A DNA stretch of 64,000 bases from Phycisphaerae bacterium (lineage in GTDB: Bacteria; Planctomycetota; Phycisphaerae; UBA1845; Fen-1342): NCBI GenBank assembly GCA_017999985.1, contig JAGNKU010000007.1, forward strand, positions 62,001 through 126,000. Direction: 5' to 3'. Below are positions 1-64,000 of the stretch, piece by piece (position 1 is the first letter of the stretch; every line of letters starts with the position of its first letter). The position numbers were made by a program, and so were the translations under genes. A model generated the notes under the pieces. It was not told where the DNA came from, ran no database searches, and saw only the letters and a program-made list of their open reading frames with translations.

Positions 1-94
1 GCAACTCCTCTGCGAGCCAGAAACATCGCGACGCCGGCCGTCCGACCGGGCACGGGAACGTTCCCTGGCGATGATAGCGTACACGCCCAGATCA

Positions 95-1384
95 TTATCG
101 GCCACTCACCACCCCGCCATGAACCGCCGCCGGGGGTACGAGTTTCAACCGGAGCAGGTTCAGCGCCGTGCGCGCGGCGCGCAAACGGATCGCCTCGCGC
201 GATGCATCGTGGCCGAAGCGGAACTCGTGCATCTCGGTCCCCGCCGGGCTGGCTAGCCCGATGTATACCAGACCGACCGGCTTGGCAGCCGTGCCGCCGT
301 CCGGGCCGGCGATTCCCGTGGTCGACAGCGCGAAGTCGGTGCGGAAGGTGCGCCGCGCCCCTTCCGCCAGGGCCCGGGCGACCGGCTCGCTGACCGCCCC
401 GTGCCGGTCCAGGTCGGTCCGGTCCACGCCCAGCAGGTCCGCCTTAACATCGTTCGCATAGGCAATCACCCCGCCCGCGTAGTACCGGCTGCTGCCAGGC
501 ACGTCGGTGATGAGCGTGCCGATCAGGCCGCCGGTGCACGACTCCGCGGTGCACAGCGTCTGGCCGGCGTGGACCAGTAACTCGCCCACGACGCGCGCGA
601 GCGTGTCATCCTCGCACCCGAAAACGACCACGCCCAGTCGCCGGCGGATCTCGGTTTCGGTCTCGTCGAGCAGCGTCGTGGCGGCGGGCAGCGACGGTGC
701 GGTGGCGTTGATGCGGATGCCGATCTGGCCGAACTCGGCGGTCGTGCCCACCTCCGGGTTGCGGCCGCGCTGCATCAGGTCGCGGATCTGCTCGCCAACG
801 TCGGACTCGCCCATGCCGAACGTATGCAGGCGGCGACTCAGGACGACTGTCTCGCCGGTTGCGCCGCGGAGCCGGGGCACGACTTCCGCGTCGAACATAA
901 CGCGCATTTCAAACGGCACGCCGGGCAGCACGTAGCACGGGATGCCGCGCACGGTCGCGAGTATGCCCGGGGCGGTGCCGCAGGCGTTCGGCAGAATCGT
1001 GCTGTGGCGCGGGGCCAGTGCCTGCACGGCGTTATGCTCCGGCATCGTGCGGCCGCGCGCGGTGAAGAAGGCGCGGATGCGCTCGAGGCTGGGCGCGTGC
1101 AATTCCAACGGCGCGCCGGTCGCGCCCGCCAGCGCCGCTCGCGTCAGGTCGTCGTCGGTGGGTCCCAACCCGCCAGTGACGACGATGACATCACACGCAG
1201 CGGCGGCCTCGAGGATGGCCGCGCGCGTGGCGGCCTCGTCATCGGGGACGGTGATGTGCCGCTGGGTGCGGATGCCGACGGCCGCGAGGCGCGCCGCGAG
1301 CCAGGCGCCGTTGGTGGCCACGGTCTGCCCCAGCGTAAGTTCGGTCCCGGTGGAAATGATCCACGCGCTGCGCATCGCCGTCAT
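95..1384 (-). CDS. cinA: CinA-family protein (MoaB-like domain plus nicotinamide-nucleotide amidase domain)
   Basis: The protein has two domains. The N-terminal half is MoaB/MogA-like, with the opening STGTELTLG and the VTGGLGPTDDD motif. The C-terminal 160 or so residues form the CinA/PncC domain with the signature TAESCTGG. In this family the C-terminal domain deamidates nicotinamide mononucleotide for pyridine nucleotide recycling, and the N-terminal domain is linked to ADP-ribose pyrophosphatase activity. The reading frame stays open to 1507, but the family's normal N-terminus begins at the ATG at 1384 or 1375, giving about 429 residues, a usual length. No clear Shine-Dalgarno sequence precedes either start. 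It is divergent from the ygfZ-like gene. Family assignment is secure; enzymatic activity is inferred. Confidence 0.93.
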   Translation of the reverse strand: MTAMRSAWIISTGTELTLGQTVATNGAWLAARLAAVGIRTQRHITVPDDEAATRAAILEAAAACDVIVVTGGLGPTDDDLTRAALAGATGAPLELHAPSLERIRAFFTARGRTMPEHNAVQALAPRHSTILPNACGTAPGILATVRGIPCYVLPGVPFEMRVMFDAEVVPRLRGATGETVVLSRRLHTFGMGESDVGEQIRDLMQRGRNPEVGTTAEFGQIGIRINATAPSLPAATTLLDETETEIRRRLGVVVFGCEDDTLARVVGELLVHAGQTLCTAESCTGGLIGTLITDVPGSSRYYAGGVIAYANDVKADLLGVDRTDLDRHGAVSEPVARALAEGARRTFRTDFALSTTGIAGPDGGTAAKPVGLVYIGLASPAGTEMHEFRFGHDASREAIRLRAARTALNLLRLKLVPPAAVHGGVVSGR

Positions 1385-1488
1385 CCATAATTGCACGACT
1401 CGCGGGCTTGACGTAGGCTGATTGTAGACGATCCGCCGCCGTGTGCGAATGGACGCCGCGCCGCCGCGGAGGGTCGCGGAGCGACTCG

Positions 1489-2535
1489 ATGGTCGCGTTG
1501 TCGCCATTCTCCGACGCTCGCTGCTATACGGCCCGGGAACTGCAGGATATCCGCGGCGTGCGGATGGCGGCGCGGTTCGCCTCGGCCGGTGAAGAGTATG
1601 ACAGCGCGCGCACCGCCGCGGTCGTGTTCGACCGAAGCGATCGCGGCCTGGTGATCCTCACGGGGGCCGACCGGCGGGCGTGGCTGCACAACCTCGTGAC
1701 CAACACGGTCAGCGCACTCAGCGAGCACGCCGGCGTCTACGCATTCGCGCTCAACGTCAAGGGTCGCATCCTGTTCGACCTGAACATCCTGTGCCTACCG
1801 AAGATGTTGTGGCTCGACGTGGATGCGCAGGCCGTGCCGGTGGCCGCCGCGCACTTCGACCGGCACCTGTTCAAGGAAGACGTGAAGATCGTGGACGGCG
1901 GCGGCCAATATGCCCGCCTGGGTTGCGGCGGCGCGCGGGCGGCCGAGCTGGCCGAGCGGTTGGACGTGTCGAATTTCAAGGCGCTGCCGGCGCTGGCAAC
2001 GGTGCCGCTCGCGGACGGGTCGGTCCACCTGCTGCGGCACGACGCGCTCGGCGCGCCGGGATTCGAGTTGGTGGTCCCGCGCGGGGACGCGGGCGCGTGG
2101 CTGGACCGGCTGGTGGAGATGGGGGCGCGACCGATCGGCTACCACACGCTCGATCTGCTGCGGATCGAGGCCGGCATCCCCTGGCTGGGCAGCGACTTCG
2201 CGGACGACGTGCTGCCGCCGGAAACCGGGCAGCTCGAGCGCGGCGTCAGCTTTCACAAGGGCTGCTACCTGGGGCAGGAGGTGATCGAGCGGATGCGGGC
2301 CCATGGGGCGCTGGCCCGCCGGCTGGTGCAGTTGCGGGTGGCGGACGGCGCTGGGCTGGCGCTGCCGGCGGTGTTGCGTCGTGATGGCCTGGAGGTCGGG
2401 CGCGTGACGTCGCTGGTGCCGCACCCGCGCAAGCCGCACTGGCCGGGGCTCGGCTACCTGAAGACGAGCGTGACCGGATACGCGGACATCACGGTGGGCG
2501 ATCCGCCGCGGCCAGTTACGATCTGCTCGAAGTGA
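1489..2535 (+). CDS. ygfZ: YgfZ/GcvT-domain folate-binding protein
   Basis: The protein resembles glycine cleavage T-protein and carries the YgfZ signature KGCYLGQE (codons from 2257), whose cysteine is the hallmark of this subgroup. YgfZ uses folate and supports maintenance of iron-sulfur enzymes and some tRNA modification. The start is uncertain: the frame is open from a GTG at 1441, with ATGs at 1489 and 1564. The family N-terminus lies near the middle choice. The length of about 348 residues is normal. It is divergent from cinA and is followed after 26 nt by a tRNA gene, which may share its transcript. A NifU-like scaffold gene downstream fits an iron-sulfur context. Confidence 0.88.
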   Translation: MVALSPFSDARCYTARELQDIRGVRMAARFASAGEEYDSARTAAVVFDRSDRGLVILTGADRRAWLHNLVTNTVSALSEHAGVYAFALNVKGRILFDLNILCLPKMLWLDVDAQAVPVAAAHFDRHLFKEDVKIVDGGGQYARLGCGGARAAELAERLDVSNFKALPALATVPLADGSVHLLRHDALGAPGFELVVPRGDAGAWLDRLVEMGARPIGYHTLDLLRIEAGIPWLGSDFADDVLPPETGQLERGVSFHKGCYLGQEVIERMRAHGALARRLVQLRVADGAGLALPAVLRRDGLEVGRVTSLVPHPRKPHWPGLGYLKTSVTGYADITVGDPPRPVTICSK

Positions 2536-2561
2536 AGGCACCGCCGTCTCGCCGGCGATAA

Positions 2562-2635
2562 GGGTCAGTAGCCCAATTGGCAGAGGCAAGGGACTTAAAA
2601 TCCCTACAGTACGGGTTCGAGTCCCGTCTGACCCA
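2562..2635 (+). tRNA. tRNA with UAA anticodon, short variable loop (tRNA-Leu-like)
   Basis: The acceptor stem pairs GGGTCAG (2562-2568) with CTGACCC (2628-2634), with A as discriminator. The T arm is ACGGG/CCCGT around TTCGAGT. The anticodon stem AGGGA/TCCCT holds the loop CTTAAAA, so the anticodon is UAA, which reads the leucine codon UUA. The variable loop is only 5 nt (2606-2610), whereas bacterial leucine tRNAs normally have a long variable arm. The D stem seems to have three pairs. CCA is not encoded. The fold is convincing; the amino acid identity rests on the anticodon alone. Confidence 0.85.
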
Positions 2636-2640
2636 GTCCT

Positions 2641-2745
2641 TGAGGAGCCCCTCCTCCAGTCAACGAGGAGGTCAGGGAGCGGGTGCGATGCGCGGTGTGT
2701 CGCCCCTTCCCCAGTCCCTCCCCGGCAGGGAGGGAGGTCGTGGGC
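2641..2745. repeat. GC-rich palindromic intergenic repeat (GGAGGG/CCCTCC type)
   Basis: Between the tRNA and the NifU-like gene lie two hairpin-like stretches, one pairing CCTCCTC with GAGGAGG and one pairing CCCTCCC with GGGAGGG. Similar CCCTCC/GGGAGG palindromes occur at 19266-19282 and, in frame, inside tsaB (63151-63255). They look like copies of a dispersed short repeat rather than terminators, since no T tract follows. Confidence 0.5.
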
Positions 2746-2796
2746 CCCTGCGGCGTTGGCCGGCGGCCCGGGCATACATGCAGGAGATGAATCGTC

Positions 2797-3048
2797 ATGG
2801 CAGATGCCACCCCCAATGCCCAGTCGCTCGCCGAGCGGACGCGTGCCGTGATCGAGAGCTTCCGCCCATACATCCAGGCGGACGGCGGCGATATCGAGTT
2901 CGTCGGAATCGAGGACGGCGTGGTGCAGGTGCGCCTGAAGGGGGCCTGCTCGGGCTGCCCGCACGCGGCGATGACCCTGCAGATGGGCGTCGAGCGGCAC
3001 CTGCGCGAGCGCGTGCCCGAGATCAAGGGCGTCGTCAACGTCCGGTAG
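2797..3048 (+). CDS. NifU-like C-terminal domain iron-sulfur scaffold protein
   Basis: This 83-residue protein is a stand-alone NifU C-terminal (Nfu) domain. It contains the DGGDIE segment and the CSGCP motif; the two cysteines of CxxC bind an iron-sulfur cluster at a dimer interface for delivery to target proteins in the cytoplasm. An AGGAGA Shine-Dalgarno sequence lies before the ATG. The length is typical of single-domain Nfu proteins. The ygfZ homologue nearby also serves iron-sulfur proteins, so the two may be functionally linked, although a tRNA and a repeat separate them. The next gene starts 5 nt downstream and may be translated from the same message. Confidence 0.93.
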
Positions 3049-3053
3049 AGCCG

Positions 3054-3857
3054 ATGTACGCACGCGCGCCGGGGCGCGGGTTCACGCTCATCGAGCTGCT
3101 GGTGGTGGCGGCGATCATCGCGATCCTGCTCGCCGTGCTCCTGCCGTCACTGGGGGCGGCGCGCGCCGCCGCGAAGCTGGCCACGTGCGGCAGCAACCTG
3201 CACCAGCTCGGCATGGCGATCCACCTGTACGCGCAGGACAACCGCGGCTTCATTCCGCGCGGCCCGGCGCCCCTGCATCCGTACGATTTCGCCAGCAGCC
3301 AGCTCGCGACGAACCAGCTTTGGATCGGCGCCGGCGCGTCGGCGCACCCGCGCGAGTACCTCGGCCTGGGCGTGGTGCTGCGCACGACCTGCCCGCAGCC
3401 GCACCTCTACTTCTGCCCGGCGGACGGCAATTTCAACCAGGGCAGGGAGCTGGGAAAGGTCGGCACGGACGCGGATGCGTACGGGTCGTATCTCTACCGG
3501 CAACTGGATCACCTGCCGGCGGACGCGGCCGACGGGTTGCTCGACCGTCTGGGTGCGAACGTCGTGGACGACGTCCGCGTCGCGGTCGAGGCGCTGGCGC
3601 TGGACACGAACAGCCTGGGAGAGGGAGCGAGTCATCACACGAATCACAACGGGCGGCGGGCGAACGTGCTGTTCCGCGACGCCTCGGTACGCGAGTTCGG
3701 CAACGCGCGCGAATGCCTCGCGATCCCCGCGGCGGCGTTCGACAATCCGGCGTTGATTCCGACGGCGATTGACCAGCTTCTGACCAACGCGGACTACGCC
3801 TACCGCGCGGGCCAGCCGGGTGACGCTCCGCGCCTGCCACCTGCGGACGGGGACTGA
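3054..3857 (+). CDS. Pseudopilin-like protein with prepilin-type N-terminal methylation motif
   Basis: The N-terminus contains [10 protein letters not shown] followed by a hydrophobic helix, the prepilin cleavage and methylation signal found in type IV pilins and type II secretion pseudopilins. Prepilin peptidase would cleave after the glycine. The C-terminal part has the [16 protein letters not shown] segment, which resembles the histidine-plus-NVLF/DGS region of the large DUF1559-like pseudopilin families of Planctomycetota. The mature protein would be anchored in the inner membrane and exposed in the periplasm. The ATG at 3054, 5 nt after the NifU-like stop, is the natural start and gives 267 residues. 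No secretion machinery genes are adjacent, so its partner system is unknown. Confidence 0.85.
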
Positions 3858-4066
3858 GCACCACAGAGACTTGGGGGGCACAGAGGGTCGCAGAGCAAAC
3901 GCCCTACAGGACGCTGCGGAGTCGCCTACGTCGTGAGCGGTGGTATCCGTGAAGCGCGGTTTTTGGTGCCTTGGTGTCCTGGTGGTTACTGCTTTGTGGA
4001 TGCCAGCTGCGCGGACCCGGCGCTGCCGCTTGGGGTTCTGGGGGTTGGCTTCGCTGACCGGGTGGC
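3858..4066. other. Intergenic region with degenerate CACAGAG-type repeat text
   Basis: No gene is visible in this gap between two convergent genes. The first 50 bases carry imperfect repeats of CACAGAG (ACCACAGAGACTTGG, GGCACAGAGGG, CGCAGAGC). Similar wording in reverse complement occurs near 16990-17060, so this may be a decayed dispersed repeat. No terminator hairpin with a T run was found. Confidence 0.4.
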
Positions 4067-5347
<1,281 letters not shown>

Positions 5348-5431
5348 GCAACCTCCTCAACCGGTGCCGCGCCTGCCGGTGCGTTACCGGCCGATGATCC
5401 TCTCGACGGGATTGGCGTCTCGACATTAGGC

Positions 5432-5460
5432 ATTCTAGCCCGCCAGCACAGCATGTCCAA
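5432..5460 (-). promoter_or_regulatory. Sigma-70-type promoter for clpX
   Basis: On the minus strand, TTGGAC (5455-5460) and TAGAAT (5432-5437) are separated by exactly 17 nt. Transcription would begin near 5425, leaving a leader of about 78 nt before the clpX start. Confidence 0.7.
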
Positions 5461-5568
5461 GTGCCGCCCCGTGCGCCGCCGGGCACGTTCACGGACCGGC
5501 GCACCCACACGCGGCGGCCAGCGTGGCGCGCCGGATCGCTAAGGCGCCTGTCCAGCGAGAGTTGCGCA

Positions 5569-5943
5569 TCAGGAAACCGGGTTGTCCGGTGCTCCCGGCG
5601 GGGCCGGCTCGTCCGGGCCGGGCGGTGTCACGCCGTCGTCGGACTCCTGGTCATCGTCCGTGAGGTCGTACTGGGCAAGCAGAGCAGCGCGCATGGCGGC
5701 GAACTCGCGGTCGTTGATCTGGCCGCGAGCGCGCATATCGCGAAGATCCTGGAACGTAAACGAGACCACCGCGTCATCCCGCTGAGCCCAGCGCCGGACG
5801 GCCAGCGCGATCCACCAGCCGATGAGCGCCAACAGCGCCGCGAGCCCGAACCACAGGAACACGGTGAGAATGTCCGCGGGCCCACTGACGGCGGCCAGCC
5901 GGAGCCCGATGGGACCACAGAGCGTCTGAGCGAAACACGACAT
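5569..5943 (-). CDS. Small membrane protein with SHOCT-like C-terminal segment
   Basis: This 124-residue protein has one strong transmembrane helix (about residues 24-48, rich in L, F and A, ending WWIALAVRRW). After it comes a cytoplasmic stretch, FQDLRDMRARGQINDREF, which matches the pattern of a SHOCT-like domain: a short helix pair around a GxI(N/T)xxEF turn. The tail is rich in D, P and G. Such proteins are common, short and mostly uncharacterised; SHOCT segments often mediate oligomerisation. It lies upstream of clpX on the same strand, but 221 nt and a clpX promoter separate them, so co-transcription is optional. Confidence 0.75.
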   Translation of the reverse strand: MSCFAQTLCGPIGLRLAAVSGPADILTVFLWFGLAALLALIGWWIALAVRRWAQRDDAVVSFTFQDLRDMRARGQINDREFAAMRAALLAQYDLTDDDQESDDGVTPPGPDEPAPPGAPDNPVS

Positions 5944-6074
5944 CCTGTGCGGATGTTAAGCGGGCAAACGCGCCGCGTCACGCCGGCGGCGGTGGCATCA
6001 CGCGGGGCCAGAGCGCCATGTGGGCCGCGCACGGCGTTCTCTTGCTGTCAGGCGCGGCACGCACGGAGCGGCAC

Positions 6075-6866
6075 TCAGCGCCCGCCCACCTCGTCCTCGG
6101 AGAGGTAGCCGCCCAGGCGCTGGTGCACCATGATCGTGTTGCGGACGATGATCGACCGCTGGAACGGAAAGATCGTGCCCAGGCCGTTGTTGATGCGCCA
6201 GCTATCCGGCTCGATGGTCTGCTGAATCAGGTCGATCAGGTTCTGCAGCGTCGCTTCGTTGTCCTGGTTCTGCTGGTCTTGCTGCTGGTTGTATTGGCCG
6301 CCCTGGCCCTGGCCGAACATGCCGCTGGCCGCCCCACCACCACCGCCGCCACCGCCCACGCCGGTGTTCTGACCCAGGCCTTGTGTCACATCGAAACGCC
6401 CCTGGCGCTGCGCGCGCGGCAGGCTGACGAGCAGGTCCGCGACGTCATAGATCTTGGTGATCATCTCGCGGTTCAGGTCCTCCTCCGTCGACAGGATCAG
6501 CAGATTGCCACTGGCGCGGTAGGCCAGCTTGAGGTCCGAGCCGGCCGCCTCGTTCATGATGAGCCAGAGCACCTGCGAGACCGTCAGGTTGCGGGCCTGA
6601 ATGCTAATGGGACGATCGCGCTCGATGCCGGCGTCCGCGAGCATTTGCCAGCGGACGGAGATGTTCAGCTTCGTGAACTCACTGAGCCATTCCATGACCT
6701 GGTCCAGCGGCAGATCCTGAAAGGTCAGCTCGGGGATGCGTTCGCTCAGGAGCCGCAGCGTGCTCGGGGCTTGTGCACGTGCGGCCGGTCGCTGTGGCGG
6801 GTTCTGGGCCCAGGCCGTCGTCGCCAGCAGCCCCACGGCCATTCCCAGACATGCGATCTTTCTCAT
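6075..6866 (-). CDS. Exported protein with secretin/STN-like domain and Gly/Gln-rich linker
   Basis: The ATG at 6866 follows a GAAGGAGA Shine-Dalgarno and starts a clear signal peptide (MRKIACLGMAVGLLATTAWA). Residues of about 40-130 resemble the STN/secretin short domain found at the start of secretins and TonB receptors: two beta-alpha units with LTFQDLPLDQVMEWLS and ISIQARNLTVSQVLWLI. A low-complexity linker of glycines (GVGGGGGGGGAA) and glutamines follows, then a C-terminal domain with conserved-looking WRI and IIVRNT segments. There is no secretin pore domain. It is probably a periplasmic protein; proteins of this design recur in Planctomycetota, usually without known function. Start and export are well supported, the role is not. 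Confidence 0.75.
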   Translation of the reverse strand: MRKIACLGMAVGLLATTAWAQNPPQRPAARAQAPSTLRLLSERIPELTFQDLPLDQVMEWLSEFTKLNISVRWQMLADAGIERDRPISIQARNLTVSQVLWLIMNEAAGSDLKLAYRASGNLLILSTEEDLNREMITKIYDVADLLVSLPRAQRQGRFDVTQGLGQNTGVGGGGGGGGAASGMFGQGQGGQYNQQQDQQNQDNEATLQNLIDLIQQTIEPDSWRINNGLGTIFPFQRSIIVRNTIMVHQRLGGYLSEDEVGGR

Positions 6867-6930
6867 GGCTGTCTCCTTCGCCCGACAGGCCGGCGCGGGA
6901 GGTCCGGATACTGCCGTCCCGTAAGCAATT

Positions 6931-8244
6931 CTATCTGGTATCCGCCGTCGGATTCCAGCCGAATTCGCGGTGCAACAAGCCACCCAGCGTTCGCAAGTCG
7001 AGCGGCTCGGGCAGGTTGAGGCTCGTGCTCATCGCGAACGTCTCCGTCGCGCGACGGTGCAGGCCGCCGTGCGTGCCCTGCATCCTTACGAATCGGCTCA
7101 GCAGGCCGCTCCCGGCGAACCAGCACTCATTCAGACTCGCCACGAGGTCCGGTTGTTCCCGACAAAGGCAGAAAAGACCTTCCCACAACCTCTGGGGAGC
7201 CGCGGGGAAAGCCGCTTCGGCCGTGGCGGCCAGCCACGCGGACCCGTCTGCGAAACCCTCGTCGTCCATGCGGCCAGCGGCACGCAGGTTGGCGCAGGCG
7301 GCGGTGAGCTGGAGCGGGTCGCCGGTAATTGGTTCGTAACTGTAGCGGGCGGGCCCGGAACCGGTTGCGGAGCACCGGATGCGGGCGCTGGCCGGCCCGG
7401 CGTAGACCGCAAGACTGTCGCCGTCACGGGCCGCAACGAGTTCGATTTCTGGGCGGGCCCGCAGCGCCGCGATCGCCCGCGCGCGGGTGGCGGCGTCGGC
7501 GGTGTGCAGGCGGGCCGCATCGAGCAGCCCGAAGAGTGGCACGACGACGTCTCCCGGCCCCCTCAGACGGCGCGTGACGCGCAACCCGGTAGCGCGGAGC
7601 ACGCCGACCAGGTCGAATCGCCGGATCGCGGCCGACGGGCTGGGCAGTCGGCTGAGTCCATGGTCGGAAAGCATGACGATGTCGAGCGGCACGCCGGCGT
7701 CCGCCAGCACGTCTTCGATCCAGCGCTCCAGGCGCACGAGTTCGAGGTCGATGGCGGCGGGCGTAAGCATGTGGCCGAGGCCGTCGGTGCTGAGGATGTA
7801 GATGGCGACCTGGTGTCGGCCAGCGGCGAGACAGCGTCGCACGATCTGCCGCGCGCGACGCAGCTCGGCGTGGTAAACCCAGCGCGGCAACAGGTACATG
7901 ACGGCGTCTTTGAAGAAGCTGAGCCGGTAGTCGACGTGCCGCGCCCAGGCTTCGTTGGCGCCACGGAGGTACTGTAGAAAGCCGTTGGCGCGGCGATTGC
8001 GGCGGCGATCGAAGCCGCCGGCCTCGTAGCCAGGCGACGGGCCGGTGCCGAAGAGGTGGTCGTACGCCGGGTCGGTCAACGTGGGAAACACGGAGATGAG
8101 CCGGGCGGGGGGGCGGAAGCGGCGGAAGTGGCCGGCGTCGTAAAGGCCGCGCATGCGCTCGTACGCCACGCCGTCGAGCAACAGGAGCAGCCAGGGGCGT
8201 TGTGACCGGGCGGCGGACGCGGTCTGAGGACGGACGTGTGGCAT
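6931..8244 (-). CDS. Alkaline phosphatase superfamily protein (type I phosphodiesterase-like)
   Basis: The fold is recognised from metal-binding landmarks: an early LLLLDGV (first metal aspartate), SVFPTLTDPA with a candidate nucleophilic threonine, STDGLGHM, MLSDHGLSR and a late GTHGGLH histidine. This set is that of the nucleotide pyrophosphatase/phosphodiesterase branch, which hydrolyses phosphate esters with two zinc-like metals. No signal peptide is obvious, so a cytoplasmic location is likely. The substrate cannot be told. The start may be the ATG at 8244 or the GTG at 8247; a TAACAT element lies a few bases upstream and no Shine-Dalgarno is seen. Confidence 0.8.
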   Translation of the reverse strand: MPHVRPQTASAARSQRPWLLLLLDGVAYERMRGLYDAGHFRRFRPPARLISVFPTLTDPAYDHLFGTGPSPGYEAGGFDRRRNRRANGFLQYLRGANEAWARHVDYRLSFFKDAVMYLLPRWVYHAELRRARQIVRRCLAAGRHQVAIYILSTDGLGHMLTPAAIDLELVRLERWIEDVLADAGVPLDIVMLSDHGLSRLPSPSAAIRRFDLVGVLRATGLRVTRRLRGPGDVVVPLFGLLDAARLHTADAATRARAIAALRARPEIELVAARDGDSLAVYAGPASARIRCSATGSGPARYSYEPITGDPLQLTAACANLRAAGRMDDEGFADGSAWLAATAEAAFPAAPQRLWEGLFCLCREQPDLVASLNECWFAGSGLLSRFVRMQGTHGGLHRRATETFAMSTSLNLPEPLDLRTLGGLLHREFGWNPTADTR

Positions 8245-8281
8245 CACGCCGTATGTTAGCGGCGCGGGGTGCGCCGCGGAA

Positions 8282-9103
8282 TCAATTCAATGCCAGCAGG
8301 GCCGCATGCAATTGGCGCAAGTTGCGGCGAACGAGCTTTGAGTCGTGCGCGTTGGGCGAGCGGTGCAGATACAGCTCAAGATGAGCGGCGGCGCCGCGCA
8401 CGTCGCCGCGCCGGCAACAGACGGCGGCGAGGTCCTGCAGGTGCCGGCCGTTGCCGGGCTCGACCGCGCTCATGCGCAGGAGGATGTCGGCAACACGCGG
8501 CAGGTCATTGTGCGTGAGATAGATGTTGCGCAGGTTGCGCAGCAGCCGGAGCAGGATGCCGCGCGTGTTCACGGGCTTCAGGTAGTCCAGCGAGAAGCGC
8601 ACCTTGCCCTCGAAGCTGCGTTCGACGAGGTTTTGGCAGTCATCGAGGGTCAGCGTGCGGCCGGCGTTGAACGGGTCGGCCAGCACGAAGCGCTCGCGAT
8701 CATCGAACCGGACGATGAAGTGCCCCGGCAGTGCCACGCCGCCCATCGGCCACTTCAAACGCCGGCCGACTTCGAGCCACACGATCGAAAGGCTGATCGG
8801 GATGCCGCGGCGGGTGTCGAGCACGTGGTTCAGGTAGCTGTTCGCGGGATCGTAGTAGTGTTCTTCGTTGCCGATCAGGCCGTGTTGGTCGGCGATGACC
8901 TGGCGCAGCGCCTCGTAGCGCAGGTTCGCGCTCAGTCCCGGGCGGAGGTCGGCCACCGCGGCGGCCAGCGCGTCGAGCTGCTCCAGGTAACGTCGGATGT
9001 TGAGCGTCGGATAGACGTCGCGCGCGAGGTGCAGCGCGGCGCAGTCGAGCCGGATCTGGTCGGTGTCGAGCTCCATGAGCAGGTCGAATGGGTGGTAGCT
9101 CAT
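8282..9103 (-). CDS. SirB1-like transglutaminase-fold/TPR protein
   Basis: The middle of the protein has the SirB1/UPF0162-type transglutaminase-like core, with the YYDPANSYLNHVLDTRRGIPISLSI region and LPGHFIVRF, which includes the conserved histidine. The usual catalytic cysteine of transglutaminases is not evident, as is normal for this family. The C-terminal 100 residues look like tetratricopeptide-type helices. The function of the family is unknown. The ATG at 9103 gives 273 residues beginning MSYHPFDL; an ATG at 9115 and a GTG at 9139 are alternatives. It is divergent from the HEAT-repeat gene, with about 190 nt between the two starts. Confidence 0.8.
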   Translation of the reverse strand: MSYHPFDLLMELDTDQIRLDCAALHLARDVYPTLNIRRYLEQLDALAAAVADLRPGLSANLRYEALRQVIADQHGLIGNEEHYYDPANSYLNHVLDTRRGIPISLSIVWLEVGRRLKWPMGGVALPGHFIVRFDDRERFVLADPFNAGRTLTLDDCQNLVERSFEGKVRFSLDYLKPVNTRGILLRLLRNLRNIYLTHNDLPRVADILLRMSAVEPGNGRHLQDLAAVCCRRGDVRGAAAHLELYLHRSPNAHDSKLVRRNLRQLHAALLALN

Positions 9104-9276
9104 TCCCTTCCCCATGCCGAGCGACAGTGATTTCAACACACCAGCGATGCCCCGATCATAGCACTTTTCCAAGGCAAAATGCGAGTGCAAATCCGCGCGC
9201 TGGTTATCAGACGGCAGCCCGCGCGCGGCACGTTTCGGAACACGCGTGACGCGCGGTATTTGCGCTGCAGATCGGG

Positions 9277-9282
9277 TACAGT
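9277..9282 (+). promoter_or_regulatory. Candidate -10 box placing the next mRNA start at its GTG
   Basis: TACAGT lies 7 nt before the GTG at 9290, and no Shine-Dalgarno is present. That spacing would put the transcription start on the start codon. No convincing -35 is seen, so support is moderate. Confidence 0.4.
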
Positions 9283-9289
9283 GCGCCGC

Positions 9290-10189
9290 GTGTCCACACC
9301 GCCGTCCACGCCCGCGCGCTCCCAGCGCCGGTCGCGCCTGCCGCTGATCGTGATCGCAATCACGGCGGCGGCGTGCCTGGCAGCGCTCAGCCTGCGCACG
9401 CCGCTGCGGGCACGCTACTGGGCCTGGCGCGTGGCGCACGCGGCCAACCCGGCCGAGCGCGGGCTGCATCTCGGCGCGCTGTGCAACGCCGGCGACGGAG
9501 GCCGCTGGGGCATCGCGGCGCTATTGGCACATGCGGACCCTGAAGTTCGTCAGTATGGCGTGCTGAGTCTGCACTACCTGCGGACGGCGTGGGGCCGCGC
9601 GCGTTTGCTCGAACGGTTGCGCGATGCGGACGGCAACGTGCGGCGGCTGGCCGCGGTGGGCCTGGCCGTTCATGGCGACGACGGCGTGGTACCCACGTTG
9701 CGCGCACTCTATGAGTCCGGGGATTTGGACAGCGCCGTCGCCGCGTGCCTGGCACTGGAGCGGCTGGCTACACCGGCGGCCGTGGCGGCGCTGGATGCGC
9801 TGTCGCGCGTGCCGGCTGATCCTGACTGTCGCGCGGCGCTGGTCGACGCGCTCGAAGCGGTGGGCACGGCGGAGTGCGCCCCGGCGCTGCTGCGGCTGCT
9901 CGCGGACGGACGCGCGTGCACACTCGCACCGCGCTTCGAGGGAATCGAGCAGCGCGTGCTGGCCGGGCTGGCGACGATGAACCTGTCCGACTCCGACCTG
10001 CGCAGCCTCGGTCCTGCTGGTCCCCCGAGCACGCAAGCGACGCAGACTGTGGCCGAACGGGCGGCGGCGGCCCTGGCACGCATCACCGGCGTGCAAGCCG
10101 CCTTCTCGTCATCCGCGTCGGAGGCCGAGCGTGCCCAGGCAACTGAACGCTGGCAGGCATGGCTGGCAGAGCGGGCTGCGGAACGGTGA
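9290..10189 (+). CDS. HEAT-repeat protein with N-terminal membrane anchor
   Basis: The protein starts with a basic stretch (about residues 8-16) followed by a hydrophobic helix (LPLIVIAITAAACLAALSL), so it is probably anchored in the inner membrane. The remainder consists of repeated helical pairs of HEAT/PBS-lyase type, for example DPEVRQYGVLSLHYL, DADGNVRRLAAVGLAVHGDD and similar units every 30 residues. Such domains are protein-interaction scaffolds. The GTG at 9290 is preferred because a -10-like TACAGT sits 7 nt upstream; the frame itself remains open further 5'. It is the first gene rightward of a divergent pair. The partner is unknown. The next gene, an aminopeptidase on the other strand, also carries HEAT-like repeats. 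Confidence 0.75.
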   Translation: MSTPPSTPARSQRRSRLPLIVIAITAAACLAALSLRTPLRARYWAWRVAHAANPAERGLHLGALCNAGDGGRWGIAALLAHADPEVRQYGVLSLHYLRTAWGRARLLERLRDADGNVRRLAAVGLAVHGDDGVVPTLRALYESGDLDSAVAACLALERLATPAAVAALDALSRVPADPDCRAALVDALEAVGTAECAPALLRLLADGRACTLAPRFEGIEQRVLAGLATMNLSDSDLRSLGPAGPPSTQATQTVAERAAAALARITGVQAAFSSSASEAERAQATERWQAWLAERAAER

Positions 10190-10434
10190 GCCGCACCGCG
10201 GCAGCGCAGAAAAATGGCGGCCGCCCACAGAACACCCTCGCGGGGTGAAAGGCGAACCGCCCCGCCGGCTCTCACGCCAGCTAGTGAGAAGAAGCTACTG
10301 CAACATACCGTGCGACGGCCGCCTGTCCAAGCCGCAGCGATAAGGGTTTTCCCTAATAGGGGTCGTTTTTTGCGTGTCGGCTGACGCCAGCCGAAGAGCC
10401 CGCCGCGTGCGGCAAAGCGCGGCGCCCGCCGGAC

Positions 10435-13014
10435 TCACTCGGGAATGTTCTGCAGCGCTTCCTTGGCCGTGTTGCGGACGGTTTCGCTTGGGTCACCCTC
10501 GGCGATTTCCTTCAGCAGTCCCCGGCTCGGCCCCGCGTGCGCTGCCAGCTCGCCCAGTGCGTGGGCCGCAGCGTTTCGCAGGCGGGCGTCGCTTTCGCGC
10601 AGATTCGTGTTGACGGTGCCAAGCACGGCGTCGATGACATCCGGCTCGAGCGGACCGACCTCCGCCAGGCGCGCGGTCGCGCGCGCTACCGCCGCCAGGG
10701 CGGTCTGGCGGCAGGTGCGCGGCTTGCCGCTCTGCGTCCACTCGACGAGCACGCTCAGCGTGGGGGCGTCCGCGTGTTCGCCGAGCGTCTCGAGCACGCG
10801 CTCCTGCACGGGGGCGCGCTGCCGGTCGTGCCCCAACACCCGGCATAGCAGCGCGAGCTCGTCGCGCGCGTGCAGCTCCGCGTAGGTGGTGACGGCGGTG
10901 CTGAGCACGCGTTCGCTCGAGTCGCCCTGCGTCAGCACGCGGCCCACCGCCTGGATCACCGCCTCGTCGTCCGGGAAGGCACGCAGCGCTTCCAGGCAGG
11001 TCTCCCGCACGCGTGGATGCGGGCTGGCTAGGACTTCCAGGAGCGCATCGCGGGCCGTGGCGCCACCGAGTTCACCCAGCGCCCGGGCGATCTCGCACTG
11101 CACGGCCCAGAACTTCTCACTGCGGAGCGCGTCGGCCAACAGCCGGACAATCAGGCTGGCGGGTGCGGGACCGGCCTCCGGAGCCGGGCTTGCCGGGTAC
11201 ACGAGTGATCCGGTCTGCGCCGTGCTGCGCTCCTCCGCGACCAGATGCTGTAGGGCCTGCAGCCGCCCGACCACGTGCGGGTCCGCGGTAAGCTGCGTGA
11301 TCCAGAGGTCGCGCCCCTTGTGCTCCGTGAGTTCCATGAGCAGCGTGTGGCCCGGGTCGACGCGCACCATCGTCGGGCGCCGTGGGAGCGGCACGGCCAC
11401 CCGGTGTTCGCGTTCGGTGATTCGCTGCGTGACGGTCACCGGGGCCTGCCCGGCGCCGGTCGTGAACTCGAGCGTCAGCGGAAAGTGGAACGGCGCAACC
11501 GGCGTGTTCTGCGGATCGTCGGGCGCGACCTGCGTCTGACGGACCGTGACTTCGGCCAGCTTCGCTTCCTCCTGCCAGTCACACGCCACATCAACCACCG
11601 GGTGGCCGGCGCGTTCCGTCCAGTCGTGGAAAAAACGCCCCAGGGTCCGCCCGGTCGTATCCTCCAGCGTGCGGCGCAGGTCCGCAGTCTCGACACTGTT
11701 GTTGGCGTACGCCGTGCAGAAACGCTGCAGCCCGCCGAAGAAGGCCTCGTCGCCGAGCTGCGCCCGCAGCATGTGCAGGACGCAGGCGCCCTTGCTGTAG
11801 CTGCGATCGTTGAAGAGGTCCCAGGGATTGTCGTAGTAGCGCTCGACGATCGGCCCATTCTTGCCGTCAGCAAGCGCCCCCTGCGCCTTCTGGTACATGC
11901 AGTGGGCGAACTCGTCCGGACCCAGATCGTGCTCGATCCACAGCGCTTCGAAATAGGTCGCGAAGCCCTCGTTGAGCCAGAGCTGCGGCCACTCGCGGCA
12001 GGTCAGCAGGTCGCCCCACCACTGGTGAGCCAGCTCATGGGCGATCAGTGAATCGGAATCGTTGTCCAGCCGGGTCGTGGCATCGCACAGGGCGTCGACC
12101 CCGAGCGTCGTGGCACTGGTGTTTTCCATGCCCCCACCGAACTGGTAGCAGCACACCTGGGCGTACTGGTCCCACGGATACTTGACGCCGATGCGCTCGC
12201 TGAAGAACTCCAGCATCCGCACGGTGTTGTCGAACGTGGCGGTCACGTCGGCCGCGCGGTCCGGCGGCACCCAGTAGGTCACCGGCACGTTGCGCCACTG
12301 TTCTTCATGCACGTGGAATTGCCCAACCACCAGCGTGATCAGGTACGCCGGGTGCGGCGACTCCTGCACCCAGTGATAAACCACGCGCTCATCCTGCCCG
12401 GCCGCGTGTCGCGCGGCCAGCCGCCCGTTCGACAGAACCTGGCACGACGCATCGACGGTGGCCACGATTTCGGTGCTCTGCCGTTCGTTGGGCTCATCGA
12501 AGCAGGGGATCCAGTAGCGGTTGTCGCTGGTCTCGCCCTGCGACCATACCTGCCAGGGCGCGTCAGGATCGTCGACCGTCGGCCCGAAGAAGTGCAGGCC
12601 GGACTTGGGACTCTGCAACGCGTAGTCGATGGTGATGACCAGCTCCTGGCCGGGCGCAACGGCCGGTTCCAGGAGGATCTCGATGCACCGGCCGTCGTTG
12701 GCATACTCCGGTGCCACCGCCGCCTGACCGTCCACGGACAATGACACCGTGTGCGTCTCGAAGTCGACCGCGTCCAGCTTGACCGTGGTCACCCGCCGTA
12801 GCGGCGTCATGCGCAGCATCGCGCGACCGTCCACGTGGCGGCGTGGGATGTCAATGGCCAACTCGAGTCGGATATGCTGCATGTCCAGCGGGCGGTCGGC
12901 AACAAAGTGTGGCCCGTCGGCGGCCAGGGCCAGCGCGCCCACACACAGCGAGACCAATGCCACCGCGCGGCACCACTGCGCCGCGCGCCCGCTTAGACCC
13001 ATGTCCGCGTGCAT
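10435..13014 (-). CDS. M1 family aminopeptidase with C-terminal HEAT-like repeats
   Basis: The start at 13014 follows a GGAGGT Shine-Dalgarno and begins a signal peptide (cleavage near ALALAADG), so the enzyme is exported. The M1 metallopeptidase signature is complete: GGGMEN substrate-binding loop, zinc ligands H326 and H330 in HELAHQWW, catalytic E327, and third ligand E349 in NEGFA, 18 residues on. M1 enzymes remove N-terminal residues from peptides. The last 240 or so residues, with ALGELGGATARDALLEVL and related units, form HEAT-like repeats replacing the usual ERAP1-type tail. The protein is 859 residues long. It is divergent from the sugar dehydrogenase-like gene, with 225 nt between starts. 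Confidence 0.92.
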   Translation of the reverse strand: MHADMGLSGRAAQWCRAVALVSLCVGALALAADGPHFVADRPLDMQHIRLELAIDIPRRHVDGRAMLRMTPLRRVTTVKLDAVDFETHTVSLSVDGQAAVAPEYANDGRCIEILLEPAVAPGQELVITIDYALQSPKSGLHFFGPTVDDPDAPWQVWSQGETSDNRYWIPCFDEPNERQSTEIVATVDASCQVLSNGRLAARHAAGQDERVVYHWVQESPHPAYLITLVVGQFHVHEEQWRNVPVTYWVPPDRAADVTATFDNTVRMLEFFSERIGVKYPWDQYAQVCCYQFGGGMENTSATTLGVDALCDATTRLDNDSDSLIAHELAHQWWGDLLTCREWPQLWLNEGFATYFEALWIEHDLGPDEFAHCMYQKAQGALADGKNGPIVERYYDNPWDLFNDRSYSKGACVLHMLRAQLGDEAFFGGLQRFCTAYANNSVETADLRRTLEDTTGRTLGRFFHDWTERAGHPVVDVACDWQEEAKLAEVTVRQTQVAPDDPQNTPVAPFHFPLTLEFTTGAGQAPVTVTQRITEREHRVAVPLPRRPTMVRVDPGHTLLMELTEHKGRDLWITQLTADPHVVGRLQALQHLVAEERSTAQTGSLVYPASPAPEAGPAPASLIVRLLADALRSEKFWAVQCEIARALGELGGATARDALLEVLASPHPRVRETCLEALRAFPDDEAVIQAVGRVLTQGDSSERVLSTAVTTYAELHARDELALLCRVLGHDRQRAPVQERVLETLGEHADAPTLSVLVEWTQSGKPRTCRQTALAAVARATARLAEVGPLEPDVIDAVLGTVNTNLRESDARLRNAAAHALGELAAHAGPSRGLLKEIAEGDPSETVRNTAKEALQNIPE

Positions 13015-13239
13015 GCACGTACCTCCAGGCGCCTTCGCGCCAACCGGGAATTCTAGGCGAAATCGCCATCCGACCGAAAGCCGCCGCGGGCGCCGTCGCA
13101 CGGCCCGCAGGGTGGCTGCGCCCCCGTCCGGGGACATGTGACGGCGGCGTTTTCCGCGCTGCCCCTTTTGCTCATTCCCGCCGCCCATTAACATCTCGGC
13201 ACGTTCACACAACCGCCGGACGGCGGCACGGAGACAAGT

Positions 13240-14394
13240 ATGCGACGAATGGGAACCTGCGTGCAGTGGGCGGCCCTGACCGCGATTGGAACCTGGTGTG
13301 CAACCGGCTGTGTGCCCGCGACGGACGGGCCCGAACCGATCAACGTGGCGGCCGGCTGGCAGGCGGAGTACGTGGTCGCCGACGCCGCCCAGCCCACGGC
13401 GCTGGCCTTCGCGGCCGACGGCCGCGTGTTCTACACGGAAAAGAGCACCGGCAACATTCGCGTGGTGAGGGATGGCGTGCTGGCCGCGCAGCCCCTCGCC
13501 AGCGTGCCGGTCAATTCCGCCGGCGACCGCGGCCTGCTCGGCATCGCCCTGCACCCGCGGTTCCAGGACAACCGGCGGGTGTACGTGTTCTACACGCGCT
13601 CGGACACCGGTGCCTCCACCGACGACCCGCGGGCCTTCATCGACCATCGCGTTGTGTATTTCGTAGTCGATGAGGCCGAGGGCGTCATCAGCACCAGCGG
13701 CGAGACATTCGTCGCGTCTATCCCCGTGGGCGAAGCGACCACGCGCATCGGCGGGCGCATCGCGTTCGCCGCCGACCGCACGCTGCTCGTCGCCGTCGGC
13801 GATGGCACCGATGTCAATGCCGCCCAAGATGACGAGCTCTACTGGGGCAAAGTGCTGCGGTACAACGACGACGGTACGATCCCGGACGATAATCCCGACC
13901 CGGCGTCACCGATCTACGCGCGCGGCTTTCGCGAGCCGCGTGGCCTTACGCTCGACCCGGACAGCGGCTATGTCTTGCTGATCGAGCGCAGCCAGGACGG
14001 CCTGCACGAGGTCAACCGCCTGCAATCCGGCACCAACTATGGCTGGCCGCTCGTCGTGGGCTTTGCCACGACGCCCGACGAGCTCGCGTTCGTCGCCGAG
14101 CACGACGACTATGCGGACCCCATGATGGAATCGACGCACCAGTTGGTGGGTGGCGGCGTGAACCCGAGCACGCGCTACGGAACGAGCCTGCTGCTGCGGC
14201 TATTCTTCGGCTGGAACGAGGCTGCCCGCGTGGCCAGCGTCGCGCTATCCCCGGAAGGCACGGCGACGGTCGGCGTCGCCGAGAAATTCGCGACGGGCCT
14301 GCCGACGCCGATCAACGACGTGGCGTTCACGCCGGCGGGCACGCTCTACATCGCGACGGATGACGCGGTGCTGCGCGTTGTCGAAGCGCCGTAG
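13240..14394 (+). CDS. PQQ-type glucose/sorbosone dehydrogenase-like lipoprotein
   Basis: The N-terminus is a lipoprotein signal with an ATGC lipobox (Cys24). The rest resembles the six-bladed propeller of soluble glucose dehydrogenases and Hedgehog-interacting-like proteins: FAADGRVFYTEKSTGNIR, GLLGIALHPRF, YGWPLVVGF and GTLYIATDD. Known members oxidise sugars using pyrroloquinoline quinone, with a histidine base near the second blade; here the LHPRF histidine fits. It would be held at the outer membrane or the periplasmic face. A GGAGACAAGT stretch precedes the ATG. No PQQ biosynthesis genes are in the window, so cofactor use is uncertain. 384 residues is usual. Confidence 0.87.
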   Translation: MRRMGTCVQWAALTAIGTWCATGCVPATDGPEPINVAAGWQAEYVVADAAQPTALAFAADGRVFYTEKSTGNIRVVRDGVLAAQPLASVPVNSAGDRGLLGIALHPRFQDNRRVYVFYTRSDTGASTDDPRAFIDHRVVYFVVDEAEGVISTSGETFVASIPVGEATTRIGGRIAFAADRTLLVAVGDGTDVNAAQDDELYWGKVLRYNDDGTIPDDNPDPASPIYARGFREPRGLTLDPDSGYVLLIERSQDGLHEVNRLQSGTNYGWPLVVGFATTPDELAFVAEHDDYADPMMESTHQLVGGGVNPSTRYGTSLLLRLFFGWNEAARVASVALSPEGTATVGVAEKFATGLPTPINDVAFTPAGTLYIATDDAVLRVVEAP

Positions 14395-14554
14395 TGCCGG
14401 CCGGGCACGGTGCGCGCAGCACACTACCGGCGCGACAGAGCGCATCGCTACAGCGACTTCGCAGTCAGCGCTGAGATCCGGCCCGATGGACACCGCCCCT
14501 GCGCGACGGTCGCGGCACATCGCCGCGTGCGTCACTGACGCCGGGAGCACGCCG

Positions 14555-14785
14555 CTAGCGGGACAGCTCCTCCTGCAACTCACGCTCCGCCTGCAGCCAA
14601 TCGGAGTGCGCGTCGCCAGGGCCGCCGTTACGCCGTTTGAAGATCTCAAAGGCCCGCGCGCGAATCTGCTCTTCGCTCGGCATCGGCTTCGTGCGGCTCT
14701 TGGTCACGCCGGTGGTGCTGGTGGTTGCCTTGGAGGCGGTGCTCCTGGCTGCCGTGGGGGACTTCCTGGTGGTTTGCTTGGCCAT
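14555..14785 (-). CDS. DUF2934 family small protein
   Basis: This 76-residue protein has a lysine-, serine- and threonine-rich N-terminal tail followed by the DUF2934 core: EEQIRARAFEIFKRR, a glycine-rich turn, then DWLQAERELQEE. DUF2934 proteins are short, helical and of unknown function. They are often found in Planctomycetota, Acidobacteria and some proteobacteria. The basic, TTRKSPTAARST-like tail suggests nucleic acid contact, as in histone-like tails, but this is inference. A GGAG lies upstream of the ATG. The gene stands alone between a convergent lipoprotein gene and an open stretch of about 500 nt. Confidence 0.9.
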   Translation of the reverse strand: MAKQTTRKSPTAARSTASKATTSTTGVTKSRTKPMPSEEQIRARAFEIFKRRNGGPGDAHSDWLQAERELQEELSR

Positions 14786-15091
14786 CCGTGTATCTCCATC
14801 AACTGTAAGGTCGGTTTCCTACCCGCAGCGCCCTGCGGATACTCCCGATCGCCGACGCCGCCTAAGCGGCGCCGGGCGGCACAAACGAACACCGGGATTG
14901 TACACCAGGGATACGGCAACTTTGAAGTACTGTTTCGTCGTGGAGGGCGAGTTTTTCGTGCTCAGGGCGGCGCAACCGCGCACGCTCCCCGGCGAGCCGC
15001 GACTGTCTGTCAAGCGGGTTTCCGTGAGCCTTCCCGAAAGACGAAGTCAACTCCGGGGAATGCGCGGGGTCGCGTGGTCGCCTGCACGCGG
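14786..15091. other. Intergenic stretch, nothing firm
   Basis: This region upstream of the DUF2934 gene shows no convincing coding frame, repeat or structured RNA. It would hold the promoter of the DUF2934 gene, but no good hexamer pair was found. Confidence 0.4.
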
Positions 15092-15262
15092 ATGCGCCAC
15101 GTCCCGTTTGACGTCGGTCGCTCGATTCTGCGCACCGTGGAGAAGCACGCGTCGCTGCTTCTTGGCACAGACAAACAGGTCATCATCACGCTGCCGAAGT
15201 TCGCGGATGACGAACGCCCGGTGCTTGTTCAGATCCAGGCGCGCGCGAACAAAACCCCCTGA
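15092..15262 (+). CDS. Possible small hypothetical protein
   Basis: An ATG-started frame of 56 residues reads as a plausible basic protein (HVPFDVGRSILRTVEKHASL, then KQVIITLPKFADDERP). Amino acid composition and alternation look protein-like, but no family is recognised, there is no clear Shine-Dalgarno, and the frame remains open upstream of this ATG. It is reported because it fills an otherwise empty gap; it could be spurious. Confidence 0.3.
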   Translation: MRHVPFDVGRSILRTVEKHASLLLGTDKQVIITLPKFADDERPVLVQIQARANKTP

Positions 15263-15307
15263 CCTCGCCCGTAGTCCCAGCCGTCCGCCCGGCCGCGCGC
15301 AAGCGCG

Positions 15308-16276
15308 CTAGAACCACCACGCCGCCCCGGCTTTTTCCTTGATCAGCACGGAGCGGAGGTAGGTGACGGCCTTCTCGAAGCCTTCCTGCAAGCTCATCAG
15401 CGAGTCTTCGTGCTCGATGCTGATGACGCCGTCGTAGCCCTTCAGCTTCAGCATGCTGACGAAGCGCTTCCAGAATTCGTCGCCATGGCCGTAGCCGCAG
15501 GTGCGGAAGACCCAGCTCCGGTTGCCGATGTCAGCATAGCTCTTCGTGTCGAGCGCGCCGTTGACGAGCGTGTTTCGTCGATCGATTCCGGTGTCCTTGC
15601 CGTGCACGTGGAAGATGCACTTCGCGTCGCCGAGTACGCGCGCCGCCTCGACCGGGTCGATGCCCTGCCAGAAGAAATGCGATGGATCCAGGTTGGCGCC
15701 GAGCTGCTTGCCGCACGCTGCCCGCAGCCGCAGGATCGTCTCGGGGTTGTAGACGCAGAAACCCGGATGCGCCTCGAACGCGATCTTCACGCCCGCGTCG
15801 GCTGCCTGCTGGTTCTTACGCGACCAAAACGGGATCAGCACGTCCTCCCACTGGTAGCGCAGGATGGCCTCGAAGTCCGGCGGCCATGGGCACGTGACCC
15901 AGTTCGGGGTTGCGTCCCGGCGGCTGCCGCCGGGGCAGCCGGAGAAGTTGATCACCACGTCGGTGCCGAGCTTCGGTGCCAGGCGTACGGCGACGTCATG
16001 GGCGCGGGCGTGGGCCTTGGCGATGGCGCGGTCCGGGTGCACCGGGTTGCCGTGCACGGCCAGGCCGACGATCTCGAGCCCGCGGCGCTCGCAATCGGCG
16101 ATGATCTGCCGTTGCGCCGCCTTGCTGTTAACGACTTCCTCGGGGTCGAAGAACGGCGTGCCCGGAAAGCAGCCGACCGGCAGCTCGATCGCGTCGAGCC
16201 CCACCTTCTGGCAGTAGTCCAGCGCCTTGTCCCAACCCATCGCTCCGAGGCCGGCACCCATCACGCCCAGTTTCAT
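15308..16276 (-). CDS. Sugar phosphate isomerase/epimerase-like TIM-barrel protein
   Basis: The protein belongs to the AP endonuclease family 2/xylose isomerase-like TIM barrels. Typical strand ends include DAIELPVG, IVGLAVHGNP, KIAFEAHPGF, GANLDPSHFFW and the closing GVISIEHED; these supply the metal-binding Glu, His and Asp residues. Homologues isomerise or epimerise sugars and inositols. 322 residues is usual. The start is fixed by a GCAGGAGCTG Shine-Dalgarno before the ATG. There is no signal peptide. No sugar operon surrounds it, so the substrate is unknown. Confidence 0.9.
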   Translation of the reverse strand: MKLGVMGAGLGAMGWDKALDYCQKVGLDAIELPVGCFPGTPFFDPEEVVNSKAAQRQIIADCERRGLEIVGLAVHGNPVHPDRAIAKAHARAHDVAVRLAPKLGTDVVINFSGCPGGSRRDATPNWVTCPWPPDFEAILRYQWEDVLIPFWSRKNQQAADAGVKIAFEAHPGFCVYNPETILRLRAACGKQLGANLDPSHFFWQGIDPVEAARVLGDAKCIFHVHGKDTGIDRRNTLVNGALDTKSYADIGNRSWVFRTCGYGHGDEFWKRFVSMLKLKGYDGVISIEHEDSLMSLQEGFEKAVTYLRSVLIKEKAGAAWWF

Positions 16277-16483
16277 GTTTGCAGCTCCTGCCTGGCTGTG
16301 GCGCGGCGTTTCGGCCGCGTCGCGTTCACCACTGGAATCCGCACGTCAATGTAATAACGGTGCAGCGAGACTGCAACGCGGGCGGATGGGGCCGCGCGAC
16401 AGATACGGGTCGCGCTGCGGTGGCCAACCGGGCGGCGCGGGCGCCGGAGTTGCTCGTATGCGCCGCCGCGCTGTCCGACGCGG

Positions 16484-16678
16484 TCAGGGGCCGGTCGTGT
16501 CATTCAGCGGCGGCAGGCCCAGCGCGTCGCGGGCCGCGTCGATGATGATCGGGTTCACCACGTTAAAGAAGCCAGTGATGATGGACCGGTTGGCGATCGC
16601 GATGCATTCGCCGGTCGCCAGCAGCGGCAGCGTGCAGACGGCGATCAGAAGGAAGCGCGGAATTCGTCGAGTACGCAT
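16484..16678 (-). CDS. Small exported hypothetical protein
   Basis: From the ATG at 16678 (with GAGG upstream) the 64-residue product has a basic start (MRTRRIPR), a hydrophobic helix (FLLIAVCTLPLLA) and then a short mature part with FFNVVNPIIID and LGLPPLNDTTGP. It reads as a secreted or anchored small protein. Cys25 follows TGE, which is not a canonical lipobox. No family is recognised. An open frame continues upstream to 16762, but the extra N-terminus is arginine-rich and unlikely. Confidence is moderate because the gene is short. Confidence 0.5.
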   Translation of the reverse strand: MRTRRIPRFLLIAVCTLPLLATGECIAIANRSIITGFFNVVNPIIIDAARDALGLPPLNDTTGP

Positions 16679-16775
16679 AGCCAGCCTCGCCCCGCGGCCG
16701 GATCGCCCGACCGGCGGGGCGATTGTACGCCTGCGGCGGAAGCGAAGAAAGCTTCGCGCCACGGGCTGGCGGGGT

Positions 16776-16781
16776 CATAAT
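16776..16781 (+). promoter_or_regulatory. Possible -10 box for the tRNA gene
   Basis: CATAAT at 16776-16781 lies in otherwise GC-rich DNA about 50 nt before the tRNA. A -35 match (TTCGCG, 17 nt upstream) is weak, so this is a tentative promoter. Confidence 0.35.
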
Positions 16782-16831
16782 AGGGTGCGCATGGCGGCGG
16801 GCGCGCCGGAACCCCGGCAACCGGCCAGTGC

Positions 16832-16905
<74 letters not shown>

Positions 16906-17163
16906 GTGAGTCTTCGCGCGCGTTGGCATCGTGTGGCGCGCTGGTGGGGCCATGGCGGGCGCTTCAGGCTCTGAAACCCCTTCCGCGGCTCCGCGCCTTC
17001 GCCTCCGTGGCTACGTGCCTCAGTGCCTTACCCTGCGTGGCTGCGCAGCTTCGTGACTCACTTCCGGGAACTATCCGCAACCTTGAGCGTCAGATATCCT
17101 ACAACTATCGGGCTGACGTGCCGGCGGTGGCCGGGCGCGTTCCCTGCAACCAGGAGGCTCGCG
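16906..17163. other. Intergenic region with degenerate repeat text
   Basis: No gene is visible. From about 16980 to 17060 the sequence repeats motifs such as GCCTCCGTGGC, GTGCCTCAGTGCC and CTGCGTGGC, resembling in reverse complement the CACAGAG text at 3858-3910. This looks like a decayed dispersed repeat. Confidence 0.35.
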
Positions 17164-19251
17164 ATGAACCGGATTGCGCCAGTGTTTCTCAGCGTGCTGC
17201 TGCCCCCCGCCCTGCCCCTCGCCGCCGCCGACAAGGTCGATCTGCCCGTCACGCGGGTCGCCCTGTTCTCCAGCGGCGTCGGCTACTTCGAATGCGACAC
17301 GATGGTCAAGGGCAGCGCCCAGGCCGAGCTGAAGTTCCGCACCGACCAGATCAATGACATCATCAAGTCGATGGTCGTGCAGGATTTCAGCGGCGGAAAG
17401 ATCGGCGCCATCAGCTACGCCTCGCAGGACCCGATCGAGAAGACGTTACGCAGCTTCGGCGTCGACCTGACCGGCAAGCCGACGCTCGGCCAGCTTCTCG
17501 ATCAGCTTCGCGGCGAGCCGGTCGAACTCGCCGGTCCGCGAGCCATCAAGGGGATCATCGTCGGCGTCGAAAAGGCACCCGTGCTCGGCCCGGACGGCAG
17601 GACGCTCCAGGAGATCGAACGCCTCACCGTGCTCACCGAGACCGGCCTCCAGCAGATCGAACTGGCGCAGATTCAGGGCTTGAAGCTGACGAGTGAGAAG
17701 GTGGACGGCGAGCTGCGCAAAGCTCTCGCGACGCTCGCCACCGGCCACGACGCCGACAAGAAGAGCGTCGTCATCAGCTTTGACGGCCAGGGCGACCGCC
17801 AAGTCCGCGCCGCGTACCTACTCGAAGCACCAATCTGGAAAACGAGCTACCGGCTCGTGCTGTCCGACGAGAAGGACAAGAAGCCGTTCGTGCAAGGCTG
17901 GGCCACGGTCGAGAACGCGACCGAGGAAGACTGGAGCAACGTCCGGCTGTCGCTGGTTTCGGGCCGGCCGATCTCGTTCCGGATGGATTTGTACACGCCG
18001 CTGTATGTGCCGCGGCCCCTGGAGACGTTGCAGCTCTACGCGTCGCTGCGTCCGCCGGAGTACGCCGGGGGGTTCGCCGGGAAGCCCGCCGAGGACGCCG
18101 CCGAGCAGGAATTCGTAGCGGGCGGGCGGATGAAGATGGCCCGCCCGAGCCGCGGGCGCGCGCCGGCTGCGGCGGCTTCGCCGGCGGAGCCGACCCCAGC
18201 GCTGGAAAGTCTCGGCTACGTTGCCGGCGCGGAGCGTCACGCCGGCATCGCACTGGACAACGCCGGCGTAGCGTCCGTCGCGACGGCGCTGGAGGCGGGC
18301 GAGCTGTTCGCGTACCACATCGATGCGCCGGTCTCCATTCCGCGCCAGCACTCCGCCATGTTGCCGATCGTCAACCAGGCGATCGACGCGACGAAGGTCA
18401 GCATCTTCAATCCGGCGACGCACCCGAAGTACCCGCTGAACGGCCTGGAACTGAAGAACACGACCGGGCTGAACCTCATGCAGGGGCCGGTGACGGTCTT
18501 CGACGCGAACCTCTACGCTGGCGATGCGAAACTGCCGGACTTGAAGCCGGACGAGAAGCGCCTGGTGGCGTACGCGCTGGACCTTTCGACCGAGATTCTG
18601 ACGAAGCAGAAGCCGCAGCCGGACGAGCTGGTCAGCCTGAAGATCGCGAAGGGCGTGCTCTGGCAACGGCGGAAGTTCGTCGACAGCCGCGAGTACGAGA
18701 TCAAGAACAAGGCGGACAAGGACCGCACGCTCGTGCTGGAGCAGGCGTACACCGAGGACTGGAAGCTGATCGAGCCAAAGGAACCGTATGAGCGGGCACA
18801 GAACCTGCTGCGGTTCAAGGTGGCGGTACCGGCGCAGAAGACCGTGTCGCAGAACGTCGTGCTGGAGCGTGTCGCCGATCAGCAGATCGCGCTGACGAAC
18901 GTGGGGCTGGATGATATCCGCATCTACCTGCGGGCGCAGGTGATCTCACCCAAGGTGAAGGAGGCGCTGGAGAAGGTCATCGCCCTGCGAACCGAGCTGG
19001 ACGAGGTTGCCCGGCAGCGGGGGCGGCTCGAGAAGCAACAGGAAGAGGCGGTCGCGGAGCAGGCCCGCATTCGCGAGAATTTGAAGACGCTCGACAAGAG
19101 CACGGACGCGTACCAGCGGCAGCTCAAGTCCTTCGACGAGGTGGACGCGCGGATCGTCGCCTCGCGCCAGGAGATCTCGAACAAGCGCGACCAGGAAGAG
19201 CAGAAGCGCAAGGCGCTGGAGAGCTACCTGCTGTCGCTGGACGTGGAGTAG
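17164..19251 (+). CDS. DUF4139-domain exported protein with C-terminal coiled coil
   Basis: The ATG at 17164 follows an AGGAGG Shine-Dalgarno and begins a signal peptide (cleavage near LPLAAADK). The body matches DUF4139, a beta-rich domain often found in mucoidy inhibitor A-like proteins: VTRVALFSSGVGYFE at the start, then KTSYRLVLSDEKDK, ENATEEDWSNVRLSLVSGRP and an AGELFAYHIDAPVS stretch. Residues from about 600 to the end form a long charged coiled coil rich in E, R, K and Q. The protein is 695 residues long and is probably periplasmic or outer-membrane associated. Its function is not known. It converges on yjbQ, with a palindrome between them. Confidence 0.85.
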   Translation: MNRIAPVFLSVLLPPALPLAAADKVDLPVTRVALFSSGVGYFECDTMVKGSAQAELKFRTDQINDIIKSMVVQDFSGGKIGAISYASQDPIEKTLRSFGVDLTGKPTLGQLLDQLRGEPVELAGPRAIKGIIVGVEKAPVLGPDGRTLQEIERLTVLTETGLQQIELAQIQGLKLTSEKVDGELRKALATLATGHDADKKSVVISFDGQGDRQVRAAYLLEAPIWKTSYRLVLSDEKDKKPFVQGWATVENATEEDWSNVRLSLVSGRPISFRMDLYTPLYVPRPLETLQLYASLRPPEYAGGFAGKPAEDAAEQEFVAGGRMKMARPSRGRAPAAAASPAEPTPALESLGYVAGAERHAGIALDNAGVASVATALEAGELFAYHIDAPVSIPRQHSAMLPIVNQAIDATKVSIFNPATHPKYPLNGLELKNTTGLNLMQGPVTVFDANLYAGDAKLPDLKPDEKRLVAYALDLSTEILTKQKPQPDELVSLKIAKGVLWQRRKFVDSREYEIKNKADKDRTLVLEQAYTEDWKLIEPKEPYERAQNLLRFKVAVPAQKTVSQNVVLERVADQQIALTNVGLDDIRIYLRAQVISPKVKEALEKVIALRTELDEVARQRGRLEKQQEEAVAEQARIRENLKTLDKSTDAYQRQLKSFDEVDARIVASRQEISNKRDQEEQKRKALESYLLSLDVE

Positions 19252-19265
19252 CGAACCCCCTCCCC

Positions 19266-19282
19266 CCTCCCTGGGAGGGAGG
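19266..19282. terminator. Palindrome between convergent genes, possible bidirectional terminator
   Basis: CCTCCCT-GGG-AGGGAGG-type symmetry lies in the 49-nt gap between two convergent stop codons. It may end both transcripts. It also belongs to the GGAGGG/CCCTCC repeat type seen at 2641-2745 and inside tsaB. No T run is present. Confidence 0.4.
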
Positions 19283-19300
19283 AGAGTTCTGATGGCGGCC

Positions 19301-19708
19301 TCACGCGCCGACGTGTATCAGCACGTGGCGTGTGCCGCCGCGATGGCGATGCTCCCACACATAGATGCCTTGCCATGTGCCCAGCCCCAGCCGGCCGTTG
19401 ACAATGGGGATGGACAGGCTTGTTGCCGTCAGCGCCGCCTTGATATGCGCCGGCATGTCATCCACGCCTTCGGTCGCGTGCGTGTAGAGCGACTCATCCT
19501 CCGGCACCAGCCGGCTTAGCCACTGCTCCAGATCGTGCCGCGCTGATGGATCGGCGTTTTCCTGGATCGTCAGGCTCGCCGAAGTGTGCTGAATGAGCAG
19601 CGTGCACAGCCCCTCGCGCACGCCGGCCGCCCCGACGACCGCGGCCACATCGGCCGTGATCTCGAAGAGCCCCTGGCCGTGCGTCCGGATGCTGAGCTGC
19701 TGAATCAT
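19301..19708 (-). CDS. yjbQ: YjbQ (UPF0047) family protein
   Basis: All UPF0047 landmarks are present: LLIQHTSASLTIQENADP, with the central histidine and NAD triad, the HATEGVDDMPAHIKAAL segment, and the closing GTWQGIYVWEHR. The length (135 residues) is exact for the family. Members form trimers with a metal-like histidine site, and some show weak thiamine phosphate synthase activity. The cellular role is unsettled. Its start overlaps the stop of the upstream lipoprotein gene by 4 nt (ATGA), so the two are translationally coupled. Confidence 0.96.
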   Translation of the reverse strand: MIQQLSIRTHGQGLFEITADVAAVVGAAGVREGLCTLLIQHTSASLTIQENADPSARHDLEQWLSRLVPEDESLYTHATEGVDDMPAHIKAALTATSLSIPIVNGRLGLGTWQGIYVWEHRHRGGTRHVLIHVGA

Positions 19709-20874
19709 TCGCCGGGCTCGTCGAGGACGCGCGTGGTCACACGGAAATCGACCACCAGTGGGAGATGGTCATACTCCTTCCCCACGTCGTCCGCCGTGAC
19801 GTCGAACTTCTGGAGGCCGGTCGCCCGCAGGTCCTCCTCGGTCATGGTCGAGGTGTCGAGGGCGAACTTCTTCACAACGTCCATCACGCTGTCCGAGTAG
19901 ATGACGTAGTCCAGCCGGCCGGGCGCCCACTGGTCGTTGTCGTTCCGCCAGGTCCAGTCGTCCGTGCCAGTCACATTGTGCAGCGGGCGGGCGTCAGTGA
20001 GCGGCGTGTCATCCCAGTCGGGCGCGAAATCGGGGCCGTACTTCGTTTCATCCTGGATATCGCCGCTCAGCAGCGTCTCGATCGGCTGCACGCTGCCGAC
20101 GATATTGAGGTCGCCAACGATCACGAGCGCCGTCGCCTTCGGCAGGTCAAGCTTGCCGCCCGGCGTGCGGGCGTCGCGGAGCCAGGCCGCGAGCGCGTCG
20201 GCCTGCTGCTGCCGCAGCGGGTCGTTCTTCTCCGCGTCGCAGCACTTGAAGTGGTTGTTGAGGATGTACAGATCCACGTTGAAGTCCTCGTCCGGCAGAT
20301 CGACGAGCGCGAGGGCCAGCTTGCGCTCGCCGGGCGGATCGAGGGCGTCGGCGGTCATTTTCAGCGGGTATTTGCTGACGGTAACGCAGTCGCTGCCCTG
20401 CCAGCCATGCCAGGTCGCGCCCTTCGGCAGCGGCGCGATCTGATTCATGAGCTTGACCACGTGGTCCGCCGTCCACTTGCGCGCGTCGGACTTGTCGCGG
20501 TCCTGCGGATGCAGGCCGACCTCCTGCAGGGCGAGGATGTCGGGGTTCAGGGCCGGCATCAGCCGGGCGAACTTGGCAGCCGCATTCGCGGACACGTCGG
20601 GAAAGATGCTGTTCCAGCCGACGTTGTAGCAGACCAGCCGGAGGTCGAGCAGGTCTTCGCGATCGATGAACGTGCCGGTCGGGCGGCCGAGGATTACGGT
20701 CGGCGCGGCGGTGGCCGGTGCGGTGCCGGCCGGCGGCGGCGTTGTGGCAGGCACCGCGCGGGGCGTCGGCGGCTGGCTGCGTTCGCAGCCGGCCGCCAGC
20801 GCCAGGCAGAGGCTGAAGCCGGTGACACAGCCTCGGAACGTTCCACGGCAGGCGGGGGTGCGTACAGGCAGCAT
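19705..20874 (-). CDS. Endonuclease/exonuclease/phosphatase-family lipoprotein
   Basis: The N-terminus is a lipoprotein signal with an LAAGC lipobox (Cys30), followed by a proline- and threonine-rich linker. The catalytic domain is of the DNase I/EEP fold: LVCYNVGWNS, NPDILALQEVG (metal-binding Glu), ILNNHFKC, VIVGDLNIVGS (catalytic Asp-Asn) and a terminal EYDHLPLVVDF with the catalytic Asp-His pair. EEP enzymes cleave phosphodiesters in nucleic acids, lipids or sugar phosphates with magnesium. As a lipoprotein it would act in the periplasm or outer membrane. The substrate is unknown. It is coupled to yjbQ by a 4-nt overlap. Confidence 0.9.
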   Translation of the reverse strand: MLPVRTPACRGTFRGCVTGFSLCLALAAGCERSQPPTPRAVPATTPPPAGTAPATAAPTVILGRPTGTFIDREDLLDLRLVCYNVGWNSIFPDVSANAAAKFARLMPALNPDILALQEVGLHPQDRDKSDARKWTADHVVKLMNQIAPLPKGATWHGWQGSDCVTVSKYPLKMTADALDPPGERKLALALVDLPDEDFNVDLYILNNHFKCCDAEKNDPLRQQQADALAAWLRDARTPGGKLDLPKATALVIVGDLNIVGSVQPIETLLSGDIQDETKYGPDFAPDWDDTPLTDARPLHNVTGTDDWTWRNDNDQWAPGRLDYVIYSDSVMDVVKKFALDTSTMTEEDLRATGLQKFDVTADDVGKEYDHLPLVVDFRVTTRVLDEPGE

Positions 20875-20999
20875 CGATGTCGTCCTTGTTCTGGTGACCG
20901 ATTGCGGATGCCTGCGTATACGCGATCCGCCGGCGCATCGTCAAGTCAGCGGCGGTCGGACCGGGGTGTGGCCCCGTCGCCGGCGGGCCGGCGGTGGCA

Positions 21000-21005
21000 T
21001 AAAAT
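21000..21005 (+). promoter_or_regulatory. -10 box 6 nt before the mutM start (leaderless mRNA candidate)
   Basis: TAAAAT is followed by GACCCG and then the ATG, with no Shine-Dalgarno. The same 15 bases, TAAAATGACCCGATG, precede tsaB (63665-63679 on the minus strand). Transcription would start at or next to the start codon. Confidence 0.55.
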
Positions 21006-21011
21006 GACCCG

Positions 21012-21905
21012 ATGCCCGAGCTGCCCGAGGTCGAAACCATCGTACGCATGTATCGTCCGCGCCTCGAGGGGCGGCGAATCCGCGCGTTCGCGACCCGCTG
21101 GGCGAAGAACTGCAAGCCTAGCGCAAAGGACGTGCGCTGTGCGCTCGTCGGTCAGACCATCGTGCGGTTGACGCGGCGGGCGAAGTGGATCGTCTTCGGT
21201 CTCGGCGACGGCAGCCACCTCCTGGTCCACCTGCGCATGAGCGGCCGATTCGCGTGGGCCGCCGAGCAGCGCTGGCCGCCGCAACACATCCGCGCCACCT
21301 GGGACCTGGATGACGGTCACCGGCTGCTGTTCTGCGACGCGCGCAAGTTCGGGCGGATCGTCCACACGCGGGACCTCGCCGCTGCCACGGCCGACCTGGG
21401 CCCGGAGCCACTGGGGCGCGGGTTCACGCCGGGGCGGCTGGGCGAGCTGTTGCAGGGCCGGCGGCGACAGCTCAAGCCGCTGCTGCTCGATCAGGCGGTC
21501 ATCGCCGGCCTGGGCAATATCTACACGGATGAAGCCCTGTTTCGCGCCGGCCTGCATCCCCTGACGCGCGCGGATCAGCTCACGCCGGGCGACGTGCGGC
21601 GATTGCACAGTGCCATTCGCGCTGTCCTGCGCCTGGCCGTCCGCAATCATGGCACGTCGATTGACTGGATCTACCCGGATGGGTGGATGCAACGGCGCCT
21701 GGCGGTGTACGGCCGCACGGGCGAACCCTGCCGGCAGTGCGGTACACCGATCGTCGCCCTGCGTGTTGCCCAGCGCGGCACGCACATCTGCCCTGAATGT
21801 CAGCCGCCGCACGGATCGCCCCGGCGGGTCAGCGCGGCGAACCTGAAGTCGACTGACGGGACCCGGCTGCGATCCAGTGCCACAACTCGGCGCCCGCGAG
21901 AATGA
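21012..21905 (+). CDS. mutM: Formamidopyrimidine-DNA glycosylase (Fpg/MutM)
   Basis: The protein begins with the catalytic MPELPEVE: after methionine removal the N-terminal proline is the nucleophile and the next glutamate helps catalysis. GLGNIYTDE, with the H2TH helix region, follows at the middle. A C-terminal zinc finger has CRQCGTPI and CPEC. Fpg removes 8-oxoguanine and ring-opened purines and nicks the abasic site. At 297 residues it is slightly longer than usual because of a C-terminal tail of about 25 residues after the finger. That tail overlaps the convergent membrane protein gene by 77 nt. It appears to be translated from a leaderless message. Confidence 0.97.
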   Translation: MPELPEVETIVRMYRPRLEGRRIRAFATRWAKNCKPSAKDVRCALVGQTIVRLTRRAKWIVFGLGDGSHLLVHLRMSGRFAWAAEQRWPPQHIRATWDLDDGHRLLFCDARKFGRIVHTRDLAAATADLGPEPLGRGFTPGRLGELLQGRRRQLKPLLLDQAVIAGLGNIYTDEALFRAGLHPLTRADQLTPGDVRRLHSAIRAVLRLAVRNHGTSIDWIYPDGWMQRRLAVYGRTGEPCRQCGTPIVALRVAQRGTHICPECQPPHGSPRRVSAANLKSTDGTRLRSSATTRRPRE

Positions 21906-23109
21906 GCAGGATCCAGTCGATTGGCACGCGATACCGCGACATGTAGGTAACGAGGTAGTAAATGAGGGGGAAGGTCGCGAGGGGGATCAACAGCGCAGCA
22001 CGCTGCGGAACGGTCATCCGTGGCAGTGCCCGCCGTGCCCCCAGCGCCGCGAGGAGAGTCAACACCGATACGGCCGCCACATTCCACGGTTTGTGCAGCG
22101 ATCCGCACCAGAAGTGAACGAAACGCGCGGCGGTCAGCGTGAGAAACTCGCGTGGATTGCGCCACATCCAATCCAGCGCCGCGCCGCGCGCCTGCCGCAT
22201 GTACTCCATCTCCCCGATTTCCGCCAACCGTCGCGCTTCGTCCCGGTTGCAGCCCGGGTGGCGCATGCGCGCACCCTCTCGCGCATCCAGGACTTCGATG
22301 TCGGCCGCCGCGCCCGGGTGGTTGCCCATCCGTAGTTCGAGCCCGAAGTTGCTGCGGATAAAGAAGAAGTCGTGGAATGCGACGTAGTTCCGCCAGGCCC
22401 AGGGGACACAGCTCAGGACGACTCCCACCACCATGACCGCCGCGCCGCGCCACTTCTGCGGGTCGCGGCGCCACCACAGCTCGAACACGAGGCAACCCGC
22501 CAGCACGATCACGAACGGCGGCGACACATGGAACGACGCGCCCCAGGCAATTCCCAGGAGCAGCGAACTCATCGCCGAGCTATGCGGCCGCTTCCACCGC
22601 CGAATCACCGCAACCAGCAACAACGCAAGCCAGATCGCCGCGTATTGCTCGTCCCAAGCGCAGTGGACCTCCCCCATCCAGCGCCGGGGAATCACCGCGC
22701 CGACCAAGCCGCTGACGACACCGGCGGGAGCCCCGACACCCATGCGGGCCGCCACCCAGGGCAGCATGGCGTAACTGACCGAGTACCCCAGGATGATGAT
22801 GACGCAGCGCACGTACTCGGCCGTCAGGGTGAGGCCGCAGAGGCGATAGAGCAGCGCGATCAGGCCAGTGTAGATCGGCAGCGGATGCGCAGTTGGCCCG
22901 GTCGGCAGCACGTAGGGATCGGCGTACTGCCCGCGCTCGACGAGCGAGCGGGCCACAGCTCCCAACTCAGAGAACCGCTCGGGGTAGCGCTCCAACGGGA
23001 CCAACGTCAGCAGGTACGCGCGCACTGCAAACGCCAGCAGGAAAATGAGAACAAACCCCCAGACCGGCGAACGGGCAAGCCAATTCACGATAGCCCGCAC
23101 CGCGGTCAT
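21829..23109 (-). CDS. GT39-like polytopic membrane glycosyltransferase
   Basis: The protein has many hydrophobic helices (for example WGFVLIFLLAFAVRAYLLTL, then GVVSGLVGAVI and LAGCLVFELWW). Soon after the first helix comes a loop with acidic residues and a GQYADPYVLPTGPTAHPLP segment, as in GT39/ArnT-like transferases that use polyprenyl-phosphate sugars at the outer face of the inner membrane. The acceptor is unknown. The ATG at 23109 is preferred, giving 426 residues; the frame is open upstream to 23307, but that part is not hydrophobic. It converges on mutM, overlapping its end by 77 nt. A second GT39-like gene lies at 27848. Confidence 0.8.
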   Translation of the reverse strand: MTAVRAIVNWLARSPVWGFVLIFLLAFAVRAYLLTLVPLERYPERFSELGAVARSLVERGQYADPYVLPTGPTAHPLPIYTGLIALLYRLCGLTLTAEYVRCVIIILGYSVSYAMLPWVAARMGVGAPAGVVSGLVGAVIPRRWMGEVHCAWDEQYAAIWLALLLVAVIRRWKRPHSSAMSSLLLGIAWGASFHVSPPFVIVLAGCLVFELWWRRDPQKWRGAAVMVVGVVLSCVPWAWRNYVAFHDFFFIRSNFGLELRMGNHPGAAADIEVLDAREGARMRHPGCNRDEARRLAEIGEMEYMRQARGAALDWMWRNPREFLTLTAARFVHFWCGSLHKPWNVAAVSVLTLLAALGARRALPRMTVPQRAALLIPLATFPLIYYLVTYMSRYRVPIDWILLILAGAELWHWIAAGSRQSTSGSPR

Positions 23110-23309
23110 CTGGTCCCCGCTCGGCGCAGCGCGCCCCGCTCCCACGCGCCCCAAGCGAATCCAGGGCACGTTCCACAAAGCGTATGGTAAACGTGTCAAT
23201 CGCGTGTCGGCAAGCGAGTGGACACCCGACGGACTCGACGGGGCCGATACGCCGGGATTGAGAGCAAGCAAGTCAGGCACGCGTCCACCCAGCAGCCGCA
23301 GGATCACCG

Positions 23310-23658
23310 ATGCCGCGTCTCACCCGACGGGAAGTCCTGCGCCTGAGCGGGGAGGCGGGCCTGCTGGCAGGGCTCGTCAATGAATGTCCGAGACCGACTC
23401 GGGTCATGGACGGTGCTGGCGAGTCCCGATCGCGTGGCACTGGACGCCACCGCCACCCGCATCATTGGCCGGGGCGCCGAGCAGGCGGAGCACCTGGTCC
23501 GCGCTTGACAACAAGGCGTCGGGCAGATCCAGGCGGACCCAATCGAGCTGGTCGGGGCTACGCTGGACGGGCTGCGCATGCCTTGGCAACCGGCGGATCG
23601 CACCGCAAGATTCCTCGAAGTGACCATTCCGGGCATCCATCTGCTGACAAGCGCCTGA
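23310..23658 (+). pseudogene. Remnant of a Tat-exported DUF362 family protein
   Basis: The first codons (MPRLTRREVLRLSGEAGLLA) look like a twin-arginine signal. The frame then shifts: from 23407 the next frame reads SPDRVALDATATRIIG, interrupted by a TGA at 23506, and continues as GVGQIQADPIELVGATLDGL to a stop at 23656. That last part resembles the C-terminus of DUF362 iron-sulfur-associated proteins (a DPVALDA-like segment followed by IELVG). The middle of the gene is missing. It is therefore a shrunken, frameshifted and stopped remnant. The family assignment is from memory of the motif pattern and is moderate. Confidence 0.55.
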
Positions 23659-23668
23659 TTCACGGCCC

Positions 23669-23697
23669 TTGGTTCGCGGGCCTGCGCGGTAGATAAT
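23669..23697 (+). promoter_or_regulatory. Promoter of asnB placing transcription start at the GTG
   Basis: TTGGTT (23669-23674) and GATAAT (23692-23697) are spaced by 17 nt. The GTG start follows 6 nt after the -10, so the mRNA would be leaderless. No Shine-Dalgarno is present. Confidence 0.6.
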
Positions 23698-23703
23698 CCC
23701 GGC

Positions 23704-25611
23704 GTGTGCGGCATAGCCGGCATCCTGAGCCTGACTCCCGACAAGCGCGTCGCGCCCGCAGCGCTGGCGACGATGGCCGCGCAGCTTGTGCACCGCGGAC
23801 CCGACGACGACGGGCAGTACCTCGACCCGCAGGGCCGCTGCGGATTCGCGTTTCGCCGGCTTTCAATCATCGATCTCGCCGGCGGACATCAGCCAATCAC
23901 GAATGAAGCTGGCACCGTCCAGGTCATGCTCAATGGCGAGATCTACAACTTCCGCGCGCTGCGGGCGGAACTCGAAGCCCAGGGACACCGCTTCGCCACG
24001 CGGGCCGACAGCGAGGTCATCGCCCACCTCTACGAGCAAGTCGGCGAAGCGTGCTTCAACCGACTCGCCGGCATGTTCGCGATTGCCATTTGGGATGAGG
24101 CCCGGGGGCGGCTGCTGTTGGCCCGCGACCGCTTCGGCAAGAAACCACTGACCTATGCCATCCATGACGACTGCCTGTACTTCGCGAGCGAGGCGAAGGC
24201 GATCCTGGCGCTGCCGGGCCTGCCGCGCGAACTCGATCCGCAGTCGCTGCACCGCTACCTGGTCTTTCAGTATGTGCCCGCGCCGCACTCGATCTATCGC
24301 GGCTTCCGCAAGCTGCCGCCGGCACATTTCCTTGATCTCCCGGCGGCACAACCCGCCGTCTCCCGGCCGCAGTGCTACTGGCAGGTCCCCGCGGAACCCT
24401 TCACCGGCACATACGCCGACGCCCGCGTGCGGCTCGGCGAACTGCTGACCGCCGCCGTCGAGCGGCGACTCATCGCGGATGTGCCGCTCGGCGCGTTTCT
24501 CTCCGGCGGTATTGACTCGTCCATCGTCGTCGCGCTGATGCGAAAGCTCGGCGTTTCGCCCTTGCGGACATTCACGATCGGTTTCGCTGACGCGCGCTAT
24601 GACGAGACGGCGTACGCGCGGCTGGTCGCCGAGCGCTTTCAGACCGAGCATCACGAGCATGTCGTGACGCCGCAGGCACGCGAAATTCTCGACACGCTCG
24701 CCTGGCACTACGACGAGCCGTTCGCCGATTCGTCCGCGATTCCGACTTACTACGTGTCACGCTGGACGCGTCAATCCGTGACGGTCGCCCTGACCGGCGA
24801 TGCCGGCGACGAGTGCTTTGCGGGCTATGATCGCTATCGCGCCGCGCAGCTCGCCGCCCGGCTGGACTGGATCCCGGTCGGCATGCGCCGCGCGCTGGCC
24901 GGCGCCGGAACTGCCCTGCCCCACAGCCAGCCGCGCACGCTCAGCAATCGCCTGTACCGCTTCGCGGCCGCGCTGGCCGAGTCGCCCGCGCAGCGCTACC
25001 TGGCCTGGGTCAACGTGTTTCCGCCGGCGCTGCTGGCGGCCGGCTATCGCCCGGAGTTCCGCGCGGCGCTGGACTTCGATGAGCCGAGCCGGTGGTTCCG
25101 TGAGTTGTACGGCTCCGGAACGGGTCCGGCGCCGGAGCGGGCGATCCACGCCGACTTTGCCAGCTACCTCCCGTATGACCTGCTCACGAAAGTCGACAGC
25201 GCGTCGATGGCGTGCAGCCTGGAGTGCCGCGTGCCGTTCCTTGACCATGAGCTCGTCGCGTTCGCGCGCAGCCTGCCGCTGAGATGGCGGCTCGGCGCTG
25301 CGGGTGGGAAACGCATCCTCAAGGACTGGGCGCGCGACCTGCTGCCCGCCGAACTCCTCAACCGGCCTAAAATGGGTTTTGGCGTGCCGGTCGGAGCGTG
25401 GTTTCGCACCGAGTTACAGGACCTTGTGCGTGAGCGACTGCTCGCGGCCGACAGCTTGCTCGCCCGCGTCTTTCGCCCGCCATGGCTCGCTGAACTCGTG
25501 AATGCACACATTTCCGGACGTGCCAACCACGAGCATCGGCTCTGGGCGCTGCTGATGCTGGAGCTTTGGCACCAGCGCTGGAACCCCGTGTGCAGCCTCG
25601 ACGGTCCCTGA
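23704..25611 (+). CDS. asnB: Glutamine-hydrolysing asparagine synthetase (AsnB type)
   Basis: The N-terminal class II glutaminase domain starts MCGIAGIL, with Cys2 as nucleophile, and has HRGPDDDG and LNGEIYNF. The C-terminal synthetase domain carries the PP-loop SGGIDSS near residue 269, which binds ATP, and later TGDAGDECFAGY. It converts aspartate to asparagine with glutamine as nitrogen donor. In polysaccharide loci such enzymes also amidate sugars or precursors, and this one lies beside envelope glycan genes, so either role is possible. The start is a GTG directly after a strong -10, which fixes it. 635 residues is normal. Confidence 0.95.
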   Translation: MCGIAGILSLTPDKRVAPAALATMAAQLVHRGPDDDGQYLDPQGRCGFAFRRLSIIDLAGGHQPITNEAGTVQVMLNGEIYNFRALRAELEAQGHRFATRADSEVIAHLYEQVGEACFNRLAGMFAIAIWDEARGRLLLARDRFGKKPLTYAIHDDCLYFASEAKAILALPGLPRELDPQSLHRYLVFQYVPAPHSIYRGFRKLPPAHFLDLPAAQPAVSRPQCYWQVPAEPFTGTYADARVRLGELLTAAVERRLIADVPLGAFLSGGIDSSIVVALMRKLGVSPLRTFTIGFADARYDETAYARLVAERFQTEHHEHVVTPQAREILDTLAWHYDEPFADSSAIPTYYVSRWTRQSVTVALTGDAGDECFAGYDRYRAAQLAARLDWIPVGMRRALAGAGTALPHSQPRTLSNRLYRFAAALAESPAQRYLAWVNVFPPALLAAGYRPEFRAALDFDEPSRWFRELYGSGTGPAPERAIHADFASYLPYDLLTKVDSASMACSLECRVPFLDHELVAFARSLPLRWRLGAAGGKRILKDWARDLLPAELLNRPKMGFGVPVGAWFRTELQDLVRERLLAADSLLARVFRPPWLAELVNAHISGRANHEHRLWALLMLELWHQRWNPVCSLDGP

Positions 25612-25714
25612 ATCTTAGCTCGCGCGGGAATCAGTCCGATGGTGACGGTATGAGTCGGACGCGCCGCGGGCACCTGAGTCGCCCGGCGCGCGGCGGCCCG
25701 ACCCGGCGTGCGAC

Positions 25715-26125
25715 ATGATCATTGACCAGTCGGAAATCGACTCGTTGCTGGAGGAAGCCAGCGGACTGGCGGCGGAGGCCGCGGATACGACGACGATGGC
25801 GCCGGCTCCACCGGCGCCCCCACCCGCGCCGACCCCGTGCACCTTCAAGATGCCGACCGATCCCAACGTGCGCCGGCTGCTGCGGCTGCGCGTGCCGGTG
25901 ATCGTTCAGCTCGCCTCCCGCCCCATGCCGATCTCGAACGTGCGCGACTTGTCGGTGGGTGCGATCATCGAGTTCGAGAAGTCGGTGGAAGACCCGCTCG
26001 ACCTGCTGATCAACAACCGGCTGATCGGGCAGGGCCAGTGCGTGAAGGTCGGCGAGAATTTCGGCCTGCGGGTGACGCGGATCTGCGACACGGCCCAGCG
26101 CATCCGCTCGATGGGCGGCGATTGA
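25715..26125 (+). CDS. fliN: FliN-like flagellar motor switch protein with FliM-type N-terminal peptide
   Basis: The N-terminus, MIIDQSEIDSLLEEA, resembles the FliM peptide (consensus SQxEIDALL) that binds phosphorylated CheY. An alanine/proline-rich linker follows, then a FliN/SpoA domain: RLLRLRVPVIVQLASRPMPI, LSVGAIIEFEKSVEDPLDLLINNRLIGQG and GENFGLRVTRI. FliN builds the flagellar C-ring, which controls rotation and export. At 136 residues it is a FliN length. No other flagellar genes are nearby except the Maf/DUF115 protein at 38064, so it is either a scattered flagellar gene or serves another SpoA-based complex. Confidence 0.85.
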   Translation: MIIDQSEIDSLLEEASGLAAEAADTTTMAPAPPAPPPAPTPCTFKMPTDPNVRRLLRLRVPVIVQLASRPMPISNVRDLSVGAIIEFEKSVEDPLDLLINNRLIGQGQCVKVGENFGLRVTRICDTAQRIRSMGGD

Positions 26126-26131
26126 CCTAAC

Positions 26132-27799
26132 TCACGCCGGGGGTGCCGCGCTTCGCCGCCACCGTCGTGGCCAGAGCAAGGCGATTTCGTGCAGCCGCAT
26201 CAGCCACGCGGCCCCAACGTACACCCCCGTGCCGATCATGAGCAAGCCCAGTGTCTCGGCGGCCCGGGCCGCCAGCCGACTGGGCACGTGCGCCGTCAGC
26301 GCGCCCCAACCCGGCTGCACGGCCGCGACCAGCACGCCGGTCACCACGCCTGCCAGCACGATCCAGAGCAGCGCCAGAATCGTGGCGCGATCCAGCAGCG
26401 CCACACCGATCCGCCGCTGGAGCAGAACCAGCCCGATCACGATCGAAAGCGACGAGGTCGTCACGGAGCTGACGGCAAACGCGGCCTCGCGGATGGCGTC
26501 GAACCAGATCAGGCTGACATTCAGCGCCACGTTGACTGGGAGCAGAACTGCGCTGATGGTCAGCGGCGTGCGTACATCGCCTACGCTGTAGAACGCGCGC
26601 AGGACGATGTGCTGGGCGCAGAAGGCCCACAGCCCGAAGCCATAGCACGCGACCACGTAGCTTGTCCGCACCGTGTCTTCCGGCGTGAAGTGGCCGCGCT
26701 CGAAGAGCAGCCGGGTCAGCGCCTGCGGGATCACGATCATCATGACACCCGCGAGCACGCCTTCGAAGACAGCCAGCCTTAGCGACTGTCGTACCTCGGC
26801 GACCCACGCGGGCCATTCCTGGCGCGCTGCGAGCCGACTGAACGCGGGCAGTGCCGCCGTGGCGAGCGAAATCACGAGCACGCCGAGCGGGAACTGGTAC
26901 AGGCGCTGGGCGTAGGTGATGGCAGAGAGGGCGCCTTCGGTCAGGGGGTAGGTGAACGTCCAGCCCAGCACCGTGGCGGTGTGCGGGGTCCCTGCGACGT
27001 GCGTGAGCATCGTGCAGACCTGGGCATCCAGGAAGACGCCGAAGGCCAGCACGCCCTGCCCCAGCGCGACCGGCACGAGCAGGCGGAGCATGTGCTGCAC
27101 CGTCGAATCGCGCCATGTCAGATCCCACCTGAGCCGCACGCCGTTTGCGCGCAACGCCGGCACCAGGAAAATAATCTGCAGGACGCCGGAGACCACCACG
27201 GCCAGCGCCACGACGTAGACCTGGCGCGTGGGCTGCGCGGGATAGAGCATGGGGCCCAGCCACGCGATGGCGGTGATCATGCCGACATTGAGCACGATGG
27301 AGGTCAACGCCGCCGGTACGAAGCTGCCGATGCAGTTCAGCAGGCTCGACAGCAGGGCCACGACGCAGATGGTCAGCATGAACGGCAGCATCAGGACAGT
27401 CAGTGACAGCAGCAACTGGCGGGCAGCGGCGTGCTCGGCATCGAGCGGTGCCAGCCACCAGATGGCAGCGATGATCAGCGCGATCGCCATGATGACGAGC
27501 ACGAGCGTGACGGTCATCAGGGCCAGCGTGCGGGCCAACAGTTTCCAAGCGGCTTCCCGGCCTTCGTTTTCGAGCGTCCGCGTGAACGTCGGGACAAAGA
27601 CCGGCGCCATGGCTCCTTCGCCCAGCAGCCGGCGGAAGAGGTTCGGAAACTGGAACGCGTAGGCGAAGGCGTCCTGCACCCAGCCCAGGCCGAACGCCTG
27701 CGCGAGCAGGATGTCGCGCACCAGCCCGGTGATGCGTGAGATCAGCGTGCAGATCGCGATGAGTTTGGCGTGCGAGACGACGCTGCGCTGTGCGGACAT
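26132..27799 (-). CDS. murJ: MurJ, lipid II flippase
   Basis: A polytopic protein of the MurJ/MviN family with about 14 predicted helices. The early segment AKLIAICTLISRITGLVRDILLAQAFG and the AFQFPNLFRRLLGEGAM motif are diagnostic; the arginines there line the substrate cavity. MurJ moves lipid II across the inner membrane for peptidoglycan synthesis. The ATG at 27799 (MSAQRS) is chosen because TATCAT lies 7 nt upstream and no Shine-Dalgarno exists; the frame is open 12 codons further. At 555 residues the length is normal. It sits downstream of the polysaccharide cluster, fitting an envelope role. Confidence 0.96.
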   Translation of the reverse strand: MSAQRSVVSHAKLIAICTLISRITGLVRDILLAQAFGLGWVQDAFAYAFQFPNLFRRLLGEGAMAPVFVPTFTRTLENEGREAAWKLLARTLALMTVTLVLVIMAIALIIAAIWWLAPLDAEHAAARQLLLSLTVLMLPFMLTICVVALLSSLLNCIGSFVPAALTSIVLNVGMITAIAWLGPMLYPAQPTRQVYVVALAVVVSGVLQIIFLVPALRANGVRLRWDLTWRDSTVQHMLRLLVPVALGQGVLAFGVFLDAQVCTMLTHVAGTPHTATVLGWTFTYPLTEGALSAITYAQRLYQFPLGVLVISLATAALPAFSRLAARQEWPAWVAEVRQSLRLAVFEGVLAGVMMIVIPQALTRLLFERGHFTPEDTVRTSYVVACYGFGLWAFCAQHIVLRAFYSVGDVRTPLTISAVLLPVNVALNVSLIWFDAIREAAFAVSSVTTSSLSIVIGLVLLQRRIGVALLDRATILALLWIVLAGVVTGVLVAAVQPGWGALTAHVPSRLAARAAETLGLLMIGTGVYVGAAWLMRLHEIALLWPRRWRRSAAPPA

Positions 27800-27806
27800 G
27801 GGGCGG

Positions 27807-27812
27807 ATGATA
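27807..27812 (-). promoter_or_regulatory. -10 box 7 nt before the murJ start
   Basis: TATCAT (minus strand) is followed by CCGCCCC and then the ATG. The spacing suits a leaderless message; no -35 of quality was found. Confidence 0.45.
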
Positions 27813-27847
27813 GCCGGGAGCGACGCCGTGACCAATGGCCGGCCGTG

Positions 27848-29365
27848 CTACGGCGGCGTCGCGGGGGCGGGCGTCGGAGCGGACGCCGGCCCGCTGGTGG
27901 CCGGCGGCAGCGGGGCGCGTGCGTACCAGCCGCGATCGATCCGGGCCTTGTCAACATAGACTCCGGCTACCATGACGGCCACCGCAAGTGCGCCTTTTAT
28001 GTAGCGGCTGTTGCGCCCGCCGCCGAGCTCGCGTGTTCCGAACATGATGTCCGCCAGCAGCGCCCCGAGACAGATCAGCAGCAGCGGGTCCGAGACGACC
28101 CGATACCGCTCGACGAACGCCGTCAGGCACAGGCCCGCGCAATACGAGCACACCGGCAGCGTGACGAGGCCGAACCGGCGGTAGCGCACGAGAGCCCCGA
28201 TGAACGCCAAGAGGACCACTGGTGCCACGGCCCGGCGCAACCGCTCTTCCGTGCGCCAGTTCCAGTCGATGACGGACTGTGCATGCTGGCGCTGCGCCGG
28301 CCTGCCCTGGTGGTGCCGGTCCCATTGCAGCATGGCGGCGTCGATGTCGGGCGTCGGCCACCAGTAGCGGTTGGCGAAATCGTCCACGGACTTGCCGAAG
28401 AAACGCAGCAGGCGGATCCCGCATAGCTCCGCGTAGCGCTGGGGCTTGGCGCGTACCCAGTCCAGTGCGCGCTCAAAGTAGAGCTGACTCACGGCAACCT
28501 CGCCCAGGCCCTTGCCCTCGGAGACGTCGACCGCACTGCTGCCGCCGTCGTGCGTCGACGGGTTGTTGCCCCACCACAAAGCCACGCCGGCCTGCGTCGA
28601 GAACGTCAGCGGCCCCAAGCCCAGGCGGTAGTTGCGGATCAGCCACGGCGACAGGGCCACCGCCATGCCGACGACGAGCCCCATGGGTGCCGGCCAGCGC
28701 CAGGCCCGCCGTTCGAAATCTCGCAGCGCCACCAGTAGCAACCCCGGCGCAAAGAACAGGTTGGACGGCCGCACCAGCATCAACAACCCAAAGACGAGAC
28801 CCGCCGCCAGGAACCCGAGGACGGCTGGTCGGCCCACACGGCTGTGCGCCCGCGCGCAGAGGAACACGCACAACAGCAAGAGCGGCGTCGCGAGATTCTC
28901 GGAGACCAGTACCGGCACGTAAATGACCGAGGTCGGCCAGACCGCGTGGAGCAGGCCCGCGATCAGGGCGGTCCGCGGCGAAGCCACCCGCCCTGCGATC
29001 AGTGTGACGAGCGCGGTGCAGGAGCCGCCGAACGCCGCGTGAAACAGCCACGCGGCCCGGAGGTTCTCGCCGAAGACCGCGTACACCCCGGCGAGGAACG
29101 CCGGGTACGCCGGCGTGCGGTACGCGCGGCCGTGACTGTGCCGGAATTCGCCCGTCTTGAGCCAGTTGAGCGCCATCGTGTGGTAGCCACGACAATCGCT
29201 GACCGGCGTAACCGTCGCCAGGGTCGCCCAACCGAGGCGCAGGATGAGCGCGAAGAGGAACAGCCGCCAGGCCAGGCGCCGGACCTGGCGCCCGGTGTCC
29301 GGCGGCGGCTGCGGCGTGGAAGTGGGAACGCTCCCCGCCGCCGCGTCCGCGGCGGTGCTACTCAC
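27848..29365 (-). CDS. GT39-like polytopic membrane glycosyltransferase (second copy)
   Basis: The protein is 505 residues with around ten hydrophobic helices. The first one ([19 protein letters not shown]) precedes a loop with [14 protein letters not shown], whose aspartate fits the catalytic site of GT39-type, lipid-phosphate-sugar-using transferases. A periplasmic-type domain near residues 270-340 contains [13 protein letters not shown] and a WWPTPDIDA region. It resembles the protein at 21829 in plan (GNHPG versus GNNPS loops), so the two may be distant paralogues. Its start overlaps the gmd stop by 8 nt, so it belongs to the same operon and probably adds a sugar to an envelope glycan or protein. 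Confidence 0.82.
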
Positions 29366-30410
29366 AACCCCCTCCCGTCCCGGGCGCGCTGGGGGGCGCG
29401 CCGCGCCGGCCCTTCGTCTGGGCGTAGTACTCGCGCTCGGCGAGGTCCAGGTCCGCGTCGACCATCATCTGGACGAGTTCCTTGAAGCGCACCTTGGGCT
29501 CCCAGCCGAGGACCTGGCGCGCCTTGCGCGGGTCAGCCAGCAGCACGTCGACTTCCGTCGGCCGGAAGTAGCGCGGGTCCGTCTTGACGAAATCGTGGTA
29601 GTCAAGCTGCAAGCGGCCGAACGCCTGCTCGCACAGCTCGCGCACGGAGTGCGACTCGCCCGTGCCCACCACGAAGTCGTCGGGCTGGGTGTGCCGCATC
29701 ATGCGGTGCATCGCGTCGACGAAATCGCCGGCGAAGCCCCAGTCGCGCTTGGCTTCCAGGTTGCCGAGGTAAACCTCTTTCTGAAGGCCGACCTTGATGC
29801 GCGCCGCCGCCCGCGTCACCTTGCGCGTCACGAACGTTTCGCCGCGGCGTGGCGACTCATGGTTGAACAGGATCCCGTTCACCGCGAACAGGCCGTACGC
29901 CTCGCGGTAGTTACGCGTCACGTAGTAGGCGAAGATCTTCGCCGCCGCGTAGGGGCTGCGCGGCTCGAACGGCGTCTGCTCGTGGATCGGCCCGCTGGTC
30001 GCGTTGCCGAACATCTCGCTGCTGGAGGCCTGGTAGAAACGCACCTGGGGGTTCACGTCGCGGATGCACTCCAGGAGGCGCAGGGCCCCCAGACCACCGA
30101 CATCCGCCGTGAATTCCGGTTGGTCGAAGCTGACGCGCACGTGCGACTGGGCGCCCAGGTTGTACACCTCGTCGGGCATGACCTGCGTCATGATGCGGCG
30201 CAGGCTGGTCCCGTCCCCCAGGTCGCCATAATGCAGGCGAACCCGCACCGGCGCCTCGTGCACGTCTTGGTACAGGTGCTCGATCCGGCCGGTGTTGAAC
30301 GAGCTGCTGCGGCGAATGATGCCGTGCACCTCGTAGCCCCTGCTCAGCAGCAGCTCGCACAAATATGAGCCATCCTGCCCGGTGATGCCCGTAATCAGTG
30401 CGGTTGGCAT
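29358..30410 (-). CDS. gmd: GDP-mannose 4,6-dehydratase
   Basis: An extended short-chain dehydrogenase with the NAD(P)-binding start [14 protein letters not shown], typical of Gmd, and the [15 protein letters not shown] and SPYAAAK segments that supply the catalytic Ser/Thr-Tyr-Lys set. It converts GDP-mannose to GDP-4-keto-6-deoxymannose, the precursor of fucose, rhamnose and perosamine sugars. The ATG at 30410 follows GGAGGACGT, and 350 residues is exact for the family. It overlaps the upstream methyltransferase gene by 16 nt and the downstream GT39 gene by 8 nt, so it is embedded in an operon. The nearby DegT aminotransferase could use its product. Confidence 0.97.
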
Positions 30411-31207
30411 ACGTCCTCCGCAGCAGTGCGCGTCAGCGCGATCAGCGCGAACATGGCCAGGTGGTCCATCCACGCACCCAGGGCCCGCTCGACCCGGCGC
30501 CACGCCCCGAACGTCCAGCGCGGTGTCAGGCCGCGCAGCGACATGCCGCCGGACAGAAGATACCGCATCGGCATCATTGGTTCCACGGAGCGGATCCGCC
30601 ATTGCGGGAACTCGCGCTCGAATTGGGCGCGGTCGCGGCAAAAGACGATCCACGGCAGTGCGCCGTTGGCGCCTGAGAGCGGACCGGCCGGCGGGAACTC
30701 CCACTCGGCGGCGTCGGGCGCAAATGGCTCGTGGTGCAGGCGCGTGTAGACGAACCGCGACCAAGCCGTGATCCACGGCTCGATCATCACCACGGCTCCA
30801 CCCGGGGCGACGCAGCGCGCGGCCGCCGCGAAGAACGTGCGGACGCGCGGGAGGTGGTGCAGGACATCAATCATGACGATGGCCCGTAGGCTGCGTGGCG
30901 GAAAGTCGAGCGTCTGCGCATCGACGACGCGGTCCACGCCGGGGCAGGGAAAGACCTCGGAGGTGATCACGCCGGGAATGCGGTCGGGCATGAAGCCCGC
31001 CCCGCTGCCGAGTTCGAGCACCGGCAGGTCACCGCCCGGCAGCTTGGCGGCGATGGCCTCGTACCATTCCTCGTAGATTCGCCGCAGGAACGGTTTGTGG
31101 CGCAGGACGTGCCGGCGCAACTCCGTGGTGCGCGGATCATCGAGGTCGCGGCCGCGTGTGAGGGGCTCGGCGAGCCAGGCCTTCAGATGCGCCACGGCGC
31201 TGCGCAT
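30395..31207 (-). CDS. Class I SAM-dependent methyltransferase
   Basis: The Rossmann methyltransferase core is visible: [13 protein letters not shown] (motif I, binding S-adenosylmethionine), then [14 protein letters not shown] (motif IV region) and [10 protein letters not shown]. The 270-residue protein lacks membrane segments and probably acts in the cytoplasm. Its place between another methyltransferase and gmd in a tight operon suggests it modifies a sugar or a lipid-linked glycan intermediate. The exact acceptor cannot be read from the sequence. Genes on both sides are overlapping or within 20 nt. Confidence 0.87.
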
Positions 31208-31223
31208 GCCTGCGTCTCCACCG

Positions 31224-31985
31224 CTAGCGCTCCGCTCGCCGCCGGGCCAGCAGAAGGATTCTCCAGTCTTTGTCGGTGGCGGCCCGGGACGTGTCGCCGA
31301 GCGGATGCACGCCGAGCATGTCGAGGCCGGCCAGCTCGGCCGCCTCCGCGATCACCTTCGCCGGCCAGAGCGTTTGCACGAGTTCATGGGTGCCGCGCTC
31401 GCGCCGGGCGGTCGCCTTGTCCTGCGCCTCCAGTGTGTAGTGCAACACCGTGCGCAGCGCCATCGGATCGGTCCTGCCATGGACCATGGTGCGCAGCGTG
31501 TGCGTGGCGGTTTCCACCAACGTCTCCTTGTCGCGCGGCGGATCGAGCAACGCGGCCACGCCGTTCCAGGCGTCGCAGACCAACGACGCCCCCGGCCGCA
31601 GCCGTTGGGCGATCGCCGCCAGGAACGTCTGCAGCGCTGCGAGCGTGCCGAGATAGTTCACGACGTTGAACAACGCCAGGGCGATGTCAAAGCCCTCGTC
31701 GGCCAGGTCCTCCACGCGGCCATGGAAGTACCTGATTCGTGCGTGGAGTTCCTCTGGCAGCGCTGCCCGCTTCTGCTCGGCCAGCTCCACCATACGGGCA
31801 TCGACTTCGACGCCCACGACGTGGTGGCCGCACCGAGCGCAGGCCAGCGTGTGCCCGCCGGTACCGGACCCGATCTCGAGTACACGCCTTGCCGGCTGGG
31901 CTATGCCGCCCAACGCGAGCGCACGCTGAATCTCACCGGCGTAATCCTTGTCCGCGAACAGCGTGTCATAAAAGCGATAGAACAT
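31224..31985 (-). CDS. Class I SAM-dependent methyltransferase
   Basis: A 253-residue methyltransferase with motif I VLEIGSGTGGHTLACAR, motif II VVGVEVDARMVELA and motif IV IALALFNVVNYLG. The N-terminal YRFYDTLFADKDYAGEI resembles the lid helices of methyltransferases found in nucleotide-sugar clusters. The stop is 16 nt from the next gene and the start only 3 nt after the aminotransferase stop, so the gene is translated as part of the operon. A role in O- or N-methylation of a deoxysugar is likely but unproven. Confidence 0.87.
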   Translation of the reverse strand: MFYRFYDTLFADKDYAGEIQRALALGGIAQPARRVLEIGSGTGGHTLACARCGHHVVGVEVDARMVELAEQKRAALPEELHARIRYFHGRVEDLADEGFDIALALFNVVNYLGTLAALQTFLAAIAQRLRPGASLVCDAWNGVAALLDPPRDKETLVETATHTLRTMVHGRTDPMALRTVLHYTLEAQDKATARRERGTHELVQTLWPAKVIAEAAELAGLDMLGVHPLGDTSRAATDKDWRILLLARRRAER

Positions 31986-31988
31986 CGC

Positions 31989-33110
31989 TCAACCCCGGTA
32001 GAAGTCACGCACCGCATCGCAGACGTAGTGCACGTCGTCGACCGGCAGCGCCGGAAACGACGGCAGGCATACGCCGTTCTCGAACGCGTAGATGCTGCCC
32101 GGGAAGCGCGCCTCCTCGAATTGCGCCCGGCGGGCCGGGTCGTCGCGCAAGTACGCAAACGCCGGCTGCCGGTGCAGCGGATAGAAGAACGTCCGCGTCT
32201 GAATCCCGCGCGTTTCCAGGAACGTCATCAGCGCCGGCGCGCGCTCCGCGTAGATGGCAATGCGAAACGGAATGTACGTCGAGTCCGGCGTGACCGACAC
32301 CAGCCGCACCTGCGGAATTGCCGCGAGCCGCGCGCGATACAGCTCCAGCAGCGTTTGCTTCCGCGCGACGATCTGCTCCAGCCTGGCGAGCTGCACGAGC
32401 CCGATCGCCGCCTGCAAGTCCGTCATGCGGAAGTTGTAGCCGATCGCCGGATGGATGAACGAGCCCCGGTCCATGCGCCCCTGGTTCCGCAGGAGGCGCA
32501 GCGCTGCGTAGGGCCGCTCGTCGTCCGTGACGATCAGCCCCCCCTCGCCGGTCGTGATCGTCTTGTCCGCGAAGAAGGAGAAGCAACCCACGTCGCCAAA
32601 AGTGCCCGCGTGGCGCCCGCGGTAGCGTACGCCGATCGCCTGGGCGGCGTCCTCGATCACCAGCAGCCCGCGCTGCCGGGCAAAATCGACGAGCGGCCCG
32701 ATCGGGCAGGTCATCCCGTAAATGTGCACCGGCATGATGGCGCGCGTCGCCGGCGTGACTGCGGCGGCGAAGTGCTCGGGCCCGGCCTGCAGTGTCTGCG
32801 GGTCGATGTCGCAGAACAGGGGCGTCGCGCCGGTCATTTCCACGGCCGTGGCCGAGCCCATGAACGTGAAGTCCGGCACGATGACCTCGTCGCCGGGGCC
32901 GATCTCCAGCGCCCGCAGGCCCAGGTACAGCGCGAGCGTGCCGTTGGGCGCCAGCACGGCGTGACGCGCGCCGGTCAGCGCCTTTAACCGCTCCAGAAAG
33001 CGCGCGCTCTGCGGGCCTTCGGTGATCCAGTTCTGCGCGAAGCAGTCGCGCAGCGCCGCGTACTCGTCGTCCCCGATGAACGGCGCGAACTGCAGCACCT
33101 GCCTTGCCAT
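31989..33110 (-). CDS. DegT/DnrJ/EryC1/StrS-family sugar aminotransferase
   Basis: The 373-residue protein has the PLP-dependent sugar aminotransferase signature: TEGPQSARFLERL at the N-terminus, APNGTLALYLGL, VIEDAAQAIG and the lysine of SFFADKTITTGEGG, which forms the internal aldimine. Such enzymes transfer an amino group from glutamate to a keto-sugar nucleotide. With gmd in the same operon, the obvious substrate is GDP-4-keto-6-deoxymannose, giving GDP-perosamine, as in RfbE/PerA. That link is inference from context; UDP-linked keto sugars are the alternative. It is 3 nt from both neighbours, so strongly operonic. Confidence 0.93.
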   Translation of the reverse strand: MARQVLQFAPFIGDDEYAALRDCFAQNWITEGPQSARFLERLKALTGARHAVLAPNGTLALYLGLRALEIGPGDEVIVPDFTFMGSATAVEMTGATPLFCDIDPQTLQAGPEHFAAAVTPATRAIMPVHIYGMTCPIGPLVDFARQRGLLVIEDAAQAIGVRYRGRHAGTFGDVGCFSFFADKTITTGEGGLIVTDDERPYAALRLLRNQGRMDRGSFIHPAIGYNFRMTDLQAAIGLVQLARLEQIVARKQTLLELYRARLAAIPQVRLVSVTPDSTYIPFRIAIYAERAPALMTFLETRGIQTRTFFYPLHRQPAFAYLRDDPARRAQFEEARFPGSIYAFENGVCLPSFPALPVDDVHYVCDAVRDFYRG

Positions 33111-33113
33111 GCC

Positions 33114-34445
33114 TCAGCCTCGAAAACGCCAGAAGGCGTTCAGCGCCATCTTCGCCAGAATGTATCCGTGGTACCAGACGCGGGTTTTCGTCTGACCATA
33201 CGGCCGCGGACGATAGTGAATCGCCTGCTCCGCGCATAGCAGGCCGAGCCGGACCGCCCCGAACAGCAGCTCGAAATCGCCAAACGGGTCGTCAATGCCC
33301 CACTCGTTCCACCGGGCGCGGATCTTCTCAAAATCCGCCTTCCGCACGGCCTTGATGCCGCTCAGCACGTCCGTCAGATGGCCACCGAACAGCCAAGAGA
33401 AGAAATACGCGAAGCTGCCGTTCCCCAGTTGGTTTGCCAGCGGCATCGCGTTGAGCGCGAGCGGGTAGATGAAGCGCGAGCCTTCCAGGAATTCCGCGTG
33501 CCGCCGGCGCAGCGCCTCGTACACGTAGCGGACATTCTCCGGCGGCGAAGTCATGTCCGATTCGAGCAGAATAATGATATTGCCACGGGCCTGCGAGAAG
33601 CCTGCGCGAATCGCATCCCCCTGCCCCTTGCCGGGCTGGCCGATCACGCGGATGTTCTTTTCCGGATATACCTGCCTCACGCGCTCGATCTCCGCCCGCG
33701 TGCCGTCCGTCGAATGCCCCTCGACAAACAGGATTTCCTGCGCCGGCGTCAGTTGCGGAATCGCCTGCACGAGCGGCTCGATATTGTCGCGCTCATCACG
33801 GCAGGTCAGGCAGACGGTCACCGACTCGTCAGGCAGCGGCGCCGGCGGCAGCGGCCGGAAGACCTGGAACTGGTTGAGCTTGAGCCAGTCCAAAAAGAAC
33901 AGGAACTTGCCGACGGCGTTCGTCAGCGGCCCCAGCCCGAGCAGCCGGAACGGACAAATCTGCCAGCGGGCCACGGCGGTGCGCTGGAACCCGGCTGTCG
34001 TCAGCACATTGTTCAGATCGCGAATCGACAGCCAGTTCTGCAAGCCGCCGCGCCGCTTGAGGGCCAGTTTTTCCGCGAGTCGCAGCCCCGGCCTCCACAG
34101 GTAGTTGTACGAATAGACGATCACGCGTGTTTCGGGCCGGCACAGGCGCAAGAGCTCGCACAGGAACGCACCGATGTCCGGGCAGCTCCCCAGCGCGTTC
34201 TTCAAGATGATGTAGTCGAACGTCCCCGTGATCGGCCGCAGATCGTAGCCGCCGTAGCGCTCGAACCGCGTCGGCCCCGCCACGCGGGGGTCCGTGCACA
34301 GGAACACCCCCCGGCGGGGCTGCAGGGCGGCGAGATCCCAGTCCCCGTCGTAGCCCGCCAGCAGCACGTCCTGCCCCGGGGGCACGACCAGCTCGAAGAA
34401 GTCGCGCACCGCGCGGTGGTAGTACGGGTACCACGTGGGCTTCAT
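33114..34445 (-). CDS. Two-domain protein: methyltransferase-like N-terminus fused to a family 2 glycosyltransferase
   Basis: Residues 1-200 look like a reduced methyltransferase-type Rossmann domain: VLLAGYDGDWDL in place of motif I, then FDYIILKNALGSCPDIGAFL. Residues from about 208 onward form a GT-A fold of glycosyltransferase family 2: VTVCLTCRDERDNIEPLVQAI, ILFVEGHSTDGT and the DxD-like LLESDMTSP, with a GIKAVRK segment as in dolichol-phosphate-mannose synthases. The second half would transfer a sugar to a lipid carrier or glycan. The protein shares one base with the upstream epimerase gene (TGATG). The N-terminal half may be catalytically dead, since the GxGxG loop is altered. Confidence 0.85.
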   Translation of the reverse strand: MKPTWYPYYHRAVRDFFELVVPPGQDVLLAGYDGDWDLAALQPRRGVFLCTDPRVAGPTRFERYGGYDLRPITGTFDYIILKNALGSCPDIGAFLCELLRLCRPETRVIVYSYNYLWRPGLRLAEKLALKRRGGLQNWLSIRDLNNVLTTAGFQRTAVARWQICPFRLLGLGPLTNAVGKFLFFLDWLKLNQFQVFRPLPPAPLPDESVTVCLTCRDERDNIEPLVQAIPQLTPAQEILFVEGHSTDGTRAEIERVRQVYPEKNIRVIGQPGKGQGDAIRAGFSQARGNIIILLESDMTSPPENVRYVYEALRRRHAEFLEGSRFIYPLALNAMPLANQLGNGSFAYFFSWLFGGHLTDVLSGIKAVRKADFEKIRARWNEWGIDDPFGDFELLFGAVRLGLLCAEQAIHYRPRPYGQTKTRVWYHGYILAKMALNAFWRFRG

Positions 34446-35365
34446 CAGATAATCCGGTACGGCGTTGTCGGTCGATACACGCGGAAGAGCGCGATCAGCT
34501 CGCGAAGGCCCTCGTCCAGCGACCGCTGCGGCTGGTAGTCCAGCGTGGTGATCTTGTCGAAGCAGATGAGGAAGTTGCGCACGTCGGGGTCGGTGAGATC
34601 GGAGTCGATGATCGCGAAGTCCGCGTGCGCCTTGATGCGCTCGGCGAGCTGCCGCTTCGACAGGTTGAGCTGGTCGGTGCCGACGTTGAAGACCTGCCCG
34701 CGCATCACGTCAAACCGGTCCAGCGCCAGCAGGTACCCGCGAATCGCGTCGTCGATGTGCAGGAACGTGCGGATGCTGCGCGAATCGAACAGCACCAGCG
34801 CCCGCTCATGCACCACGCGCATCACGAAGTCGTTCGGCATCAGGTCCCAGCGCATTCGCGGTGCCACGCCGAAAACCGTCGCGAAGCGCAAGGCCACGCA
34901 GTTTGCGTGCTCCAGGCAGCGCTTCTCACCCTCGTACTTCGTGACAGCGTACAGGCTCGCCGGGTGGACCGGGCTGTCCTCCGTGCACAGCTCGTCGGAC
35001 TTTCCGTAGATCGATGTTGTCGAAGCGTAGATCAGTCGCTGGTCGCGCCCGAGGCACGACACCAGTCGGTCCGTCCCGCCCACGTTGATCATCTGCGCGG
35101 AATGCGGGTTTGCCTCGCACGCCGGGTAGCCGCTGATGCCTGCGAGATGGAAAACGCAGTCAAACGGTGTGACATCGCCTGGCTCGATATTGCGAATGTC
35201 CTTCGCCACCAAAGTGATGCGCGGGAAGTGCCGGAACAGGAACAGCGCCGGCTCCATCCCGTACATGAAATTGTCGAAGACGGTGACTTCGTGCCCGCGT
35301 TCGAGCAGGGCCTCGCTCAGCTTCAGCCCCTTATAGCCTGCACCGCCGGTAATCAGGATTTTCAT
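34445..35365 (-). CDS. NAD-dependent epimerase/dehydratase
   Basis: An extended SDR enzyme with NAD-binding MKILITGGAGYKGLKL, the HLAGISGYPAC segment, the serine/threonine ASTTSIYG, and the YAVTKYEGEK catalytic Tyr-Lys pair. Members epimerise, dehydrate or reduce nucleotide sugars. At 306 residues it is normal. It is the first gene of the minus-strand glycan operon, since the amylase gene upstream is separated by 112 nt. Its specific sugar is not evident, but a GDP-deoxymannose derivative fits the gmd and aminotransferase context. Confidence 0.93.
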   Translation of the reverse strand: MKILITGGAGYKGLKLSEALLERGHEVTVFDNFMYGMEPALFLFRHFPRITLVAKDIRNIEPGDVTPFDCVFHLAGISGYPACEANPHSAQMINVGGTDRLVSCLGRDQRLIYASTTSIYGKSDELCTEDSPVHPASLYAVTKYEGEKRCLEHANCVALRFATVFGVAPRMRWDLMPNDFVMRVVHERALVLFDSRSIRTFLHIDDAIRGYLLALDRFDVMRGQVFNVGTDQLNLSKRQLAERIKAHADFAIIDSDLTDPDVRNFLICFDKITTLDYQPQRSLDEGLRELIALFRVYRPTTPYRII

Positions 35366-35477
35366 GCGTGCGCCCCGTTTGGCTCCGCATCCGACCGTAC
35401 TACCACACCCGGGCGCGAAATCTTACCCGTCCCCAGGTGGCGGGCCAATCAGCGACCTTCGTTTCTCCGTCCGCGGC

Positions 35478-37985
35478 TTACTTCGCCTCCGCGTGCAGCG
35501 CGACACCGCCGATCGCCGGCACCTGAACCGTGATCTCGCGGCCGGTCACCGCGGTGGCCGCCGGCTTACCGAAGGCGGGCGCCCAGGCCGTGGGCAGGTC
35601 CTCGGGCAACGCCACGCGCACCGCGCGCGGCGTATCCGAAGCATTCAACACGATCAGCACGTGCTCGCCCTCGCCGCTGCGCACGAACGCCCAGACGTCC
35701 GCCAGATCATCCGTCAGCAGCGTGCGGAACGTGCCGCTGCGCAGGGCCGGGTGCTGATGGCGCAGGGCAATCGCCTGCCGGTAGAACGCCAATTGCTCGT
35801 CCATGACGGCGTTTTCCTGCGGCTGGTCATAAGGCTCCAGGTCTTTCCACAGCATGGGTTTGCGGTTCGTCGGATCGTCCGCGCCCCACATGCCGACCTC
35901 GTCACCGTAGTAGATCATCGGCGCGCCGACATACGTCATCTGCAGCAGGACGACAAGCCGGGCCCGCGCGTAGGCTTCCGGCGGAGGCTTGGAGTTGTCG
36001 TACTTGGGGTTGTTGTCCTGCACGCGATTCTGGCGGTCATACTCGCGGTCGGGGTTCAACGCCATGGAGGCCAGCCGGTCCGTGTCGTGCCCGTCGATCA
36101 GGTTCTGCAGGGCGTAGGTCGCGACCGCCGGGTAGGCCAGACGCAACTCCGCCAGGCGGGCGGCGGCGTCACTGGCCGTGATCTTCTGCGCCCGGTTGAA
36201 AACCCAGGCTACGGCCACGCGCGCGAACTCGTAATTCATGACCGCGTCGAAGTGCTGCCCGTCAAGCCACTGATCGGCCCGGTTCCAAATCTCGCCGGTG
36301 ATCAGGGCCTGCGGGTTGATCTGCTTGACGAACTGCCGCCATTCCTCCCAGTGCGGCCGGGGGATGTCGTTGGGCACATCGAGCCGCCAGCCGTCGATAC
36401 CGTCGTCGGGCCGGCCATCGCCGTTCGGATCCAGCCAGCGGCGCGTCACGTTGAAGATGTGTTGCTTGACCGCGTCGCTGGCGAAACCGTTCTGGCTCTT
36501 GCGGAAGACCGGCATGTGGGTGAAGCCCGCCCAGCCCGTGTAGTCGAACGGGTCCCAGGAAGTCACGTCGAACCAGTCCGCGAAGCGCGAACTCTTGCCG
36601 TTTTTCCGCACGTCGATGAACGCCGGGTGCTGATCGCCGACGTGGTTGAATACGCCGTCCAGAATCACCTTGAAGCCGAGCTCGTGGGCCTGCTTCAGGA
36701 ACGCCAAAAATCGCTTGTCGCTCTCCGTCCACTGCCACGTCGCCGGATCAAGCAGATCCTCTTTGGCCGCGACGGCGTCGTAATCGCCGACGGTGCCGAA
36801 GTGGTCGTCAATGTGGACGTAGTTTTGCACGTCGTACTTGTGATAGGACGGCGCCTTGAACACCGGCATCAGGTAAAGCGCATTGACGCCGAGCTCCTTG
36901 AGGTACGGCAACTGCGCCGCGAGCCCATCGAGGTCGCCGCCGTAGCTCCGGTCGAACACGAAATTCTTGTAGAACGTCTGCCCGTCCTGGCCTTCCCACT
37001 CCGATGGTGTGAACCATTCGCTCGTCCACCGGCGGACCGGTTGCGGGTCGTTGGCCGGGTTGCCGTTGCGGAAACGGTCGATCAGCACCTGGTACCAGAT
37101 GGCGTGCGGGGCCCAGGCCGGCGTCGCGAACATCCCCGCCTCGGTGAAGCTGTACCGGTATGTGTGCGGGTCGCCGACTTTCCCGGCGCCGTCATCGAGC
37201 ACGAACGTGTACTCCACGCTCCGCACGTTCGGCGCGCGCGGGCTGGTTCCGGCCGGCATCGGCACGCGCGTTTCCCAGTACGAGAACAGCGGCCCCTCGC
37301 AGGCCACCTTCATCGCGGTCAGCTCTCCGCCCTTCACCGCGAGCCAGACGTGCTGCACGTCATGCGCCAGCGTGCGATAGCGCAGCGAGACGTGCTCCAG
37401 ATCGACCGGCTGCACGTACAGCGGCGCCGGCGGACGATGCGCCAGGCCAATAACGTCGATCTTCCCGTCGGCCACCTTGCCGGCCGAGACCCTCGTGCGT
37501 GCCAGCCGGCCCAGGCGCAGGATCGAGTTGAACCCGCCGTGGCCATCCGCGACGCGGTCCACGTTGGCCGGGTCGGCGAACCACTGGTCCTCATCGACCA
37601 GGAACTTGTATTCGTACACGCCCGTGCCGAGGAGCACGTCCGCGGTCCAATCACCGTTCGCGTCGGGCCCCTGCATGGGATGGACCGCGCGGTCCCAGGC
37701 GTTGAAGGAGCCGACCACCGACGCCCGCTGCGCCGCCGCAACCGGGCGGAAACGGAACGTGCAGCGCCATTCGTCCGGCTTGGTCGTCGGCGCCGCGGTG
37801 ATCGAGGCCGGCAGCGCCGACGCGTCCTCGGCCGCGATGACGGGCTCCAGCGGCGGTGCCGGCGGCCACTCGTTCTGGGCCGCGACCGGCACGGCTCCGG
37901 CCCTCGCGGCCACAAGCACGGCGACAATACCCAGACCCCGCGCGAGCCCGCGCGCCGACCATGGTGCGGTTTTTAGCGTTGTCAT
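35478..37985 (-). CDS. Exported GH13 alpha-amylase-family glycoside hydrolase
   Basis: A signal peptide (LGIVAVLVAARAGAVPVAAQ) is followed by a CBM48-like N-terminal domain (ASVVGSFNAWDRAVHP), a second beta domain and a GH13 barrel. The four GH13 regions are present near residues 440-635: DGVFNHVGD, DGWRLDVPND with the nucleophilic Asp, GEIWN with the acid-base Glu, and DGHDTDR. The arrangement resembles neopullulanases or cyclomaltodextrinases. It would hydrolyse alpha-glucans in the periplasm or outside. The ATG at 37985 follows a TACACT box by 7 nt with no Shine-Dalgarno. Its 835 residues are long because of the extra N-terminal domains. Confidence 0.93.
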   Translation of the reverse strand: MTTLKTAPWSARGLARGLGIVAVLVAARAGAVPVAAQNEWPPAPPLEPVIAAEDASALPASITAAPTTKPDEWRCTFRFRPVAAAQRASVVGSFNAWDRAVHPMQGPDANGDWTADVLLGTGVYEYKFLVDEDQWFADPANVDRVADGHGGFNSILRLGRLARTRVSAGKVADGKIDVIGLAHRPPAPLYVQPVDLEHVSLRYRTLAHDVQHVWLAVKGGELTAMKVACEGPLFSYWETRVPMPAGTSPRAPNVRSVEYTFVLDDGAGKVGDPHTYRYSFTEAGMFATPAWAPHAIWYQVLIDRFRNGNPANDPQPVRRWTSEWFTPSEWEGQDGQTFYKNFVFDRSYGGDLDGLAAQLPYLKELGVNALYLMPVFKAPSYHKYDVQNYVHIDDHFGTVGDYDAVAAKEDLLDPATWQWTESDKRFLAFLKQAHELGFKVILDGVFNHVGDQHPAFIDVRKNGKSSRFADWFDVTSWDPFDYTGWAGFTHMPVFRKSQNGFASDAVKQHIFNVTRRWLDPNGDGRPDDGIDGWRLDVPNDIPRPHWEEWRQFVKQINPQALITGEIWNRADQWLDGQHFDAVMNYEFARVAVAWVFNRAQKITASDAAARLAELRLAYPAVATYALQNLIDGHDTDRLASMALNPDREYDRQNRVQDNNPKYDNSKPPPEAYARARLVVLLQMTYVGAPMIYYGDEVGMWGADDPTNRKPMLWKDLEPYDQPQENAVMDEQLAFYRQAIALRHQHPALRSGTFRTLLTDDLADVWAFVRSGEGEHVLIVLNASDTPRAVRVALPEDLPTAWAPAFGKPAATAVTGREITVQVPAIGGVALHAEAK

Positions 37986-37992
37986 GGCGGGT

Positions 37993-38020
37993 AGTGTAAT
38001 CCCGGCCATCCGGCCTGCAA
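37993..38020 (-). promoter_or_regulatory. Promoter of the GH13 gene, leaderless arrangement
   Basis: TTGCAG (38015-38020) and TACACT (37993-37998) are separated by 16 nt on the minus strand. The ATG lies 7 nt after the -10, consistent with transcription starting at the start codon. Confidence 0.55.
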
Positions 38021-38063
38021 CACCGCTCCGGGCGAAGCGCACCCGCCGCATTCCGTTGCTGAG

Positions 38064-40037
38064 TCAACCGCCCGTAGCCGACCCGCGACTGCGCAGCCGC
38101 TCGAGCGCCTGCGGCAGCATGTCGAGCAGATAGTCACAGCCTTCGCGAAAGGCCGTCACGTACTCGCGATCGCGGCGCAAGCGCCGGCGGGCCGTCGTCG
38201 GCGTTTCCGGCACGCCGTCACGGATCGCGCGGTCCGCATGCAGGCGCCGCAGCTCCGCCTTCTGGGCCACCTGGCTGACCATGTTGTAGGTTCGCCCGTG
38301 CCGCTGCATTTTCGTCCGCAATTCATCCATCCGCAGCACGCGCCGGTTGAACGCGTCGCGCCGGTCCAGCAAACCGGTCAACTCGTCCAGCAGCGCGATC
38401 GTCTCGGTCGCCGTCTGCCGAATCTCGCGCAGCTCCGCCAGCCGCTGCTCCAGCGCCGCACACGCGGCCTGCAGCGCGGCCGTCGCCGACGGGGTCGGCG
38501 GGCTGGCCAGCAGGTCCGCCGGCAGCGGGCGCGTGCAGAACTGCCTGGCCGCGGCCCGCAGCGTCATAACCTCCGTCCCCTCCAGCCGCATCCCGCCCTC
38601 GCAGGCATGGATGATGCGCGTCTTTGTCGCCAGAAACTCCGCCTGGAACTGCTCGGCGTAGGTGCGCATCTGCTCGTCGGTGTAGGCGTCGCGCCCGTGC
38701 ACATCCTTCACGACCGTCAGCACGCCGCGCGACCGCACGATCCGCTCCCATTGCTTCATCTCGATGGTCTGAAAGCGGCTGAGCTCCGGGCGCCAGATCC
38801 GCTCGATCGGCATCCCGGGCGGGTAGTAGAGCCCCTCGCTGAACGAGAGATCCTGGCCGACGAGAATCACCGGATCGCAGCCGAGGTGCTCGGCGAGATA
38901 GAAGGCGAGGTGTGCCACCGTGCTGCCCGCGCGCAGCCCCGCCCGCCGCGGTGCCGCCTCGCGCAGAATGTCGTCCAGGAATTGCGAATGCAGCACGTGC
39001 ATCCGTCCGCGAAAGGCGTCCAGCACGTGCCAGGACACTTTCGGCTCGGCGACGAGGACCGTGTCGCCGAAGTCCGGCACGCCGCGGAAGAACTCCGCCG
39101 AGAGCTCGTGGTAATCGAGGCTGGTGACGAAGTGCGGCTGCACGCCGCGCGCCAGCAGCGTCTTCAGCACGGTCTGAACGGCAATGATGACCGCGTGGTC
39201 GCGCAGGCCCGCGAGCTGATCGATGTTGCGCGCCAGGGACGGGCCGGCTGCAACCAGGATGGCGGGGTAGCCCGCCGCGCGGCCCGCGAGCACTTCCACG
39301 CTCGGATGCACCAGGTACGCCGGCAGGTTGAACGCCGCGTTCCGGCACGTCGTCCGCGCGTTGCGCACGACGGAGACCATCTGCAGGCGCGCGAAGCCGG
39401 CGAAGTCGCGCATCAGCCGGCTGATCTCGGTGTGAAACCGCGTGTGATAGCGGTGCATGTGGGCCGGATTGATGAAATGCAGACCGAGCATGAGCGGCGT
39501 CATGATCGGCCGCAGTCGCTCGTGCACGGCGGATTTGTCGGCGGACGTGAGGAACGTCAGGCGGCGCTCCCGCAGCGGGACGGTTAGGTCGGTCACACAC
39601 AAGGCGGCCTTGATGAGGGCTACGTCGTCCTCGGCGATGATCAGCAGCGCCTGCGTAAAGCGGCGCTCGATCTCGGCGACGTGATATCCCAGGCCGAGGC
39701 CACCCACCAGAAAGCAAAGGTGCTCGAGATCCTCCTCCGGCCTGTCGTCGCCCCCCGCCGCGTCCGCGCCGCGCTGCGTCTGGGCCTGCACCAGCGCCCG
39801 AGCCTCGTCCACGGGGTGGTAGCGGCTGTGGGCGTAGATGGGCCGGCCGTCATCCGCGGCCAACCGCACGGTGACGTGGCCGTCCCGCGTCGGCTCCAGC
39901 GGCGGTAGCGCGGCGAACGGCAGAGCGTCGACGCGTCCCGCCAGCTCGGGATCGGTCGCGTACAGTTCCGCCAGGTTGGCGAGGTAACGGCGTAGAGAGG
40001 GTGCTGAGACGTCGCAGGACGGGGCGGCAGGCTCCAT
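38064..40037 (-). CDS. Maf/DUF115-family glycosyltransferase (motility-associated factor)
   Basis: The centre of this 657-residue protein has the DUF115 core: ILVAAGPSLARNIDQL, VQTVLKTLLARGVQPHFVTSLDYH and VILVGQDLSFSEG. Maf proteins attach nonulosonic acids to flagellin; DUF115 enzymes have a sialyltransferase-like fold. The C-terminal region is a predicted coiled coil rich in A, L, E and R. The ATG at 40037 is preferred because a perfect TTGACA element lies upstream in suitable position and no Shine-Dalgarno exists. A FliN-like gene and a polysaccharide operon are close by, but no nonulosonic acid synthesis genes are seen. Confidence 0.88.
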   Translation of the reverse strand: MEPAAPSCDVSAPSLRRYLANLAELYATDPELAGRVDALPFAALPPLEPTRDGHVTVRLAADDGRPIYAHSRYHPVDEARALVQAQTQRGADAAGGDDRPEEDLEHLCFLVGGLGLGYHVAEIERRFTQALLIIAEDDVALIKAALCVTDLTVPLRERRLTFLTSADKSAVHERLRPIMTPLMLGLHFINPAHMHRYHTRFHTEISRLMRDFAGFARLQMVSVVRNARTTCRNAAFNLPAYLVHPSVEVLAGRAAGYPAILVAAGPSLARNIDQLAGLRDHAVIIAVQTVLKTLLARGVQPHFVTSLDYHELSAEFFRGVPDFGDTVLVAEPKVSWHVLDAFRGRMHVLHSQFLDDILREAAPRRAGLRAGSTVAHLAFYLAEHLGCDPVILVGQDLSFSEGLYYPPGMPIERIWRPELSRFQTIEMKQWERIVRSRGVLTVVKDVHGRDAYTDEQMRTYAEQFQAEFLATKTRIIHACEGGMRLEGTEVMTLRAAARQFCTRPLPADLLASPPTPSATAALQAACAALEQRLAELREIRQTATETIALLDELTGLLDRRDAFNRRVLRMDELRTKMQRHGRTYNMVSQVAQKAELRRLHADRAIRDGVPETPTTARRRLRRDREYVTAFREGCDYLLDMLPQALERLRSRGSATGG

Positions 40038-40043
40038 GAGGGC

Positions 40044-40073
40044 AGTTTCGGCCCAGGAGCGCCGGCTTGTCAA
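40044..40073 (-). promoter_or_regulatory. Possible promoter of the Maf gene
   Basis: TTGACA (40068-40073) is perfect. The best -10 at suitable distance is GAAACT (40044-40049) with an 18-nt spacer, which is weak. The ATG follows 6 nt later, as in the other leaderless candidates. Confidence 0.35.
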
Positions 40074-40368
40074 CGAGCGGCGGCCGTGTGTCCGGAAGAC
40101 ATGGTTTTCAGCGCTGGCGAACCGCCGGCGCGCACCCGATCACGGTCGCGCTCCCCGTGGCCGGGCCGACGTCAGGCTGGGTACGAGGGACGGCGCGTTT
40201 TTTTCGTCGGAAGCGCTCAAGAATTCGCACGCGCGCGGCCGATCGTGGAGGGCGTGGAGCTGCGCTGGCCATGGATGGCCCGCCGGGCAGCGGTTCGCTG
40301 CACCGGCACTCGTGAGAGAACCCAGTTCGCCCCACGCACAACGAGAGGCATCCCAGAGGAGCGCCCGC
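40074..40368. other. Intergenic region, nothing firm
   Basis: Between the divergent Maf and small-protein genes no coding frame with a start signal is seen. A T7 run (near 40197-40204) occurs without a convincing hairpin. The region must hold the promoter of the small gene at 40369, but no clear hexamers were recognised. Confidence 0.35.
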
Positions 40369-40659
40369 ATGTTCAAAGAGGCTGTCGCGAGCACGGTTAC
40401 GGTTCCGAGTCCCGCCGTAGTCCTAAAGTCCTCGGCCTTGCCGCTGGACACTGTCTGCTCGCCGGGCGCCTATGTCTGCAACTGGAGCGGGCACCTGTTA
40501 CGCGTGCCATCGGGCAGCTTGGCGACCACCGGCACACTGGCACTCAACATCGTGGGCGGCGAGCCGCTCACCGTGACGAAGATCAGCGACGACCCTGATC
40601 TCCCCCTGCCCCAGGCGCGCGGCCTGGCGTGGCGCCTCGGCTTGAGCGTCGGCTTCTGA
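40369..40659 (+). CDS. Small protein of unknown family, paralogue 1
   Basis: The 96-residue protein starts at an ATG preceded by AGAGGAG. It has no signal peptide or membrane helix. Its core contains PGAYVCNWSGHLLRVP and EPLTVTKISDDPDLPL, and these segments recur almost unchanged in the protein at 41160. I do not recognise the family. The conservation of a Cys-Asn-Trp and a Gly-His-Leu-Leu stretch, together with alternating hydrophobic residues, suggests a small beta-rich domain, perhaps a ligand-binding module. Two spaced paralogues beside an rRNA operon are unusual. The existence of the gene is well supported by the paralogue; its function is not. Confidence 0.75.
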   Translation: MFKEAVASTVTVPSPAVVLKSSALPLDTVCSPGAYVCNWSGHLLRVPSGSLATTGTLALNIVGGEPLTVTKISDDPDLPLPQARGLAWRLGLSVGF

Positions 40660-41159
40660 GTCCACGTCTTCCGACAGGCATCCGACAACCGTGAGCGCCA
40701 GCCGGGCCGTACCGGCACCGCAGCGTGCGCGCTCCGCGTTGCGGTTACGTGCGCCGCGCGGCAAAAAACTGACGGGCGAACGCGCACCAACGGAATCCGA
40801 CAAGTGTTGTGATTTGACTTTCGCGCGCGCGTGTGGAAGACTCCTTATGCGCGTGGCGGGCCATAGCTTTGTGGGTCAACGTGGTCCGCGCAACCACGCC
40901 CAAGCGGGCCAAGAGTCGCCAGGAGGGGAAGAAAGCGCGTCCTTGGGCGCCAAGTGCCGGCGACTCGTTCGTCAACCCGGAGAATCACCGTCCGCGGCTG
41001 CAGCATGGACGCCATTCTCCGGATCGCGCGCACCACTGGCTCCGAGCGTCGTATGCCTTCTGGAAGAGCTTCGGACCAGCTGGGGCCCGCCACTCGCGCT
41101 TGATCCGGCCCGCGGAGCGCGGCTGGCCTCGCCCAGCGACGGGGAAACGGAGGTCACGG
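40660..41159. other. Intergenic region between the two paralogues
   Basis: No credible gene is seen in these 500 nt. A TTGACT occurs at 40814-40819 inside an AT-richer patch, but no good -10 follows. Other frames here are open only because of the base composition. Confidence 0.35.
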
Positions 41160-41441
41160 ATGATGCTTGGCGTAACCGAACACACGCAGGCTGGCTGGAT
41201 CGGACTCGTGCCGCCGGGGGTCAGCATTCCATTCGACTCGATTCGGGCCCCGGGCACGTACGTCTGCAACTGGAACGGCCATCTGCTGCGCGTGCCGGAG
41301 TCCGCGCTGGTGCCCGACGGAGTCATCAACCTCGTCGGCCCCGAGCCGTTGTTCGTCACAAAGATCAGCGATGACCCGGCGGTGCCACTCGGGCGCGCCA
41401 GGCAGGTGGCAACGGATATGCAGCTCGCCGTCAGCTTTTAG
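41160..41441 (+). CDS. Small protein of unknown family, paralogue 2
   Basis: The start at 41160 (ATGATG) follows GGAGGT by 6 nt. The 93-residue product shares with the protein at 40369 the segments PGTYVCNWNGHLLRVP and EPLFVTKISDDPAVPL, a similar spacing between them, and a C-terminal AR-A-L-V-SF-like ending (AVSF versus SVGF). The first 25 residues differ. There is no export signal. The family is not recognised. The two copies diverged well before now, yet kept the core, so it is probably under selection. It converges on the 5S rRNA gene. Confidence 0.78.
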   Translation: MMLGVTEHTQAGWIGLVPPGVSIPFDSIRAPGTYVCNWNGHLLRVPESALVPDGVINLVGPEPLFVTKISDDPAVPLGRARQVATDMQLAVSF

Positions 41442-41574
41442 GAAGTCACGGACGGCGTGCGGCGGGGGCGCGGCACCGGATTCCGCATCTTCTCGCGCGG
41501 CGATCGGGCATCTGGCCCGGCTGCCGCGTTTGACTGGCGGGGCTACGGGCGTGTGCGCGGTGTGCAAATAACGG

Positions 41575-41606
41575 CGGCCCGGCGTCTCGCTGGAGACGCC
41601 GGGCCG
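41575..41606 (-). terminator. Intrinsic terminator of the rRNA operon
   Basis: A 14-bp perfect stem (CGGCCCGGCGTCTC at 41575-41588 with its complement at 41593-41606) and a 4-nt loop lie just after the 5S gene. On the minus strand it is followed by CCGTTATTT, a modest T-rich run. Confidence 0.75.
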
Positions 41607-41610
41607 TATA

Positions 41611-41721
41611 AGCCGGCGATCACCTACTCTTGCCCGATCAGGACTACCATCGGCCGGGCGGGCTTAACTACTGAGTTCGGAATGGGATCAGGTGTGGCCC
41701 CGCACGTAAACTCACCGGCAG
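41611..41721 (-). rRNA. rrf: 5S ribosomal RNA
   Basis: The minus strand contains the conserved 5S core (CCCATTCCGAACTCAG, then GCCGATGGTAGT) and terminal complementary ends (TGCCGG with CCGGC). The length is about 110 nt. It follows the 23S gene and precedes a terminator. The ends are estimated to within a few bases. Confidence 0.95.
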
Positions 41722-41857
41722 TTCGTGTGCCCGCCGCGCGGGGGCGCGGCGGACGTGGCACTCAAAGTATGGCGATAGGTGGGATGAACGGGTAGACCGC
41801 GCCGGCGGTTCTCGGGTTGGTGCGTCTTGCATTGGGGCTGCCCAGCGGATCATAAAT

Positions 41858-44711
<2,854 letters not shown>

Positions 44712-44977
44712 TTTATGAAACGCTGCGGCCAAGACGCACCTTCTCTCCACTGTCGGAGATCAGGATTCTTAACGAGAGAACCAAGTCCGCCCCGTCCAGC
44801 ATCCTCGCGGACGCCAAACGGGCGCCGACTCGAAATCCGGTTTGGATACCCATTCATACCCACCTATTCACTTGTCACAGACCGCGCGACCCTCAGGCCG
44901 CGGCCCGCGGTTGCAGGCTTTCAGGCACCCGTCGGTGCCCAGAAGCGCACAACCCACAGACCAGGCTGCCGATCCAC

Positions 44978-45050
44978 TGGAGCCGACCGGGATCGAACCG
45001 GCAACCTCCGCGTTGCAAACGCGGCGCTCTCCCAACTGAGCTACGGCCCC
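44978..45050 (-). tRNA. tRNA-Ala (UGC)
   Basis: On the minus strand the acceptor GGGGCCG pairs with CGGCTCC (one G-U pair), the D arm is GCTC/GAGC, the anticodon loop is TTTGCAA giving UGC, and the T arm holds TTCGATC. The discriminator is A and CCA is not encoded. It occupies the usual rRNA spacer position before 23S. Confidence 0.96.
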
Positions 45051-45093
45051 GGGGCCATTGACCAGGTCACGCCTAGTCGCACTTGCCGGTGCC

Positions 45094-45180
45094 TCAGGTC
45101 CCGCCGCCGCGGAAGAGCCGCCAGGCGAAGAACCCAACTATAGCCACTAGAGCTATAAACTGCAACGTCGCGAGGTCCAC
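45094..45180 (-). CDS. Possible miniature membrane protein in the tRNA spacer
   Basis: Between tRNA-Ile and tRNA-Ala, on the transcribed strand, a GTG at 45180 preceded by GGAGGT (45185-45190, 4 nt away) opens a 28-residue frame: a near-perfect transmembrane helix (LQFIALVAIVGFFAW) followed by RLFRGGGT and a stop. The frame extends upstream to a GTG touching the tRNA end. Against it: the segment is also a hairpin (TATAGC/GCTATA), the codons ATA and CTA are rare here, and spacer RNA is normally removed. Real coding status is uncertain. Confidence 0.3.
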   Translation of the reverse strand: MDLATLQFIALVAIVGFFAWRLFRGGGT

Positions 45181-45219
45181 CGTGACCTCCGCCGGCTCAC
45201 TTTCGTTGCCGGCCACCAC

Positions 45220-45293
45220 TGGGCCCGACAAGATTCGAACTTGTGACCTCGTCCTTATCAGGGACGCGCTCTAACCAACTGAGCTACGAGCCC
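45220..45293 (-). tRNA. tRNA-Ile (GAU)
   Basis: The acceptor GGGCTCG pairs with CGGGCCC (one U-G pair), the anticodon loop CTGATAA gives GAU, and the T arm carries TTCGAAT. The discriminator is A and no CCA is encoded. It is the first gene of the operon, immediately downstream of the promoter region, where a 16S gene would normally stand before it. Confidence 0.96.
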
Positions 45294-45600
45294 TTCTGCG
45301 TCGAGGCCCGACGGCGGCCTCCAGGCGGTCCGTCGGAGGAACCCAGTTCGCCGGGCGGCACAGCCATTCCGCCCTGCACCGCCGGGCAATGCTCCTCCCC
45401 GGTCCACTGCGACGCGGGGAGCAGTGTAATGTACCGCCGGCGAGCGACATGTCAAGCCGCACCGACCAGAAAAATCGTTCCCGCCCGGCCGCCCCCGCGC
45501 CAAAGCCCACACCCGAGCCGCTAAACCACTTAGGAGCAAGTAATTACGCCACGCTGCCCAGCGACAGCGCTATCGAAACCGGGCACGCCTCCCGCGGCAC
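45294..45600. other. Upstream region of the rRNA operon, no 16S sequence
   Basis: This 307-nt gap between tRNA-Ile and the bamA stop contains the operon promoter and no trace of 16S rRNA; the anti-Shine-Dalgarno 3' end is absent. Nothing else was recognised. Confidence 0.8.
45428..45455 (-). promoter_or_regulatory. Strong promoter of the tRNA-Ile/tRNA-Ala/23S/5S operon
   Basis: On the minus strand a perfect TTGACA (45450-45455) is 16 nt from TACATT (45428-45433). Transcription would start near 45421, about 130 nt before tRNA-Ile. The presence of its own promoter supports an operon that never had a linked 16S gene. Confidence 0.72.
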
Positions 45601-48045
45601 TCAGAACGACGCGCCGAACGCGAAACTGAACACCCGCGTATCGTCGTCGTCGCTCTTGACCAGCGGGAACCCCAAATCGAAGACGATCGGCACCGGCCCG
45701 AAGAAATCGACCTGGATCCGCAGGCCGAAGCCCGCCGCCGCGCGCCAGCTCGAAATCTCGAAGCCTTCCTCGACCGTGCCCATGTCGATGAAGGTCACGC
45801 CGCGGAAGTTCTTGCCGTACAGCGGGAAGGAATACTCCCCACCGGTCAGCACGACGAAGTCGCCACCTATGGGCTGGTTCTTGATGCCCGAGCGCGGCGA
45901 GATGCCGCGATAGCTGAAGCCGCGCAGCGACCCGAACCCGCCGGCGTAGAAGCGCTCGAAGACGGGCGCATCGCCAGTGATGTACCCCACGTCGGCGCGC
46001 AGGGCGACGACGCTCTTGCGGTCGAGGATGTCGGTGCGCACCGTCTTGTACCAGGCCGCGCTGATCGCCGGCTTGCCGAAGTTGTACTCTCCGCCCAGCG
46101 CCCCGACCTGCTCCCAGCCGAAGCTGACGCGATAGCCCTCGGTCGGCAGGAGCCGGCTGTCGGTCGTGTCGCGGACGATGGCGAATTTCAGCCCGGTCAG
46201 CGTGTGGTTGCCCTTGGCTTCGCGGATATCGCGGGCCGCCAGCGGATCTACATCGGTGATATCGACCACTTCGAGGCGCACCGCGCCTTCGATCGCCCAG
46301 CCGTCGAGAAAGCCGCCGCTGAAACGCTTGCTCAGCGAGGCGGTCAGGCCGACACGTTCCTCGTCGTACCCTTCGCGGCCGCGCTGGAACAGGTACGCCG
46401 ACGTGTCGAGCCGCAGCGGGCGATCGAGCAGGTAGGGCTCCGTGAAGCTGATGCGGAAACGCGTCACCTCGGTGCCGGGCTCAGCCTGGAACAGCAGGCG
46501 TTGCCCATCGCCCTTGAAGGCCCGCCCGCGGAAGAACTCGCCCCAGGTGCGCGGCCAGTCAAACAGGTCAAAGTTGCGGTTGTCGATGCTCAGCGAGCCA
46601 ATCACGCCGCTGTCGCTGCTGACGCCGAACCCGATCAGGAACTGCGTCGTCTCGGTCTCCTCGACGGTGACCAGCGCCTCGCGCTGGCCGTCGATGTCGG
46701 GCATCGGCTCGATCTGGATCCCATCGGGCTTGAACAGGCCCGTTTCGCGCAGCCGCTGCTCGGCCTTGCGGGCCTCGACCGTGTTGTAGTACTCGCCGGG
46801 ATAGAAACGCAGCTCGCGGCGGACGACCTCGTCCTTGGTCTGGCGGTTGCCGCGAATCGTGATGCGTCCGATGCGGGATTGCTCGTTCTCGCTGATCACG
46901 TAGCGGAGCAGGACCAGCGCGGGCTCCTCGACGAAGTCGTAGCGCGTGTCGACCCGCGTGGCGACGTAGCCGATCTCGCCGTACATGTCCTGGATGCGTT
47001 TCACGTCGAGCTGCAACGCTTCGTCGCGCACGAACTTGTCGGGCAGCAGCTTCAGCTCCGCGCGGATGCGCGACTCGGAGAAGACACTGATGCCCTCGAA
47101 GGTGATGTCCTGGATCTTGTAGCGCGGCCCTTCTTCGATCACGAACACGAGGTCGAGGTCGGCGCGCTTGAGCGGGTCGAAATCCAGGCGATAGCCGACG
47201 CGCGCGTCGAGGTAGCCCTCGTCGCGGTAGAGCTTCTGCACGGCCAGCGCGTCGCGCTCGGCCTGCTCCTCGTCCAGCGCCCCGGCCCGGAAAATCCAGA
47301 CGTACGGCTTGGTCTCCACGCGACTGCCCAGCCGCCGCGGGCTGTAGGCGCGGTTGCCCTCGTAGCGGATGTGCCGGATGCGGACGCGCGGCCCCTCGGT
47401 TATCTGGTACACGACGCGGTTGTCGGCCTGGAGCGCGACGTCGTCCAGCGTGACCGTCGCGTAGTAGTAGCCTTTCTGCTTGTACTTCTGCAGGATGTCG
47501 TCGCGGGCCCGGTTGACCTCATACATGTCCAGCACGGCTCCCGCCGCCGGGGTCAGCTCGTACAGCTCCGCGTCCGTGAAGGTCTTGTTCCCCTGCACCT
47601 CGACGGCGGCGATCGTCGGCTTCTCCTGGACGTGGAACACCACGACCGCCTGGTTGTCCTCCACCCCCATGTCCGCGTACACGCCCAGAAACTTGCGCGA
47701 CCGCAACAGCTCGCGGACGTCTTCCTCCACCTGCTTGCGGACCAGGGGCTGCTCCTCGCGTGTCTTGATCACCCGGCGGATGTACGCTTCGCTGATCGCC
47801 TGGAGCCCGATGATCTCGACGCGCTTCACGACCATGCCGTCGGTCGGCTGCGGGGCCTGCCCGTAAGCCACCCCGGCAAGCATCCCCACGACCACAACCG
47901 CACACCCAACCGCCAGGGCCGTGCGCCGGCGTACACCACCCGCCGCGCGGGCGAAGTTCGTGCGGTTGGCGTCGCAGGACCGTTCCAAGGCTTGACCCGT
48001 GTCTTGCACGCTGCACCCATTCAGGAATGTGAGCTTGCGTCCCAC
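45601..48045 (-). CDS. bamA: BamA/Omp85 outer membrane assembly protein
   Basis: After a signal peptide (TALAVGCAVVVVGMLAGVAYG) come several POTRA domains (VVKRVEIIGLQAISEAYIRRVI, IAAVEVQGNKTFTDAEL, IRHIRYEGNRAYSPRRL, IQDITFEGISVFSESRI and IGRITIRGNRQTKDEVV), so five units are visible. A C-terminal 16-strand-type barrel follows with the FERFYAGGFGSLRGF motif and the terminal phenylalanine. BamA inserts beta-barrel proteins into the outer membrane. It is 814 residues long. The start is probably the GTG at 48045, with no clear Shine-Dalgarno. A promoter lies at 48084-48111. It shows that this is a diderm organism. Confidence 0.96.
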   Translation of the reverse strand: MGRKLTFLNGCSVQDTGQALERSCDANRTNFARAAGGVRRRTALAVGCAVVVVGMLAGVAYGQAPQPTDGMVVKRVEIIGLQAISEAYIRRVIKTREEQPLVRKQVEEDVRELLRSRKFLGVYADMGVEDNQAVVVFHVQEKPTIAAVEVQGNKTFTDAELYELTPAAGAVLDMYEVNRARDDILQKYKQKGYYYATVTLDDVALQADNRVVYQITEGPRVRIRHIRYEGNRAYSPRRLGSRVETKPYVWIFRAGALDEEQAERDALAVQKLYRDEGYLDARVGYRLDFDPLKRADLDLVFVIEEGPRYKIQDITFEGISVFSESRIRAELKLLPDKFVRDEALQLDVKRIQDMYGEIGYVATRVDTRYDFVEEPALVLLRYVISENEQSRIGRITIRGNRQTKDEVVRRELRFYPGEYYNTVEARKAEQRLRETGLFKPDGIQIEPMPDIDGQREALVTVEETETTQFLIGFGVSSDSGVIGSLSIDNRNFDLFDWPRTWGEFFRGRAFKGDGQRLLFQAEPGTEVTRFRISFTEPYLLDRPLRLDTSAYLFQRGREGYDEERVGLTASLSKRFSGGFLDGWAIEGAVRLEVVDITDVDPLAARDIREAKGNHTLTGLKFAIVRDTTDSRLLPTEGYRVSFGWEQVGALGGEYNFGKPAISAAWYKTVRTDILDRKSVVALRADVGYITGDAPVFERFYAGGFGSLRGFSYRGISPRSGIKNQPIGGDFVVLTGGEYSFPLYGKNFRGVTFIDMGTVEEGFEISSWRAAAGFGLRIQVDFFGPVPIVFDLGFPLVKSDDDDTRVFSFAFGASF

Positions 48046-48083
48046 AGGCCGCCGGCCGAGGGACCGCGCCAGAATTGCGCGTT

Positions 48084-48111
48084 ACTATAACCGGCGCCGG
48101 GGGCCTTTCAA
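48084..48111 (-). promoter_or_regulatory. Promoter of bamA
   Basis: TTGAAA (48106-48111) and TATAGT (48084-48089) on the minus strand are separated by 16 nt. Transcription would start near 48077, about 32 nt before the GTG. Confidence 0.6.
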
Positions 48112-48214
48112 CGGCCCCCGCGGCCGGCGTCGAGATTTGCCCCTCGCCGGCGGCGTCACGCCCGGCGGGCGGTCCGCCGTGGCCGATGGGTCTGTTGTGC
48201 AGTAGCGAGTCACC

Positions 48215-48949
48215 ATGCGCCCTGTCATTGGTATCACGAGCAGCTTCAACACCGACACGAATTCGGATCCGCCGCGCGACCAGTTCTATCTCGTCGCCGC
48301 CTATGCCGATGCGGTCCTCACGGCCGGCGGTCTGCCCATGCCGTTGCCCGTGCCGCCGGTCGACCACGAAGGGGTGCACGACGACCTGCTCGCGCGCGTC
48401 GATGGCCTGCTCTTTACCGGCGGCCCGGACCTGAATCCCGCGCGGTACAACGACACGCCCCACCCGCAGACCGAAATCATGGACGCCCGTCGCGACGCGT
48501 TTGACGTGCCGTTCTTCCGCCGGGCCGATGCGGCCCGCGTACCGATCCTGGCGATCTGCCTGGGCTTCCAGGAAGCGCACGTGGCCCGCGGTGGCCGGCT
48601 CATCCAGCATGTGGACGATGTCCCCGGCGATCCGCTGATCCAGCACCACCTGCCGAAAGGGCGCAGCGCGTTTCACACGGTCCGGATCGCGCCCGACTCG
48701 CGTCTGGCGCGGATCGTGGGCGCGACGGAGATCGAGGTCAACAGCCGCCACCACCAAGCCGCGCAAACCGAGCACCAGGGCCGCGGGTTGCGCCCGGTGG
48801 CGTTCGCCCCCGACGGCCTGCTCGAAGCCAGCGAGGATTGCGACGGGCGGTTCCTCCTGGCGGTGCAGTGGCACCCCGAGAACCTGATTGACCGGCCCGA
48901 GCACCTCAGCCTTTTTCAAGCGCTGGTCGACGCCGCCCGACGCGGATGA
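48215..48949 (+). CDS. Gamma-glutamyl-gamma-aminobutyrate hydrolase-like class I glutamine amidotransferase
   Basis: The 244-residue protein matches the peptidase C26/PuuD family: PVIGITSS at the start, DGLLFTGGPDLNPARYN, the nucleophile elbow ILAICLGFQE with the catalytic cysteine, and VQWHPE with the catalytic histidine and glutamate. PuuD cleaves gamma-glutamyl-GABA in putrescine breakdown; relatives hydrolyse other gamma-glutamyl amides. No other putrescine pathway genes are present. One oddity is ICLGFQE, where the common motif is ICRGxQ. The start at 48215 has no strong Shine-Dalgarno. It is divergent from bamA. Confidence 0.9.
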   Translation: MRPVIGITSSFNTDTNSDPPRDQFYLVAAYADAVLTAGGLPMPLPVPPVDHEGVHDDLLARVDGLLFTGGPDLNPARYNDTPHPQTEIMDARRDAFDVPFFRRADAARVPILAICLGFQEAHVARGGRLIQHVDDVPGDPLIQHHLPKGRSAFHTVRIAPDSRLARIVGATEIEVNSRHHQAAQTEHQGRGLRPVAFAPDGLLEASEDCDGRFLLAVQWHPENLIDRPEHLSLFQALVDAARRG

Positions 48950-48979
48950 CAATCCGCCGAATATCCCGGCCGCCGCACA

Positions 48980-49726
48980 TCACCGCGCCATCAGCGCGAA
49001 CACGCCCCATCCAAGGTATTCCCGCGTGTACGCGACGTAGCGTTTGGGTTCCAAGGTCAGTTGGGCTCGTACCTCTTTTGCGAAGTCGTCGTCGGGATTT
49101 GCCTCGAGCCAGCGACGCATGGTGAGCCACTTGGCCGCCTCGTACCGATCCCAGCCTTCTTGGTCAGCCAGAACCATTTGCACGACGTCGTAGTCGAGGT
49201 CGCCGAAAGACGCGATAAGTTCTGGGAGCACGAGAAAGTCGGAGATGGAACCGGCCAGGCACCCCTTGGCAACATCTTCCGTCGTTGGTAAATGCAGCCA
49301 GTAGGGCTCACCGATGAGGATGATTCCTCCAGGGCAAAGACTCTTCGCCAGCAGCTCGATGGTGCCGGCGACGCCCCCACCGATCCACGTGGCACCGATA
49401 CAGGCGGCCACACCGACCTTTGCGTCGGCGACGTAGCCGGCAGCGTCGCCGTGGATGAATTCGACTCGATCGGCGACTCCGAGTTCTTCAGCACGGAGTT
49501 TCGCTTGCTCGGAGAACAATTGGCTCATGTCAATGCCGACGCCGCTGATTCCGTAATCGCGTGCCCAGGTGCACAGCATCTCGCCCGAACCGCTGCCGAG
49601 GTCGAGTACACGCGTCCCCGCTTCCAGGCGCAACGCCGCACCGAGCGTGGCAAGCTTTTCTGGTGTGAACGGGTTATGGATGCGGTGAGCACTTTCGGTA
49701 ATGTTGAAGATACGTGGGATGTCCAA
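48980..49726 (-). CDS. Class I SAM-dependent methyltransferase
   Basis: Motif I reads RVLDLGSGSGEMLCTWA, motif II GVGIDMSQLFSEQA, and the motif III/IV region VEFIHGDAAGYVADAKVGVAACIGATW with GGIILIGEPYW. The protein resembles stand-alone small-molecule methyltransferases. The best start is a TTG at 49726, because AAGGAG lies 8 nt upstream; a GTG at 49735 overlaps that Shine-Dalgarno. About 248 residues. It and the next gene look less GC-biased than their neighbours, hinting at later acquisition, but this was judged by eye. The substrate is unknown. Confidence 0.85.
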   Translation of the reverse strand: MDIPRIFNITESAHRIHNPFTPEKLATLGAALRLEAGTRVLDLGSGSGEMLCTWARDYGISGVGIDMSQLFSEQAKLRAEELGVADRVEFIHGDAAGYVADAKVGVAACIGATWIGGGVAGTIELLAKSLCPGGIILIGEPYWLHLPTTEDVAKGCLAGSISDFLVLPELIASFGDLDYDVVQMVLADQEGWDRYEAAKWLTMRRWLEANPDDDFAKEVRAQLTLEPKRYVAYTREYLGWGVFALMAR

Positions 49727-49974
49727 CGCAGCCACTCCTTTTGTTGGCGCCGGAAGCCGCGGAGCGGCTGCGATAATGAGGGACAGCCATCAGCACGGCC
49801 TTTCTTGACGCCAAGAGCACGCTCGATCTAGCGCTGACCCACGTCCGCGTGCGGAACAGCGTTCGCGGATTGTCGCGACGCTGCGTCGATTCGGTCAAGA
49901 GCCTGCGCTCAACGCTTGGCCGCGCAGGCGCCCCGCCGTCTCGGAGGCGAGAAGCTCTCAGTGAACTTGCCACG

Positions 49975-50313
49975 TTACGACGATTCCAGGTTCACCGTCC
50001 AATCACGGATCGCTCTTCGTTGCGCGCGCAAATCCGACACCACGGGCGCCGCATCAGCCCGGACAACGAACGAGCGTCGCTTGTAGCTGAGAATCTCCTC
50101 CGACCAGCCGCAGCCTTCCAGCTCCGCGCGGTTCGCCGGAACGCCGTTATGAATGACCTCAACAACCTCATCGCTGGCGATCCATGTCGTCGTGAGCTGC
50201 CCCCCGTCGTCCAGCTCGGTGGCGGTGCCGCCATTCAGCAAGCCCAGAATCTCCACCGCCGAGGCGTCGCCGAGCGGCGTGCCAAGGCGGAGGCGTTGCT
50301 TGACGTTGGGCAC
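49975..50313 (-). CDS. Hypothetical protein
   Basis: A GTG-started frame of 112 residues with a protein-like composition and codon use (LRLGTPLGDASAVEILGLLNGG, VVEVIHNGVPANRAELEG, WSEEILSYKRRSFVVR). No signal peptide, helix or known motif is seen, and no Shine-Dalgarno of note precedes it. It could be a small alpha/beta protein. It stands alone between a methyltransferase and a noncoding stretch; no promoter was identified. I do not recognise a family, so only existence is proposed. Confidence 0.5.
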   Translation of the reverse strand: MPNVKQRLRLGTPLGDASAVEILGLLNGGTATELDDGGQLTTTWIASDEVVEVIHNGVPANRAELEGCGWSEEILSYKRRSFVVRADAAPVVSDLRAQRRAIRDWTVNLESS

Positions 50314-50858
50314 GTCGGATGCCTACTGCCTGCCTGCGCTGCGCTCCGGCAGATCGTGCCATCCGGTCGGCGGGTGGCGGCTTTTATCAGCACGGCGGGC
50401 GCCCACCGGGTGGTGTCCCGACGGCGCGATGCGCTGGCCGCCGATCCCCGCCCGCACCGGGGAGATTCTGAGACGTGCCGCGGTTTCTCCCGGTCGTGGT
50501 TGACTGCGGCCTGCGGTGGGCGAACAATCTGACGAGAAACACAACCACACGCGAGTTTCTCCTTCGCAGTCAAGAGACCTTTCGCGAACCCAGCATGGGC
50601 CGGTCACCAGGAGTGGCCGGCCCATCGCGTTTGGGGGCCTGCGGCGCGGAGCGGTCCCCGGCGCCAGCGCGTTATGGCACCGGCGCCGAAATTTCCGTGA
50701 TTTTTCGCCTCAATTTCGTCTAGTTGCGGGCATGGGCCAGCCGCGCCGGGGCTCTTATAAGACCGCCATGCGCCGCCCGGCCGGCCTGGAAAACAGAAGT
50801 TACTATTGATGGAGGAGTGCACGGCGCCGCAACCCGGTGCCGCGAGGAGGAACGCTTC
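50314..50858. other. Intergenic region carrying a hairpin repeat
   Basis: Over 540 nt between the hypothetical gene and the PEP-CTERM gene show no convincing coding frame. A strong hairpin lies at 50595-50625 and a TATAAG at 50756-50761 could be a -10 for the PEP-CTERM gene, without a matching -35. Confidence 0.45.
50595..50625. repeat. Hairpin repeat, copy 1
   Basis: A 13-bp stem (one G-U pair) with core GCCGGTCAC-N5-GTGGCCGGC. The same core and same wobble position recur at 51657-51687, on the other side of the PEP-CTERM gene. Confidence 0.7.
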
Positions 50859-51599
50859 ATGAAACCACGTCAGTTGCGGTGGACGCTCGTCGTATGCCTG
50901 GCAGCGGCCGCCATCGGCGCCCGCGCGGACATCATCGTGGACTATGTCATCGACGCGGGCGGCAACAACACCGATCCGCTGAACGGGCTCGCCGCCCGGG
51001 CTTCCTTCATGCTCGATGGGATGCAGCTAGCCATCCTGCTCGAGAACACCAGCACCGGCGTGCCACTCAGCTTCGAGACGTCCGACTCCCTGCTGGTCTC
51101 GCTGGGCATGAATCTGCCCGGCGGCGCCGCGATCGTCGTCGGCAACGCCGCCTACATCGGCCCCGGCTCACAGGGGCTGGGCTCGTGGGCCGGCCGTACT
51201 GCCGGCGACAGCGTCGGCGAGCAGTGGATTTGGACCAACGACTTTGGTGGCGACTTGCTGGAAGGCTGGGCGCAGGTGCTCAGCACGAGTGACGGCCAGG
51301 GTGGCGGCTCGGTGACCCGCTTCGACGGAGGCAGCGGGTCGGTGAACGGGCCGTACGGCGGAATCGCCGCCAACCCGCCCCTGCTGACCGTGCCCGGCAG
51401 CAAGCCAGCCGTGAGCAACTCCATTCTTTTCTCGCTGACGCTCTCCCGGGCGCTCACCGAGGCGGAGCTGGCCGATACGGCCTTGACGAGCATTGTCGAA
51501 TTCGGGTCGGATGCCCGCTACCTGGTGCATGCGCCCGAACCAGCCGGCGTGCTGCTGGTCCTGCTGGGCGCGGCACTGTGCCGGCGCCGCACCGCCTGA
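50859..51599 (+). CDS. PEP-CTERM sorting-domain exported protein
   Basis: The ATG at 50859 follows a GAGGAGG Shine-Dalgarno and begins a signal peptide (LVVCLAAAAIGARA). The 246-residue protein is rich in G, S, T, N and A, as extracellular proteins of this type are. The C-terminus is PEPAGVLLVLLGAALCRRRTA: Pro-Glu-Pro, a hydrophobic helix and a basic tail, the PEP-CTERM signal cleaved by exosortase. The mature protein would be released or attached to exopolysaccharide. The gene is flanked by two copies of the same hairpin. No exosortase gene is in the window. Confidence 0.88.
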   Translation: MKPRQLRWTLVVCLAAAAIGARADIIVDYVIDAGGNNTDPLNGLAARASFMLDGMQLAILLENTSTGVPLSFETSDSLLVSLGMNLPGGAAIVVGNAAYIGPGSQGLGSWAGRTAGDSVGEQWIWTNDFGGDLLEGWAQVLSTSDGQGGGSVTRFDGGSGSVNGPYGGIAANPPLLTVPGSKPAVSNSILFSLTLSRALTEAELADTALTSIVEFGSDARYLVHAPEPAGVLLVLLGAALCRRRTA

Positions 51600-51656
51600 T
51601 CCGAGAGCCTCCGCGACCACGAGACGGCGCGGACGCCTGTCCGCAATCCACCGCAA

Positions 51657-51687
51657 GCGAGCCGGTCACCCAGCGTGGCCGGCCCGC
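51657..51687. repeat. Hairpin repeat, copy 2
   Basis: Twelve of 13 positions pair, with the same core GCCGGTCAC-N5-GTGGCCGGC as copy 1 and different outer arms. It lies about 60 nt after the PEP-CTERM stop. Confidence 0.7.
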
Positions 51688-51733
51688 TGCATTCTGGGCC
51701 CTCCCGGCTCCAACCGGGCGTCTCGCCAACACG

Positions 51734-51762
51734 CTGTCAATCGCCGGCCGACCGCGTAAAAT
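51734..51762 (+). promoter_or_regulatory. Promoter of alaS
   Basis: CTGTCA (51734-51739) and TAAAAT (51757-51762) are spaced by 17 nt. Transcription would start near 51769, giving a leader of about 39 nt with AAAGG before the GTG. Confidence 0.55.
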
Positions 51763-51807
51763 GCCGGGCCTGAATTCATTGCGCCCCGTTTCAACGAAAG
51801 GTCTGCA

Positions 51808-54750
51808 GTGACACGCACCGCCGCCCAGGTCCGCCAGGAGTTCATCGACTTCTTCTGCCGCAAGCACGGCCACGCCTTCGTGCCCAGCTCGCCGGTCGTC
51901 CCCCACGACGACCCGACGCTGCTGTTCACCAACGCCGGCATGAACCAGTTCAAGCCGTACTTCCTCGGCACACAGACGCCGAAGCACCGCCGCGTGGCGA
52001 ACACGCAAAAATGCATCCGCGCCGGCGGCAAGCACAACGACCTTGACGACGTCGGCCACGACACGTACCACCACACGTTCTTCGAGATGCTCGGGAACTG
52101 GTCGTTCGGCGACTACTTCAAGAAAGAGGCCATCACCTGGGCCTGGGAACTGCTGGTCGATCAGTGGGGGCTTGACCCGACGCGCCTCCACGCGACGTAC
52201 TTCGGCGGCGACCCGGCGGAGCAGCTTGCGCCGGACACCGAGGCCCGCGACCTGTGGCTGGAAATCCTGTCGCCGGAGCGCGTGCACGCCGGCAGCAAGA
52301 AGGATAATTTCTGGGAGATGGGCGAGACGGGGCCGTGCGGGCCGTGCAGCGAGATCCACATCGACCTGACGCCGGACAAGAGCGGGGCCCGGCTGGTCAA
52401 CGCGGGCGATGCCCGGGCCATCGAGATCTGGAACCTCGTTTTCATCCAGTTCAACCGCGGCGCCGACGGCAAGCTGACCCCTCTGCCGGCCAGGCACGTT
52501 GATACGGGGATGGGTTTCGAGCGCGTGACGGCGGTGCTGCAGGGGCACAACAACAACTATGCGACCGACGTGTTCGTGCCGATCATCCAGGCGATCGAGA
52601 AGATCAGCGGGCACACGTACGGAAGCGACGCAGCGACGCAGCGACGCGGCGACGCAACGGCGGGTCGCACTCCACCCGGTGGTACGGGCGTCTCGCCCGT
52701 CAATCGGTATGCCGCTTTCCGCGCCGGCGACATGCGCGACGAGGCGTGCCGCGTCATCGCCGACCACCTCCGCACGCTGACGTTCGCGATCACCGACGGG
52801 GCCGTGCCGGACAAGGAAGGCCGCGGCTACGTGCTCCGGCGCATCCTCCGCCGAGCGGTGCGTTACGGCTGGCAGTACCTGGACCTGCACGAGCCGTTCC
52901 TGTATCGCCTCATGCCCACGATCAACGCCGTGATGGGCGACGCGTTCCCCGAGCTGCGCGCGGACCCCGCGCGCATCGGCCGCGTAATCTTCGATGAAGA
53001 GGCGTCGTTCGGCCGTACGCTGGAGCGGGGCCTCGCGCTGTTCGCGGAGGCGGCCCAGCGCGCGGCGCGGCATCATGGCGAGATCCGTGGCGAGGACGCC
53101 TTTCGCCTGCACGACACCTACGGGTTCCCGATCGACCTCACGCAGATCATGGCTGACGAGCAAGGGCTGCATGTCGATCTCGGTGAATACGAGCGGCTCA
53201 TGGAGGAAGCGCGCGAACGAGCCCGCGCCGCTGGCAAGACGACGGGTATGGAGGTCGACCAGTTCGCGCAACAGCTCGGCGCGGACCTCGCGCCGACGGA
53301 TGACACCCCGAAGTACACGGCCGAGACGCTCGCCGCCCGCGTGGTCGCCATCGTGCTGCAGGCCGAGGGCGGTGGCGCGGTGCTGCTGACCCCGCGCGAC
53401 CACCTCAAGCCCGGCGACACGGCCGCCATCGTCACCGACCGCACCTGCTTCTACGCCGAGGCAGGTGGACAGGTCGGCGACCGTGGCGAGCTAGTCACGG
53501 CGGAGGGTCGCTTCGAAATTACGGGCACGCTGCGACCGGGCCACTTCGTGCTGCACTACGGCACGCTGGTGCAGGGGACACTCGCGGCCGGCGACCAGGT
53601 CGAGCTCCGCGTGGACACCAAGCGGCGCGCGACGATGAAGAACCATACCGCCACGCACGTGATGAACTGGGCGCTGCGCGAGGTGCTCGGCGACCACGTG
53701 CAGCAGAAAGGCTCGCTCGTCGATCACGAAAAGACCCGCTTCGACTTCTCGCACCCGCAGGCCCTGACGCCAGCCGAAATCGAGCGCGTCGAGCAGCTCG
53801 TCAACGACGTGATCCAGCGGAAGCTGCCGGTGGATTACCAGGTTGTGCCGCAACAGGACGCCCTGAAGATCAACGGTCTGCGGGCCGTCTTCGGCGAGCG
53901 TTACCCCGACCTGGTCCGCGTCATGTCAGTCGGCGTGCCCGTCGCGGACCTGCTCGCGCGGCCCGACAATCCCGAATGGCGGCAGTACTCCATCGAGTTC
54001 TGCGGCGGCACGCACCTGAAGAACACCGCCGACATCGAGCACTTCGCGATTACGAACGAGGAGGCGGTCGCGAAGGGCATTCGCCGGATCGTGGCCGTCA
54101 CCGGCACCTCGGCCCAGTTGACTGAAGAGATCGGGACGGCCCTGATCCAGCGCGCCGAGCAGCTCCTGCAGGGACCGCCGGAGGAGTTCGCCGCCGGCCT
54201 GTCGGAACTGCAGACGACGCTGGTGAACGCGAGTCTCGCGCTGCGGCACCGCGCGCGGCTGAACGCGTTGCTGGCCGATTTGCAGAAGGCCGCCCGCCGG
54301 CAGCAGAAAGCCGAGGCCGCCGATGCGGCTGACATCGTGAAGCAGCGCCTGGCCGAAGTGCTGGCGACCGCGCCACGGCACGGTGAGACTACGGTGGTCG
54401 TGGTCGAGATGCCCGACGTGCCCGTCGAGCAGCTCAAGATGGGCGCCGACCTGGTCAAGCAGAAATGCGGCTCGGCGGCGGTGCTGTTTGGAGCGACGGA
54501 GCGACCGGGCGAGGGTGGGGCTGGCGTCCCTGCCAGCCCGAGCGGCGGCAAGGTCGTTCTGCTGGCGGCGATGACGCCGGACCTGATCAAGAAGGGTCTC
54601 AAGGCCGGCGACCTGGTGAGGGCAATCGCCCCGATCGTCGGGGGTGGCGGCGGCGGCCCGCCAACCATGGCGCAGGCCGGCGGCAAGCAGCCGGAGAAAC
54701 TCGGTGAAGCACTGGCCGCCGGCGCGGAGTGGATCAAAGCGAAGCTGTGA
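51808..54750 (+). CDS. alaS: Alanyl-tRNA synthetase
   Basis: All AlaRS landmarks are present: FFCRKHGHAFVPSSPVVP at the N-terminus, GMNQFKPYFLG and GPCGPCSEIHID in the catalytic domain, the editing-domain zinc site HTATH (from about residue 613) with CGGTH (from about residue 732), and a C-Ala domain ending with GGGGGPPTMAQAGG. It charges tRNA-Ala and clears mischarged serine and glycine. The start is a GTG with AAAGG upstream. At 980 residues it is about 100 longer than E. coli AlaRS. Two in-frame insertions made of genomic repeat sequence account for some of this (52621-52709 and 54514-54545). Confidence 0.97.
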   Translation: MTRTAAQVRQEFIDFFCRKHGHAFVPSSPVVPHDDPTLLFTNAGMNQFKPYFLGTQTPKHRRVANTQKCIRAGGKHNDLDDVGHDTYHHTFFEMLGNWSFGDYFKKEAITWAWELLVDQWGLDPTRLHATYFGGDPAEQLAPDTEARDLWLEILSPERVHAGSKKDNFWEMGETGPCGPCSEIHIDLTPDKSGARLVNAGDARAIEIWNLVFIQFNRGADGKLTPLPARHVDTGMGFERVTAVLQGHNNNYATDVFVPIIQAIEKISGHTYGSDAATQRRGDATAGRTPPGGTGVSPVNRYAAFRAGDMRDEACRVIADHLRTLTFAITDGAVPDKEGRGYVLRRILRRAVRYGWQYLDLHEPFLYRLMPTINAVMGDAFPELRADPARIGRVIFDEEASFGRTLERGLALFAEAAQRAARHHGEIRGEDAFRLHDTYGFPIDLTQIMADEQGLHVDLGEYERLMEEARERARAAGKTTGMEVDQFAQQLGADLAPTDDTPKYTAETLAARVVAIVLQAEGGGAVLLTPRDHLKPGDTAAIVTDRTCFYAEAGGQVGDRGELVTAEGRFEITGTLRPGHFVLHYGTLVQGTLAAGDQVELRVDTKRRATMKNHTATHVMNWALREVLGDHVQQKGSLVDHEKTRFDFSHPQALTPAEIERVEQLVNDVIQRKLPVDYQVVPQQDALKINGLRAVFGERYPDLVRVMSVGVPVADLLARPDNPEWRQYSIEFCGGTHLKNTADIEHFAITNEEAVAKGIRRIVAVTGTSAQLTEEIGTALIQRAEQLLQGPPEEFAAGLSELQTTLVNASLALRHRARLNALLADLQKAARRQQKAEAADAADIVKQRLAEVLATAPRHGETTVVVVEMPDVPVEQLKMGADLVKQKCGSAAVLFGATERPGEGGAGVPASPSGGKVVLLAAMTPDLIKKGLKAGDLVRAIAPIVGGGGGGPPTMAQAGGKQPEKLGEALAAGAEWIKAKL
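52621..52709 (+). repeat. In-frame repeat insertion in alaS (tandem AGCGACGC plus hairpin)
   Basis: Four tandem imperfect copies of AGCGACGC are followed by an ACGGGCG-TCT-CGCCCGT hairpin. They encode about 30 low-complexity residues (including GGTGVSPV) between the two normal catalytic-domain segments HTYG and YAAFRAGDMRDEAC. Confidence 0.7.
54514..54545 (+). repeat. In-frame hairpin repeat in the C-terminal part of alaS
   Basis: GGGCTGGC and GCCAGCCC form an 8-bp hairpin around 6 nt within the sequence encoding GAGVPASPSGG, an unusual loop in the C-Ala region. Confidence 0.5.
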
Positions 54751-54856
54751 ACACAGCGTCCACCGGCGCCGACATCCGGGCGGCGGCCGACCCCCATCCG
54801 ACTCGGCCCCGGGACAGCGCGTGCGCTGCCGCGGGCGTCGCAACCGGCTACGGAAA

Positions 54857-54941
54857 CGGAGAGGATGGGATTCGAACCCATGGAACCTTGCGGTTCACCG
54901 GTTTTCAAGACCGGCGCCTTGAGCCACTCGGCCACCTCTCC
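54857..54941 (-). tRNA. tRNA-Ser (UGA)
   Basis: The minus strand has acceptor GGAGAGG/CCTCTCC with discriminator G, anticodon loop CTTGAAA giving UGA, a long variable arm as expected for class II, and a T arm with TTCGAAT. It reads UCA-family serine codons. CCA is not encoded. Confidence 0.96.
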
Positions 54942-55339
54942 ATGGACGCTTGCGGAACTGCACTCACCCGTTGTCCCACGGGGGGCAACTTCCCACGGCG
55001 AAGGCCACGCTCGCGGGACGAGGTCGCAAGTCCCGTCGGGCTCCACAAGCAAACGCTCCCCAGGGGGAGCACCGGGCGCATTCTATGGCTCCTGCACCGT
55101 TCCTTCCACGGGAGCGGAGCAGCATAGGTACTGCCCGCGGCCCCGCAGCTTGCCGGGACGCGCGATGCACAACGAGATCAACTCGCTTGGAGATCGGGGC
55201 AAAAACCGCTGACAACACGCACACCGCGCGACGACGCAACGTTGTTCCCTCTGCCGGGCCGGCCACACGGGCAAACGCGCAGATGAACGCCTCCCCCGCG
55301 GCAACGCCTGGCGGACTCGCCCCGGTGACCGGTACGGGG
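54942..55339. other. Intergenic region upstream of tRNA-Ser
   Basis: No coding frame is convincing in these 398 nt. A TAGAAT on the minus strand (55080-55085) could be a -10 for the tRNA, with a weak -35 (TGGAAG, 55103-55108). A small GCTCCCC/GGGGAGC-type hairpin lies at about 55054-55070. Confidence 0.4.
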
Positions 55340-58051
55340 TCACGCGGCAAGCGCACGCCGCCGCCAGTACCACGACGCCTTGTGCAGTTCCATCACCACC
55401 AGCAACGTGCACGCCAGCAGCAGCAGGAAGCCCCATGTCGGCGCCGTGATCGGTTCGGTATGCAGGACCTTCTGCCCGAGCGGGAGATAGAGCATGCCGA
55501 TGTGCAGCAATTGGGCCAGCACCACGCCTCCCAGCAGCAGCGGATTGCTCAGCGGCGACATGCTCAAGGCGGACTTCGTCTCCGAGCGACAATTGGCCAC
55601 GTGCACGTTTTCCAGCAGCACCATCAGCATGAGCAGCACGTTGCGCGCCGAGTACTCGTCCATCCTGGCGACTTCGACCAGGTAGTAGAACATGCCGAAC
55701 GCAACGACCGCCATCACGAGTGCCGCCACGACGGTGCGTTCCAGCATGAGCCGGTTGAAGACGGGCTCACGCGGCGGGCGCGGCTTGCGCCGCAGGGCGT
55801 CACCCTCGCCGGGCTCAAACGCCAGGGCGACGTCCTGGATGCCGTTGGTCACGAGATTCAGCCACAGGATCTGCGCCGGCAGCAGCGGCAATGGCAGGCC
55901 GGTCAATAGCGCGGTGCCCAGCAGCAGTACTTCGGCCACGCCCGTGGAAATCAGCAGGTAGATGACCTTGCGGACGTTGTCGTAGGCAATGCGACCTTCC
56001 TCGACGCCGGCCACGATGGTGGCAAAGTTGTCGTCGGTGATAACAAGCTCGGCGGCTTCGCGGGCGACATCCGTTCCGGCCTTGCCCATCGCCACGCCGA
56101 TGTTGGCCTTGCGGAGGGCCGGGGCGTCATTCACGCCGTCGCCGGTGACCGCAACATAGTGCCCGGCCGCCTGCGCAGCTTCGACCAGCTCGAGTTTCTG
56201 GCGCGGCGCGACGCGTGCGAAGACACGGGTGGTGCGGACGAGGTCCGCCAGTGCCTCCGGGGGTTTGTCCATCATGTCGGCGCCGGACACGACCTGGTTG
56301 GGATCGGTGGCCATGCCAAGCTCGCGCGCGATCGCCAGAGCGGTCACTGGATGGTCACCGGTGATCATCCGCACTTCGATCCCCGCGGTCCGGCAAGACG
56401 CCACCGCCTCCGGCACACCCGGGCGGAGCGGGTCGATCATACCGGCCAGGCCGAGGCAGCGCAGCCCCTGCGGCTCGTCGGGCAGTCGGCTGGGATCGAA
56501 CGCGGACCCCGCGTCGCCTGCGGCCAGGGCCAGCACGCGATATCCGTTGGCAGCCATCTCCTCGGCCGCAGCCAAGAGCACCGCCCGCTGATCGGGGGCG
56601 TCTTGCCAGGCACACATGCCGAGCACGCGTTCCGGCGCACCTTTCGCAAACACCCGCGTCCGCTCACCTTCACGGTGATAGGATGCGGCGAACTGGCGCT
56701 CCGATTCGAAGGGAATGTCTGCCGCCTTGGGAAACGCCCGCATCGCCGCGCCCGGATCGCGCCCCAGCTTGTGCGCCAGCGCCAGCAGCGCGAGATCGGT
56801 CGGGTCGCCACGCCAGACCCACGTCCCGTCCCGTTGATGCAGGTCGGCTTCGTTGCACAGCGCCCCGGCCAGCGCCAGTTCAGTCAACTGATGCTCCGGC
56901 GCGATCGTGACGGCCTCGCCGGCGGCGCGGATTTCACCTACCGGGGCGAACCCTTCCCCCGTGACCTCGAACACCGCCCCATCGACCAGGCGCACCTCGC
57001 GCACGGTGATCTCGTTGCAGGTCAGCGTTCCGGTCTTGTCGCTGGCGATCATCGTGCAACTGCCCAACCCCTCCACCGCCGCCAGGCGGCGCACAACAAC
57101 CCCCCGCCGGGCCATCCGCGTCGTGGCTACCGCCAGGGCCACGGTCATGGCCACCGGCAGTCCCTCGGGGATCGCGGAGACCGCGAGCGCGACCGAGAAC
57201 ATGAACATGTCCGCGAGTCCATACCCGCGCACGAATACGCCCAGCGCCCCCACGACCACGACCGCCGCGAGGATGGCTACGGCGATCAGGTGCGTGAAAT
57301 GCTCCATGCGCTCGATCAGCGGCGGTTTGCCGCCCACCGCGCCCATCACATCCAGCGCCAGTTGGCCTACCGCCGTCTGCGGCCCGGTGGCGACGACCAC
57401 GCCTCGACCGCGCCCCCGAATCACCGTCGCGCCCGCGAAAGCCATGTTCAACCGGTCCCCCATCGGCGTGTTTGGCTCACCCGACCAGCCCGCATCCTTC
57501 TGCACGGGCAGGGATTCACCGGTCAGCAGGGATTCGTCGATCTCCAGCCCCTGCGACGCAAGCAGGCGCAAGTCGCTGGGCACCCGGTTCCCCGACTCCA
57601 GCCACACCATGTCACCGGGCACGATCTGCTCAGCATCGATTTCCCCCGTTTCGCCGTCACGCACGACGGCCGCGCGAATCCGCAGGAGCTTCTGCAAGGC
57701 CCGGCTGCTCTGCTCGGCGCGCCATTCCTGATAACCGCCGATCGCCGCATTCAGGACCAGCACCGCGGCGATGAACGCCGCATCAGTGAATTCGCCGATG
57801 GCAATGCAGACCAGCGCAGCCACGCCCAGGATGTAGATGAGCGGGTTCTGAAACTGGCGGAGCACGATCTCCCACGGGGTCGGTGGGGGCTTGTGCGGCA
57901 GCTCGTTTGGTCCGAACTGCTGCAGCCGCCGCGCAGCCTCGCGCGCGCTCAGGCCCGCTTCGGTGGCCTCGACTGCTGCGAGCACGTCGGCCGGCGGCAA
58001 CGCATGCCACGACGGCGCAGAGGGGGTACGTGCCGGACCTTCAGTTCCCAT
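55340..58051 (-). CDS. P2-type cation-transporting ATPase (calcium-pump-like)
   Basis: The 903-residue pump has TGES near 177-180 (actuator domain), PEGLP at 295-299 (M4 cation site), the phosphorylation motif DKTGTL at Asp338, a nucleotide-binding domain with KGAPERVL, and GDGVNDAPAL in the hinge. M6 reads NLVTNGIQD, with the Asn/Asp arrangement of P2A calcium and related P2 pumps, and the N-terminal domain resembles that of Ca2+-ATPases (EAARRLQQFGPNELP). It probably exports Ca2+ or another divalent ion. A GGAG lies before the ATG. It is downstream of a universal stress protein gene on the same strand, 54 nt apart, suggesting one operon. Confidence 0.94.
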   Translation of the reverse strand: MGTEGPARTPSAPSWHALPPADVLAAVEATEAGLSAREAARRLQQFGPNELPHKPPPTPWEIVLRQFQNPLIYILGVAALVCIAIGEFTDAAFIAAVLVLNAAIGGYQEWRAEQSSRALQKLLRIRAAVVRDGETGEIDAEQIVPGDMVWLESGNRVPSDLRLLASQGLEIDESLLTGESLPVQKDAGWSGEPNTPMGDRLNMAFAGATVIRGRGRGVVVATGPQTAVGQLALDVMGAVGGKPPLIERMEHFTHLIAVAILAAVVVVGALGVFVRGYGLADMFMFSVALAVSAIPEGLPVAMTVALAVATTRMARRGVVVRRLAAVEGLGSCTMIASDKTGTLTCNEITVREVRLVDGAVFEVTGEGFAPVGEIRAAGEAVTIAPEHQLTELALAGALCNEADLHQRDGTWVWRGDPTDLALLALAHKLGRDPGAAMRAFPKAADIPFESERQFAASYHREGERTRVFAKGAPERVLGMCAWQDAPDQRAVLLAAAEEMAANGYRVLALAAGDAGSAFDPSRLPDEPQGLRCLGLAGMIDPLRPGVPEAVASCRTAGIEVRMITGDHPVTALAIARELGMATDPNQVVSGADMMDKPPEALADLVRTTRVFARVAPRQKLELVEAAQAAGHYVAVTGDGVNDAPALRKANIGVAMGKAGTDVAREAAELVITDDNFATIVAGVEEGRIAYDNVRKVIYLLISTGVAEVLLLGTALLTGLPLPLLPAQILWLNLVTNGIQDVALAFEPGEGDALRRKPRPPREPVFNRLMLERTVVAALVMAVVAFGMFYYLVEVARMDEYSARNVLLMLMVLLENVHVANCRSETKSALSMSPLSNPLLLGGVVLAQLLHIGMLYLPLGQKVLHTEPITAPTWGFLLLLACTLLVVMELHKASWYWRRRALAA

Positions 58052-58105
58052 GATGTCCGCTCCATTGTCGGGGGGCCGTGATATCGGCGGTGCCGCGTCA
58101 CACCG

Positions 58106-59005
58106 CTATCCGGGCTCCTGGAACTGAGCCAGCACCGCATCAAGGAATCGAAAGGTCTCTCCCTTGCGCTTGACCAGGAGCACCGGCAGCGGCGCATTGA
58201 GCAGGACTCGTTCGGTGGTGCCGCCGAGCAGCGCGATGGCCGGCAAGGTGGCCCCGCGGCTACCGATCACGATCGCGTCCATGTGCCGGGCCGCGGCCAA
58301 GTCGTAGGCCGCCGCGGAGATGTTCAGCGAACACGTGTAGACGACCTCGAAATCGACGCCGGTGGTATCCACGTCCGCGAGGAACGCCTCGATCTGCTCC
58401 CTCTGCACCGCTTCGCGGTGCCGCTGGGCCTGGTCCAGGCTCATCCCCTCGTAGCGATAGCCATAGGCGACACCATATACCGACTGGACCACCACCTGGG
58501 GCTTGCCGACCCCGGCCCTGGCGAGGTGCAACGCCGTCTCTAGCGCCATGCGCGAATGCGCCGAACCGTCCACCAGGACGAGCAGGCGACTCAGATGCGC
58601 ATGCGCGCCGACGGGCGCCACCAGCACGTCGCAGGGCGTCTTGCGGGCCAGCCGGTAGAACGCCGTGCCCACGCCGAGCTGATCATTCGGCAGGCGCCGG
58701 CCGACGACCAGCAGATCCAGATCCCGGTCCCGCGCGGTTCGCAGTATCTCCGGCAATCCGGTCGCCGCGGAAACGTGTATCTGCGCGCCCCCGGCCACGT
58801 CCGCCGGAAGCACTTCGAGCAGCCGGTGACGAATCGCATCCGCGTCTGGCGCCGGCCGCGCGGCCGCGTCTTCGATGCCACGCACGTGTATGCAGTGGAT
58901 CGACTCGGGCCTGGTGAGCCGTGCCAGGAGGCCCGCGAACGCCAGAGCCTCGTTGTCGCCCGGTTCATCGTTCAGATACATGCCGAGTTTTCGCAGGCGC
59001 TCCAT
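58106..59005 (-). CDS. Tandem universal stress protein (UspA family)
   Basis: Two Usp-like domains are fused in 299 residues. The second carries the clearer nucleotide-binding end (VIGSRGATLPAIALLGGTTERVL, followed by APLPVLLVKR); the first has VVGRRLPNDQLGVGTAFYRLARKTPCDVLVAPV. Such proteins bind ATP or act in stress resistance. The ATG at 59005 follows GAGGTG by 7 nt, which fixes the start. The gene sits 54 nt upstream of the P-type ATPase, an arrangement seen in many bacteria that suggests stress-linked ion transport. It is divergent from the next membrane protein gene. Confidence 0.9.
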   Translation of the reverse strand: MERLRKLGMYLNDEPGDNEALAFAGLLARLTRPESIHCIHVRGIEDAAARPAPDADAIRHRLLEVLPADVAGGAQIHVSAATGLPEILRTARDRDLDLLVVGRRLPNDQLGVGTAFYRLARKTPCDVLVAPVGAHAHLSRLLVLVDGSAHSRMALETALHLARAGVGKPQVVVQSVYGVAYGYRYEGMSLDQAQRHREAVQREQIEAFLADVDTTGVDFEVVYTCSLNISAAAYDLAAARHMDAIVIGSRGATLPAIALLGGTTERVLLNAPLPVLLVKRKGETFRFLDAVLAQFQEPG

Positions 59006-59372
59006 GGCCGCACCTCTACTGATCCATACGCGTCGACGTGTCTTTGCGCTGCCTGCCCGCCATCTTACGGGCCACGCGCGCCCCGTACAAGAATGCGGGC
59101 ACTGCGCTCCATGCCGGCGCGTTTGCGAATTCGGCGCGGTGGCCGCGATGTGCCACTTCCTCCGCGGCGACGCGCGCCGCGCGCCTGGCCCGCACCACCC
59201 GGCGCGCCACGACGGGGCGTGGCGAGACCGACACGCAGCCGGGGCGCCCCGCGGCGACGGGCGGAGGCGCGGGGCGTATGATGGGCACCCGTACACGCGA
59301 GCCCCGGCATGTGCGCGCGAAGACTGCCAGCGCCGCGGCCGCGTCGGCCAGGAACAGCCCTGCTGATCCGCA
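59006..59372. other. Divergent intergenic region
   Basis: This 367-nt gap separates the Usp gene from a membrane protein gene on the other strand. A TATGAT (59277-59282) may be the -10 of the rightward gene; no -35 fits. No repeat or RNA was recognised. Confidence 0.35.
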
Positions 59373-60101
59373 ATGCTCATGGTGTCGCCGCCGAACACAG
59401 ACCGGACTTCCCAGCCGCCGCCGCCACCCGCCGGCACCAGCAAAGGCGCTGCGCGCATCCACCGCCTCGTCCTCGTCGCCCTGCAGTGCATCATGGGGCT
59501 CGGGTTGGCGGGGGCGCTCGCTGAGCAACAGTGGCTCAACGCACTGGTGGTGTTGGCAATCATGCTGCTCACGCTGGTGCCCGCGGCGCTCGGGCGGCGG
59601 CTGCAGGTGCTGGACATCCCGGCCGAATTCGAGGTGCTGGCAGTCGTATTCGTGTTCGCGGCGCTCTTCCTGGGCGAAGTCCGCGGCTACTACGCGCGTT
59701 TCTGGTGGTGGGACATCGCCCTGCACACGACCTCTGGGTTGCTGCTCGGCATCCTCGGGTTCCTGCTGATCTACGTGCTTAATGCCAGCGAACGCATCGA
59801 TCTGCACATGCGTCCACGTTTCGTGGCGCTGTTCGCATTCGTGTTCGCCGTAGCGGTCGGGGCGTTGTGGGAGATCTTCGAGTTCGGCATGGACCGGCTC
59901 TTCGGCACGAACATGCAGAAGCCGATGTTCGACGACCCGTCCGGGCTGACTGACACGATGTGGGACCTGGTCGTGGACACGCTGGGCGCCGCGGCCATCA
60001 GCGGGCTAGGCTGGTGGTTCATGCACCGCCAGACCCGCTCGTTCATCCACGTGTGGATCCGCAAGTTCATCGCACGCAATCCGCGCCTCTTCCGAGCCTG
60101 A
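59373..60101 (+). CDS. Polytopic membrane protein, DUF2238/YjdF-like
   Basis: The 242-residue protein has about six hydrophobic helices. Between them are conserved-looking polar motifs: WWDIALHTTSGLLLG, ALWEIFEFGMDRLFG and LTDTMWDLVVDTLGA. This pattern of histidine, Trp-Glu and Asp residues near helix ends is like the DUF2238/YjdF membrane family. The function of that family is not established; it may be a metal- or lipid-related membrane enzyme. A proline-rich N-terminal tail precedes the first helix. No Shine-Dalgarno is clear, so the ATG at 59373 or 59379 is possible. Confidence 0.8.
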   Translation: MLMVSPPNTDRTSQPPPPPAGTSKGAARIHRLVLVALQCIMGLGLAGALAEQQWLNALVVLAIMLLTLVPAALGRRLQVLDIPAEFEVLAVVFVFAALFLGEVRGYYARFWWWDIALHTTSGLLLGILGFLLIYVLNASERIDLHMRPRFVALFAFVFAVAVGALWEIFEFGMDRLFGTNMQKPMFDDPSGLTDTMWDLVVDTLGAAAISGLGWWFMHRQTRSFIHVWIRKFIARNPRLFRA

Positions 60102-60127
60102 TGCGCCACGTGACGGGGCGGCGCCGC

Positions 60128-60155
60128 TTGACTTCGCGCACCGCACGCCTACGAT
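60128..60155 (+). promoter_or_regulatory. Promoter candidate for the second PEP-CTERM gene
   Basis: TTGACT (60128-60133) and TACGAT (60150-60155) are spaced by 16 nt. Transcription from here would leave about 125 nt before the start codon. Confidence 0.45.
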
Positions 60156-60285
60156 CCCACAGCAGGTCGGTTTCGGGCCGGCCACAGGAAAGATGCAGGT
60201 GGCGTTGACAACGGAGACCGCGTGGACCGCGCGTCCAGGCCGGCTCCAGCCGCCAATGCCGCCGGACAGCGCGAAAGGGAAGATC

Positions 60286-60939
60286 ATGATGAACAGGAGT
60301 TCAAGGGCCGGGTTGTCGATGGTTGGGGTCCTCGCTGCCGCCAGCGTAGCCTGGGCGGCTGTGCCGGGCACCGTCGCGACCTTCGACACGGACGAGGATG
60401 GGTTCGTCGGCAGCACGATCGCCACCGTGCAGATCTATGCGGCCAGCGGGGGCAACCCCGACGGACACGTGCAAATCCGCAAGGATCTCACGCCGGGGTT
60501 CGACATCGGCACCCAGAACAGCGTGTGGCCGGAGTTCCTGGGCGACTACGCGGCGGCCGGCGTGACGGGCGGCGGGTTTGACCTGAACGTGTTCAATACG
60601 ACGCTGGACTCGGCCCAACTCCGCTTTCGGCGCAATGTCGCCGAAAACGGCTGGTACTTCGACTTCGGGGCGGTCGCGCCCAACAACAACCTGTGGGCCT
60701 CGTACGACGTCGCGTTCGATCCGACCTGGAGCGATGCCAACGCGCTCGCGAACGGCTGGACCCAGGAGCCGCTCAGCCCAAGCTTCGCCGACCTGATGGC
60801 GTCCGTGGGCTGGCTGGAAGTGCGTCTGATCAACGAGGCCAGCTTGATCGCGGGTGTCGACAACGTGCGGATCGTCCCCGAGCCGACCACGCTGGGCCTC
60901 GTGCTCGCGGGCTGCGCTGCCCTCCGCCGCCGGCGCTAA
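60286..60939 (+). CDS. PEP-CTERM sorting-domain exported protein
   Basis: Two ATGs (60286 and 60289) follow AAGGGAAG. A signal peptide (MVGVLAAASVAWA) precedes a beta-rich, Asn/Gly/Asp-rich body, including TFDTDEDGFVG and DNVRIVPEP. The end, VPEPTTLGLVLAGCAALRRRR, is a canonical PEP-CTERM: PEP, hydrophobic helix, arginine tail. The body resembles small extracellular lectin-like or laminin-G-like domains in being a single beta sandwich, but this is a guess. At about 217 residues it is typical. Exosortase would process it; none is encoded in this window. Confidence 0.9.
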   Translation: MMNRSSRAGLSMVGVLAAASVAWAAVPGTVATFDTDEDGFVGSTIATVQIYAASGGNPDGHVQIRKDLTPGFDIGTQNSVWPEFLGDYAAAGVTGGGFDLNVFNTTLDSAQLRFRRNVAENGWYFDFGAVAPNNNLWASYDVAFDPTWSDANALANGWTQEPLSPSFADLMASVGWLEVRLINEASLIAGVDNVRIVPEPTTLGLVLAGCAALRRRR

Positions 60940-61007
60940 TCGCCCAAGCTGCCTGTGCGGACGACCGCCGAACGCCGCAAAACACGCGTTCGGCGGCGTT
61001 CGCGCGC

Positions 61008-62699
61008 TTAGATCTTTTCGTTCACGAGCACCAGGATCTCACGCTCCTTCTCGATCGCTTTCCGCTCGATCTCCGCCCCCCGCGCGAGTGTGTCGTTCAC
61101 AAACATCTTGTCCTCCAGGCTCGCGCAGTTGATCTTCACGTTCAGGTACGCCCCCAGCACGGCAGTCCGGGCACACAACGCCCCGACGCCCGCGTCCGAC
61201 ACCGAGTTCGGGTTGCCGATCTCCGCCATCGCCTGGATCACGTCCATCGCCGCCAGCGCCGTCTGCATCACCTTGAACGGCACCAGAATCGCTCCCTTCG
61301 TCGCCTCCTGAATCGTTTGCTTGCGCGCCGCCTTCTCGGCCTCCGTGCCCTTCGGCAAGCTGAATGCGTCCATGATCTTGTTGAACGCCAGCGTGTCCTC
61401 GTCCACCAGCCGCAGCAGCTCGACATAGTGCGCCTTGCCTTTTTCTGCCCAGTCGGAGAACTCCTCCCAGCGCTCGTCCCAGCCGCGCTTGTGCGACGAC
61501 AGGTTCGCCACCATCGTGGCCAGCGCCGCCCCCAGCGCCCCCACCGCCGCCGAGATCGACCCGCCGCCCGGCGCCGGCGATTCCGACGCCGTCTCCTCCA
61601 CGAACCCCACCACGGTCCGATCCACCAGCTTCTTTGCCGGCTTGGACCGCGCCGCGATCGCGTATTCGATGATCTTCTCTTCGGGCTTGAACGGATACAG
61701 ATCATCCAGCCCCAGCGATTTGACCGCGATCTTGATCAGCTCCTGGTCGGATACCCCGACCGACCGCTGCTGCTTCTTAAGGAAATACCGCCCCGCATCC
61801 AGCATCGCCCGCAGGGGTATCAGCCCGACCAGCTCCGAGCCCGTCACGCGAATGCCACGCTCCGCCGCCTTCCGGCAGCACTCATCGAACGCGACATGTA
61901 CCGGCGTCACGCTGATATTCGTGAGGTTGATCGATATCTGCGCGATGCCGTACTCCTCGATAAACCAGCCGATCGCCTTCACGCACTTCAGTGTGCCGGG
62001 GATCATCACCGGTTGGCCGTTGGCGTCGCGGACGATCTTGCCCGTCAGCGGGTCGCCCTCGCGCTTCTCGCGGCCCTTCTCGCGAATATCGAACGCGATC
62101 GCATTCGCCCGCCGGGTCGAGGTCGTGTTCAGGTTGACGTTGTACGCGACGAGGAAATCGCGCGCCCCGACGGCCGTCGCGCCGCTCTTCGGATTGAACG
62201 TCGCCGGCCCGAAGTCGGGCTTCCATTCCGGACTTGCCAGCCGGTCCTTCAGGCCCTCGTACTCACCGGCCCGCACCGTCGCGAGGTTCCGCCGCTGCTC
62301 GCTCAGGGCCGCGTTTTCGTAGCAGAACACGGTGATGCCCAGCTCGTCGCCCAGCCGCTGCGCGAGCTTGCGGGCGTAGACGACGGTCTCCTCCATCGTG
62401 ATGTTCGCGACGGGGACCAGCGGGCAGACGTCGGTCGCGCCGAACCGCGGATGAGCGCCTTTGTGCTTGCGCATGTCGATCAGCTCGGACGCCTTGCGCA
62501 CCGCGCGCACCGCGGCCTCCAGCACCGGCTCCGGCGGACCGACGAACGTGACCACCGTGCGGTTGGTGGCCTGGCCGGGATCGACGTCGAGCAGCTTCAC
62601 GCCCTCGACCGTCTCGATCTGGTCGGTGATCTGCCTGATGACGGCCGGATCGCGCCCTTCGCTGAAATTCGGTACGCACTCGATCAACTGGTTGCTCAT
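61008..62699 (-). CDS. ftcD: Bifunctional glutamate formimidoyltransferase / formimidoyltetrahydrofolate cyclodeaminase
   Basis: Residues 1 to about 330 form the formimidoyltransferase half (LIECVPNFSEGRD at the start, HPRFGATDVCPL, and YNVNLNT). Residues from about 350 form the cyclodeaminase half, with SESPAPGGGSISAAVGALGAALATM and GVGALCARTAVLGAYLNVKIN. The protein passes the formimino group from formiminoglutamate to tetrahydrofolate, releases ammonia and yields 5,10-methenyl-THF, the last steps of histidine breakdown. At 563 residues it matches the fused form. The ATG at 62699 has GAGGAAC about 10 nt upstream. No hut genes are adjacent. Confidence 0.95.
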   Translation of the reverse strand: MSNQLIECVPNFSEGRDPAVIRQITDQIETVEGVKLLDVDPGQATNRTVVTFVGPPEPVLEAAVRAVRKASELIDMRKHKGAHPRFGATDVCPLVPVANITMEETVVYARKLAQRLGDELGITVFCYENAALSEQRRNLATVRAGEYEGLKDRLASPEWKPDFGPATFNPKSGATAVGARDFLVAYNVNLNTTSTRRANAIAFDIREKGREKREGDPLTGKIVRDANGQPVMIPGTLKCVKAIGWFIEEYGIAQISINLTNISVTPVHVAFDECCRKAAERGIRVTGSELVGLIPLRAMLDAGRYFLKKQQRSVGVSDQELIKIAVKSLGLDDLYPFKPEEKIIEYAIAARSKPAKKLVDRTVVGFVEETASESPAPGGGSISAAVGALGAALATMVANLSSHKRGWDERWEEFSDWAEKGKAHYVELLRLVDEDTLAFNKIMDAFSLPKGTEAEKAARKQTIQEATKGAILVPFKVMQTALAAMDVIQAMAEIGNPNSVSDAGVGALCARTAVLGAYLNVKINCASLEDKMFVNDTLARGAEIERKAIEKEREILVLVNEKI

Positions 62700-62729
62700 C
62701 GCACGCTGTTCCTCATGTCCACTGTGTGC

Positions 62730-62747
62730 CACTGCTCTTGAGCAGTG
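62730..62747. repeat. Palindrome CACTGCTC-TT-GAGCAGTG, copy 1
   Basis: A perfect 8-bp inverted repeat with a 2-nt centre. A second copy with a different centre lies 46 nt away. Confidence 0.75.
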
Positions 62748-62792
62748 TTCCTCGGAACCCGCTCGCTTGCGCTCGGGGCTCTGATTGCGCGC

Positions 62793-62810
62793 CACTGCTC
62801 CAGAGCAGTG
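62793..62810. repeat. Palindrome CACTGCTC-CA-GAGCAGTG, copy 2
   Basis: Identical arms to copy 1. The sequence between the two copies contains a third short symmetry (CCGCTCGCTTGCGCTCGG). Confidence 0.75.
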
Positions 62811-62830
62811 CCACAAGTCCACCCGATACC

Positions 62831-63667
62831 CTATGTCACGTCGCGCCGCGCGCGAGCCTCCGCCCGGCGTTGCTCGTACACTTCCTCGCACTCCGGCGGA
62901 CGCAGGTACGCCGGCACAATCTCGTCCGGGCTGCAGAATCGCCCAGCCGCGGCCAAGCGTCGCCCGATCGCGAGCACTTCCCGCGCATCGGGCTCCCAGA
63001 ATTCCTCTGGCAGCACGTCCAGCCCTGCCAGCAGGTCCCGGCACGCCGGCACGCCGTCGCCCAACACCACGCCGGGGCGCTCCAATGTCGCCAGCCACGC
63101 CGGCGCAGCGTGCAGACCGGCGTCCGCGATCACGCGCAGCCCGACAGCGCCGATCCCTCCAAAGGAGGAGCCAGCCTCACTCCCTCTCCCTACCAGGGCG
63201 GGGCCAGCCTCAACCCCCCTCCCTTCCAGGGAGGGGCCGGGGGAGGGTTCTTCCGCCCGGGGGGCGCGTTCATACACCGCGCCAAACACCTGCCCGCGCC
63301 GGGCGTCGCGCAGCACGACGATCCGCCCCGCGACATCCGCCCGGCGAAGCACATTGCGCGCGATCGCCTCCAGCGTCGGCACGCCAACCACGCGGCTGCC
63401 GATGGCCGATTGCCACATCCGCGCCAAGGTCGCCGCCACGCGCAGGCCCGTGAAACTCCCCGGCCCCTGCGAGAAGCAGACCACGCCGACGTCGCGCGGC
63501 CGACAGCCCACCTCGGTGAGCAGCTCGCGGACCACGGGCAGCAACTCGGTGGTGTGCCGGCGGTCCGCGGAAAGCGGACGATACGCCATCACATCCGGGC
63601 CGCGACCCAGCGCCACGCTGCCATGTCGGCTGGAGGTCTCGAGCGCGAGCAGCCACGCGTCGTGCAT
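62831..63667 (-). CDS. tsaB: TsaB, tRNA threonylcarbamoyladenosine biosynthesis protein
   Basis: The protein has the TsaB landmarks: LLALETSSRHGSVAL at the N-terminus (ASKHA fold), VCFSQGPGSFTGLRVA, and GVPTLEAIA. TsaB partners TsaD and TsaE to make t6A on ANN-decoding tRNAs. The start at 63667 follows TAAAAT by 6 nt with no Shine-Dalgarno. At 278 residues it is about 40 longer than usual. The surplus is a low-complexity insertion at about residues 139-172, encoded by palindromic repeat DNA, directly after GQVFGAVYERAPRA. The insertion is in frame, so the protein may still fold. Confidence 0.93.
   Translation of the reverse strand: MHDAWLLALETSSRHGSVALGRGPDVMAYRPLSADRRHTTELLPVVRELLTEVGCRPRDVGVVCFSQGPGSFTGLRVAATLARMWQSAIGSRVVGVPTLEAIARNVLRRADVAGRIVVLRDARRGQVFGAVYERAPRAEEPSPGPSLEGRGVEAGPALVGRGSEAGSSFGGIGAVGLRVIADAGLHAAPAWLATLERPGVVLGDGVPACRDLLAGLDVLPEEFWEPDAREVLAIGRRLAAAGRFCSPDEIVPAYLRPPECEEVYEQRRAEARARRDVT
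63151..63255. repeat. In-frame palindromic repeat insertion in tsaB
   Basis: The stretch contains CCCCTCCC/GGGAGGGG, CCTCCTTTGGAGG and related symmetries, plus two copies of GAGGCTGGC on the coding strand. It encodes P, G, E, S and A residues. It resembles the GGAGGG/CCCTCC repeats at 2641-2745 and 19266-19282. Confidence 0.7.
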
Positions 63668-63673
63668 CGGGTC

Positions 63674-63679
63674 ATTTTA
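63674..63679 (-). promoter_or_regulatory. -10 box 6 nt before the tsaB start (leaderless mRNA candidate)
   Basis: TAAAAT, GACCCG and ATG in order on the minus strand are identical to the mutM start context at 21000-21014. Confidence 0.55.
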
Positions 63680-63702
63680 ACGAGGGGGGCGGAAGAAGGC
63701 AC

Positions 63703-63770
63703 GGAGGGAGGGGATCAAGGGAGCGAGGGATCAAGGGATCAAGGGAGCGAGGGAGTGACGGGATGAAGGG
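63703..63770. repeat. Tandem GGGATCAA/GGGAGCGA repeats
   Basis: Imperfect direct repeats of 8-9 nt (GGGATCAAG, GGGAGCGAG) run for about 65 nt upstream of tsaB. Confidence 0.7.
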
Positions 63771-63835
63771 TCTACGCGTCGGCGCTCCGTCCCAAGGCTC
63801 CGAGCTCAAGTTCCGTGGCTGAACCCGAGCACCAA

Positions 63836-63908
63836 GAACTGACGACTGCCGACTGAAAACTGACAACTGATAACTGCCGACTGAGAACTGACAACTGACG
63901 ACTGACCA
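63836..63908. repeat. Tandem AACTGACAACTG-type repeats
   Basis: Nine or so copies of a 6-8 nt unit (ACTGACA, ACTGCCG, ACTGAAA, ACTGATA) follow one another. Read on the minus strand they encode repeated S, V and Q residues, as commonly seen in spurious frames of such repeats. Confidence 0.75.
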
Positions 63909-63921
63909 CGCCACCACCCCC

Positions 63922-64000
63922 CTACTCGTCATACCGGGCATTGAAGTACGACACTTCGCGCTGCCCGATGATCTCCGGCCGGCCGGTGCCCGGGAGCACA
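63922..64000 (-). CDS. 3' end of an unidentified gene (partial, runs off the window)
   Basis: On the minus strand a frame with protein-like text (LPGTGRPEIIGQ, then REVSYFNARYDE) ends at the TAG at 63922-63924. Only about 25 residues are visible. The composition is unlike the neighbouring repeat DNA and looks like a genuine C-terminus. I do not recognise the family. The gene would lie upstream of tsaB on the same strand, separated by the repeat block. Confidence 0.5.
   Translation of the reverse strand, partial: VLPGTGRPEIIGQREVSYFNARYDE

Follow-up and report, generated by a model that had tools for sequence, protein, structure and literature searches.

A family of small proteins with an invariant C-terminal phenylalanine, almost confined to one order of Phycisphaerae

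Two short open reading frames (copies A and B, Table 1) follow one another between a Maf/MptE-like gene and a set of rRNA genes in the window, the whole 64,000-nucleotide stretch of Phycisphaerae DNA analysed here. Do they belong to a known family, and what might their products do? An earlier note had described them as paralogues of 96 and 93 residues, each with its own Shine-Dalgarno sequence. Both observations hold. Both ORFs lie where the note placed them. Their products align with BLASTP E 1e-27 and 54% identity over 74 residues, a likeness far above chance level, and share the motifs YVCNW[S/N]GHLLRVP and VTKISDDP[DL/AV]PL exactly. They are encoded by separate genes. A GGAG-type sequence is present ahead of both ATGs (AGAGGAG for copy A and ACGGAGG for copy B) and also precedes the start codons of most relatives. 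A search of the window's genome identified no third copy, and no sigma70 promoter was found in a scan of this stretch. The GC3 of the family genes shows no clear difference from that of their neighbours (+0.025, sd 0.072).

Table 1. Positions of the two small genes and of their neighbouring features in the window
Feature	Position	Strand	Description
Copy A	40369..40659	+	96 aa, MFKEAV...SVGF; core residues about 22-96; C-terminal residue Phe
Copy B	41160..41441	+	93 aa, MMLGVT...AVSF; core residues about 20-93; C-terminal residue Phe
Shine-Dalgarno region, copy A	40351..40368	+	TCCCAGAGGAGCGCCCGC; read from sequence
Shine-Dalgarno region, copy B	41142..41159	+	GGGAAACGGAGGTCACGG; read from sequence
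Maf/MptE-like protein	38064..40073	-	669 aa; PF01973 E 1e-37; divergent neighbour, outside the small-protein family
5S rRNA	41611..41719	-	Rfam; convergent, incidental neighbour

Both genes are members of a family of proteins of about 95 residues that is almost confined to one order of Phycisphaerae (Planctomycetota). A first search found relatives in 28 of 61 genomes, the window's own being counted among the 28. An order-wide profile search retrieved the family from 51 of the 114 genomes of the order and from 21 of the 27 genomes of the window's own taxonomic family. A sample of the phylum gave three clear cases among 293 genomes other than the window's, and one locus was found in Zixibacteria, from a bin. 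Most of the relatives that carry a name are MAGs of Phycisphaerae/Phycisphaerales or Planctomycetota. Presence is patchy inside the order, and many genomes carry a single copy alone. One additional candidate, G142, gave a weak match (E 1e-3) that was lost with a larger profile and was left out of the counts.

Conservation was assessed in alignments of 26 and of 69 members. In the larger one Gly33, Tyr35 and the terminal Phe96 are invariant (copy A numbering), as is the start Met, by construction since the script chose the start codons of the relatives. Gly41, Leu43, Arg45, Val69, Thr70, Pro76, Ala83 and Ala87 are nearly invariant. All 69 complete members end exactly on Phe, with no residue beyond, compared with 3.6% of 442 neighbouring called ORFs. 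The N-terminal tail is rich in Thr, Asn, Gln and Ser in 43 of the 69 members, compared with 2.9% of the neighbouring ORFs, and the first residues of the members are not conserved. Cys36, Trp38 and His41 (copy B numbering) of the CNWxGH motif are missing in distant members, so that these three residues probably do not make up an active site or a constant metal site; no catalytic triad or constant set of metal ligands is evident in the family alignment. Simple hydropathy identified no signal peptide or membrane segment, and the highest 19-residue value among the members (1.34) does not indicate a membrane helix.

Purifying selection acts on this family. Core dN/dS (Nei-Gojobori) lies between 0.03 and 0.35 among the closest unsaturated pairs listed; it is about 0.16 between copy B and its relative in G010, 0.14 for copy A and its relative in the same genome (from dN and dS) and about 0.38 between the two window paralogues, values that are rough because synonymous sites are close to saturation in several pairs but that are all far from 1. 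They bear out the selection which the earlier note had read from the conserved core. Tandem copies recur across several genera, with pairs in G000, G009, G014, G016 and G026, and the two copies of G010, located at contig ends in compatible orientation, probably form another pair. The nearest relatives of copy A are L047 (G010) and the first copy of L043 (G014), both also adjacent to Maf, while that of copy B is L039/L033 (G010), 71% identical. In a tree drawn from a short alignment, with many forks unresolved, the copies sort by type: copy A falls with G010, G014 and the first copies of G016 and G026, whereas copy B joins G010 and the G016 second copy. Since the closest relatives of each copy belong to other genera, the duplication is older than the genus and copies A and B are old paralogues.

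Searches of Pfam, NCBIfam, PHROGs, PADLOC and the PDB sequences gave no member a convincing match. The best Pfam row, DUF742 (E 0.0025), concerns only one of 26 members. The only PDB sequence matches below E 0.001 were designed propeller proteins, and these were rejected because their E-value sums up to 8 repeats, each contributing only about 4 bits. None of the papers searched contains the motif string. In AlphaFold2 models, pLDDT is about 80-92 across most of the core and below 50 in part of the tail. Copy B (26 sequences) reached 81, its five models spanning 52 to 81, and copy A (69 sequences) reached 75. The predicted secondary structure comprises one hairpin, one more strand and a helix, and the models of the two copies differ in detail. 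Foldseek against PDB and viral models returned nothing reaching E 0.001, and the best VIA Z against solved folds was 3.4. Sequence and fold searches thus gave no strong match to a characterised domain family, in keeping with the earlier suggestion that this one may be undescribed. It is new as a sequence family absent from Pfam, NCBIfam, PHROGs, PADLOC and PDB; UniProt, AlphaFold DB or other InterPro members could hold an unnamed cluster.

The position of the genes "beside the rRNA operon" had also been pointed out. A convergent set of 5S, 23S, tRNA-Ala and tRNA-Ile genes does adjoin them downstream (window 41611-45293), but it includes no 16S gene and the link is not kept in relatives. The only 16S gene found in the genome is carried by another contig (G000:C10:99769-101347), so that 16S and 23S appear unlinked, the spacer tRNAs having stayed with 23S. 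Apart from the window, there is no rRNA match at loci L033-L077. Among L114-L137 the sole and distant case is L116 (G170), where no more than about 3.3 kb separates the family gene (7822-8172) from 5S and 23S genes (11415-14656), probably by coincidence. These negatives are limited by the many contigs that end early. Linkage to rRNA was therefore rejected as meaningful for the family, since it is not conserved among the relatives' loci.

Other neighbours vary between clades. In one set of relatives a PMT-like glycosyltransferase gene precedes the family gene and a multihaem-cytochrome-like gene follows it. In the window's taxonomic family, about 9-12 relatives carry next to Maf a protein of 545-547 aa (L052:4349-5983, minus strand) that seems to begin like a nucleotidyltransferase and contains a radical SAM domain, PF04055 being its sole match; an amylase-like gene occupies this position in the window. 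In L126 (G394, 8033-12852) the family gene lies beside a histidine kinase and an NtrC-like regulator. A MinD/ParA-like ATPase and a sigma-70 region 2 protein come next, and the arrangement resembles what would be left of a flagellar cluster collapsed onto its regulators.

Motif discovery upstream of all members retrieved the Shine-Dalgarno sequence only, and searches for sigma54 and sigma28 promoter patterns upstream of the family genes were negative except for one sigma28-like match in L074. One clade (L051, 8371-8390; L042, L119, L122, L126, L128, L131 and L046) carries a palindromic element, GACAATTGGCGCCGATTGTC, some 60-80 bases ahead of the start codon. Two of its pairs are changed on both sides in some sequences, and it is a candidate leader hairpin or operator. 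It was found neither ahead of the window's genes nor as repeats elsewhere in the carrier genomes. A second clade (L050, L058, L060, L124, L127, L129 and L132) shows a conserved motif, about GCCCCAATTTGCCGTAAATG, some 170-210 bases upstream.

What might these proteins do? We tentatively favour a small, soluble, cytoplasmic partner-binding protein, of the adaptor or regulatory kind, which would dock through its hairpin face and the free carboxylate of its terminal Phe. The predicted beta-hairpin (GxYxCNWxGHLLRVP), together with another strand (VTKISDDP) and a helix, would form a compact domain closed by the invariant Phe, with a flexible tail, often rich in Thr, Asn, Gln and Ser, ahead of it. 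Hairpin face and terminal Phe would together contact the partner, in a presumably cytoplasmic location, and each tandem copy may serve its own partner or condition by a division of labour. Against docking, the terminal Phe may merely pack into the fold. The variation of neighbours between clades, the differences between the two models and the failure to match a solved fold also weigh against this reading. Enzymatic, nucleic-acid-binding and structural roles are alternatives to partner binding. It is rather unlikely, although conceivable, that both the fold and the mode of action are undescribed, the terminal Phe being a tag recognised by some lineage-specific regulatory system and the tandem copies specialised versions. 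The remaining probability, beyond the readings considered here and below, falls to functions outside them.

An accessory role in the flagellum, either through co-regulation or through export by the flagellar type III apparatus by means of the Thr/Asn/Gln/Ser tail, is an unlikely alternative for which gene order provides most of the arguments. In the window's taxonomic family, the gene is adjacent to and divergent from that of Maf, a flagellin-glycosyltransferase-like protein, in 14 of the 19 genomes having both. In L042 it lies upstream of TPR, FlgN-like, kinase, NtrC, FlgB/C-like and FliE/F-like genes, the FlgN match being sub-threshold and the names of the rod, FliE and FliF genes coming from sequence resemblance only; parts of this order also occur in L119, L128 and L051. 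FliM lies 3.5 kb away in L125 and flagellin 6 kb away in L131, and the composition of the tail would suit an exported protein. However, a single event, passed on by descent, may account for each conserved arrangement, and the linkage is observed in some clades only, partly through shared descent. Of the order's 114 genomes, 110 have flagellin and only 51 have the family. Moreover, G394 (98% complete) and G006 (87%) keep the gene and show no FlhA, flagellin, rod or Maf matches, and the G394 copy is under purifying selection (dN/dS 0.09 against L051). Retention without flagellar markers disfavours a strict flagellar role, although both genomes are drafts.

Binding of RNA or DNA by a small SH3-like barrel is likewise doubtful. 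The best structural rows, weak as they are, correspond to the SH3-like region of ribosomal protein L2/L8 (VIA Z up to 3.4 over 51-56 residues). However, Z values below 4 are background and a second model yields other rows. The calculated pI of 5.0-6.5 is acidic to neutral, and there is no Pfam KOW or L2 match.

Cargo of a mobile element, such as a toxin-antitoxin pair or a phage gene, would account for small tandem genes with a patchy presence. It is nevertheless very improbable: the two genes are homologous to each other, many genomes have single copies, positions are stable within the family, and plasmids, phages, viral contigs, PHROGs and PADLOC gave no match. An MbtH-like partner of an adenylation enzyme, suggested by the same strand-strand-strand-helix order, is less credible still. 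Several such entries appear among the Foldseek rows (E 1.7-4.6, probability up to 0.12; VIA Z 2.0), but PF03621 matches none of 26 members, MbtH matches are missing from the window's genome and turn up in just 4 of the 294 genomes sampled from the phylum, and residues invariant in MbtH are absent. Homology was rejected by profile comparison, hhalign giving a probability of 0.05% against 8 MbtH proteins. Chance or non-coding ORFs, which can be long in GC-rich DNA, are refuted: the proteins are conserved from genus to genus, dN/dS lies well under 1 and Shine-Dalgarno sequences are present.

Small proteins that have no known function and occur in one lineage only are common. With no relative in the libraries searched, the present finding defines an uncharacterised gene family under selection, which can now be recognised by a profile comprising GxYxCNWxGHLLRVP, VTKISDNP and the terminal Phe. 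The newness concerns the sequence family only, and no new kind of mechanism is indicated. Should the terminal Phe serve as a docking tag, the partner it binds would indicate regulation specific to planctomycetes.

Three known systems are nearest in appearance. Designed PQQ-type beta-propeller repeats (Cake, Scone) include a hairpin, GxxYVxxxxGHLYxI, that resembles GxYVCNWSGHLLRV of the family, whose proteins however hold one such hairpin and no repeats. MbtH-like proteins (PF03621) are likewise small, with three strands followed by a helix, the order predicted for the family, but their W, GW, C and W-D-RP positions are absent from it. Finally, the SH3-like domain of ribosomal protein L2/L8 overlaps weakly in structure, although the overlap is not reproduced with the second model, there is no sequence match and the proteins of the family are mildly acidic.
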